Shown in pieces: positions 1-40,142 of a stretch of 40,142 nucleotides of DNA (the first letter of the stretch is position 1; every line of letters starts with the position of its first letter). The notes beneath the pieces were generated by a model. The model was given only the letters and a program-made list of their open reading frames with translations. It was not told the origin of the DNA and ran no database searches. Source of the DNA: Deltaproteobacteria bacterium (GTDB lineage: Bacteria; Myxococcota_A; Bradymonadia; REDH01); NCBI GenBank assembly GCA_007693585.1, contig REDH01000193.1, positions 1 to 40,142 of the forward strand, read 5' to 3'. The position numbers and the translations under genes were made by a program.

Positions 1-311
1 CCGCCAGCCCCCTCGAACTCCCCCATACCACCCATGACTCCACCCAAGACGACGACGCCCCCGACGACGACGACGCCGAAAGACGCATCGCAAGCTGGGC
101 CATCGAGACCGGCGTAGGCCTCCCCGACCTCAAGAAACGACTCGAGACCGCACTCATCCGCGAAGCCCTCGTCCTCGCCGATGGCAACGTCACCCACGCC
201 GCGCGACTCCTCGACATGAAGCGCCCCAGACTCTCCCAGCTGATCAACGCCAGCCCCGAACTCGAAGCCCTCAAGACTCGGCTCGCCCGGCAACAGGCCG
301 AGTCGCAGTAG
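1..311 (+). CDS. Fis-type HTH C-terminus of a transcriptional regulator (5' truncated by window)
   Basis: The reading frame enters from the left edge (first full codon at base 3) and stops at TAG 309-311, leaving about 102 residues. The visible part has an acidic linker with two Asp runs, then a Fis-family helix-turn-helix containing ALIREALVLADGNVTHAA and ending near LSQLINA. This domain normally closes NtrC-type sigma-54-dependent activators, where it binds upstream enhancer sites. The AAA+ and receiver or sensor parts would lie outside the window, so the full architecture is an inference. It could instead be a shorter Fis-only protein. A promoter begins about 50 bp after the stop, so the next gene is probably transcribed separately. 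Confidence 0.8.
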   Translation, partial: ASPLELPHTTHDSTQDDDAPDDDDAERRIASWAIETGVGLPDLKKRLETALIREALVLADGNVTHAARLLDMKRPRLSQLINASPELEALKTRLARQQAESQ

Positions 312-358
312 CCACCACACCCGACGGCTCCCTGGCGCTCTCGTCCCGCAACGCCCGA

Positions 359-387
359 TTGACACCCGTACCTCGGGGGGTTACGCT
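359..387 (+). promoter_or_regulatory. Sigma-70-type promoter for the lipoprotein gene at 417
   Basis: TTGACA at 359-364 and TACGCT at 382-387 are separated by 17 bp. The start codon of the downstream gene lies 29 bp beyond the -10, leaving room for the GGAGG at 406-410. The -35 is a perfect consensus match. Confidence 0.65.
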
Positions 388-416
388 CACACATGGAGCT
401 TTGCCGGAGGTCCTCC

Positions 417-1202
417 GTGAACACGCTTGCACGACTGATCAGTCTCACCCTCCTCGCCGCGCTCATGGTCGCGTGCGCGCAAGAGCCGCCCGTCCCCGAC
501 GAGCCCGCCGCCGCAGCAGCCGAGTCCGCGCTGCACGTCCGCACCTGGCTCGAAATCGAGGACGTCCGGGAACTCGACTCCGCCGTCGAGGTCCGTCACT
601 TCCGCATCCCCTCCGGGCGCTTCGCCTTCCTCAGCGACGATGGCGAGGACCAGCTCCTCGCCATGAGCGCGCCCGTCGACCTCTCCTTCGACGTCCGCTC
701 CGGACAGCTCCGCGTCGCCGGACCCTCCGTGACCCTGCCCGAAGCCGGAACCTGGCGCGTTCGACTTCACCTCTACCCCGAACGCACCGTCAACGGCGAC
801 GCGCGAAGCGTCATCATCAGCGGCACCTGGGACCCCGAACGCGCCGCCGGTGAACCCTCACCGCTGCCCTGGAGACCCAACGAAAAGTCCCACAACGCGC
901 GCTCCTTCTCCTGGACCTCCTCCGCCACCGCCACCGTCGACCTCGAAGCCTTCCAGCTCGACGAAGACGCCAACGGCCTCATCGTCTCCATGCCAATGGA
1001 AGACTGGATCGTCGCCGTCCTCGAACCCTCCCTCCGACAGCGCTTCGACAGCCTCGACGAAAGCCTTCCCCACCCCGACGACCTCCCCGAACACGATGTC
1101 GATACCGAAGAGGTCCCGGGAACCCTCCTCGAGGACGACGGCGCCGGACTCGGACGACTCCTCGAACGCATCAGCGCGACCTTCCTCACCACCGCGCGCT
1201 GA
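417..1202 (+). CDS. Putative lipoprotein of unknown function
   Basis: Encodes 261 aa. I chose GTG 417 because GGAGG (406-410) sits 6 nt upstream. An in-frame ATG at 393 would lie before that site and only lengthen the signal peptide. The N-terminus is a short Lys/Arg-poor signal peptide ending in lipobox LMVAC, with the lipidated Cys at about residue 20 and Ala at +2, so it should be exported and anchored to a membrane. The mature part begins with a Pro/Ala-rich tether and then has alternating beta-rich segments and an acidic Asp/Glu-rich C-terminal third. I recognise no family. The last codons lie inside a tandem duplication shared with the end of the convergent meaB gene. Confidence 0.75.
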   Translation: MNTLARLISLTLLAALMVACAQEPPVPDEPAAAAAESALHVRTWLEIEDVRELDSAVEVRHFRIPSGRFAFLSDDGEDQLLAMSAPVDLSFDVRSGQLRVAGPSVTLPEAGTWRVRLHLYPERTVNGDARSVIISGTWDPERAAGEPSPLPWRPNEKSHNARSFSWTSSATATVDLEAFQLDEDANGLIVSMPMEDWIVAVLEPSLRQRFDSLDESLPHPDDLPEHDVDTEEVPGTLLEDDGAGLGRLLERISATFLTTAR

Positions 1203-1338
1203 ACCCCCCCCCGCCCCCGGCGAACCGCCGATCACGACGGGCCCAGCAGCCCCTCCACCAGCGCGACCTTCCTCACCACCGCGCGCTGAACCCCGCCGGC
1301 GAACCGCCGATCACAACGGGCCCAGCAGCCCCTCCACA
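1172..1338. repeat. Imperfect tandem duplication spanning convergent gene ends
   Basis: Copy 1 covers 1172-1258 (87 bp) and copy 2 covers 1259-1338 (about 80 bp). They are nearly identical except for a shorter C-run in copy 2 and two substitutions. Each copy holds the last codons and stop of the rightward lipoprotein gene (ending ATFLTTAR) and, on the other strand, the last codons and stop of the leftward meaB gene (ending EGLLGPL or EGLLGPS). The lipoprotein uses copy 1 and meaB uses copy 2, so the inner halves are non-coding relics. Confidence 0.85.
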
Positions 1339-2258
1339 AGCTCCGCCGCCAGCGACATCGGACTGCGCTCCCGCCGCAGAACCGCGTCCAGCGATGCGTC
1401 GCCCAGCAGCGCCTCCGCCCGCTCGCGAAGCTGACCCGCCACCTCCACCACCACCTCGTGCCGAAGACGCTCCGCACGCCGCACACCATGCGCCGCCGTC
1501 CCCCGCTGCGCCGCCGCGAGCGACTCCACACGGTCCACCAGCTCCTCCACCCCCTCGCCCACCGTCGCCACCGAACGCACCACCGCCGGCGCCGCCCCGC
1601 GCCCCCCCCCGAGCTGCGCAAGCTGACGAAGCTGACGCACCAGCAGCGACGCGTCCGGACGATCCGCCTTGTTCACGCAGAACACATCCGCGATCTCCAT
1701 GATGCCCGCCTTGATCGACTGCACCTCGTCCCCCAGGCCCGGGACCAGAACCACCACCGTCGTGTCCGCCGTGCGCACCACGTCCACCTCGTCCTGGCCG
1801 ACCCCGACCGTCTCGATCAGAACCCGGTCGTACCCCGCCGCGTCCAGCACGTGCGCCGCCGCCGCCGTCGCCCGGCTCAACCCCCCCAGATGCCCCCGCG
1901 TCGCCAGGCTGTGCACGAACACCCCCTCGTCCCCGGCGTGGTGCTGCATCCGCACCCGATCCCCCAGGATCGCGCCCCCCGTGAACGGCGACGACGGATC
2001 GATCGCCAGCACCCCCACCCGAAACCCGCGCCGCCGCCACGACGCGATCAGGGCGTTGCACAGCGTGGACTTGCCCGCACCCGGTACACCGGTCACCCCC
2101 ACCGTCCACGCCCGACCCGTCGCCGGAAACAACCGCTCCAGCGCCTCGCGCGCACCCGCACGACCATCCGCCAGGCCCCGGATCAGGCGCGCCGTGTGGC
2201 GCACCGACCCCCCGAGCACCGCCTCGGCCAGCGACGCGCCATCGTCCGCGATGGACAT
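1311..2258 (-). CDS. meaB: Methylmalonyl-CoA mutase-associated GTPase MeaB (ArgK family)
   Basis: Encodes 315 aa, normal for the family. Walker A GVPGAGKST lies at residues 57-65. It is followed by an IDPSSP segment, the family signature ETVGVGQDEVDV, and NKAD for guanine recognition. MeaB is a SIMIBI-class P-loop GTPase that protects and reloads adenosylcobalamin in methylmalonyl-CoA mutase or related acyl-CoA mutases. No mutase gene is in the window, so its partner must be elsewhere. The ATG is 3 bp after the stop of the enoyl-CoA hydratase gene, which implies co-transcription and coupled translation. Codons favour G at the third position, unlike the C-ending codons of lon or ugd. The 3' end lies in the tandem duplication. 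Confidence 0.93.
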   Translation of the reverse strand: MSIADDGASLAEAVLGGSVRHTARLIRGLADGRAGAREALERLFPATGRAWTVGVTGVPGAGKSTLCNALIASWRRRGFRVGVLAIDPSSPFTGGAILGDRVRMQHHAGDEGVFVHSLATRGHLGGLSRATAAAAHVLDAAGYDRVLIETVGVGQDEVDVVRTADTTVVVLVPGLGDEVQSIKAGIMEIADVFCVNKADRPDASLLVRQLRQLAQLGGGRGAAPAVVRSVATVGEGVEELVDRVESLAAAQRGTAAHGVRRAERLRHEVVVEVAGQLRERAEALLGDASLDAVLRRERSPMSLAAELVEGLLGPL

Positions 2259-2261
2259 CCC

Positions 2262-3053
2262 TCAGCAGCCCCGGAAATCAGGCCTGCGCTTGCCCAGGAA
2301 CGCCGCCACGCCCTCCCGGGCATCCGCTGACCCGAATCCCTCCGCAAACGCCGCCGTCTCCTCCGTGAGACCCTCGTCCAGCGCCACGTCGAGCGCCCGG
2401 TACGCCAGCCGCTTCGACGCCGCCACCGCAAGCGGAGCCCGCGTCGCGATCTCGTTCACCGTCGCCCGGGCGGCCCCCAGCAGCTCCTCCCCGTCCACCA
2501 CCCGGTTCGCCAGACCGATGCGCAGCGCCTCCTCCGCATCGATCATGCGACCCGTCGTCAGAAGCTCGATCGCCATCGCCACGCCCACACGCCGCGTCAG
2601 CCGCTGCGTCCCACCGAACCCCGCGATCAGCCCCAGATTCACCTCCGGCTGCCCGAACCGCGCCGAGCGCGACGCGTAGATGAAGTCGCACGCAAGCGCC
2701 AGCTCGCACCCCCCACCCAGCGCAAAGCCGTTCACCGCCGCGATGACCGGAACCCGAAGCCGCTCCAGCCGCCGGAACAGCGCCGAGCCCTCCGCCGAGA
2801 ACCGCCGCGCATCTTCCTCCGACATCTCCGGCATCCGCGAGATGTCCGCACCCGCCGCAAAGGCCTTCGGACCTTCGCCGGTGATCACCAGCCCACGCAC
2901 CGCCGACGAGGACTCCACCACGCCGATCGCCGCGCCCAGATCCGCCAGCAGCTCGGCGTTCAGCGCGTTCAGTGCCGCCGGCCGAGACAGCGTGATCGTG
3001 GCGACGTGACCGTCGATCGCAAGCTGCAGGTTCTCGAAGGTCGGAATGCTCAT
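2262..3053 (-). CDS. Enoyl-CoA hydratase/isomerase (crotonase family)
   Basis: Encodes 263 aa. ATG at 3053 was chosen because GGAGG lies 7 nt upstream and the family's N-terminus begins there, although the frame stays open further upstream. Oxyanion-hole segments are AAGAD (about 66-70) and LGGGCE (about 112-117). Glu117 and Glu137 (in GQPEVNLGL) have the 20-residue spacing of the two catalytic glutamates of rat enoyl-CoA hydratase (144/164), which supports true hydratase activity on short-chain trans-2-enoyl-CoA. It lies between the 3-hydroxyacyl-CoA dehydrogenase and meaB genes, forming a fatty-acid or butyrate-type unit. Other crotonase functions cannot be excluded by sequence alone. Confidence 0.92.
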   Translation of the reverse strand: MSIPTFENLQLAIDGHVATITLSRPAALNALNAELLADLGAAIGVVESSSAVRGLVITGEGPKAFAAGADISRMPEMSEEDARRFSAEGSALFRRLERLRVPVIAAVNGFALGGGCELALACDFIYASRSARFGQPEVNLGLIAGFGGTQRLTRRVGVAMAIELLTTGRMIDAEEALRIGLANRVVDGEELLGAARATVNEIATRAPLAVAASKRLAYRALDVALDEGLTEETAAFAEGFGSADAREGVAAFLGKRRPDFRGC

Positions 3054-3078
3054 CGGGGCCTCCGCAATCGGGGGGGAC

Positions 3079-3936
3079 TCAGTTGTAGGTGTGGAAACCG
3101 CGGCCGGCCTTGCGGCCAAGGAACCCGGCGTCCACATGCTGACGAAGCAGCGGGCAGGGACGGTACTTGTCGTCCCCCAGACCCGCGTGAAGCACTTCCA
3201 TGATCGCCAGGACCGTGTCGAGACCGATGAAGTCCGCCAGCGTGAGCGGACCCATCGGCTGGTTCGTGCCCAGCACCATCGCCTGGTCGATGTCCCGCGC
3301 GCTGCCCACCCCCTCCATCAGGGCGTAGCACGCCTCGTTGATCATCGGGATCAGCACCCGGTTCACGATGAACCCGGGGTAGTCACTCGCCGTGACCACC
3401 GTCTTCCCGAGCCGCTCGCATACCGCCGTCGTCTTCGCGCACGTCTCGTCACTCGTGGCCAGGCCGCGGATGATCTCCACGAGCTTCATCACCGGCACCG
3501 GGTTCATGAAGTGCATCCCGATCACCCGCTCCGGACGCTCCGTCACCCCGGCGATCCGCGTGATCGAGATCGACGAGGTGTTCGTCGCCAGGATGGCATC
3601 CGGGCGGCAGACCTCCTCCAGACGACGGAACACCTCGTGCTTCACCTCCGGTGACTCCGTCACCGCCTCCACCACGAGATCGCAGTCCGAGAAGACACCC
3701 GGTTCCGTCGAGGTCGCGATGCGGCCCACGACGGACGCCGCCTCATCCGACGAGATCCGCTCCTTGGCCACCAGCCGATCGATGGCCTTGCGCAGACGCG
3801 CCATCCCCCGCTCGACGCCGGCCTCCGTGCGCTCCACGATCTGTACGTCGAAGCCGGACTGTGCAGCCACCTGAGCGATGCCGCTGCCCATCTGGCCAGC
3901 GCCGAGAATTCCGATCCGCCGGATGCTCTCCGTCAT
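3079..3936 (-). CDS. hbd: 3-hydroxybutyryl-CoA (3-hydroxyacyl-CoA) dehydrogenase
   Basis: Encodes 285 aa, close to the usual length of about 283. ATG at 3936 is preceded by a GGAG-type site. The NAD-binding Rossmann motif GAGQMG lies at 12-17, followed by NTSSISIT and the catalytic His region GMHFMNPVPVMKLVEI. The C-terminal helical domain starts at DYPGFIVNRVL and ends with FLGRKAGRGFHTYN. The enzyme oxidises 3-hydroxyacyl-CoA to 3-oxoacyl-CoA, the step after the adjacent hydratase. The stop is 25 bp before the hydratase start. The frame stays open far upstream, but that extension antisenses nothing recognisable and is a high-GC artefact. Confidence 0.94.
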   Translation of the reverse strand: MTESIRRIGILGAGQMGSGIAQVAAQSGFDVQIVERTEAGVERGMARLRKAIDRLVAKERISSDEAASVVGRIATSTEPGVFSDCDLVVEAVTESPEVKHEVFRRLEEVCRPDAILATNTSSISITRIAGVTERPERVIGMHFMNPVPVMKLVEIIRGLATSDETCAKTTAVCERLGKTVVTASDYPGFIVNRVLIPMINEACYALMEGVGSARDIDQAMVLGTNQPMGPLTLADFIGLDTVLAIMEVLHAGLGDDKYRPCPLLRQHVDAGFLGRKAGRGFHTYN

Positions 3937-3967
3937 GTCTCCACTCTCCAGGCAGTGGGCAGCCTCA

Positions 3968-3993
3968 CGTCCCCACGGGGACGCCGGCGCCGG
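3968..3993. other. Two adjacent palindromes between the metallophosphoesterase and hbd genes
   Basis: A 7-bp perfect inverted repeat (3968-3983, arms CGTCCCC/GGGGACG) abuts the palindrome CCGGCGCCGG (3984-3993). They sit 6 nt after the metallophosphoesterase stop. No T-tract follows on the minus strand, so this could be an attenuating or mRNA-stabilising hairpin between two halves of one leftward transcript, or chance in GC-rich DNA. Confidence 0.35.
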
Positions 3994-3998
3994 GTCGT

Positions 3999-4940
3999 CT
4001 ACGCAAGCCCCGGAAAAGGGGCGTCCCGTCCCGGGGCGGGAAGGGCGTCGAGGGACACCTCCACCCAGGGCGAAAACGCATCCCGAGTGGCATCCCACAT
4101 CCGAAAGTGCAACCCCGTCAGCCGCGGTCCCGAGAACGTGTACCGGCCCACCGCCGCCCGCTTCTCCGGTCGGGCGGCCAGGCCGAGAGACGCGCTCCCC
4201 AGTCCGCTCGCCACCGTCGAGGGGGCGTCCGCCAGGCGACGGACCTGATGATGGTGGTTGTGGCCATGCAGCAGGAGGTCCACCCCGCACCGTCTGCAGA
4301 GAGCCCGCAGCGCCGGGCCGTCCCGCAGGTTCCGCCGCTCGTCGGAACGCCGCGCCGGGGCCCGGTCCGGATGATGGTGGGCGGCGATCACCACCGCCTG
4401 CCCCGCGTCCCGCTCCGCCGAGCAGACCCGCTCCAGCCGAGCGAGCTGCTCGTCGCCAACCCGGCCCCACGCCATGAACGGCGGGGTCGCCACCGCCGTG
4501 TTCACATGCACGAGCGAGACCGGGCCGATGCGGAGAAGCCGCGGCCAGCCCCCGCCGTCCCCCGCCTCCGGCGCGAGAAGATCCTCCAGCTCGCGCTCCA
4601 GCACCCCGACCGACCCGGCCAGGTAGACGTCGTGATTGCCGGGGATCGCGGTCACGGGAATCCCGCTCCGCACCACCGGGTCCAGCCGCAGCCGCGCCGC
4701 ACGGAACTCCGACGGCAGCGCCAGGTTCGTCAGATCGCCCGTCACCACCAGGTGATCCGGCCCATCCTCGCAGACCGCAGCAATGGCCGCGTCCAGTACC
4801 TGCATGTCGTGGGCACCCGATCGGTGCAGACGGTGGTTGAGCCACCCCGTCACGCGCTTCGTCGCCATGTCCCGGGGGCGAAGATCCGCGAAGTCGATCA
4901 CGTGCAGATCCGTGAGCTGAGCGATCCTCGTCGTGCTCAC
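3999..4940 (-). CDS. Calcineurin-like metallophosphoesterase
   Basis: Encodes 313 aa from GTG 4940, preceded by GGAGGAGAG. The start overlaps the stop of the upstream gene by 4 nt (GTGA), so translation is probably coupled. All dimetal motifs are present in order: DLH near the N-terminus (TDLHVIDF), GD (VVTGDLTN), GNHD (IPGNHDVYL), His (IAAHHHPD) and GHNHHH. These ligands bind two metal ions and hydrolyse phosphomonoesters or diesters. The overall pattern resembles CpdA and UDP-diacylglucosamine hydrolase relatives, but the substrate cannot be read from sequence. There is no signal peptide, so it should be cytoplasmic. Its tight coupling to a dead-looking acyl-CoA synthetase relative is unusual. 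Confidence 0.88.
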   Translation of the reverse strand: MSTTRIAQLTDLHVIDFADLRPRDMATKRVTGWLNHRLHRSGAHDMQVLDAAIAAVCEDGPDHLVVTGDLTNLALPSEFRAARLRLDPVVRSGIPVTAIPGNHDVYLAGSVGVLERELEDLLAPEAGDGGGWPRLLRIGPVSLVHVNTAVATPPFMAWGRVGDEQLARLERVCSAERDAGQAVVIAAHHHPDRAPARRSDERRNLRDGPALRALCRRCGVDLLLHGHNHHHQVRRLADAPSTVASGLGSASLGLAARPEKRAAVGRYTFSGPRLTGLHFRMWDATRDAFSPWVEVSLDALPAPGRDAPFPGLA

Positions 4941-6616
4941 GTCTCTCCTCCCTCGTCGATCCGCAACAGGACGTCGTGCGCCAGCGGGCCCCCCGCCAGA
5001 AGCCGCAGCGGGCGGATCGAGAGCGCGAGCCTGCACCCCTCGGGGCCGAGGTGCTGCCGCAGCAGATCGTGCGCCACGAACGCCGCCTCCACACCGCGCT
5101 GCAGGGACTGCTCGGTGGCGGCCCGGATCGCCGGAGGAAGATCGAGCGGCGCGAGCGCATCGCCATACAGGCTGCGCACCGGAAGGCCCACCGAACGCCA
5201 CGTCCGCCCGTTGCCCTCCAGCGACACCATCGGCCCGAACCGGGCATGCTCGACCACGTGGACCGTGAACGCAGGCGTACCCACCGGCACCGGACGCAGC
5301 AGCAGCCCGGCCTCCATCCCGCCCCGCCGGCGGGCGGTGGACAGCAGGTCATGGGCGATTCGCCCCAGCCGTGCGCTGTCCGGAACGATCTCCGCGGCCT
5401 CCGCCATCCCGTCCGCGACGTGCGGTGCCCATGCGCTGATCTCCACGGGAAAGCCCAGGGCAGCGGCCGCCATCGGCGCGTCTTCCACGTACCGGACCAC
5501 CGTGGACGGAGCGAGCGGGATGCCCATCCCCGCCGCCACCTCGCGCTGGGCCTCCACCGGGGCGACATGCCCGGGGTCGCGCCGCAGCGCCATGGCCACC
5601 CGCCGCAGCCGCGATGCGTCCGCCGGGCCGGGGAGCGCGCGCAGGCGGCTCGTTCCGCCGGGCTCCGTGGGCCACGACGTGCCGATGGACACCGCCCGGG
5701 CCGCCTCCCGCGCCTCCACGACCCCCGTCCCGGGAGGCAGCCGCTCGGCGAGCCGACGACACTGCGCGGCGCTCCCGTGCAGGACCACCAGCAGCCCCAC
5801 CTCCGAACGCGCCTGATCCGGATCGGAGAGGCGCACCGCGATCTCCTCCAGCTCCGCCTCCGTCAGCTCGGGGAGATGAAGGAGCACCAGATCGTGGGCC
5901 GTCGTGCGCAGGAACGAACACGCCGCCTCCACCGCCTCGCCCACCGCGCCGGCCACCACCGCTTCCGCGTCCGTGGCACCCGCGCGCCCCGGCTCCGTGC
6001 CGGGCCCCACCACCACGCGCCAGCGCCCGCCGGCATCGGGCAGCGGGCCGCACAGCAGCCGCAGCGCGGCACACAGCGGCTCCCCCCGGGAATGCGACAG
6101 CACCCCGAGGTGCTGCCACCACGACCGCAGAAGATCCCCGTCCGGCTGGTCCCGCTCCCGGTCCACTCGGAACACCGGCTGCTCCCCAGCCACGGCGGAC
6201 AGGGTGTCCCGGAGCGGCCCGAGGGCCTCCGGTGTGGGGACATCGAGCAGCAGCAGCCGCGTCATCGGGTGCCGGACCGCCACCTCGATCCAGTCCGCCA
6301 GCTCCTCCGCGCTGCCGGGGGTCACGGCGGCGCCGAACGACGTGCCGAGACCGCGCTCCGCGAGATCCGACATCCACGCCGCCAGACGCCTGGGGTGATC
6401 GGTGAGCACCGCCACGGGACCGCTGGCGCGCGGCTCCGCCAGACGGCCCGCGTGGAACCGCGCACCGTCCCGGCGCACGAACGAGAGCGCTTCCCCGTCC
6501 GGGTCGATCCGCAGCGCGCCGCCACGGGCCGACTCGGCCACGCGGGACGGTTCCTCCTGCGGATCGCTGCGGGCGCAGTGGCGAACGATGTCGGCGGGGT
6601 CCCGCACCTCAGTCAT
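4937..6616 (-). CDS. Degenerate NDP-forming acyl-CoA synthetase-like (CoA-ligase plus ATP-grasp) protein
   Basis: Encodes 559 aa. Its ATG overlaps the stop of the upstream lipoprotein gene by 8 nt. Residues about 66-150 match the first succinyl-CoA-ligase-like fold (GPVAVLTDHPRRLAAWM, then RHPMTRLLLLDVP). Residues 160-320 match the second (LGVLSHSRGEPLCAALRLL is like the linker of Pat/Acd enzymes). Residues 354-559 match ATP-grasp_5 (AAALGFPVEISAWAPH, HARFGPMVSLEGNG). Known members begin with a CoA-binding Rossmann domain of about 130 aa, carry a catalytic SHTG-type histidine and use an ATP-grasp lysine (VLKxxSPDIxHKSD). Here the first domain is absent and those motifs are not recognisable. 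I infer a non-catalytic or re-purposed relative. The homology is my pattern recognition, not a search result. Confidence 0.65.
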   Translation of the reverse strand: MTEVRDPADIVRHCARSDPQEEPSRVAESARGGALRIDPDGEALSFVRRDGARFHAGRLAEPRASGPVAVLTDHPRRLAAWMSDLAERGLGTSFGAAVTPGSAEELADWIEVAVRHPMTRLLLLDVPTPEALGPLRDTLSAVAGEQPVFRVDRERDQPDGDLLRSWWQHLGVLSHSRGEPLCAALRLLCGPLPDAGGRWRVVVGPGTEPGRAGATDAEAVVAGAVGEAVEAACSFLRTTAHDLVLLHLPELTEAELEEIAVRLSDPDQARSEVGLLVVLHGSAAQCRRLAERLPPGTGVVEAREAARAVSIGTSWPTEPGGTSRLRALPGPADASRLRRVAMALRRDPGHVAPVEAQREVAAGMGIPLAPSTVVRYVEDAPMAAAALGFPVEISAWAPHVADGMAEAAEIVPDSARLGRIAHDLLSTARRRGGMEAGLLLRPVPVGTPAFTVHVVEHARFGPMVSLEGNGRTWRSVGLPVRSLYGDALAPLDLPPAIRAATEQSLQRGVEAAFVAHDLLRQHLGPEGCRLALSIRPLRLLAGGPLAHDVLLRIDEGGET

Positions 6617-9600
6617 GGCGCTGCAGACGGTAGCCCGTGGTGACGGAAGGGTCGAAGCCGGTGAGCTCCACGTAGTGCGGCCCCCCGCCCGTGGCGGTCA
6701 GGGTCAGGCGGAGCGAGTCGCCGTCCCGGACCACGGTGCCCGTCTCGACCAGGTCGGGGCCGTACCCGAACAGGTCCACATCGATCGCGCTCCGATCGAG
6801 CTCCGCTTCCAGCACGAGGGTCTCCCCCGCGCCCAGGTCGACGGTGAACCAGTCGCTCTCCCCGGGGCACAGCCGCAGCGGCTCGTCGAGGAAGTCGTCC
6901 AGCGCCGCGGCGTCGAGGAACACGTTGTTGGGCGCGGCGGCATCGGGGATGCACGCCTCGCGGAGGGTGAGGGGCGCCGCGATGGTGTTGTTCCCGGGAT
7001 CGAGATCCTGCACGTCCCCGTCCGGGTCGAGCTCGGCCACGAGCCAGGCGTTGCCGGCAGGGAGGGCGCCCGGAGGCAGCGTGACGTTCCCGATCCGCGT
7101 GCGCTCGGTGAACGCCGCCAGCGGATCGGCGTCGAGGGTCCGGAGCGGGATGGCGCGCTCGTCCACGAAGGGGACCGGCGCGAGGTGCAGCGCGATCCGG
7201 AAGGCGGGTGCGTCGAGTGCGCCCCCGTTGAGGAAGCGAAGCGTGAACCGGATGGCGTCCCCCAGCTCCACCGAGGTGGGCTGCGTCGCGAGGTCCACCG
7301 CCACCAGGTCGATCCCGTCCAGCCCGTCGACCGTGATGCGGTAGGGCTGGGCGCGCTCGCCGGCACCCGCGGAGCGGATGCGCACGTAGTGCACGCCGGA
7401 GACGGCAGGGGTGAACCGCAGCACCTCCGCGGCGTTCACCGTGGTGGCCAGGAAGGACTGCGAAGAGCTCCACAGCGAGAGCCGCAGGGTGGAGGGCAGC
7501 GCCTCGTCGGGCACGGGGACGAGCTGGAAGGCGACCTCCCGCCCGGCCGGCAGGTTCACCCGGAAGTAGTCCGTGTCCCCGGTCGGGCACAGGGCCAGAT
7601 CCCGGTTGAGCCAGTCCTGGAGCGGTGCAGCGGTCCCGAACGTGCCGTTCGGCTCGGCGGCGCGGTTGCACGCCAGCTCCGGAGGAGCGGGCTCGGCCAC
7701 CACCGTCATCCGGTAGGGGACGTTGCGATCGGGACCGACCGTGTAGACCTCGACGATGTAGCAGGTGTCGGCGGTGACGAAGTCCACCCCCACCTCCTCC
7801 TCCGGCCCGAGACCCTCGGAACGCTCGAGGAGGTTCCCCGCCGGCCCGAAGAGGCGCATGTCGAGATCGCCGTCCGCCGGGTCGAAGTCGATGCGCACGG
7901 AGAAGGTGTCCCCGCCTTCCACGCACACCTCGTAGAAGTCCGGGTTGCCCGTGCAGGACCGCAGGCCCTCGAAGCGGAACGGCGACGCCCCGTCCAGAGG
8001 CAGCGGCGCCGCAGCGCCGATGCTGTTGTTCGGCTCGTAGGGGTCGACGCACGCGTCGTCGACCAGGAGCGGGCCGGACACCCCGATGTTGTTGTCCAGG
8101 TCGAGCTCCTCGATGTCGCCCCGGGCATTGGCCTCCACGATCACGTTCCACGCCCCCCCCTCGATCCCGGGCGGAAGGGTGACGGCGTTGGTCACGGCAA
8201 GACGATCCAGCACCCGGGTCACGGGGACCTCGCGCAGGAGGATGTCCTCGGTCGGGTCCAGCCGGCTGTCCCGCGAGAGCCACAGGCGCGTCACGTGCGC
8301 CTCCGCCGGTGTGTCGCCGAGGTTGACCAGATCGTACCGGACGTCGACCTGGCCGCCGGGGAGCACCGTGCCGGGGTCCACGCGGACATTGAACACCGTG
8401 AGGTCGGTCCCCTCCACGGGGGAGGTGACCGAGAGCTCGAGGTCGTAGAGGTTGCGATCGGCGGCGGTCCGCCCGCGGACGCGGAGGAAGTAGTCGCCGC
8501 GCCGCGGAACCACGGCGTAGGACACCTCCTCCCGATCGCGGGAGGTGACCGACTCGTCGAGCACCGTGCTCCCGTCCGTGCTGAAGAGCGTCAGATCGAG
8601 GTTGCCCCGGGTCGAGGCGAAGGTGATCACGGCGCGGATGGACTCGCCGGCCAGCAGCGGAATGCGGTACCAGTCCTCGTTCGACGTGCACATCGTCAGC
8701 CCCGTGAACCGACGGACGTCCGGATCGAGCAGCGCGGCCTGGCCGGAGCTGTTGTTCGGCTCGAAGGGATCCGCCTCGCACGTGCAGATGCTGCCCTCGA
8801 TCCGGAAGGGCTCGGCGATCGTCGCGACGTTGTTCGCGCGGTTCGAATCCGGGACCAGATCCGTCGCGTCCACCTCCGCGAACAGGGTATAGTTCGGCTG
8901 GAAGGTGTCGCACCGGGCGTCCGCGACGAGCTGCAGCGTGCGGCAGCGCCCGGGGTCGAGCGAGGGCAGGGTGGTCTCGGCCGCGATCGTGTCGTTGCGG
9001 CTGAACTGGCTGTCCACGGACTGGTACACCCGCACCACCGACGGGGTCGCGCCGTTGCTCCCGTCGTTGCAGATCTCCATCTCGTAGGTGACCTCCGTCC
9101 CGTCATCGGCCACGAGGCGATCCACCTCGAAGCGCACCAGCACCAGGTCGATCTGGGCCTCGGTGTTGATCGTCAGCGCCTCCGTGGCCCGGACCAGGTT
9201 GTTGTCCCGGTTCGCATCGGGGATGCGGAAGCTGGGGTCGCACACCAGGTACGCACCCCACACGCCGGGCTCGATCAACGACGTGATGGGCGCGATGCGG
9301 GTGACCACCCGACTCTCCCCGGCCGCCAGCGTGCGGACGGTGAACGTGTCGATGGTGGCGTCCCGCGACGGCTCCGGCACGTCGCCCTGCGTGAGCTGCG
9401 TGCGGCAGAAGAACGACGTGGGGATGTCCTCGCTGCCCAGATTCGCCACCTCGGCCTCGATCTCGACCGTGCCCCCGACGAAGGTGATGGCCGGACGGAC
9501 GGCCAGGGAGAGGGCGGCGATGTCCACGCCGGCCTCGACGTCGTCGGTCACGGTGATCGGGGTGGAGCGCGCCGTCGTCGTCCGCGCCTCCCCGCGCGTG

Positions 9601-10676
9601 AACGACAGGTCCACCCGGACCGTGTACTGCCCGGGCGCGCTGATGGGCTCGTCAAGAGGCACCTGAACGTCCCCGGTGTCCACCTCCCCGCGGGCCGGAA
9701 GGTTCGAGATCTCCCCACTGCGCAGGGGGATCTCGAGGTCACCCGGGCCCTCCAGAACCGCGTCCCAGCGCAGGAAGAGCGCCGGCTCGTCCCCCGTGTT
9801 CGCCAGGATCGCCGAGAAGGTGACGGTCCCCAGCAGACTCGTCCGGGCCGGCCGGGCCGTCACCGTGCGCACGCTCAGCGACGGCCCGGACAGATCGCGG
9901 TTGATGAACGTGATCGACTGCTCGCCGAGCTGCGCGTTGGCGCTCCGGTCCCGATCGCCGATGCGCCGATCCGGATCGGCGCGCACGAGCACCCGCCACG
10001 TCCCGCTCGGCGCATCCGACGGGAAGCGGACGCCCTCGAACCGCACCGCACGCTCAGCGGCGCTGGCCTCGAGGGGCTCGAGCTCCAGCGTGGCCAGCGG
10101 ACGCACATCGCCGTCCGCGATCGCCGCGTCGAGGGTCTCCGGACGCTGCGGATCCAGCGCGCCGACCATCGCCCCGGGGACGGCGTACAGCACCAGATCC
10201 ACCGGCAACCGGGTCTCCGCACCGCGGTTGCGGACCGTCACGTCCACCGTCAGCGAGAGGTCGCTGTCCAGGTTCAGCGGGCTCGCCGTCGGGCGGCCCA
10301 GCGCCAGATCCGCAGGCTCGACCACCTCGATCGTCCGCGTGCCCTCCGCCACCCGCACCTCGTCCTCGAACGCCTCCACCCGCAGCTCGAAGGCCCCCGC
10401 AAAGGGCCACGCATGCTCCACCTCCCGCCCCTCGGCCACCTCCCCGTCACCGAACGACCAGCGAAAGACCACCGCGTCCTCGTCCACACCCTCCGGCGCC
10501 AGCACGCGCAGCCCCGTGGGCTCCTCGGCCCACACCACGTCCGACGAGACATCGACCACGAGCGCACCCGTCGGCGCGGCACCGTCCCCGCTGCCACAGG
10601 ACGCTGCCAGAACGAGCAGGGCAGGGAGGAGGAGAAGAGGGGGCGAAAGGAACGGACGGGCGGGGGACTGCTGCAT
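6609..10676 (-). CDS. Large CARDB/PPC-repeat lipoprotein
   Basis: Encodes 1,355 aa from ATG 10676. The signal peptide ends in LAASC with Gly at +2, indicating a surface or periplasmic lipoprotein. A PKD-like domain (FRWSFGDGEVAEG) comes first. Several CARDB-type beta domains follow, with repeated openings such as DLVLVRFEVD, DLTVFNVRVDPG and DLVAVDLATQPT. These alternate with four PPC-type domains introduced by Cys plus EPNN-like motifs (CEADPFEPNNS, CVDPYEPNNS, CNRAAEPNGTF, CIPDAAAPNN). Such modules usually mediate adhesion or protein interactions outside the cell, and no catalytic domain is visible. It leads an overlapping leftward operon with the CoA-synthetase-like and metallophosphoesterase genes. 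A very long frame on the opposite strand is a shadow. Confidence 0.85.
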   Translation of the reverse strand: MQQSPARPFLSPPLLLLPALLVLAASCGSGDGAAPTGALVVDVSSDVVWAEEPTGLRVLAPEGVDEDAVVFRWSFGDGEVAEGREVEHAWPFAGAFELRVEAFEDEVRVAEGTRTIEVVEPADLALGRPTASPLNLDSDLSLTVDVTVRNRGAETRLPVDLVLYAVPGAMVGALDPQRPETLDAAIADGDVRPLATLELEPLEASAAERAVRFEGVRFPSDAPSGTWRVLVRADPDRRIGDRDRSANAQLGEQSITFINRDLSGPSLSVRTVTARPARTSLLGTVTFSAILANTGDEPALFLRWDAVLEGPGDLEIPLRSGEISNLPARGEVDTGDVQVPLDEPISAPGQYTVRVDLSFTRGEARTTTARSTPITVTDDVEAGVDIAALSLAVRPAITFVGGTVEIEAEVANLGSEDIPTSFFCRTQLTQGDVPEPSRDATIDTFTVRTLAAGESRVVTRIAPITSLIEPGVWGAYLVCDPSFRIPDANRDNNLVRATEALTINTEAQIDLVLVRFEVDRLVADDGTEVTYEMEICNDGSNGATPSVVRVYQSVDSQFSRNDTIAAETTLPSLDPGRCRTLQLVADARCDTFQPNYTLFAEVDATDLVPDSNRANNVATIAEPFRIEGSICTCEADPFEPNNSSGQAALLDPDVRRFTGLTMCTSNEDWYRIPLLAGESIRAVITFASTRGNLDLTLFSTDGSTVLDESVTSRDREEVSYAVVPRRGDYFLRVRGRTAADRNLYDLELSVTSPVEGTDLTVFNVRVDPGTVLPGGQVDVRYDLVNLGDTPAEAHVTRLWLSRDSRLDPTEDILLREVPVTRVLDRLAVTNAVTLPPGIEGGAWNVIVEANARGDIEELDLDNNIGVSGPLLVDDACVDPYEPNNSIGAAAPLPLDGASPFRFEGLRSCTGNPDFYEVCVEGGDTFSVRIDFDPADGDLDMRLFGPAGNLLERSEGLGPEEEVGVDFVTADTCYIVEVYTVGPDRNVPYRMTVVAEPAPPELACNRAAEPNGTFGTAAPLQDWLNRDLALCPTGDTDYFRVNLPAGREVAFQLVPVPDEALPSTLRLSLWSSSQSFLATTVNAAEVLRFTPAVSGVHYVRIRSAGAGERAQPYRITVDGLDGIDLVAVDLATQPTSVELGDAIRFTLRFLNGGALDAPAFRIALHLAPVPFVDERAIPLRTLDADPLAAFTERTRIGNVTLPPGALPAGNAWLVAELDPDGDVQDLDPGNNTIAAPLTLREACIPDAAAPNNVFLDAAALDDFLDEPLRLCPGESDWFTVDLGAGETLVLEAELDRSAIDVDLFGYGPDLVETGTVVRDGDSLRLTLTATGGGPHYVELTGFDPSVTTGYRLQRHD

Positions 10677-10739
10677 CGTGGTAAGGTCTCTGCCGTGGGT
10701 CGCGAGCGACGAAGGGGCCCGGATACCCCGGACCGGACC

Positions 10740-10768
10740 ACTATGGTCAGGCCGGCAGAGGGAGGCAA
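10740..10768 (-). promoter_or_regulatory. Promoter for the leftward CARDB/PPC lipoprotein operon
   Basis: On the minus strand TTGCCT (10768-10763) is followed after 17 bp by CATAGT (10745-10740). The predicted start of transcription leaves a leader of roughly 55 nt before ATG 10676. It lies back to back with the rightward promoter at 10845. Confidence 0.5.
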
Positions 10769-10844
10769 GCGCAACCCCACGCCCACCCGCGACGCTTGCA
10801 CGCACCCACCCCCCGCACCCACCCGCCCGTGCCCCAGAGCACGC

Positions 10845-10874
10845 TTGACGCGCCGCCTCCCGCTGCCGTAGCTT
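10845..10874 (+). promoter_or_regulatory. Promoter for the membrane protein-thiD-rhomboid operon
   Basis: TTGACG at 10845-10850 is followed after 17 bp by GTAGCT (TAGCTT if the spacer is 18). The -10 is about 62 bp before the GTG start at 10936. Confidence 0.55.
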
Positions 10875-10935
10875 CCCGCGGGTGGCCGCCGCAGCGCGGC
10901 GAGCGCGAATCCTCAACCGGCATGGAGGTGCTTCG

Positions 10936-12120
10936 GTGGCGACGAGACGACGAGGAGCTGACCTGTCCGACCTGAAGAGCCGACTCGGGCTGCCCGAAAA
11001 GCCCGAGCAGGCCGCAGAACCTGCCCCCGAAGAAGCCCCGGCCGCCGGCACCGAGGACAGCCCCGGCGAAACCGCGTCCGACGGCGGAGACGCGGCACCG
11101 GCCGCCGCCCCTGCAGCCCCCGCCGCCAGGCCCGCTGCAGCACCCGCGGCACCCGCCGCCAGGACCGCCGCTCCGGCCCCCGCCGACGACGAGGACTACG
11201 GCGCCGCCGTCTCCGCGGCCGAAGAGGAGGTCGCCTTCCAGACCACCGCCGAGGATATCGCCCTCGACCCCGAGACGATCCACGGAAAACTGCCCCTCGG
11301 TCTCCTCATCGCCGTCGCCGCCACCGGCCTGATCGCTCTCGTCCTCGGCTACCTCGCCGGCTCCGTCTTCGACGGCCGCAGCGTCGTCAACCGACAGATC
11401 GCCGAGGCCCAGCGCATCCAGCCCGAACTCGACGCCCTCGCCTCCACCCTCAGCAACGTCCGCAACCAGCTCGAAACCATCGACCTCACCAGCGGCGTCA
11501 GCAACGACTTCGACCGCCTCCTCCAGAACACCTGGGGCGAAGGCGCACCCATGCTCCCCGCTCGAAGCCTCACCTCGAGCAGAACCCTCATGGCCTACGA
11601 CCCGGACCTCTCCCGGGACCTCCTCAACTTCTCCGTCGAGACGCAGCTCCTCAACGCGCTCGTCCAGCAGCACCTCCGACTCGCCGAACGCGACCGCGAC
11701 GAAATCCAGCGCGAGCTCGCCGGTGCCGAAGATGACCGGAACTTCGCCATCATCTTCAACAACGACCAGCAGCTCGACAACTTCGGCACCTTCGCACAGG
11801 CCGATGGCGAAGAAGACTTCACCCCCGAACGCGGCGTCCGCGTCCACTACGAGTCCCTCGAAATCATCCCCCGCGACGGAGGCTTCGCCTACAACGTCAT
11901 CCAGATGGACGGCCGCGAGATCGAGGTCCCCATCTACAACCTCGTCCTCCTCCCCCGCGAACAGCTCCTCGAAGGGGCCACCACCGACACCGCAACCAAC
12001 CGCTGGGGCAACCGCGCCCGCGCCATCGCCGAGCGCGTCTCCGCCGTCGCCGAATCCCAGCGCCGACTGCGCGAGCGAATCACCGAAATCGCCGACCGCA
12101 ACAAGCTCTTCACCATCTGA
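10936..12120 (+). CDS. Single-pass membrane protein with Ala/Pro-rich cytoplasmic arm, unknown function
   Basis: Encodes 394 aa. GTG 10936 is chosen because GGAGG (10924-10928) lies 7 nt upstream; an upstream in-frame alternative at 10882 lacks this. The N-terminus has a short basic helix (LSDLKSRLGLPEK), followed by an about 70-residue Ala/Pro/Glu-rich disordered stretch. One transmembrane helix lies near residues 119-145 (LLIAVAATGLIALVLGYLAG). The C-terminal 250 residues would be periplasmic, with helical coiled-coil-like segments (IAEAQRIQPELDALASTLS and a final RLRERITEIADRNKLF) around a beta-rich part. The design resembles an envelope scaffold or tethered sensor, but I recognise no family. 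It is 10 bp upstream of thiD. Confidence 0.8.
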   Translation: MATRRRGADLSDLKSRLGLPEKPEQAAEPAPEEAPAAGTEDSPGETASDGGDAAPAAAPAAPAARPAAAPAAPAARTAAPAPADDEDYGAAVSAAEEEVAFQTTAEDIALDPETIHGKLPLGLLIAVAATGLIALVLGYLAGSVFDGRSVVNRQIAEAQRIQPELDALASTLSNVRNQLETIDLTSGVSNDFDRLLQNTWGEGAPMLPARSLTSSRTLMAYDPDLSRDLLNFSVETQLLNALVQQHLRLAERDRDEIQRELAGAEDDRNFAIIFNNDQQLDNFGTFAQADGEEDFTPERGVRVHYESLEIIPRDGGFAYNVIQMDGREIEVPIYNLVLLPREQLLEGATTDTATNRWGNRARAIAERVSAVAESQRRLRERITEIADRNKLFTI

Positions 12121-12130
12121 AGACCCCACC

Positions 12131-12964
12131 ATGCACGCGCCTCCCTCCCGAAAGGCGCTGTCCATCGCCGGCACCGACCCCCTCGGAGGAGCCGGTATCC
12201 TCGCCGACGCCGCCACCTTCCGACGAGAAGGCGTCGAGGCACTCGCCGTCCCCACCGCACTCGTCGTCCAGGACTCCCACGGCGTCCACTCCTTCCGACC
12301 CGCACACGGCCCCACCTTCCACGGCATGACCCGGGCCGCACTCCAGGACGGAACGCCCGACGCCATCAAGATCGGCATGGTCGCCTCACCCGCCATCGCA
12401 CGGCGACTGCTCCGGATCCTCCCTCGGTACGCACCGAACACGCCCGCCGTCCTCGATCCCGTCCTCGCCGGCGGTACCCTCGACGGACGACCCCTCGCCC
12501 GCCACGGACTCGTCCCCACCCTCCTCCGCCTCGGGGCGCTCACCTCACTCGTCACCCCCAACGCACCCGAGCTCGCCGCGCTCCTCGGCGAACTCCACCC
12601 GCCCCGGAGCCCCGAGACCCTCGAGAAGATGGGCGCCGCGCTCGCCCGCCGACTCGACACCGCCGTCCTCGCCAAGGGCGGTCACGTCGACCCCCCCGGG
12701 CACGACTTCCTCGCCTCCCCCGACGGACGAACACAGGCCCTCCCCAGCGGCCCCGCACCCCCCTGCGACATCCACGGGACGGGCTGCTTCCTCTCCTCCA
12801 CCATCACCGCGAGACTCGCCCTGGGCGACCCGCTCGACGCCGCCATCGCCCACGCCAGGAATGCCCTCCACCTCGCCTTCCGAAACGCCGACATCGTCCG
12901 CATCGGCTCCGGCCGACCCCAGTTCGCCTTCGCCCGACCCGACGCCGACCCGAACCGTGACTGA
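12131..12964 (+). CDS. thiD: Hydroxymethylpyrimidine/phosphomethylpyrimidine kinase
   Basis: Encodes 277 aa, a typical ThiD length. It shows ribokinase-family signatures in order: substrate and nucleotide loop SIAGTDPLGGAGILAD near the N-terminus, IKIGMV, DPVLAGGTLDG, TPNAPELAALLG, AKGGH, and the anion-hole/catalytic HGTGCFLSSTITA. The enzyme phosphorylates HMP and HMP-P in thiamine diphosphate synthesis. No other thiamine gene and no TPP riboswitch-like leader is visible nearby. Its position between a membrane protein and a rhomboid protease is therefore probably operon economy, not a pathway cluster. A broader pyridoxal-kinase-like substrate range cannot be excluded. Confidence 0.92.
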   Translation: MHAPPSRKALSIAGTDPLGGAGILADAATFRREGVEALAVPTALVVQDSHGVHSFRPAHGPTFHGMTRAALQDGTPDAIKIGMVASPAIARRLLRILPRYAPNTPAVLDPVLAGGTLDGRPLARHGLVPTLLRLGALTSLVTPNAPELAALLGELHPPRSPETLEKMGAALARRLDTAVLAKGGHVDPPGHDFLASPDGRTQALPSGPAPPCDIHGTGCFLSSTITARLALGDPLDAAIAHARNALHLAFRNADIVRIGSGRPQFAFARPDADPNRD

Positions 12965-13817
12965 GCACGAACACCACGCCCCCGGGCACGAACGCGCCGC
13001 CGAAGTCCTCGGGGAAGTGCGGCGCGAGATGCGCCTCGCCCGGGTCCTCGCCTCCCCGCCGCGCGTCACCCACACCCTCCTCGCGCTCCTCATCGTCTTC
13101 CACACCCTCGTCCACCTCTGGGCATGGAGACTCTCCAGCGGCGCGCCCGACCCCGTCCCCTTCGGCGCAGCACTCGCCTTCGGCTGGAAGAGTGGACCCG
13201 CCATCGAGGCCGGGCAGTGGTGGCGACTCGTCACACCGGCCTTCCTCCACGGCAACCTCCTGCACCTCCTCGTCAACGGATACGCGCTCCACGTGCTCGG
13301 CCCCCTCGTCGAACGCCTGCAGGGAAGCCACCGCTACCTCGTCCTCCTCCTCCTCACCGCCATCGCCGGCACCACCGCCAGCCTCGCCTTCACCCCAGCC
13401 CCCGCCGTGGGGGCCTCCGGCGCCATCTTCGGACTCCTCGGCGCGGCCATGGCCCTCGGCCTGCGATCCCGCGACGCGCTCCCCCCGCGCATGCGACGCG
13501 CGCTCGTCCTCGGCCTCCTGCCCTGGGTGCTCCTCAACTTCGCCATCGGATTCGTCGTCCCGAGGGTCGACAACGCCGCACACCTCGGCGGCTTCCTCGC
13601 AGGCGGCGCCCTCGCCCTCGTCATGGGACACCGCATGCGACCCGCACCACACGGACACCGCGCGTGGCGCGCCGCCGCCATCGTCGCCGCCCTCGTCACC
13701 GCCCTCGCCGTGGGCCACATGCTGATGGAAGTCCGCCGCTGCGGCGGATCCGTCCCCGCCTTCGAAGCCTGCTACCGCGCCGACTTCGAGGCCGCACGGG
13801 AGCCCGAACCCCCGTGA
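12957..13817 (+). CDS. Rhomboid-family intramembrane serine protease
   Basis: Encodes 286 aa from GTG 12957, overlapping the thiD stop by 8 nt. A longer frame exists but would lie wholly inside thiD with a low-complexity Ser/Pro sequence. A cytoplasmic N-terminal segment of about 45 residues precedes six or seven membrane helices. The catalytic dyad is Ser154 in GASGAIFG and His209 in NAAHLGG. The HGNLLHLLVNGYALHVLG segment provides the helix-2 His/Asn oxyanion residues. Rhomboids cleave transmembrane segments within the bilayer. The substrate is unknown, and the co-transcribed single-pass protein at 10936 is a speculative candidate. Confidence 0.93.
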   Translation: MTEHEHHAPGHERAAEVLGEVRREMRLARVLASPPRVTHTLLALLIVFHTLVHLWAWRLSSGAPDPVPFGAALAFGWKSGPAIEAGQWWRLVTPAFLHGNLLHLLVNGYALHVLGPLVERLQGSHRYLVLLLLTAIAGTTASLAFTPAPAVGASGAIFGLLGAAMALGLRSRDALPPRMRRALVLGLLPWVLLNFAIGFVVPRVDNAAHLGGFLAGGALALVMGHRMRPAPHGHRAWRAAAIVAALVTALAVGHMLMEVRRCGGSVPAFEACYRADFEAAREPEPP

Positions 13818-13824
13818 GGTGAAG

Positions 13825-13853
13825 TTGCGTGGGGCCTCCGCCTGCGCTAGGGG
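13825..13853 (+). promoter_or_regulatory. Promoter for ugd
   Basis: TTGCGT (13825-13830), a 17-bp spacer and TAGGGG (13848-13853) begin 8 bp after the rhomboid stop. The predicted leader before ATG 13926 is about 65 nt. Confidence 0.45.
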
Positions 13854-13925
13854 TCGCCTGCCTGCCGCACACCCCCACACGGCGCGCCGGCCGGCCCTCT
13901 CCCCCGCCTGAACGGAACCCTCCGC

Positions 13926-15242
13926 ATGAAGCTCTGCATTGTCGGTAGCGGCTACGTCGGCCTCGTCGCCGCAGCCTGTTTCGCGAACAGTGGAAACCGC
14001 GTCCGCAGCGTCGACATCGACCACGCCAAGATCGATGGCCTCCGGCGCAACGAACTGCCCATCTACGAACCCGGACTCCAGGAGATCGTCGCCCGCAACC
14101 AGGCCGACGGCCGACTCTCCTTCAGCACCGACGTCGCCGAGGCCATCCGCGAGAGCGACGTCATCTTCATCGCCGTCGGAACCCCCCAGGATGAAGACGG
14201 ATCCGCCGACCTGCGACACGTCTGCAGCGTCGCCGAAACCGTCGCCGACAACCTCGACCGATTCAAGGTCATCGTCAACAAGAGCACCGTGCCCGTCGGC
14301 ACCGCCGACCTCGTCACGAACCTCGTCGCCGCACGCACCACCGGCGACTTCACCGTGGTCAGCAACCCGGAATTCCTCAAGGAAGGCACCGCCGTCCAGG
14401 ACTTCAAGTACCCCGACCGCGTCATCGTCGGCACCGACGACCCCAGGGCCCGCGACATCATGGGCCGCCTCTACGAACCCTTCTCCCGGACCCGCAACCG
14501 CGTGATGTTCATGGACGTCCGCTCCGCCGAGATGTCCAAGTACGCCGCCAACGCCATGCTCGCCACACGCATCTCGTTCATGAACGAGATCGCCGGACTG
14601 TGCGAGAAGGTCGGCGCCGACGTCGAGATGGTCCGCCGTGGCATCGGCTCCGACCCCCGCATCGGCAGCAAGTTCCTCTTCCCCGGCGTCGGCTTCGGCG
14701 GCTCCTGCTTCCCCAAGGACGTCCGCGCGCTCGTCGAGACCGCCCGCCAGTACGACCAGCCCCTCGACATCCTCCGGGCCGTCTGGGACGCCAACGAGCG
14801 ACAGAAGAACCACCTCGTCGACCTCGTCTGCCAGCACTTCGGCCAGGACCTCGCCGACATCACCCTCGCCGTCTGGGGACTCGCCTTCAAACCCGAGACC
14901 GACGACATGCGCGAGGCGCCCAGCCTCACCATCATCGACGGACTGCTCCAGCGCGGCGCCACCGTACGCGTCACCGACCCCGTCGCCATGGACAACGCCC
15001 GACGGCTCCTCGGCGACCGCGTGACCTACATCGAGGACGACTACGAGACGCTCCAGGGCGCCGACGCACTCCTCGTCGTCACCGAGTGGCCCGAGTTCCG
15101 GACCCCCGACTTCGAACGCATGCGCAACGCCCTCCGACGACCCGTCGTCTTCGACGGACGCAACCTCTACGAGCCCGACCGCATGCAGAAACACGGCTTC
15201 GTCCACTTCTCCATCGGCCGCCCAGCACCCGAAGCCGGCTGA
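13926..15242 (+). CDS. ugd: UDP-glucose 6-dehydrogenase
   Basis: Encodes 438 aa, normal for the family. The NAD-binding motif GSGYVGLVAA lies at the N-terminus. It is followed by the substrate-binding segment NPEFLKEGTAVQDF and the catalytic-thiolate motif GFGGSCFPKD with Cys261. The C-terminal UDP-binding domain starts near LAVWGLAFKPETDDMREAP. The enzyme oxidises UDP-glucose twice to UDP-glucuronate, feeding capsule, exopolysaccharide or lipid A modification. No glycosyltransferases flank it, so the end product is not indicated. The next gene begins 22 bp later and may share its transcript. UDP-N-acetyl-sugar dehydrogenases are related, but the Cys motif and length favour Ugd. Confidence 0.95.
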   Translation: MKLCIVGSGYVGLVAAACFANSGNRVRSVDIDHAKIDGLRRNELPIYEPGLQEIVARNQADGRLSFSTDVAEAIRESDVIFIAVGTPQDEDGSADLRHVCSVAETVADNLDRFKVIVNKSTVPVGTADLVTNLVAARTTGDFTVVSNPEFLKEGTAVQDFKYPDRVIVGTDDPRARDIMGRLYEPFSRTRNRVMFMDVRSAEMSKYAANAMLATRISFMNEIAGLCEKVGADVEMVRRGIGSDPRIGSKFLFPGVGFGGSCFPKDVRALVETARQYDQPLDILRAVWDANERQKNHLVDLVCQHFGQDLADITLAVWGLAFKPETDDMREAPSLTIIDGLLQRGATVRVTDPVAMDNARRLLGDRVTYIEDDYETLQGADALLVVTEWPEFRTPDFERMRNALRRPVVFDGRNLYEPDRMQKHGFVHFSIGRPAPEAG

Positions 15243-15264
15243 ACCTCACCCCCGCGGAGCCTCC

Positions 15265-16695
15265 TTGCGCTGGCCCCTCCCCCATCTCCTGACCCTCCTC
15301 ATCACGCTCGTCGTGCCCCCGGTCGCGCCCGGAACCACCGGTCAGGCCCACGCCGACGAACCGCCGGAAGGCTTCTTCATCAGGACGTCCGCGGGCGCAG
15401 CCTACCTCGACGAGGACTGGTTCGCACGACTCTCCCTCTCCCTCCTCGTCCAGCGCGACAACCTGCTCACCCTCGACCGCCCCGGATGGACCGAAGGACC
15501 CGAATCCCTCGGCCTGCGCGTCCACAGCTGGGTGCCCCTCCACCTTCGCCTCGGCGCCGAAGACGGCGAAGCCGTCGTCCGGGAGGAGGACTGGGACGAG
15601 ATCGGAGACTGGTTCCGCCTCCTCCGCGTCGTGGAACTCGGACAGCCCGGAGCCTCCCTCCACGTCCGCGCCGGCGAGCTCGCCCAGGTCCGCGTCGGAC
15701 ACGGCACCCTCGTCGACCACTTCATCAACACCCTCCAGCTCGACCACTTCCAGTGGGGCATCCACGCCACCGCCGATGCGGTCGCCTGGGGCGGTGAGGT
15801 GCTCGTCGACTCCGTCACCGACCCCGCGCTCATCGGCGCACGAGGGCTCGTCCGACCCCTCGCCTTCGCCGACCCCACAGACCCCGTCGCACGACGCTTC
15901 GCCGTCGGCGGCTCCCTCTTCGTCGACCCGACAACCCCCGCACGCCTCTCCATCGACGACGATGGCCTCTACATCGTCGACGACCGCCGCAGACTCGCCG
16001 TCGACGAACGCGAAGCGACCGCGTCCCTCGGCGTCGACGCCGAATTCACCGCCGTCCGCACCGACACCGTCGGCCTCACCGCCTACCTCGACGGAAACCT
16101 CCACGCCGGCCGCGGCGCCGGGCTGCACGCCGGCCTCTTCTTCGACGTTCGACCCGTCGACGGGCTCCACCTCCACGCCAGAGGAGAATTCCGCCGCATG
16201 GGCCGCGACTACCTCGCCACCCCCTTCGGCCCCCTCCACGCCGTGCACCGGCTCGCCTACCGCCCCGTCCGCACCGACGCACCCGACGCCTCCACACAGC
16301 GCAGACCCCGGCTCGAGTGGCTGCGAGGAGAGGGCGTCGGCGCCCGCAACGGATGGCTCGCCGAAGGCGGGGTCGACCTGCACGGCTGGTTCCGGCTCCT
16401 CGCCTCCTGGGAGGACGGAGAAGCGGAGGTCGACACCGCCCTGCGCCTGCGCGCCGAAGTCGACCCCCCCTGGCCCGTGCTCCTCGGCTTCTTCCTCGCC
16501 CGCGACGGCTTCGACCCCGCGGACGGCGTGCTGTCGCTCGACGACACCCTCCTCGTCAGCGAAGCACGGCTCTTCCCGCTCCCGTGGCTGCACGTCGGCG
16601 GCGAGCTCTCGCGCCGATGGCTGATCCGGCCCGATGGCACCGCCGAGCCCGCCACCGACTACGCCGTCCTCGTCGGCCTCACCCTCGGCCTCTGA
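15265..16695 (+). CDS. Probable outer-membrane beta-barrel protein, unknown function
   Basis: Encodes 476 aa from TTG 15265, supported by GGAG 5 nt upstream. No ATG or GTG start fits the signal peptide as well. The signal peptide runs through LLTLLITLVVPPVAPG and should be cut near AHA-DE. The rest is built of short amphipathic strands with alternating aromatic or aliphatic residues, including FARLSLSLLVQRD, LHLHARGEFRRMG and WLHVGGELSRRWL, and closes with DYAVLVGLTLGL. This strand pattern and the export signal suggest a porin-like barrel. The closing residue is Leu, not the Phe typical of proteobacterial barrels. I recognise no named family. Confidence 0.72.
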   Translation: MRWPLPHLLTLLITLVVPPVAPGTTGQAHADEPPEGFFIRTSAGAAYLDEDWFARLSLSLLVQRDNLLTLDRPGWTEGPESLGLRVHSWVPLHLRLGAEDGEAVVREEDWDEIGDWFRLLRVVELGQPGASLHVRAGELAQVRVGHGTLVDHFINTLQLDHFQWGIHATADAVAWGGEVLVDSVTDPALIGARGLVRPLAFADPTDPVARRFAVGGSLFVDPTTPARLSIDDDGLYIVDDRRRLAVDEREATASLGVDAEFTAVRTDTVGLTAYLDGNLHAGRGAGLHAGLFFDVRPVDGLHLHARGEFRRMGRDYLATPFGPLHAVHRLAYRPVRTDAPDASTQRRPRLEWLRGEGVGARNGWLAEGGVDLHGWFRLLASWEDGEAEVDTALRLRAEVDPPWPVLLGFFLARDGFDPADGVLSLDDTLLVSEARLFPLPWLHVGGELSRRWLIRPDGTAEPATDYAVLVGLTLGL

Positions 16696-16712
16696 ACTTC
16701 CTGCGGTCTCGC

Positions 16713-16741
16713 TTGCGGAGCCGCGGGCCAGCGTCTACATC
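16713..16741 (+). promoter_or_regulatory. Promoter for the tat operon
   Basis: TTGCGG (16713-16718), a 17-bp spacer and TACATC (16736-16741). The first start codon follows 57 bp downstream. Confidence 0.5.
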
Positions 16742-16797
16742 GCCTCCCGCCGGTCGCGGGCACGCCCCGCACCTCCCCACCCCGTTCCCCCTGCGCC

Positions 16798-17346
16798 ATG
16801 TGCGGCATCAGCGGCGTCGAGCTCGCCATCATCGTCGCGGCGGCCATCGTCATCCTCGGCCCGGACAAGCTCCCGGAAATCATGAGGGTGCTCGGGCGGC
16901 TCGCCGGACAGGCCCGGGGACTCATGAGTGACATCCAGAAGGCCGGACGGGTCGTCGACCCCGACTTCCCCCGCCGCGAAATCGAACGCGTCGTCCGCGA
17001 GGAAGTCCTCGGACCCGCCGAAGGGGCGACGAAACGTCGCCCGTCCGCCCGAAAGAAGATCCGCGACGAGCAGGCCGAGGCCCGCATCGACGCCATCCGC
17101 CGCCGGCGTGAGGAACTCCGGCAGGCCGAGGCCGATGAGGTGGACGGTGGCGCTCGCCCCACCCCCGACGATGCCACAGCGGGAGACGCGTCGCCCACCG
17201 CCACCGCGCCCGACAGCAATGCGCCCGCCGGGGACACCGCAGGCCCGCCCCGACCCCGCCCCGCGACCGACACCGTGGCGAGGGACATTCGCCCCGCGCC
17301 CGCCGCCGAGCACCGCTCGGGGGAGGAGGACGCCGATGCAGGGTGA
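16798..17346 (+). CDS. tatB: Twin-arginine translocase TatB-like (TatA/B family) subunit
   Basis: Encodes 182 aa. A single N-terminal membrane helix (VELAIIVAAAIVILGP) ends in the family hinge LGPDKLPEIM. An amphipathic helix follows (LGRLAGQARGLMSDIQKA), then a charged, Pro/Ala-rich disordered tail. The Gly-Pro hinge and long tail favour TatB over TatA. TatB forms the substrate receptor with TatC for export of folded proteins with RR signal peptides. No separate TatA gene is visible, so either this is a dual-function subunit or tatA is elsewhere. The gene overlaps tatC by 11 nt. Confidence 0.87.
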   Translation: MCGISGVELAIIVAAAIVILGPDKLPEIMRVLGRLAGQARGLMSDIQKAGRVVDPDFPRREIERVVREEVLGPAEGATKRRPSARKKIRDEQAEARIDAIRRRREELRQAEADEVDGGARPTPDDATAGDASPTATAPDSNAPAGDTAGPPRPRPATDTVARDIRPAPAAEHRSGEEDADAG

Positions 17347-18166
17347 GGATCGCGAACTCCCCTTCGCCGAGCACCTCATCGAGCTGCGACGGCGCGTGAT
17401 GTTCGCCGGTGCGTTCCTCCTGCTGGGATCGATCGGCGCCTGGTTCTTCCACGAGGAGCTGTTCTCGTGGCTGATGGACCCCTACCGCGTGGCCATGGCG
17501 GAACGCTTCCCCGACCAGCAGGCGTACATCCAGTTCCAGAGCCTGATCGAGCCGATCGTCGTCTACCTCAAGACGTCGCTCCTGGTCGGCCTGCTCGTCA
17601 CCGCACCGCTGATCATCCACCAGGCCTGGCTCTTCGTGGCCCCCGGCCTCTACGACGACGAACGTCGGCTCGCCCTGCCGTTTCTCGTCTCCACCTTCCT
17701 CTTCTTCTACGGCGGCGTGGCCTTCTGCCGATACCTCGTGCTCGAGCCCGCCATCACCGTGCTCCTCGGGTTCGGGGCCGTGGACACGAGCCCCGTCATC
17801 ATGATGCAGTCGTACTTCTCCTTCACCTCGAGGATCCTCGTCGTGTTCGGCCTCGTCTTCGAGCTCCCCGTCGCCATCGCCTTCATGGCGCGCCTCGGCC
17901 TGGTCTCCTCGGCCACCCTGCTGCGCAACTGGAAGTACGCCGCCGTCGGCATGGTCGTCGTGGGGGCCATGCTCACCCCCCCGGATCCGCTCACCCAGGT
18001 GGTGCTCGCCGTGCCCCTGCTGCTGCTCTACTTCCTCTCGATCGGCGTGGCCTGGCTCTTCGAGCGCAACCGGGAGCGGCTGGAGGCCGCCCTCCCGGAG
18101 GGCGCCGCAGCGCCTGGCTCGGAGCGCCGGAACCGGGCGACACGCGGTGCCGGAGACGAACCATGA
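17336..18166 (+). CDS. tatC: Sec-independent protein translocase TatC
   Basis: Encodes 276 aa. ATG 17336 is preceded by GGAGGA within the end of tatB. The characteristic N-terminus FAEHLIELRRRV is followed by six predicted membrane helices. The first periplasmic loop contains FQSLIEPIVVYLKTSLLVG, and the conserved region TPPDPLTQVVLAVPLLLLY lies near helices 5-6. TatC recognises twin-arginine signal peptides and organises the translocon with TatB. The reading frame ends with ATGA, which also starts the next lipoprotein gene, so the three genes form one coupled operon. Confidence 0.96.
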   Translation: MQGEDRELPFAEHLIELRRRVMFAGAFLLLGSIGAWFFHEELFSWLMDPYRVAMAERFPDQQAYIQFQSLIEPIVVYLKTSLLVGLLVTAPLIIHQAWLFVAPGLYDDERRLALPFLVSTFLFFYGGVAFCRYLVLEPAITVLLGFGAVDTSPVIMMQSYFSFTSRILVVFGLVFELPVAIAFMARLGLVSSATLLRNWKYAAVGMVVVGAMLTPPDPLTQVVLAVPLLLLYFLSIGVAWLFERNRERLEAALPEGAAAPGSERRNRATRGAGDEP

Positions 18167-18474
18167 ACCGAATCCTCCGCGCCGCCGTGGCCGGCGCACT
18201 GCTCGCCGGGCTCGTGAGCGCCGCCGCCTGCGGCGGGCGCCAGGATGCGCCGAGCGCCGAGCGCGAGCCGCCGCCGCCGCCGACCTGCCTCCCGGATCGC
18301 TGGGAAAGGCCGCCATCGGAGATCGGGGAGGTGCCACCCTCCCGGGAAGCCCCCGCCGGGGCGCTGATCCCGTTCCGCGTGCTGCCCCTCGCCGATGTGG
18401 AGGAGGAGTCCTCGTCCCCGTCGGAAGAGGAGGAGACGCCCGCGGAGGACCCGGAGCCGACCGACGCGGACTGA
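18163..18474 (+). CDS. Small lipoprotein translationally coupled to tatC
   Basis: Encodes 103 aa. The ATG overlaps the tatC stop (ATGA). A signal peptide ends in lipobox SAAAC with Gly at +2. The mature protein has a Pro-rich stretch (EPPPPPTCLP), one extra Cys, and an acidic Ser/Glu tail. The N-terminus has no twin-arginine motif, so export by Sec is expected. I recognise no family. The coupling suggests a function needed alongside Tat export or simple co-expression. The short length and low complexity limit confidence, but the lipobox and overlap argue that it is real. Confidence 0.72.
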   Translation: MNRILRAAVAGALLAGLVSAAACGGRQDAPSAEREPPPPPTCLPDRWERPPSEIGEVPPSREAPAGALIPFRVLPLADVEEESSSPSEEEETPAEDPEPTDAD

Positions 18475-18510
18475 CGCCCGCGCTTCGCTTGTGCAGGTCG
18501 AACAGAGGCG

Positions 18511-18710
18511 CGCGGGCCCCGGGTGTGCGCGGGCGAGGCGGTGGTTCGGGCGGGGCTGCGCGCGGGCCTCGGGTGTGCGTGGGCGAGGCGGTGGTTCGGG
18601 CGGGGCTGCGCGCGGGCCTCGGGTGTGCGCGGGCGAGGCGGTGGTTCGGGCGGGGCTGCGCGCGGGCCTCGGGTGTCCGTGGGCGAGGCGGTGGTGCGGG
18701 CGGCGCGGCG
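18511..18710. repeat. Four tandem 50-bp direct repeats
   Basis: Exact 50-bp units start at 18511, 18561, 18611 and 18661. The inner copies differ by single bases, and the fourth diverges in its last 15 bases. The block fills the gap between convergent genes ending at 18474 and 18736. Because 50 is not a multiple of three, the apparent ORFs through it rotate frame and are not genes. There are no spacers, so it is not CRISPR. Its role is unknown. Confidence 0.9.
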
Positions 18711-18735
18711 CCGTGTCGGGATGGACCCGCTCTTC

Positions 18736-20481
18736 TCAGTCGAGCAGCGGTGCGCAGGCCTCGGGGTCGGCGAGGTCGAGGTAGGGGTGGAGGCAGTAGG
18801 TGTCGTCGATGGGGCCGGGCAGGGTGATGCCGGCGCGGGAGACGTAGTGGACCGGGTCCATGATCCAGGTCCCGCTGTCGCCATGGGCGCCCCAGTCGAA
18901 GGGGAGGACGCCCTCGGTGCGGCGCTCCTCGGTGCGCAGGGCGTTGGGGAAGAGCGGGGTGGGCGCGTCGGGGTCGACGGCGGGCGGGCGCTCGGCGGGG
19001 CCGTCGTAGGTGGTGGTGCCCTGGAAGAGGTCCCCCTGGTCGCCGAAGAGGTGTCGGCGCGCCCACAGCTCGGTCTCCATGGGGAGGAGGCCGTAGGGGA
19101 AGGGGCCGAGGCCGTTGCCGGCGGGGATGGCGATGTCCTCGTCGTCGGTGCGGGGGAGGAAGGTGCGGCCGAGTCCGTCACCGAAGGGGGCGTTGGGGCC
19201 GTCGGCGCCGCTGCAGTCCCCGGGCGGGGAGGGGCGGTTGGAGGGGGGGCAGGGGACGTGGGTACGCCCGGCGAGGAAGAGGGCGAGGCGGTGTCCGTCG
19301 ACGAGATCGGCGGCGGGCAGGCGGCCGTCGCCACCGGACACGGCGCCGGCGGGGTCCTGGCCTGCGGGGGCCCGCCAGGCGCGTTCGTAGACGAGGCTGG
19401 TGCTGCTGGTCAGGGCGGCCTCGAAGCGGCCGAACGGGGTCTCCGGGTCGTCGGTGCGGCGGACCACCACGAGGACGCCGACGAACTGGTGCTCGTAGGG
19501 CGGGTCGGAGGCGGCGGAGGCGACGAGGTTCCCGCCGGGGAAGTAGAGCAGATAGTGCAGGAAGACGTGGGTGGAGGTGGCGGCCATGGACCAGTAGACC
19601 CAGGGCTCCTGGGGTCCCGTGCTGGCGGCGAGGTTGTTGGTGGCGTCGAGGTCGCCGTCGAAGTCGACGCGGGTGAAGGTGTCGATCCGCGGGACGATCA
19701 CCTGCTGGTGGAGCACCGGGGCGTAGTGCTCAGCCCAGGCTTCGCGCACCTCGAGGGCCGGGAGCGGGGCGGTGCCGAAGCCGTGCACGAGCGGGGCGTC
19801 GAGCCGCCCGCCGGTGGAGCCGCGGACGTTGGTGTTCATGTGGAACTGGTAGCGCGCATTCGTGCGCAGGAAGGCGTCCTCGGCGGGCTCGACGACAAGC
19901 ACGGCCGGGTCGTCCTCGTCCGGGCCGGCGATGAAGGGGACGAGCCGCTCGAACGGATCGCGGAGCCGGAGGTTGAGCCCGCCGACGAAGGTGGAGGCGT
20001 CGAGGGGCTGGTTGAAGCGCAGGCGCAGGGTGAAGGGGATCGAGGCGTCGCTGGCGTCTTCGGCCGGGTCGGCCTCGACGAGCTCGAGGGCCTGCACCGT
20101 GGGGGGGGGAGGATCGCTGGAGCCGTTGCCCGGAGTGCTCGGGGCGGGACCGGTGGCGTCCCCGGATGCGGACGGGTCGGACGCGTCCGGGGACGTGTCC
20201 GGGGACGTGTCGGTGACGTCGCCGGTGACGTCGCCGGTGACGTCCGAGGAGGCGTGTGGCACGCACCGGAAGCGATCGCAGGTGCCGCCCTCGCAGTCCG
20301 CGTCGACCCGGCACTCGAGCTGCCGGCACTCGCCGTCGATGCAGGAGCGACCGCGCTCGCAGTCCGTGTCGACACGGCAGGCGGGCCCGTCTCCGTCGCC
20401 GCCGCCACAGGCGATGGAAGCGCACGCGAACAGGAGCAGAAGGGCGCCTGTGGCGCGGAACACGGGGGGCACGGCGATCAT
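18736..20481 (-). CDS. Cys-rich lipoprotein with Ig-like domain, unknown function
   Basis: Encodes 581 aa from ATG 20481. The signal peptide ends in lipobox ASIAC with Gly at +2. Two tandem Cys-knot-like modules follow (CRVDTDCERGRSCIDGEC, then CRVDADCEGGTC), a style common in myxobacterial surface lipoproteins. A low-complexity Asp/Thr/Ser/Pro linker is encoded by in-frame 12-bp repeats (20188-20244). Next comes a bacterial Ig-like domain with IPFTLRLRFNQPLDASTF. The C-terminal 330 residues have many aromatic and His residues (VYWSMAATSTHVFLHYLLYF) and may be a separate globular domain I cannot name. No good ribosome-binding site precedes the ATG; the start rests on the signal peptide. Confidence 0.82.
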   Translation of the reverse strand: MIAVPPVFRATGALLLLFACASIACGGGDGDGPACRVDTDCERGRSCIDGECRQLECRVDADCEGGTCDRFRCVPHASSDVTGDVTGDVTDTSPDTSPDASDPSASGDATGPAPSTPGNGSSDPPPPTVQALELVEADPAEDASDASIPFTLRLRFNQPLDASTFVGGLNLRLRDPFERLVPFIAGPDEDDPAVLVVEPAEDAFLRTNARYQFHMNTNVRGSTGGRLDAPLVHGFGTAPLPALEVREAWAEHYAPVLHQQVIVPRIDTFTRVDFDGDLDATNNLAASTGPQEPWVYWSMAATSTHVFLHYLLYFPGGNLVASAASDPPYEHQFVGVLVVVRRTDDPETPFGRFEAALTSSTSLVYERAWRAPAGQDPAGAVSGGDGRLPAADLVDGHRLALFLAGRTHVPCPPSNRPSPPGDCSGADGPNAPFGDGLGRTFLPRTDDEDIAIPAGNGLGPFPYGLLPMETELWARRHLFGDQGDLFQGTTTYDGPAERPPAVDPDAPTPLFPNALRTEERRTEGVLPFDWGAHGDSGTWIMDPVHYVSRAGITLPGPIDDTYCLHPYLDLADPEACAPLLD

Positions 20482-20534
20482 GCGGACTCGGTGCTTTCGG
20501 GAGGTCGGTGAGGCGGGACCCCGACAGTCGGTGC

Positions 20535-20563
20535 TTGCGCGGGACGGACGGAGTGGGTAGCGC
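20535..20563 (+). promoter_or_regulatory. Promoter for the LolC/E-like gene
   Basis: TTGCGC (20535-20540), a 17-bp spacer and TAGCGC (20558-20563). Transcription would start near 20570 and run toward ATG 20672. It faces the leftward promoter at 20593-20621. Confidence 0.5.
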
Positions 20564-20592
20564 ACGGTCGCGAACGCCGCGACCCCGGGGGG

Positions 20593-20621
20593 AGCCTACC
20601 AACCTGCGCGGCGCGATTCAA
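20593..20621 (-). promoter_or_regulatory. Promoter for the leftward Cys-rich lipoprotein
   Basis: On the minus strand TTGAAT (20621-20616) and TAGGCT (20598-20593) are separated by 17 bp. Transcription would start near 20586, giving a leader of about 105 nt that reads through the rightward promoter. Confidence 0.5.
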
Positions 20622-20671
20622 TCTCTCGCACCCCCGCTTCCGCACCCCGTCGACTGCAACGAGCCCGCGCC

Positions 20672-21949
20672 ATGCGCTACGAGACCTTCATCGCCTGGCG
20701 CCACCTCGCGTCCACGCGCGGCACGTTCCTCAGCACCCTCACCACGCTCGCGATCGTGGGCGTCGCCCTCGGGGTCACCGCGCTCACCGCCGTGGTCTCC
20801 GTCGCCGGCGGGTTCGTGGACACGTTCCGCGACCGCGTGGTGGGCGTCAACGCCCACATCGTGGTGAGCAAGTACGGACTCTTCTTCAGCGAGTACCCGC
20901 GGGTGCAGGCCGCCATCGAGCAGGTCCCCGGCGTGCGCAGCACCGCCCCCTACGTGCTCCACGAGATGCTCGTCACGAGCGCCACGAGCCGCTCGCGGCC
21001 GGGCGTCCTCGTCAAGGGCAGCGACGTGGACGTGATGCTGGCCGACACGGACCTCGCGGCCATGACCATCGCCGGAGACCTCGCCGACCTGGCCTGGGAC
21101 CCGGCGGAGCTCGGCGAGCCCACCGTGGACGGCGAGGTCCCGGTCGTCGGCATCGCCCTCGGCCGCATCGTCGCCGAGCGCCTGCAGGTGGAGGTCGGCG
21201 ACGCCGTCACGCTCATCAGTCCACTCCAGAGCCTCGAGGCCGCCGGGTGGCGCGCCACCGAACCCGGGCCCACCTGGGCCCGCTTCCGCGTCGTCGCCAT
21301 CGTCTCCACGGGCTTCTACGACTACGACCACCGCCTCGCCCTCGCCGACTACCGCGCCCTCCAGCGGATCTTCCGACGCGGAAACGTCGTCAGCGGAATC
21401 GAGGTGCGCGTCGACGACGTGATGGCCACCGAGCGCCTCGTGGAGGAGATCGAGGCGGTCCTCACCACCGGGCGCTACCAGGTGATCGACTGGCCCCAGA
21501 TCAACCGCAACCTCTTCGCCTCCCTCAACCTCCAGAAGCTGGCGCTCACCATCGTCATGTCCTGCCTCGTCATGGTCGCCTCCAGCGTGATCCTCTGCGT
21601 GCTCATCATGCTCGTGCTCCAGAAGAGGAGGGAGATCGCCATCCTGCGCGCCATGGGCATGCCCGCCGCCGGCGTCATGCGGATCTTCATCCTCGAAGGC
21701 GCCCTGATCGGCGCCGTCGGCACCACCATCGGCGTCCTCGGCGGCGCCGCCGTCGCCTCCCTCCTCGCCCGCATCGAGTACGGCCTCGCCCTCGAGATCT
21801 ACCGGATCGAACACCTCCCCGTCTCCATCCAGCCCCTCGAGTTCCTGCTGGCCGCGCTCGGCGCCATGGCCATCTGCCTCCTCGCCACACTCTACCCCAG
21901 CTGGCGGGCCGCCCGCACCGACCCGGTCGAGGCGCTGCGCTACGACTGA
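20672..21949 (+). CDS. lolC: LolC/LolE-family lipoprotein-releasing ABC permease
   Basis: Encodes 425 aa, normal for the family. The N-terminal segment RYETFIAWRHLASTRG precedes TM1 (about 21-47). A periplasmic MacB-like domain of about 230 residues follows, with family signatures APYVLHEMLVTS and KGSDVDVM. Three C-terminal membrane helices form the FtsX domain, including SSVILCVLIMLVLQKRREIA and ILRAMGMPAAGVMRIF. Such permeases work with LolD ATPase to extract lipoproteins from the inner membrane and pass them to LolA. No LolD or second permease is adjacent, so the complex must be assembled from distant genes. LolC versus LolE versus a single-subunit LolF-type role cannot be decided here. 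Confidence 0.92.
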   Translation: MRYETFIAWRHLASTRGTFLSTLTTLAIVGVALGVTALTAVVSVAGGFVDTFRDRVVGVNAHIVVSKYGLFFSEYPRVQAAIEQVPGVRSTAPYVLHEMLVTSATSRSRPGVLVKGSDVDVMLADTDLAAMTIAGDLADLAWDPAELGEPTVDGEVPVVGIALGRIVAERLQVEVGDAVTLISPLQSLEAAGWRATEPGPTWARFRVVAIVSTGFYDYDHRLALADYRALQRIFRRGNVVSGIEVRVDDVMATERLVEEIEAVLTTGRYQVIDWPQINRNLFASLNLQKLALTIVMSCLVMVASSVILCVLIMLVLQKRREIAILRAMGMPAAGVMRIFILEGALIGAVGTTIGVLGGAAVASLLARIEYGLALEIYRIEHLPVSIQPLEFLLAALGAMAICLLATLYPSWRAARTDPVEALRYD

Positions 21950-22062
21950 AGCCTGCGGAATACGACGCGCTCGCACCCCGTGCGGGCGTCGAGTGGCTCC
22001 CGACAAGGCCGGAAACAGCGCCGAGCATGCGTCAATGACGGGAAGCGCAGAGCGGCGAATTG

Positions 22063-22090
22063 TTGACGCCGGATCCGGCCGGCGCATCAT
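22063..22090 (+). promoter_or_regulatory. Promoter for the TPR lipoprotein gene
   Basis: TTGACG (22063-22068), a 16-bp spacer and CATCAT (22085-22090). The gene start is 63 bp downstream. The preceding 21950-22062 holds a weak imperfect GC hairpin near 21963-21990 but no clear terminator. Confidence 0.45.
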
Positions 22091-22152
22091 GCCGGGGATG
22101 TGGGATGCGCACCGCGCTCCCCCTCCCCCCGCACCCGCGCACCCCGACGACC

Positions 22153-22941
22153 ATGACCGCCCAACGCACCTGCGCCTCCTCGCTCCCGGCCCTCCTCCTC
22201 GCGGCGGGGGTCCTGCTCCTGGTCGCATGCGGAAGCACCCAGCGCGCGGACGAGGCCGTGATCCAGCAGAGCGACTACCACTACCAGCTCGCCGTCGGTC
22301 ACTTCAACGCGCGCGAGGTGCCCATCGCCATCCGCGAACTCTTCCACAGCCTCGAACTCAACCCCGACAACGCCCAGGCCCACTTCCTGCTCGGCTTCAT
22401 CTACCACGGACGACGCGACTACCGCACCGCCATCGGACACTACGAGGAAGCCCTGCGCCTCCAGCCCGGCTGGCACGAGGTGCGCAACAACCTCGGCGTC
22501 ATCCACATCGAGCGGCAGGACTGGGACGCCGCCGTCGAACTCTACCGCGAGCTCATCAACGTTCCGACGTACCAGACCCCCGGACACGCATTCAACAACC
22601 TCGGCTGGGCCCTCTACAACCAGGGGCACCACCACGAGGCCCGCGAGTTCTTCCGCATGGCCGTCGACTACCAGCCCGAGCACTGTCTCGCCTGGAACAA
22701 CCTCGGTCTCGTCAACGAGGATCTCGGCGACCTGCGCACCGCCCAGCGCAGCTACGAGCAGGCCATCCGCCGATGCAACTCCTACGCCGAGCCGCGGTTT
22801 CGCCTCGGCGTCCTGCTGTTTCGCGACGGCAGCGAGGTGAACCGGGCGGTGAGCCTGCTGCGCGAGTGCATCGATCTGGCGGCGGAGACACGCCTCGGGG
22901 ACCGCTGCGAGGAGTTCCTCGCGCTCGTTCCCCCGCGCTGA
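22153..22941 (+). CDS. Tetratricopeptide-repeat lipoprotein (PilF/NlpI-like)
   Basis: Encodes 262 aa from ATG 22153, which places a proper signal peptide ahead of lipobox LLVAC (Gly at +2). About six TPR units follow from residue 45, with repeats such as AIRELFHSLELNPDNAQAH, AIGHYEEALRLQPGWHEV and AREFFRMAVDYQPEHCLA. TPR lipoproteins of this size include type IV pilus pilotins (PilF/Tgl) and NlpI adaptors. Similar fold and length make a pilotin plausible, but no pilus genes are nearby. The last quarter of the gene shifts from C-ending to G-ending codons. Confidence 0.87.
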   Translation: MTAQRTCASSLPALLLAAGVLLLVACGSTQRADEAVIQQSDYHYQLAVGHFNAREVPIAIRELFHSLELNPDNAQAHFLLGFIYHGRRDYRTAIGHYEEALRLQPGWHEVRNNLGVIHIERQDWDAAVELYRELINVPTYQTPGHAFNNLGWALYNQGHHHEAREFFRMAVDYQPEHCLAWNNLGLVNEDLGDLRTAQRSYEQAIRRCNSYAEPRFRLGVLLFRDGSEVNRAVSLLRECIDLAAETRLGDRCEEFLALVPPR

Positions 22942-22961
22942 GCCCGGCGCGGGTGCGGGCG

Positions 22962-22980
22962 GGCGGGGCGCCCCCCCGCC
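22962..22980. terminator. Possible bidirectional terminator hairpin
   Basis: A 7-bp perfect stem (GGCGGGG/CCCCGCC) with a 5-nt loop lies in the 61-bp gap between convergent genes. There is no T-tract on either side, so termination is only inferred. Confidence 0.35.
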
Positions 22981-23002
22981 GTCGAGCGCTGGGCCGGGAT
23001 GC

Positions 23003-23413
23003 TCAGCGGAGAATGCGGACGAGCCCGGTCTGGGCCCGGAAGAGTCCGGCCTCGGTGCGGGAGTTCCGGGGGCCCGCGGCGGCGACGAAGAAGGTGGCCT
23101 CCTCGATGGTGATGCGCCGGACGTGGAGCCCGTCGGCGGTGGCACCGGGGGACCAGGTGGAGAGGTGGGCGAGGAGTCCGGCGCGGGCGCGGCCGTGGGG
23201 GGTGCGGTGGAGCAGCGGGGCGTAGGCGGCGAGGGCTTCGGCGGCCTCCGGGGATCCGCTGGCGGCGACGAGGAGTCCGTCGGCGTCGGCGACGACGAGG
23301 ATCTCCTGGTCGTGCTGGGTGCGCACGCGGTCGAGGAGAAGCTGGATCGCGCGGATCCGGTCTCCGGAGCGCTGGCGGCGTCGTTCCTGAACGGGAAGGG
23401 GCTGGGTATGCAT
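23003..23413 (-). CDS. Roadblock/LC7-like small protein
   Basis: Encodes 136 aa. ATG 23413 has GGAGG 5 nt upstream on its strand, which supports a real gene. The central section reads EILVVADADGLLVAASG followed by a helix (EAAEALAAYAPLLHR) and then strands ending ITIEEATFFVAAAG. That order of strand, helix and strand with a DADGLLVAASG turn is typical of roadblock/LC7 proteins, which in bacteria often regulate small GTPases (MglB-type) or act with kinases and phosphatases. The gene follows the pseudokinase-PP2C gene by 99 bp on the same strand and is probably in its operon. The family assignment is moderate. Confidence 0.62.
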   Translation of the reverse strand: MHTQPLPVQERRRQRSGDRIRAIQLLLDRVRTQHDQEILVVADADGLLVAASGSPEAAEALAAYAPLLHRTPHGRARAGLLAHLSTWSPGATADGLHVRRITIEEATFFVAAAGPRNSRTEAGLFRAQTGLVRILR

Positions 23414-23512
23414 GGGGCCTCCGTGGGCGGTGGGTGTGCGACAGGCACGGCGACCACCGTGCCGTGCGCGGGGTCCGGAGGCAAAAAAGCGGGGGACTGC
23501 GGCCGCGGGGAT

Positions 23513-25276
23513 TCAGCGGTCGCGGTGGTTGTCGGTCTCGGCTTCGTCGTCGAAGGGGTCGAGGTGGACGGCGTCGACCAGGACGACGCTGGCGTTGTCG
23601 CCGCCGCCCCCGCGGTTGGCGGCGAGCAGGATCTCGAGGGCGGCGAGGTCGGGATCGGGCTGGGTGAGGAGGATGGAGCGGACGGCGCGTTCGGCGCGCT
23701 TCTCGGTCTCGGCGATGTAGTCGGTGACGCCGTCGGAGCACAGGAGGAGGCGGTCGCCGGCGCACAGCGGGAAGGAGAGCAGGTCCGGGGCGGCGGGCTG
23801 GCTGATCAGCAGGTCGCCGATGTCGTCGGCGTCGAACATGCCGATGCACCGGGTGAGTGCCTCGGCCTGGGGGAGGGCGAGGGCGGCCTCGGGGTCGGCG
23901 CCGTCGGCGATGGCCATGGTGGCGAGGTTGTGGTCGCGGTTGAGGCGCAGGAGCTGACCGGCGCGCAGCAGGTAGGCCCGGGAGTCGCCGAGGGAGCCGA
24001 GGGTGACGTGGTCGCGGTGGATGACGGCGCACAGCAGTGTGGTGCCCATGACTTCGTCGGGGGGGCATTCGAAGGGGCCCCACCGGTGGTTCACGCAGTC
24101 GACGAGCGCGTCGTTCGCGGCGTCCATGGCGTCGGCCAGCCAGGCTTCTTCCTCGCTCGGGGAGGCGGGGAGATCGCCGTCGCGGCTTTGCCAGGAGAGG
24201 GTGAGGGCGTCGAGGGCGGTGCGGCTCGCGAGATCGCCGGAGCCGACGCTGGCGGTGGACACGCCGTCGGCGACCGCGACGAGGGCGAGCTCGGGGGAGT
24301 GTTCCTCGAGGCGGAGCACGCCGTCCTGGTTCTCGGCGGTCCAGCGGCGCTTGCCGATGCCCACATGGGTCTCGGCGGCGAACTCGAGCAGGAGGCTGCC
24401 GCTGGGTGCGGGCCGGGCGTTCAGGCGCTGCAGGGCGTCGAGGACCGCCGCGACGTCGGGGGCGCGCAGGTCGGGATCGGGGTGGGTGAGGAGCGCGAGG
24501 ATGGCGGCGGTGTCCGGGGGCAGATCCGGCCGGAGGGCGCGGAGGGGGACAGCGGGGAGCGGGCCGAGGGAGGGGGCGAGAGGCGGCGGCGCGCCGGTGA
24601 GCACGGACCAGGCGACCATGCCGACGGCGTGGAGGTCGGCGCCGGGGTGGAGGTGGCCGGGGGGGAGCTCGGAGAGGAGCTCGGGGGCGGCCCAGGGGGG
24701 GTGGAGCGGGAGCAGGTTCGGCTGCGCGCCGAGGCGGGGGAGGGCGCTGACGCGGTGGAGGAGCAGCTCGCCGCCGGAGCGCTCGCGGAGGAGGTCCGGG
24801 CGGATCATCGGGAGGGCGAGCTGGGCGGCGTGCGCCTGCTCGAGGAGGTGGAGCAGGGGACGGAGCCAGCGCTGCAGTCCCTCGGGGGTGGTGAGCTGGG
24901 CGGACGGGGCGGCGAGGCCCTGCCACGGGCGGGTCGGCACGTCGGGAAAGAGCAGGAGGCTGCCGCGCCCGTCCTCGAGGGGCAGGCCGGCGGCGGGGAG
25001 GTCGAGGGAGCGGGCGAGGGGGCCGGAGGGCGCCGCGGGGGTCGTGTCGACCCGGCTCGCGAGCAGCCGCCACCGGCGCCCGTCGTCGGAACGGCCAAGC
25101 CACTCTCCGGGGGCATGGGGCACCGGCTCGTCCACCGCGATCCGCAGATCGCGATCCGGGAAGTGCACCGTCTTTCCCGGAGCGAGGAGGGCCTCGCCGT
25201 CGCGGGCGGTCCCGCAGCTCCCGCAGTACATCGGGTCGGCGGTGGTGGCGCCGCAGTGCGCGCAGGGGATCGTCAT
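23513..25276 (-). CDS. Zinc ribbon-pseudokinase-PP2C phosphatase fusion
   Basis: Encodes 587 aa from ATG 25276. An N-terminal zinc ribbon has CxxC pairs at 5/8 and 18/21. Residues about 90-290 look like a eukaryotic-type protein kinase C-lobe (HLLEQAHAAQLALPMIRPDLL, APELLSELP, ADLHAVGMVAWSVLTG). The catalytic HRD aspartate and DFG are not recognisable, so it should not phosphorylate. Residues about 300-570 are a PP2C/PPM Ser/Thr phosphatase with RRWTAENQDG, VAVADGVSTASVG, LGSLGDSRAYLL, LLLCSDGVTDY and GGGDNASVVLVD, giving the metal-binding aspartates. It is cytoplasmic, with no membrane segment. Pseudokinase plus phosphatase suggests regulated dephosphorylation of a kinase target. Confidence 0.88.
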   Translation of the reverse strand: MTIPCAHCGATTADPMYCGSCGTARDGEALLAPGKTVHFPDRDLRIAVDEPVPHAPGEWLGRSDDGRRWRLLASRVDTTPAAPSGPLARSLDLPAAGLPLEDGRGSLLLFPDVPTRPWQGLAAPSAQLTTPEGLQRWLRPLLHLLEQAHAAQLALPMIRPDLLRERSGGELLLHRVSALPRLGAQPNLLPLHPPWAAPELLSELPPGHLHPGADLHAVGMVAWSVLTGAPPPLAPSLGPLPAVPLRALRPDLPPDTAAILALLTHPDPDLRAPDVAAVLDALQRLNARPAPSGSLLLEFAAETHVGIGKRRWTAENQDGVLRLEEHSPELALVAVADGVSTASVGSGDLASRTALDALTLSWQSRDGDLPASPSEEEAWLADAMDAANDALVDCVNHRWGPFECPPDEVMGTTLLCAVIHRDHVTLGSLGDSRAYLLRAGQLLRLNRDHNLATMAIADGADPEAALALPQAEALTRCIGMFDADDIGDLLISQPAAPDLLSFPLCAGDRLLLCSDGVTDYIAETEKRAERAVRSILLTQPDPDLAALEILLAANRGGGGDNASVVLVDAVHLDPFDDEAETDNHRDR

Positions 25277-25323
25277 GCCCGGGGCTCGGATGGGGAGGAG
25301 GGGAGGGGGGCCGCCGCGGGCAG

Positions 25324-25352
25324 GGTATGCGCGGCGCACGCGACCGCGTCAA
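25324..25352 (-). promoter_or_regulatory. Promoter for the PP2C fusion/roadblock genes
   Basis: On the minus strand TTGACG (25352-25347), a 17-bp spacer and CATACC (25329-25324). The predicted leader to ATG 25276 is about 40 nt. Confidence 0.6.
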
Positions 25353-25390
25353 CGCGCGCGTGGCCCGCCCCGGGGCGCGGCGCCCGATTG

Positions 25391-25420
25391 TTGACACCGG
25401 TGGAATCGCTCTGCTACGCC
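25391..25420 (+). promoter_or_regulatory. Promoter for the DUF4398-OmpA-barrel operon
   Basis: TTGACA (25391-25396), a perfect -35, is followed after 17-18 bp by CTACGC/TACGCC (25414-25420). It drives a long leader to GTG 25606. Confidence 0.6.
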
Positions 25421-25605
25421 CCGACGGGTCCCGGAAGGCTGCGGACATGCCCGGCGCACCGTGTCGCCGGCCCCATGCCAGGGCGCCGGGGTTGCCCGGA
25501 GCCTCGCGGACAGGTGACGGCCCGGGCATCGCTGTCCGGCCAGGGATCCCGCCCGCACCGCGGTGCGTCCGGTCAGGCTTCGCGTCGGTGGCCACAGGAG
25601 GTCAG

Positions 25606-25965
25606 GTGAACAGCAGCGCCTACAGGTCGTTTTCCATTCGTCGCGCCGTCGCGGCCTTCGCGCTCACAGGGACCCTGTCCCTCGCCGCGATCGCCTGCGG
25701 ACCCGTGCTCGCCACCCCCGAGATCGCCCAGGCCTCCCGCGCCGTCGAAGACGCGGAAAGCGCCGAAGCCGATCGCTTCGCCGTCTACGAGTACACCCTC
25801 GCCGTGGAGTACCTCGACAAGGCCCGCGAAGAGTGGGGCCAGGGGCGCTACCAGAAGGCCCTCGAATACGGAGAGCTCGCCCGCCAGTTCGCCGACGAGG
25901 CAACCCGACGCGCACAGCGCAGCCCCCAGCGCGGCGCCAGTGACCTTGACCGGCGACTGCCCTGA
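25606..25965 (+). CDS. DUF4398-like lipoprotein
   Basis: Encodes 119 aa. GTG 25606 is chosen for AGGAGG at 25596-25601; the frame is open further upstream without a signal peptide at its start. The signal peptide ends in LAAIAC with Gly at +2. The mature part is all helical with TPR-like content (ASRAVEDAESAEADRF, YTLAVEYLDKAREEWGQGRY, ALEYGELARQFADEATRRA), which matches the DUF4398 pattern often found beside OmpA-type lipoproteins. The stop TGA touches an in-frame ATG of the next gene, so the pair is coupled. A structural or scaffolding role at the outer membrane is likely but unproven. Confidence 0.83.
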   Translation: MNSSAYRSFSIRRAVAAFALTGTLSLAAIACGPVLATPEIAQASRAVEDAESAEADRFAVYEYTLAVEYLDKAREEWGQGRYQKALEYGELARQFADEATRRAQRSPQRGASDLDRRLP

Positions 25966-25976
25966 TGGAGGCACCC

Positions 25977-27071
25977 ATGTCCGCAACGCGTCCCAGGTTC
26001 TCCCCCCTCCAGGTGCTCGCCACCCTCGTGGCACTCGGCCTGCTCGCTCACCTCGCAGCCTGCACCAGCGGCTCCCAGCTCCGACAGGAACGCCGGGAGA
26101 TCGCCTCCGAGGTCGAACGACTCCACGAAGCCGCGCTCCGCTGCGACGCGGAACGCGAGATCGCCCTCGCCGAGTCCCACCTCGACTTCCTCGGCTACGC
26201 CATGCAGCGCGGATTGTACTCCGCCGCCCTGAGACACCTCGAGATCTCCCGAACCAACATCCAGGCCGTCGCCAATATCGTCGACGGACGCGATGAGTGC
26301 TTCGGCATCGAGGTCGTCCAGCCCGCGCCCGACCCGTGCACCCCCGAAAACCTCGAGGTCGACTGCAGCCACCCCAACTGCGCAGGACACCCCGAGTGCG
26401 GACCCTGCACCGCACACAACCCCGAGATCGACTGCAACCACCCCAACTGCCAGGACCGCGAAGAGTGCCTGCCCTGCGGCAGCCACACCGACCTCGTCGA
26501 TTGCGACCACCCCAACTGCGCTCAGGACGACCGCTGCGCACCATGCGGCTCGCACAACCCGGATGAAGTCGACTGCGACCACCCGTTCTGCCTCGACGAC
26601 CCGCGCTGCGAACCCTGCACCGAACACAACCCCGAAGTCGACTGCGACCACCCCAACTGCGCCGACCACGACGAATGCACCCTCGTCGTCGAGGAAGAGC
26701 CCATGCTCGTCGTCGTCACCCAGGACCGCATCGAGATCAACGAGGCCATCAACTTCGAACTCAACCGCGCCACCATCACCGGCAGCGGCTCCTTCGCCGT
26801 CCTCAACGACATCGTCCGCGTCCTCGAACGAAACCCCTCGATCCACCTCCGCATCGAAGGGCACACCGACTCCACCGGACGACGTGCCCACAACATGCAA
26901 CTCTCCAACGACCGCGCCAACAGCGTCCGCACATACCTCATCCAGCAGGGCATCAGCGCGGCAAGACTCACCTCCGTCGGATTCGGACCGGACCGACCCG
27001 TCGCCACCAACGACACCCGGGAAGGCCGAGCCCTCAACCGACGCGTCGAATTCCACATCACCCAGCGCTAG
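25977..27071 (+). CDS. OmpA-family peptidoglycan-binding lipoprotein with Cys-rich repeats
   Basis: Encodes 364 aa. ATG 25977 lies 5 nt after GGAGG; an ATG at 25965 overlapping the previous stop is a weaker alternative. Lipobox HLAAC has Thr at +2. A helical N-terminal part (QLRQERREIASEVERLHEA) resembles the DUF4398 partner. Residues about 120-237 hold five consecutive units of 22-24 aa with the form PC-x-xH-NPEVDCDHPNC-x5-C, rich in Cys, His and Asp. The C-terminal OmpA domain shows FELNRATI, LRIEGHTDSTG, RANSVRTYLIQQGI and the closing NRRVEFHI, which bind diaminopimelate in peptidoglycan. It would tether the outer membrane to the wall. The repeat block could bind metal or form disulfides. 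Confidence 0.92.
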   Translation: MSATRPRFSPLQVLATLVALGLLAHLAACTSGSQLRQERREIASEVERLHEAALRCDAEREIALAESHLDFLGYAMQRGLYSAALRHLEISRTNIQAVANIVDGRDECFGIEVVQPAPDPCTPENLEVDCSHPNCAGHPECGPCTAHNPEIDCNHPNCQDREECLPCGSHTDLVDCDHPNCAQDDRCAPCGSHNPDEVDCDHPFCLDDPRCEPCTEHNPEVDCDHPNCADHDECTLVVEEEPMLVVVTQDRIEINEAINFELNRATITGSGSFAVLNDIVRVLERNPSIHLRIEGHTDSTGRRAHNMQLSNDRANSVRTYLIQQGISAARLTSVGFGPDRPVATNDTREGRALNRRVEFHITQR

Positions 27072-27137
27072 CGAGCCCGACCCCGGACATCGCGCCGGTA
27101 CACGACGCTCGCACGGCCCTCTCGCGATGGCACTCCC

Positions 27138-28523
27138 ATGGCCCGTCTGCTCCCTCTCCTCGCCTGCGCCGCCGCACTCGTCACCTCCCTCGCCCTCGCC
27201 GGGCCGGCACATGCCAGCCCCCAGGCCGAGCGCGTCGACGGACTCATCGAGGCCGCCTACGACGACTACGACTTCCTCGAGTTCGAAAGCGCCCTCGAAA
27301 AACTCGGCGAAGCAAGACAGCTCGCCGAACGACACCGCCTCGACAGCGCCTTCCTCCTCGAGATCCACCTGCTGACCGGTATCATCCACGGCGCAAGCGG
27401 GGACGAAGCCGCCTCCATCGAAGCCTTCCGACGCGCCCTCGCCGTCGACCCCAACGCCGTCATCCACGAGTTCTACATCACCCCCACCCTCGACGAACTC
27501 TTCGAACGCGCGCGGGCCGAAGGACCCTGGCGGGACCGCCCCGCTCCGACACCCACACCCGCGCCCGCACCGGCACCCACTCCCGCCCCGGCCGCATCCG
27601 CCGAGCTCCAGCACGCCGCTCCCCCCATGGCCCGCGCAGGGCAACCCCTGCGCCTCGAAGCACGGCTGCCCGTCGAAGCCCCCGCAGGACGCGTCGTCAT
27701 CTCCTATCGCGTCTTCGGCGAATCCGGCTTCCGTCCCGTCGAGATGGAGGTCCAGGCCGACGGAATCACCTGGCGCGGCGAGATCCCCGACCGCGCCATC
27801 CAGCGCATGCACATCGACTACTACATCCAGGCCTTCGACCGCAGCGGACGCGCCATCGCCCAGGTCGCCGGTCCCTCGCGCCCCCTCAACGTGCCCATCA
27901 TGGGCGCCGCCGAACGCCCCGAGGACGCCGTCGGCCGCGACCGCGACCGCCGCGACCGCGACCGGGACCGCGACCGCGACCGGCGCGGCGACGAACCCTC
28001 CCTCGCCGACGAGGTCTTCCACTTCACCCTCGGCCTCGGCACCGGCGCCGGCCTCGCCACCGGCGACCCCCGCGTCTACGCCGACCAGGTGAACTTCAAC
28101 AGCGGCTTCGCCGCCACACCCCTCCACCTCTACACCGAATTCGGCTTCTCCCCCCGCGGCTCCTCCTTCCACGTCGTGCCCTTCCTCCGACTCCAGACCG
28201 TCTTCCTCGACTCCAGCACCGAGTTCCTCCCCCTCTTCGGCATCAAGGCACGCTACTTCCTCGTCGACGAGATGCCCGTGCGCATCTCCTTCGATGGCGG
28301 CGCCGGCTACGGATACGTCTCCCACCTCGTCTCCCTGCCCATCGACGGGACGACGATCAACGACACCACCCGCGAAGGACCCATCCACATCGGCGGCGGC
28401 CCCGGACTCGTCTTCATGTTCAGCGAGGCCATGGGCATGCAGGCCAACGTCTACCCGATGCTCCTCCTCGGGCAGTTCTCCTTCCAGCTCGACCTCAACG
28501 TCGGACTCTACTTCGCCTTCTGA
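27138..28523 (+). CDS. TPR/Ig-like protein with C-terminal outer-membrane beta-barrel
   Basis: Encodes 461 aa. The signal peptide ends near AHA-SPQ. Residues about 30-125 form TPR-like helices (AYDDYDFLEFESALEKLGEA, GDEAASIEAFRRALAVDPNA). A Pro/Ala linker follows, then a beta domain (residues 160-255) with VVISYRVFGESGFRPVEM. A charged Arg-Asp dipeptide run (about 270-285) comes next, and the last 175 residues alternate like transmembrane strands, ending in LDLNVGLYFAF with the terminal Phe typical of BAM substrates. The layout suggests a periplasmic interaction module attached to a small barrel. It is third in the envelope operon. The 3' end overlaps the convergent gene by 16 nt. Confidence 0.83.
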   Translation: MARLLPLLACAAALVTSLALAGPAHASPQAERVDGLIEAAYDDYDFLEFESALEKLGEARQLAERHRLDSAFLLEIHLLTGIIHGASGDEAASIEAFRRALAVDPNAVIHEFYITPTLDELFERARAEGPWRDRPAPTPTPAPAPAPTPAPAASAELQHAAPPMARAGQPLRLEARLPVEAPAGRVVISYRVFGESGFRPVEMEVQADGITWRGEIPDRAIQRMHIDYYIQAFDRSGRAIAQVAGPSRPLNVPIMGAAERPEDAVGRDRDRRDRDRDRDRDRRGDEPSLADEVFHFTLGLGTGAGLATGDPRVYADQVNFNSGFAATPLHLYTEFGFSPRGSSFHVVPFLRLQTVFLDSSTEFLPLFGIKARYFLVDEMPVRISFDGGAGYGYVSHLVSLPIDGTTINDTTREGPIHIGGGPGLVFMFSEAMGMQANVYPMLLLGQFSFQLDLNVGLYFAF

Positions 28524-28975
28524 ACCAGCCGGAAGGCCCCGACCGCGAACGCGAGCAACCCCAGCAACGCCCCCGCCAGGAGCTCCAGGCGCAAGCGCCG
28601 GTGACGCCACTCCGCCGCGATGACCTCGTCGCGCAACGCGCACCACGGCGCCGGAGAACCCGACGCCCGAGCCGCCATCGCCCGCGCCTCACGATACGTC
28701 AGGAACGGCGCCTCCACGTGCCCCCGCCGATGATCCATCGCCGCACGAACCGTGTCCCGGTGCGGCAGCGGCAACGCACAGACGTGATCCACGATGCTCT
28801 CCGCACGCGGATCCGGGGCCACGTCGATCTCCACATGGTACCCCCGGTCCCGAAGGACCCGGATCAGGTCCTCCGCACACGCCTCCGTCCCCTCCACGGG
28901 GGCGTGGACCGCGGTCACCATCGTCACCACCAGCGCCAGCCCGCCGATTTTTTGTGCGATCGATCGCCTTGCCAT
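28508..28975 (-). CDS. Small protein with N- and C-terminal hydrophobic helices, unknown function
   Basis: Encodes 155 aa from ATG 28975. The N-terminus has a basic start and a hydrophobic stretch (KIGGLALVVTMVTAVHA) that may be a signal peptide or anchor. A soluble section of about 100 residues contains three Cys (EACAEDL, DHVCALPLP, PWCALRDE), and a C-terminal membrane helix (LELLAGALLGLLAFAVGAF) is followed by basic residues. The topology would place the middle section in the periplasm. I recognise no family. It overlaps the convergent barrel gene by 16 nt and is divergent from the amidase gene, only 64 bp apart. Signal plus tail anchor make a real gene likely. Confidence 0.65.
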   Translation of the reverse strand: MARRSIAQKIGGLALVVTMVTAVHAPVEGTEACAEDLIRVLRDRGYHVEIDVAPDPRAESIVDHVCALPLPHRDTVRAAMDHRRGHVEAPFLTYREARAMAARASGSPAPWCALRDEVIAAEWRHRRLRLELLAGALLGLLAFAVGAFRLVQKAK

Positions 28976-29039
28976 ACCGTGACATGCCAGAAGCTCCGCG
29001 CCCCACGGGCGCCACCGACGGACGTTTCCGGAGCCCGCC

Positions 29040-29912
29040 GTGCACGTCAAGTTCCCCCCGATCGTCTCGCTCATGCTGCCGCTGCTCCTGCTCGGCACCC
29101 TCGCCCCGACCGCACAGGCCGCGGACGGACTGACGGCGGTGCGGACCATCGTCCTCGACCCGGGACACGGCGGAGAGGACACCGGCACCACCGGACCCTG
29201 CGGCACCGAAGAGAAGGAGCTCGTGCTGCAGATCGCGTTCCAGCTCCGCGACGCCCTCCTCGAGCGCGACCCCACCCTCACCGTCATCCTCACCCGCGAG
29301 GAGGACGTGTACGTGCCCCTCGAGGACCGCACGCACCTCGCCAACAGCGTGGGCGCCGACCTCTTCGTGAGCATCCACCTCAATGGCGCCGTCAACCCGG
29401 GCGCTCACGGCATCGAGACCTTCTTCCTCGCCCCGGAAGGCACCGCCATCGGTGAGGTCGTTCCCGGCCAGGCCGCCCTCGGCGCCACCCGCGCACGGCT
29501 GCCCGTCGGGGTCGCCGGTGACCTCGTCTCCGTCATCCGCCACGACCTCCAGCACCACGCCGCGCTCCGCCAGAGCGCCCGCCTCGCCGAGGCCGTGCAG
29601 GGACGGCTCATCGCCGAGACCGGCGCCCGCGACCGCAACGTGCGCGAAGGGCGGTTCCGGGTCCTGCGCGGCGCCCGCATGCCCGCCGTCGTCGTCGAAC
29701 TGGGATTCCTGACGAATGCGCGGGAAGGCGAGCGGCTCGCGGACGAAACCTACCAGCAGCGGCTCGTCCACGCCCTCGTCGGCGGGCTCACCGAATTCGA
29801 CCGGTGGACCACCGAGGCGGTTGCGGAGTGGACCCCGCCGCCCCACCGGGACTCCCCCGCGCCGACCGCCGAGGGCATGGCGACCGTGCCCACCACCGGC
29901 GCGGCGCGCTGA
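29040..29912 (+). CDS. N-acetylmuramoyl-L-alanine amidase (Amidase_3 family)
   Basis: Encodes 290 aa from GTG 29040. A signal peptide (IVSLMLPLLLLGTLAPTAQA) directs it to the periplasm. The zinc-dependent Amidase_3 fold shows its ligands and catalytic residues in order: His in VLDPGHGGEDTG, Glu in EEKELVLQIA, His in DLFVSIHLNG, and the catalytic Glu in VVVELGFLTN. The enzyme cleaves the bond between MurNAc and the stem peptide during cell separation or wall remodelling. Unlike AmiB/C it has no AMIN domain, so it is closer to AmiA-type or spore-cortex enzymes. A Pro/Thr-rich tail follows the domain. Confidence 0.94.
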   Translation: MHVKFPPIVSLMLPLLLLGTLAPTAQAADGLTAVRTIVLDPGHGGEDTGTTGPCGTEEKELVLQIAFQLRDALLERDPTLTVILTREEDVYVPLEDRTHLANSVGADLFVSIHLNGAVNPGAHGIETFFLAPEGTAIGEVVPGQAALGATRARLPVGVAGDLVSVIRHDLQHHAALRQSARLAEAVQGRLIAETGARDRNVREGRFRVLRGARMPAVVVELGFLTNAREGERLADETYQQRLVHALVGGLTEFDRWTTEAVAEWTPPPHRDSPAPTAEGMATVPTTGAAR

Positions 29913-29955
29913 CCTGCGGCCCACGGCCGCGGCACACCCCCATCGAGAGGACGGC

Positions 29956-30705
29956 ATGCGGACGGAGAGGGCGCCTGATGCGCTCCGCGCAGTGGAGATC
30001 ATCCCGCGATTCACGAAGGCCCCGGCGGGCTCCGCGCTCATCCGGTGCGGTGGGACCACCGTGCTGTGCACCGTGTCCGCCGTCGAGGGTGTCCCCCGCT
30101 TCCGCGAGGGCCGCGGCGGCTGGCTGACCGCCGAGTACGCCATGGCCCCGGGCTCCACGCCGAGCCGGTCGGCCCGCGAGTCGAGCACGGGAAAGGTGAA
30201 GGGCCGCACCCACGAGATCCAGCGCCTCGTGGGCCGCAGCCTGCGGGCCGCCATCGACCTCGAGCGCCTCGGCGAGTGGACCCTGCACGTGGACTGCGAG
30301 GTCCTGGAAGCCGACGCGGGCACACGCACCGCGTCGATCACCGGGGGATTCGTGGCCCTCGCCCTCGCCGTGGACCACCTCATGGACCGGGGAGCGCTTG
30401 CGTCGAACCCGCTGCGGGCCGCGGTGGCCGGGGTGTCCTGCGGGATCGTCCGCGGGCAGGCGCTGCTCGACCTCGACTATGGCGAGGACGTGCAGGCCAC
30501 CGTGGACGCGAATTTCGTGCGGGCGACCCCGGGCGGATGGATCGAGGTGCAGGCCACCGGAGAGGACGGCGCCTACACCCGGACCGAGCTCGACGCGCTG
30601 CTGGACCTGGCGGAGCGCGGAATCGACAACCTGCACGCGGCACAGCGGGCGGCCCTGGGCGCGGCGGCCGAGCGGGTCTGGCCGAAGGAGATTGCGGATG
30701 GCTGA
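29956..30705 (+). CDS. rph: Ribonuclease PH
   Basis: Encodes 249 aa, close to the usual 240-250. ATG 29956 is preceded by GAGAGG. Family segments are present: IIPRFTKAPAGSALIRCG, TAEYAMAPGSTPSR, RTHEIQRLVGRSLRAAID, DCEVLEADAGTRTASITG and LDLDYGEDVQA. RNase PH trims the 3' extension of tRNA precursors using inorganic phosphate. That fits the tRNA cluster 700 bp downstream, all of whose genes lack an encoded CCA. The stop overlaps the start of rdgB by 8 nt, the common rph-rdgB arrangement. Confidence 0.96.
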   Translation: MRTERAPDALRAVEIIPRFTKAPAGSALIRCGGTTVLCTVSAVEGVPRFREGRGGWLTAEYAMAPGSTPSRSARESSTGKVKGRTHEIQRLVGRSLRAAIDLERLGEWTLHVDCEVLEADAGTRTASITGGFVALALAVDHLMDRGALASNPLRAAVAGVSCGIVRGQALLDLDYGEDVQATVDANFVRATPGGWIEVQATGEDGAYTRTELDALLDLAERGIDNLHAAQRAALGAAAERVWPKEIADG

Positions 30706-31378
30706 CCTGATCGTGGCGACGGGGAACGCGAAGAAGATCGAAGAGATTCGTCGGGTGCTGGAGGGGACCGGATGGCGCCTGCGCACCCCCGCGGAGCTCG
30801 GCATCGAGATGGACGTGGAGGAGGACGGGGAGACCTTCGTCGGCAACGCCGTGCGCAAGGCCCTCGCCTGGTCGAAGGCGTCGGGGCTGCCCGCGCTGGC
30901 GGACGACTCCGGACTCGAGGTGGATGCCCTGGCCGGGGCGCCCGGGGTGCACTCCTCGCGCTACGCCGGCGAGGACGCGACCGACGCACGGAACAACGAG
31001 AAGCTGCTGGAAGCGCTGTCGGGGGTCGACGAGGCCGACCGATCGGCACGGTTCCGGTGCGTGCTGGCATTCGCGCAGCGCCTGCGCGGTGAGCCGGGCG
31101 AGGCCCTGGAGCTCGACCGGATCCCGGTGCCGGGCGATGTGCGCGTGCTCCACCGCGAGAAGGTGTACCGCGTGCGGACCTTCGCGGGGAGCTTCGAGGG
31201 ACGGATCGGAGCGGCCGGGCGCGGGGATGGCGGCTTCGGCTACGACCCGATCTTCGTGGCCGGGGACGGCCGGAGCCTGGCGGAGTGGGACCCGGAGGAG
31301 AAGGCGCAGCATAGCCATCGCGGGCGCGCGCTGCACGCCTTCGAGGAAGCCGTGCGGGGCGAGGCCTTCGTGCGCTGA
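30698..31378 (+). CDS. rdgB: XTP/dITP diphosphatase (non-canonical purine NTP pyrophosphatase)
   Basis: Encodes 226 aa, some 25 longer than typical. HAM1-family motifs appear in order: IVATGNAKKIEEI, DGETFVGNAVRKA, LADDSGLEVDALAGAPGVHS with the catalytic Asp pair, GGFGYDPIF and SHRGRAL. It hydrolyses dITP and XTP to monophosphates, keeping deaminated purines out of DNA. Extra residues (about 128-150, including EALELDRIPVPGDVRV) replace the short hairpin between RFRCVLAFA and FEGRI. The gene is translationally coupled to rph. Codons favour G at the third position. Confidence 0.95.
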   Translation: MADLIVATGNAKKIEEIRRVLEGTGWRLRTPAELGIEMDVEEDGETFVGNAVRKALAWSKASGLPALADDSGLEVDALAGAPGVHSSRYAGEDATDARNNEKLLEALSGVDEADRSARFRCVLAFAQRLRGEPGEALELDRIPVPGDVRVLHREKVYRVRTFAGSFEGRIGAAGRGDGGFGYDPIFVAGDGRSLAEWDPEEKAQHSHRGRALHAFEEAVRGEAFVR

Positions 31379-31384
31379 TCAGGG

Positions 31385-31413
31385 TTGCGGACAGGGGCGT
31401 GTGCGGCTAGCGT
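31385..31413 (+). promoter_or_regulatory. Promoter for the tRNA cluster
   Basis: TTGCGG (31385-31390), a 17-bp spacer and TAGCGT (31408-31413), 12 bp before the first tRNA, a typical distance for a stable RNA promoter. Confidence 0.55.
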
Positions 31414-31424
31414 CCGCGCCGTCT

Positions 31425-31498
31425 CGGGGCGTGGCGCAGCCTGGTAGCGCGACGGTTTTGGGTACCGTAGGTCGCAGGTTCGAATCCTGTCGCCCCGA
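31425..31498 (+). tRNA. tRNA-Pro (UGG)
   Basis: 74 nt with a full cloverleaf. The 7-bp acceptor CGGGGCG/CGCCCCG, anticodon stem ACGGT/ACCGT with loop TTTGGGT, and T arm with GGTTCGAATCC are all visible. The discriminator is A. CCA is not encoded. Confidence 0.97.
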
Positions 31499-31506
31499 TT
31501 GAGTGA

Positions 31507-31580
31507 GCGCCCGTAGCTCAGCTGGATAGAGCACCGGCCTTCTAAGCCGATGGTCACAGGTTCGAATCCTGTCGGGCGTG
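31507..31580 (+). tRNA. tRNA-Arg (UCU)
   Basis: 74 nt. Acceptor GCGCCCG/CGGGCGT closes with a G-U pair. Anticodon loop CTTCTAA gives UCU. The anticodon stem CCGGC/GCCGA has a C-A mismatch at 27-43. The discriminator is G and CCA is not encoded. Confidence 0.95.
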
Positions 31581-31612
31581 CTGAAGCGGAGCCCCTCCGC
31601 GGCACAAATCGC

Positions 31613-31641
31613 TTGACGTCCGGCACCGCGGCGGATAAGAC
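31613..31641 (+). promoter_or_regulatory. Internal promoter before tRNA-His
   Basis: TTGACG (31613-31618), a 17-bp spacer and TAAGAC (31636-31641), within GGATAAGA. It could give tRNA-His, tRNA-Arg (UCG) and tRNA-Lys their own transcript. Confidence 0.6.
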
Positions 31642-31687
31642 CGGCGCCCGTTTCGCAGGGAGCCCGCCGGGCCCCACGCGAGCACGT

Positions 31688-31762
31688 GGTGGGTGTAGCT
31701 CAGTCGGTTAGAGCGCCGGTTTGTGGTACCGGAAGTCGCGGGTTCAAGTCCCGTCACCCACC
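31688..31762 (+). tRNA. tRNA-His (GUG)
   Basis: 75 nt including the extra 5' G (31688) that pairs with discriminator C73, the identity feature of tRNA-His. Acceptor GTGGGTG/CACCCAC; anticodon stem CCGGT/ACCGG with loop TTGTGGT. CCA is not encoded. Confidence 0.97.
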
Positions 31763-31785
31763 CCTGCCGGCCGACCGCCGGTGGC

Positions 31786-31859
<74 letters not shown>

Positions 31860-31878
31860 CTGAACAACGGTCAGCAAT

Positions 31879-31951
31879 GCGCCCTTAGCTCAATTGGCAG
31901 AGCAGCGGACTCTTAATCCGTTGGTTGAAGGTTCGATTCCTTCAGGGCGCA
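31879..31951 (+). tRNA. tRNA-Lys (CUU)
   Basis: 73 nt. Acceptor GCGCCCT/AGGGCGC; anticodon loop CTCTTAA gives CUU, which reads AAG. The discriminator is A and CCA is not encoded. It is followed after 5 nt by a strong hairpin. Confidence 0.97.
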
Positions 31952-31956
31952 CTTCA

Positions 31957-31987
31957 CCGCCGCCCCTCCCGACCGGAGGGGCGGCGG
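31957..31987 (+). terminator. Rho-independent-type terminator of the tRNA cluster
   Basis: A perfect 13-bp GC-rich stem (arms 31957-31969 and 31975-31987) with a 5-nt loop is followed by a short T-containing stretch (31990-31996). This is the strongest hairpin in the window. Confidence 0.8.
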
Positions 31988-32034
31988 CGTCGTTTCCCGA
32001 CATCCGCGACGCAACCACCCCGCCCCATGCAGCC

Positions 32035-32063
32035 TTGACGCGACACCGGGTGGGGCCTAGTGC
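32035..32063 (+). promoter_or_regulatory. Promoter for tig
   Basis: TTGACG (32035-32040), a 17-bp spacer and TAGTGC (32058-32063), directly after the tRNA terminator and 79 bp before the tig start. Confidence 0.6.
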
Positions 32064-32141
32064 TCCGCCCCTGTTCGCCGTCCCGGCGCCCGCGTTCCGG
32101 TGCCGCCGCATCGTCCAGTCCGAACCGAGGAAGGAACCGTC

Positions 32142-33461
32142 ATGGAGTTCAACATTGTGAGCGAGGACGAGGTCTCGCGAGAAGTCGAAGTCACCGTGCC
32201 CGAAGACGCGGTGAACGCCGAGGCCGAGCGCGTGCTCCTCCAGCTGTCGAAGCGCGTCAAGATCAAGGGCTTCCGACCCGGAAAGGTGCCCATGCGCGAA
32301 GTGCGCCGGCGCCATGGCGCCTCCGCCCGAGCCGACGCCGTCCAGCGCGTGGTCGAACGCACCCTCGTCGAGATCCTCGGGGACGACGCCCTCGAAGGCA
32401 CCATCCACGTGCAGCAGCCCACCGTCACCGAGGGCGCACGCGGCGGCGCCGTGCGCTTTCGCTTCGTCGCCGAACGATACCCCGAGGTGAGCCCGACCGG
32501 ATACCTCCAGCTCGAGCTGGAAGTGCCCCCCGCCGAAGTCGCCGACGCCGAGATCGACACCGAGGTCGAGCGCATGCGCGGCGAGCTGGAACGCCTGGTC
32601 CCCGTCGAGGACCGCGATGTCGTCGAGGACGGCGACATCGTCGTCGCCAGCTACAAGGCCGTGGGGGAGGGCGAGGTCGAACAGATCTTCGCCGACGACC
32701 AGGAGATCCGCGTGGACAGCGACGACCTCCCCACCGGACTGCGCGAAGGCCTCCTCGGCGCGACCCGCGGCGAGGCGAAGCGCGTCACGATCACGCTCCC
32801 GACCGAGTTCAGCGTCGAGACCCTCGCCGGACAGGACGTGGAACTCGACCTCACCGTCTCCGAGATCAAGCGCCGCGAGCTCCCCGAGCTCGACGACGCC
32901 TTCGCGCGCGAAGTGGGCGAGGGCGAGACGCTCCTCGAGCTGCGCCAGAAGGTCCGCGCTCGACTGCAGGAAGCCCGCGAGGAGCAGCGCACGAGCGCCG
33001 CCCGCACCGCCCTCGGCGAGAAGCTCCGGGAGGCCAACCCCGTCACGCTCCCCGACGGCTTCGTGCGGGCGCAGGCCGCCGAAGAGGCCCGCCGCAGCCT
33101 CGGCGGAATCCCCGAGGAGAAGCTGCGCTCCCCCGAGTTCGCCCAGTTCATTCGCTCGTTCGCCGAGCAGATGGAAGGGCGGGTCCGGGAATCGATGCAC
33201 GAGGCGCTGCTGCTGCGCGAGATCGCCAAGGCCGAGTCCATCCGCGTCGATGACGCAGACATCGACGCCTGGGTCACGCGCGTGGCGGCGAAGAACAGCG
33301 TCCCCGAAGCAAGGGTCCGCGCCTCGCTCGCCACCGACGACGCGAAGGAAGGCCTCCGCGGACGCCTCCTCTTCGAGAAGGTGCAGGACCACCTGATCGC
33401 CCAGGGCAAGCTCGTCGACGCCTCCCCCGAACCCGACGCCGCCGAGGCCGAAGAAGACTGA
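32142..33461 (+). CDS. tig: Trigger factor (ribosome-associated chaperone and peptidyl-prolyl isomerase)
   Basis: Encodes 439 aa, normal length. ATG 32142 is preceded by GAGGAAGG. The ribosome-docking loop GFRPGKVP lies at 43-50, matching the E. coli position. A central PPIase-like domain follows (VEDGDIVVASYKAVGEG, GLREGLLGATRGEAKRV). The C-terminal helical arms run from about residue 255 to 430. An acidic tail closes the protein. It binds L23 at the ribosome exit and shields nascent chains. It is first in the conserved order tig-clpP-clpX-lon. Confidence 0.96.
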   Translation: MEFNIVSEDEVSREVEVTVPEDAVNAEAERVLLQLSKRVKIKGFRPGKVPMREVRRRHGASARADAVQRVVERTLVEILGDDALEGTIHVQQPTVTEGARGGAVRFRFVAERYPEVSPTGYLQLELEVPPAEVADAEIDTEVERMRGELERLVPVEDRDVVEDGDIVVASYKAVGEGEVEQIFADDQEIRVDSDDLPTGLREGLLGATRGEAKRVTITLPTEFSVETLAGQDVELDLTVSEIKRRELPELDDAFAREVGEGETLLELRQKVRARLQEAREEQRTSAARTALGEKLREANPVTLPDGFVRAQAAEEARRSLGGIPEEKLRSPEFAQFIRSFAEQMEGRVRESMHEALLLREIAKAESIRVDDADIDAWVTRVAAKNSVPEARVRASLATDDAKEGLRGRLLFEKVQDHLIAQGKLVDASPEPDAAEAEED

Positions 33462-33542
33462 CGCGCGCGGCGCAGGACCGGCGCTCGCCCGACCCGGACC
33501 GCGAGGCTGGCGCTGCGGGGTTTTCTCTGCGCATTTCATGGC

Positions 33543-33548
33543 TAGGAT
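33543..33548 (+). promoter_or_regulatory. Possible -10 element for clpP-clpX-lon
   Basis: TAGGAT lies in an AT-richer patch (33521-33548) unusual for this region. The -35 position 17 bp upstream reads GTTTTC, a poor match, so either another sigma factor or an activator may be involved. It suggests transcription starting near 33556, which supports the TTG start of clpP. Confidence 0.4.
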
Positions 33549-33605
33549 AGGGAGGCCGTGCTCGGACGGCCCCCGCCTGATTCAACCCCCGAAGAGGAGC
33601 CTGCG

Positions 33606-34199
33606 TTGTCCATTCCCTTCGTCGTCGAACAGAGCCATCGCGGTGAGCGCGCCTGGGACATCTACTCGCGCCTGCTCAAGGACCGGATCGTATTCCTCGG
33701 CACCCCCGTGAACGATCAGGTGGCCAACGTCATCATCGCGCAGCTCCTCTACCTCGAGAGCGAGGACCCCGAACGGGAGATCCAGCTCTACATCAACTCC
33801 CCCGGAGGATCGGTGACCGCCGGGCTCGCGATCTACGACACCATGCAGTACATCCGACCCAAGGTGTCGACGATCTGCATCGGACAGGCCGCCAGCATGG
33901 GCGCCGTCCTGCTCGCCGGCGGTGAGGCGGGACAACGATACGCACTGCCCAACAGCAGGGTCCTCATCCACCAGCCCCTGGGCGGCGTCAGCGGACAGGC
34001 CTCCGACATCGACATCCAGGCCCGCGAAATACTCAAGATGAAGGAACTCCTCACCGAGATCCTCGTGCGGCACACCGGACAGGACTACGACCGTATCCGC
34101 AGGGACTCCGACCGCGACTACTTCATGGGTGCCTGGGAAGCCCGGGACTACGGACTCGTGGACGAGGTGTTGACCCGGAACGAGCCGCGTCCCGAGTGA
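33606..34199 (+). CDS. clpP: ATP-dependent Clp protease proteolytic subunit
   Basis: Encodes 197 aa from TTG 33606, which follows AGGAG by 6 nt. An upstream in-frame GTG at 33558 coincides with the predicted transcription start, so it is less likely. From the TTG, the catalytic triad falls at Ser97 ([10 protein letters not shown]), His122 (IHQPLGG) and Asp171 (RDSDRDYFM), the same numbers as mature E. coli ClpP. The protein assembles as a tetradecameric barrel and works with ClpX, encoded 58 bp downstream. Initiator TTG may keep its level modest. Confidence 0.97.
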
Positions 34200-34257
34200 C
34201 GCGACGACGAAGCCCCTCCACCCCGACGGAGTGGCACGAATCCCCCCGGAGGACCCT

Positions 34258-35511
34258 GTGAGTCGAGATCGAGGCACGCACGACGGGCACCCGAGCTGCT
34301 CCTTCTGCGGCAAGGGGCAGCACGAGGTCCGAAAGCTCATCGCAGGACCCGTCGTGTACATCTGCGACGAGTGCGTCGAACTGTGCGGCGAGATCGTCGA
34401 CGAACAGCTCATCCGTGGACGCATCACCGACGCACGCCGCACCACCATGCCCCCCGCCCGGATCCGCGAGGTCCTCGACGACTACGTCATCGGACAGGAC
34501 CGCGCCAAGAAGGTGCTCTCCGTCGCCGTCCACAACCACTACAAGCGCATCTACGCCCCCCCCTCCCGCCACGTCGAACTCGAAAAGAGCAACATCCTGC
34601 TCATCGGACCCACCGGCAGCGGAAAGACCCTCCTCGCACAGACCCTCGCCCGCACCCTCGACGTCCCCTTCACCATCGTCGATGCCACCAGCCTCACCGA
34701 AGCCGGCTACGTCGGCGAGGACGTGGAGAACATCATCGTCAGCCTCCTCCAGGCCGCCGACCACGACGTCGAGCGCGCCGAGCGCGGGATCATCTACATC
34801 GACGAAATCGACAAGATCGCCCGCCGCTCCGAAAACCCCTCCATCACCCGCGACGTCTCCGGCGAAGGAGTCCAGCAGGCCCTCCTCAAGATCCTCGAGG
34901 GCACCATCGCTCACGTCCCCCCAAAGGGCGGACGAAAGCACCCCCAGCAGGAATTCGTCCGCGTCGACACCACCAACATCCTCTTCATCTGCGGCGGCGC
35001 CTTCAGCGGGCTCGATGACATCATCCGGCAACGCAGCGGACGACGAGGCATCGGCTTCCGCGCCGACAACCGACTGCCCGAACTCCTCGAGGAAGACATC
35101 GACCTCCTCCGACACCTCGAACCCGAGGACCTGCTCAAGTTCGGACTCATCCCCGAGTTCATCGGCAGAATCCCCGTCGTCGCCACCCTCGCCGAACTCG
35201 ACGAGAATGCCCTCCTGCAGGTCCTCACCGAACCGAAGAACGCGCTCGTCCGCCAGTACCGGAAGCTCTTCCGACTCGACGGCATCGAACTCGAGTTCAC
35301 CGAGGAGGCCCTCCGCGCCGTCGCCCGGGAATCACGCGCACAGCGCTCCGGAGCACGCGGCCTCCGCGCCGTCCTCGAACGCGCCATGATGCCCATCATG
35401 TACGACGCACCCGACGACCCCGACATCTCCGGCATCGTCATCTCCGAAGACGTCATCCTGGACGGCGCGAGCCCACGCATCCTGCGCCACAGCGCAGCGG
35501 AAACCGCCTGA
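34258..35511 (+). CDS. clpX: ATP-dependent Clp protease ATP-binding subunit ClpX
   Basis: Encodes 417 aa. GTG 34258 is chosen for GGAGGA just upstream; earlier in-frame starts lie before that site. The N-terminal zinc-binding domain has Cys at 14, 17, 36 and 39. The AAA+ core shows Walker A GPTGSGKT, pore loop [11 protein letters not shown], Walker [11 protein letters not shown], sensor region [11 protein letters not shown] and the [11 protein letters not shown] segment. It unfolds tagged substrates and feeds them to ClpP. Many Arg codons are CGA, read by the tRNA-Arg (UCG) encoded upstream. Confidence 0.97.
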
Positions 35512-35561
35512 GGGCGCCGCCCGACCCACAACACGATAACCGACCCGACCCACGGACCCCA

Positions 35562-38063
35562 ATGGCACCCAGCAACCCCAAGGATGGCGGCAGCGCGGAC
35601 GAAGGACGACGCGCCCTGCCCCTCCTGCCCCTGCGCGACATCATCATCTTCCCCCACATGGTCGTCCCCCTCTTCGTCGGCCGCGAAAAGTCCATCCGCG
35701 CCCTCGAAGAAGCCATGAAAGGCTCACGCGAAGTCGTCCTCAGCGCACAGCGACGCGCCAAGACCAACGACCCGCGACCCGAGGACATCTTCTGGACCGG
35801 CACCGTCGGAAACATCATCCAGCTCCTCCGCCTGCCCGACGGCACCGTCAAGGTGCTCGTCGAAGGCAAACGACGCGCCCGAATCCACGACTATCCCCAG
35901 AGCGACCCCTTCTTCGTCGCATCCGTCTCCGAAATCCGCGAGACCGTCGAGTTCAACCAGGAAGTCGAAGCCCTCATGCAGTCCGTGCGCGAGAGCTTCG
36001 AGAACTACGTCAAGCTCAACAAACGCATCCCGCCGGAAATGCTGGCCTCCGTCGCCTCCATCGGTGACCCCGCCAGACTCGCCGATACCATCGTCGCCCA
36101 CCTCTCCCTCAAGCTCAACGACAAGCAGAAGATCCTCGAGACCGAAGACCCCAGCGAACGCCTCGAACGTCTGCTCGAACTCATGCAGGCCGAGATCGAG
36201 ATCCTCCAGGTCGAACGGAAAATCCGCTCCCGCGTGAAGAAGCAGATGGAGCGCACTCAGAAGGACTACTACCTCAACGAACAGATGCAGCAGATCCAGA
36301 AGGAACTCGGCGGAGAACGCGACGAGTTCAAGAACGAGCTCGAAGAGCTCGAGGAACGGATCCGCAACAAGCCACTCAGCGAGGAAGCCGGACAGCGCCT
36401 CCGAAAGGAACTCCGCAAGCTCAAGATGATGAGCCCCATGAGCGCCGAGGCCACCGTCGTCCGAAACTACATCGACTGGGTCCTCGCCCTGCCCTGGACC
36501 GAAACCACCGAGGAAAACCTCGAGATCGAGAACGCTCGCGCCATCCTCGACAGCGACCACTACGGCCTCCGCAAGCCCAAGGAACGCATCCTCGAATACC
36601 TCAGCGTTCACAAGCTCGTCGACCGCATGCGCGGACCCATCCTCTGCTTCGTCGGACCCCCCGGCGTCGGAAAGACCTCCCTCGCCCGCTCCATCGCCCG
36701 CTCCACCAGCCGCGAATTCGTCCGCCTCTCCCTCGGCGGCGTGCGCGACGAAGCCGAGATCCGCGGACACCGACGCACCTACATCGGCGCACTCCCCGGA
36801 AAGATCATCCAGTCCCTCCGGAAGGCCGGCTCCAACAACCCCGTCTTCCTCCTCGACGAAATCGACAAGATGTCGATGGACTTCCGCGGAGACCCCTCCA
36901 GCGCGCTCCTCGAAGTGCTCGACCCCGAACAGAACGCCACCTTCAACGACCACTACCTCGACCTCGATTACGACCTCTCCGAGATCATGTTCATCACCAC
37001 GGCGAACAACATCTCGGCCATCCCGATCCCACTGCGCGACCGCATGGAGGTCATCGAGATCCCCGGCTACACCGAGTTCGAGAAACTCAACATCGCCCGC
37101 ACCTACCTCATCGACAAGCAACGCGAGGCCAACGGGCTCGACGAGGTCGAGGTCGAGTTCTCCGACGCCGCCGTCCGACGCATCATCAACGGATACACCC
37201 GCGAAGCCGGCGTCCGAAACCTCGAACGCGAAGTCGCCTCCGTCTGCAGGAAGATCGCACGTGAGGTCGTCTCCGGCTCCGACAAGCAGCGATTCCGGGT
37301 CACCGCAGGCATGATCTCCGGGTTCCTCGGCCCCGAACGCTTCAAGAACGAAGCCACCGAGGAACGCGACGAGATCGGACTCACCAACGGCCTCGCCTGG
37401 ACCATGTACGGAGGCGTGCTCCTCACCAATGAGGTCACCATCATGCCCGGCGCCGGAAAACTCATCATCACCGGAAAGCTCGGCGATGTCATGCAGGAGT
37501 CCGCACAGGCCGCACTCTCCTACGTCCGCAGCCGAGCCCTCAACCTCGGCCTCAACGGCGACTTCTACCAGAAGATCGACATCCACGTGCACTTCCCCGA
37601 AGGCGCCTCCCCCAAGGACGGCCCCTCCGCCGGCATCACCATGGTCACCTCACTCGTCTCCGCGCTCACCCGCATCCCCGTGCGCCGCGACGTGGCCATG
37701 ACCGGAGAAATCACCCTCCGCGGACGCGTCCTCCCCATCGGCGGACTCAAGGAGAAGATCCTCGCCGCACACCGCGCAGGCGTCCGCACCGTCCTCATCC
37801 CGAAGGACAACACCAAGGACCTCCGCGATGTCCCGCGCTCCGTACGACGAGCCATGGAAATCATCGCCGTCGAACACATGGACGAAGTCCTCCAGAACGC
37901 CCTCCGCCTCGAAGACCCCGAACGATTCGGACGAAAGCTCAAACTCCCCATCCTCCCCCCGGACGTGCGCGCAAGCGACGCCGAGGAAACCACCGAGGAC
38001 ACCGACAGCGCCTGCGGACGACCCATCGCGGACACCTCCGCCACCGCCGGGCTCTCGCCTTGA
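35562..38063 (+). CDS. lon: ATP-dependent endopeptidase Lon
   Basis: Encodes 833 aa. The N-terminal substrate-binding domain ([20 protein letters not shown]) is followed by a coiled-coil segment (about 205-300). The AAA+ module has Walker [10 protein letters not shown] and Walker [11 protein letters not shown]. The Lon-type serine protease domain has Ser689 in KDGPSAG and Lys732 in [11 protein letters not shown]; the 43-residue spacing equals that of E. coli Ser679/Lys722. A Thr/Glu-rich C-terminal extension of about 35 residues is not part of the core. Lon degrades misfolded and regulatory proteins. It begins 50 bp after clpX and ends 49 bp before tRNA-Val. Confidence 0.98.
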
Positions 38064-38112
38064 CAGCCCGAACGTCCACGGACATACCCCCCTCGGCCCC
38101 AGGGGCCCACTC

Positions 38113-38184
38113 GGGCGTATAGCTCAGCGGGAGAGCTCCTGCCTTACAAGCAGGCGGTCGCTGGTTCGATCCCAGCTGCGCCCA
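38113..38184 (+). tRNA. tRNA-Val (UAC)
   Basis: 72 nt. Acceptor GGGCGTA/TGCGCCC with one U-G pair; anticodon stem CCTGC/GCAGG with loop CTTACAA gives UAC. CCA is not encoded. Its 3' end borders DNA of different character, so it may be an integration site. Confidence 0.96.
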
Positions 38185-38239
38185 TTCCGTGAATCCAGAA
38201 AGACGAATCCCATTGGCCGGCCGTTCGAGGGCGCGAGCG

Positions 38240-38719
38240 TCAACGGCCCGTGGGCAGTCTGAACGCGAACACCGAGTCCTGACCGGCACTGTGGCAGTTT
38301 GCGCACCTCGGCTCGTCGACCCCCGCGGCCACCAGTGAACCGTCGCCCCGATACTCACCCCAGAACCAGCCCTCCGGCCGTCGTTCCATGAACGCGAAGT
38401 AGAGATGGACTTCACCCTCGGCATCGTCCCAGCCGTCCTTGACGATCAGCGCGCCGTCGGGCCAACGATCGAGGGCATCCTCGCCGGCGAGTGCGTCGGC
38501 GACGACACTGTTGATGTAGATGTCAATGAAGGGGCCGTGTGCACCACCCGCCTCGGGCTGCCGCGGCGACTCCCACCCCGGCGCGCGCGCGAAGGTTTGC
38601 GCATAATCGGCCGCACGGAGCTGGTCTCGAATCAGGTCCGCCTCCGGGCTGCTCGGTTCGGCGTCGCAACCGGTGATGAGGGTCAGACACACGACGAAGG
38701 CCAGGCTACGAAGACGCAT
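38240..38719 (-). CDS. Cytochrome P460-family haem lipoprotein
   Basis: Encodes 159 aa from ATG 38719, which starts a normal signal peptide (RSLAFVVCLTLITGC); a TTG 39 nt earlier is an alternative. The lipobox ITGC has Asp at +2. The mature part matches the P460 pattern: AHGPFIDIYINSVVADAL, WPDGALIVKDGWD, FAFMERRPEGWFWGEY and the c-type haem site CANCH near the C-terminus. P460 proteins bind haem with an extra lysine cross-link and act on hydroxylamine or NO in some bacteria. Whether that holds here is unknown. Codons end in T more often than elsewhere in the window, suggesting transfer. Confidence 0.82.
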   Translation of the reverse strand: MRLRSLAFVVCLTLITGCDAEPSSPEADLIRDQLRAADYAQTFARAPGWESPRQPEAGGAHGPFIDIYINSVVADALAGEDALDRWPDGALIVKDGWDDAEGEVHLYFAFMERRPEGWFWGEYRGDGSLVAAGVDEPRCANCHSAGQDSVFAFRLPTGR

Positions 38720-38780
38720 GAGGAAACCGCAGAAGAAGGGGGCGGAGAGGGCGTGCAACGCCTTCGCGCGGTTCGGGTCA

Positions 38781-38796
38781 GGACGGTACGCCGTCC
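38781..38796. promoter_or_regulatory. Palindrome at the P460 promoter, possible operator
   Basis: GGACGG-TACG-CCGTCC is a perfect 6-bp inverted repeat. It lies just downstream of the leftward -10 (38802-38797), where a repressor could block initiation. It could equally be an mRNA leader hairpin. Confidence 0.35.
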
Positions 38797-38825
38797 ATCG
38801 TGACGACGGGATGGTTGTCAGTCAA
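38797..38825 (-). promoter_or_regulatory. Promoter for the P460 lipoprotein
   Basis: On the minus strand TTGACT (38825-38820), a 17-bp spacer and CACGAT (38802-38797). The leader to ATG 38719 would be about 70 nt. Confidence 0.45.
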
Positions 38826-39058
38826 CCCGATAGGCAGGGTAGCCAGGGGTGTATCGGGAATTCGGACAGTTCGTGTAGGGTAGCTCGTGAAGACGCGCCA
38901 CCACCAGACGTCACCCCGGCTGCCTCGGAGTGACTGGCGCCCCACGCAGGCCCCGTGGTACCCTCCGGGTCAGGGTGAGCGTGTGAGAGATCGATCGTGA
39001 GCTGTGGTGCTTGCTCATTGGGTACCGCTGTCTGACCGCTCCGGGGAACTTGGAAGTT

Positions 39059-40142
39059 ATGGCCACGCGCAAGAATGCGGACACTCCGAACGGCAACGCA
39101 CTCGGCTTCGAAGACAAGCTGTGGGCAGCCGCGGATGTGCTGCGCAACAACATGGATCCCGCCGAGTACAAGCACGTCGTGCTCGGCCTGATCTTCCTGA
39201 AGTACATTTCGGACGCTTTCGAGGAGCGGCAGGAGGCTATCTCCGGCCCCATCCTCGACCCGAACTCGCAGGAGTTCATCCCGGACGAGGAGGAGCGAAG
39301 TGCCGAGCTGGAGGCGCTGCTCGAGGACCGGGACGAGTATCTCGCGGAGCACGTCTTCTGGGTGCCGAAGATCGCGCGGTGGTCCACCCTTCAGGGCCAG
39401 GCGAAGCAGCCGACCATAGGCAAGGCGCTCGACGACGCGATGGACGCCATCGAGGCCGACAACCCCGTGCTCAAGGGTGCGCTCCCGAAGGTCTACGCCC
39501 TCCCGGCCCTCGACAAGCACAAGCTCGGCGAGCTGATCGACCTGATCTCGGGCATCGGGCTCGGTACCGCGGCACACCGCGAGAAGGATACCCTGGGACG
39601 GGTCTACGAGTACTTCCTGTCCCGCTTCGCCTCGGCCGAGGGTCGGGGCGGCGGCGAGTTCTACACGCCGGCGAGCGTGGTCCGGGTGCTGGTGGAGATG
39701 CTGGAGCCCTACCAGGGCCGCGTCTACGACCCGTGCTGCGGCTCGGGCGGCATGTTCGTGCAGTCCATCAAGTTCATCGACGCCCACGGTGGCAGGCGGA
39801 ACGCCGTGACCGTCTACGGCCAGGAGTCCAACGCGACCACCTGGCGCATGGCCCGAATGAACATGGCGATCCGCGGGATCGAGGCGAAGCTCGGCAAGCA
39901 GCACGCCGACACCTTCCACCGGGACCTCCACCCTGACCTGCGCGCCGACTACGTGATGGCGAACCCGCCGTTCAACATCTCGAACTGGGGCGGCGAGCGG
40001 CTCGCGGAGGACGTGCGCTGGAAGTACGGCACCCCGCCTGCGGGCAACGCGAATTTCGCGTGGCTCCAGCACATCGTGCATCACCTCGCGCCCAACGGCA
40101 CGGCGGGTGTGGTGCTGGCGAACGGCTCCATGTCGTCGCAGC
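39059..40142 (+). CDS. hsdM: Type I restriction-modification DNA methyltransferase subunit HsdM (3' truncated by window)
   Basis: The frame opens at ATG 39059 and runs off the right edge without a stop, giving 361 residues of a protein usually near 500-550. The N-terminal helical domain has [20 protein letters not shown] and [19 protein letters not shown], typical of HsdM. The N6-adenine methyltransferase domain shows the approach motif [22 protein letters not shown]-binding motif [11 protein letters not shown] (Asp224) and catalytic motif IV NPPF (Asn302). With HsdS and HsdR, expected beyond the window, it would methylate and police a bipartite DNA site. Only a weak ribosome-binding site (GGAAG) precedes the ATG. 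Confidence 0.95.

Follow-up and report, generated by a model that had tools for sequence, protein, structure and literature searches.

We report a gene, here called X, that is confirmed as a relative of the NDP-forming acyl-CoA synthetases (ACDs), and whose status as a pseudoenzyme is well supported. X lies in a 40,142-nucleotide stretch of DNA (the window) from an uncultured relative of predatory bacteria, between the genes of a lipoprotein (LIPO) and a metallophosphoesterase (MPE). The explanation we favor, with a probability of about 60%, is that X is a stand-alone ACD pseudoenzyme that maybe regulates the adjoining phosphoesterase; the choice of MPE as its partner is a guess with moderate support, the two being linked by adjacency alone.

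Relationship of X to the ACDs

X by itself gives a faint signal. With E-values up to 10 allowed, Pfam returned ATP-grasp_5 alone (E 5.4e-4, residues 356-470), a match whose 19.8 bits fall below the 27.6-bit cut-off of that family, and NCBIfam returned no match to X. A PDB sequence profile of X reached ACDs at E 0.06 and 0.55; it also returned a betaine aldehyde dehydrogenase (E 0.0036, 63 positions), which we judged to be a chance match. The profile-profile comparison (hhalign) of X plus its ortholog, described below, with nine ACDs from the same phylum, picked for intact motifs, was colinear over 408 columns with a score of 91.8 and an E-value of 9.2e-11. For comparison, 60 column shuffles scored 22.5 at most, the reversed alignment 18.8, and the neighboring proteins MPE, C412 and LIPO 14.8, 13.2 and 22.5, while X alone scored 54.3 and the ortholog alone 57.7. 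In hhalign, in a 14-sequence alignment and in structure comparison, the X chain runs from a Succ_CoA_lig-like fold (subdomain 2) through a ligase-like fold (subdomain 5) to an ATP-grasp domain, the order found in ACDs, and this bears out the sequence-only reading, which had recognized two ligase-like folds and an ATP-grasp domain in this open reading frame. The 14 sequences are X, the ortholog and 12 of 15 ACD fragments (omitted were L043, L047 and L032, the last reading identical to L044).

Structure prediction against ACD and Pat structures, the check that reading had proposed, gave matches to both. An AlphaFold model made from X and the ortholog only is poor (pLDDT 44); its top Foldseek match is E. 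coli PatZ (E 9.3e-11), with unrelated folds appearing from 2e-4. Adding 12 ACDs to the alignment raised the pLDDT to 66.7, with low confidence at residues 1-31, and this second model is biased to the ACD fold because ACDs stood in its alignment; it again matches PatZ best (9it0, E 3.9e-19) and also matches DddX, Nmar_0206 and ACD1. VIA structure comparison of the X model with ACD1 alpha gave Z 22.9 and rmsd 3.8 over 304 residues, and the ATP-grasp_5-like domain compared with 1wr2 gave Z 18.1 and rmsd 3.8 over 216 aligned residues.

We note that chance long open reading frames are frequent in this GC-rich window, that the strand opposite X has an open frame of its own there, 555 codons long, and that the two frames cannot be told apart by codon usage (0.025 vs 0.028 bits per codon). 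Since codon usage is uninformative here, the X frame is preferred on account of its homology and its syntenic ortholog. No signal peptide was seen in X by eye, and the protein is probably cytoplasmic. PADLOC, a search for defense genes, had no match for X, the ortholog or MPE.

The sequence-only reading had also called X a degenerate copy, a description that is not borne out as worded. In the X genome PF13607 matches only C95:17724 (sucD-like), and PF13549 matches only C95:16066 (sucC-like) and X. Because these other matches are next to each other on contig C95, where we read them as sucC and sucD, X is not the copy of a working paralog; the possibility of a degraded copy is ruled out, as the genome shows no intact ACD.

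Loss of a subdomain and of the active sites

The features of X and its neighbors are collected in Table 1.

Table 1. Positions in the window of X, its parts and the two adjoining genes, with the evidence for each.
Feature	Position	Strand	Basis or remark
MPE, calcineurin-like metallophosphoesterase, 313 aa	3999..4940	-	Pfam
X, degenerate ACD-like protein, whole gene	4937..6616	-	ATG start, 559 aa; Pfam, profile comparison, alignment
X residues 347-556, ATP-grasp_5-like domain	4949..5578	-	Pfam, PDB profile, structure comparison
X residues 533-535, ACD D-x-N replaced by S-I-R	5012..5020	-	ortholog has E and I at two columns
X residues 394-402, ACD ATP-grasp Lys replaced by Ser394, His by Asp402	5411..5437	-	gaps in ortholog
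X residues 196-325, ligase-CoA-like (subdomain 5) fold, internal deletion	5642..6031	-	alignment, structure comparison
X residues 61-195, Succ_CoA_lig-like (subdomain 2) fold	6032..6436	-	alignment, structure comparison
X residues 165/166, deletion site of swinging loop with catalytic His (SHTG in ACDs)	6119..6124	-	alignment columns 225-238
X residues 1-60, short stretch at place of ACD CoA-binding Rossmann domain	6437..6616	-	alignment
LIPO, lipoprotein with PKD, CARDB and PPC domains, 1354 aa from chosen start	6609..10673	-	Pfam; lipobox-like LAASC by eye

The CoA-binding Rossmann domain had been described as absent from X, and the catalytic His and ATP-grasp Lys/His motifs as not visible; each of these losses holds up. 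X has only some 60 residues ahead of subdomain 2, and Pfam found no CoA_binding match in X; the SQSG motif, which begins near residue 158 in the ACD L020, has its equivalent at residues 72-75 of X, where it reads TDHP (CASN in the ortholog). At column 225 all 12 ACDs have His, and both X and the ortholog have a gap; the latter two also have the internal deletion of subdomain 5 in common. Likewise, the ATP-grasp Lys/His and metal-site columns (518, 526, 528, 588, 605, 672 and 674) are changed or lost in both. Among 86 columns that are near-invariant in the 12 ACDs, 24 are conserved in X, 22 in the ortholog and 13 in both, and for the 37 of these that are polar the counts are 8 for X and 6 for the ortholog.

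In active ACDs the ATP-grasp His takes the phosphate and hands it to the swinging-loop His, as described in extracts of PMC11494057. X resembles active ACDs such as Nmar_0206, DddX and ACD1 of Ca. Korarchaeum in the subdomains that follow subdomain 1 (Z 20-23), but unlike them it has neither the swinging-loop His (H256 in Nmar_0206, according to the same extracts) nor the ATP-grasp His (H535, likewise). With both relay His residues absent, ADP-forming ligation by X is not expected via that route.

Alternatively, X might be a repurposed enzyme in which the ACD folds serve a new reaction or ligand through newly conserved residues, for instance a Glu-His pair at 456-457. X and the ortholog are identical at 105 columns, and 26 of these carry a residue found in none of the 12 ACDs, among them W109, W166, E456 and H457, which would be in keeping with such a change. 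With two sequences only, however, these 26 residues may reflect common descent alone, and the known ATP- and phosphate-handling residues are gone, so we regard a new catalytic function as unlikely.

Ortholog, distribution and neighboring genes

The ortholog of X, in the genome G002 of genus g3, is 28% identical to X, has 607 codons compared to 559, and shows the same losses of the swinging-loop His, the ATP-grasp residues and the CoA-binding domain. It too sits between lipoprotein and phosphoesterase genes, with overlaps of TTGA and GTGA. In the window, the start of X overlaps the stop of the upstream LIPO gene by 8 bases (ATGACTGA) and its end overlaps the start of the downstream MPE gene by 4 (GTGA); the coordinates given for the X frame are correct.

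A profile of the two sequences found the X family in 2 of 57 class genomes, both in one taxonomic family; the ortholog had been found from phosphoesterase neighborhoods, and a query with X alone matched 1 of 57 (X itself) and missed it. Across 377 genomes of the phylum, with at most three candidates scored per genome, the two-sequence profile gave a match at E up to 0.01 in 24, and the 22 matches other than X and the ortholog span just 34-230 model positions and seem to be common ACD or ATP-grasp proteins. A 14-row profile run on the class genomes revealed no further degenerate full-length relative among the matches listed. The X family is a small group of pseudoenzymes specific to this lineage. 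Two members are known, each from a metagenome-assembled or draft genome.

The locus was found in five genomes of the family, and two of these have X. In the other three, all of a third genus (g2), an empty gap of 57-58 bp separates the lipoprotein gene from that of the phosphoesterase, and X is therefore dispensable in g2; a fifth relative in the family, G005, had no phosphoesterase match. The earlier idea of a three-gene set accordingly stands to the extent that the set occurs in two genera, but its wide conservation does not, in view of the three g2 genomes. In a FastTree phylogeny of LIPO plus MPE the X-less g2 groups beside g3 (support 0.94 for the two genes together and 0.845 for MPE by itself), and a history of one gain in the family followed by loss in g2 is weakly favored.

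Such a loss might be taken to mean that X is a fading gene, that is, an ACD captured in the operon of the family ancestor, neutral ever since, lost in one genus and leaving the others. Besides its absence from the three g2 genomes and the placement of g2 beside g3, the 28% identity of X to its ortholog, compared to 36% for LIPO and 41% for MPE between the X genome and G002, is as such a history would have it. At this divergence of the partners, however, the X frame has outlasted a long separation, and the unbroken frames of 559 and 607 codons, with overlapping starts and stops where neutral frames should be broken, speak against a decaying pseudogene, as do the 13 ACD-invariant columns that both carriers keep. 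We consider gradual decay improbable, and hold that selection probably retains X for a non-catalytic role: a dead ACD that two only distantly related genera both retain, with the same partner genes on either side, probably persists in a regulatory or scaffolding role and not as an enzyme.

As to the partners themselves, the D-x-H, GD, GNH and GHxH motifs of MPE, read by eye, are all present, and among solved structures its sequence comes nearest to Rv0805 and related phosphohydrolases, at a weak E of about 1e-4. With E-values up to 1e-25 allowed, 43 class genomes had a phosphoesterase match, and the loci of 20 of these, outside the family, were fetched. At 14 of the 20 (13, plus L088 by tblastn) the LIPO gene is directly upstream of the MPE gene, without X; the exceptions are L082, L085, L086, L087, L093 and L094. 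An X-like gene directly upstream of the phosphoesterase was found at none of the 20.

Several observations were made on the wider neighborhood. The LIPO (~1270-1390 aa)/MPE pair spans much of the class, and in several loci a divergent uncharacterized protein lies beyond it (10882-12120 in the window, and relatives). In family f3 (L082, L085-L087) the phosphoesterase follows a different gene in place of the lipoprotein, in L082 an aspartate decarboxylase by Pfam. Family f5 has uncharacterized genes after the phosphoesterase (7855-10166 in L079, with similar ones in L080, L081, L083, L095 and L097), and the three in L079 had no Pfam match above cut-off. Just downstream of MPE in the window (2262-3936) are a 3-hydroxyacyl-CoA dehydrogenase (Pfam) and, by eye, an enoyl-CoA hydratase-like gene; dehydrogenase homologs are also near the phosphoesterase in L011, L090, L091 and L092.

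Possible function of X

The nearest parallel we can draw is with type I/II GNATs, in which an inactive ACD domain binds acetyl-CoA and regulates the GNAT (PMC8556138, in extract). The comparison with Pat made in the sequence-only reading is apt in that the Pat ACD domain is likewise inactive, and X resembles Pat (E. coli PatZ/YfiQ, Salmonella Pat) in its ACD folds, its lost catalytic His and its top Foldseek match; it fails in that X has no GNAT domain, the protein ending after the ATP-grasp domain. X further differs from Pat in missing most of the CoA-binding subdomain and the ATP-grasp residues. It is very unlikely that X represents the ACD half of a Pat-like lysine acetyltransferase that has split in two, and that it regulates a GNAT whose gene lies elsewhere, for although PatZ is its best structural match and the genome has 11 Acetyltransf_1 matches, X lacks both a GNAT and the first, CoA-binding subdomain, and GNATs occur in six of six family genomes whether or not X is present.

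Another relative, 3dmy, titled a predicted acyl-CoA synthetase from E. coli, compares with the X model at Z 12.9 and rmsd 5.7 over 267 aligned residues. We take 3dmy to be an FdrA-type ACD relative; such proteins have an altered function and are not known to have the ATP-grasp part, whose fold X retains. A stand-alone catalytically dead ACD was not stated in the titles and abstract openings of the literature searched.

Returning to X as a stand-alone pseudoenzyme, we suggest the following scenario. X would descend from an NDP-forming acyl-CoA synthetase that lost its CoA-binding domain, phosphohistidine loop and ATP-grasp residues, presumably before the carrier genera split, the losses being shared, and that retained subdomains 2 and 5, the ATP-grasp domain and its frame. 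X and MPE lie in one operon-like row and are probably translationally coupled, since their codons overlap. The old subunit-interface folds of X would most likely offer a platform for oligomerization or ligand sensing, and this platform could hold or tune the phosphoesterase in much the way that Pat uses its inactive ACD domain to tune the GNAT, in which case X may be likened to a Pat-type ACD domain freed of its GNAT and shorn of subdomain 1.

This leads us to a more speculative proposal, advanced only tentatively, that X founds a stand-alone ACD pseudoenzyme family regulating a cytosolic calcineurin-like phosphodiesterase; an acyl-CoA-derived fold would then be tied to the turnover of phosphodiesters, of nucleotide or lipid type, in a single family of the Bradymonas class, alongside genes of acyl-CoA oxidation. 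The X locus is a small three-gene unit that is open to testing. Should X prove to be fading, it would provide a clean example of the decay of an enzyme fold within a conserved operon. If our preferred explanation is true, an ACD scaffold has been kept for regulation without chemistry of its own and without the acetyltransferase that the known dead domains serve.
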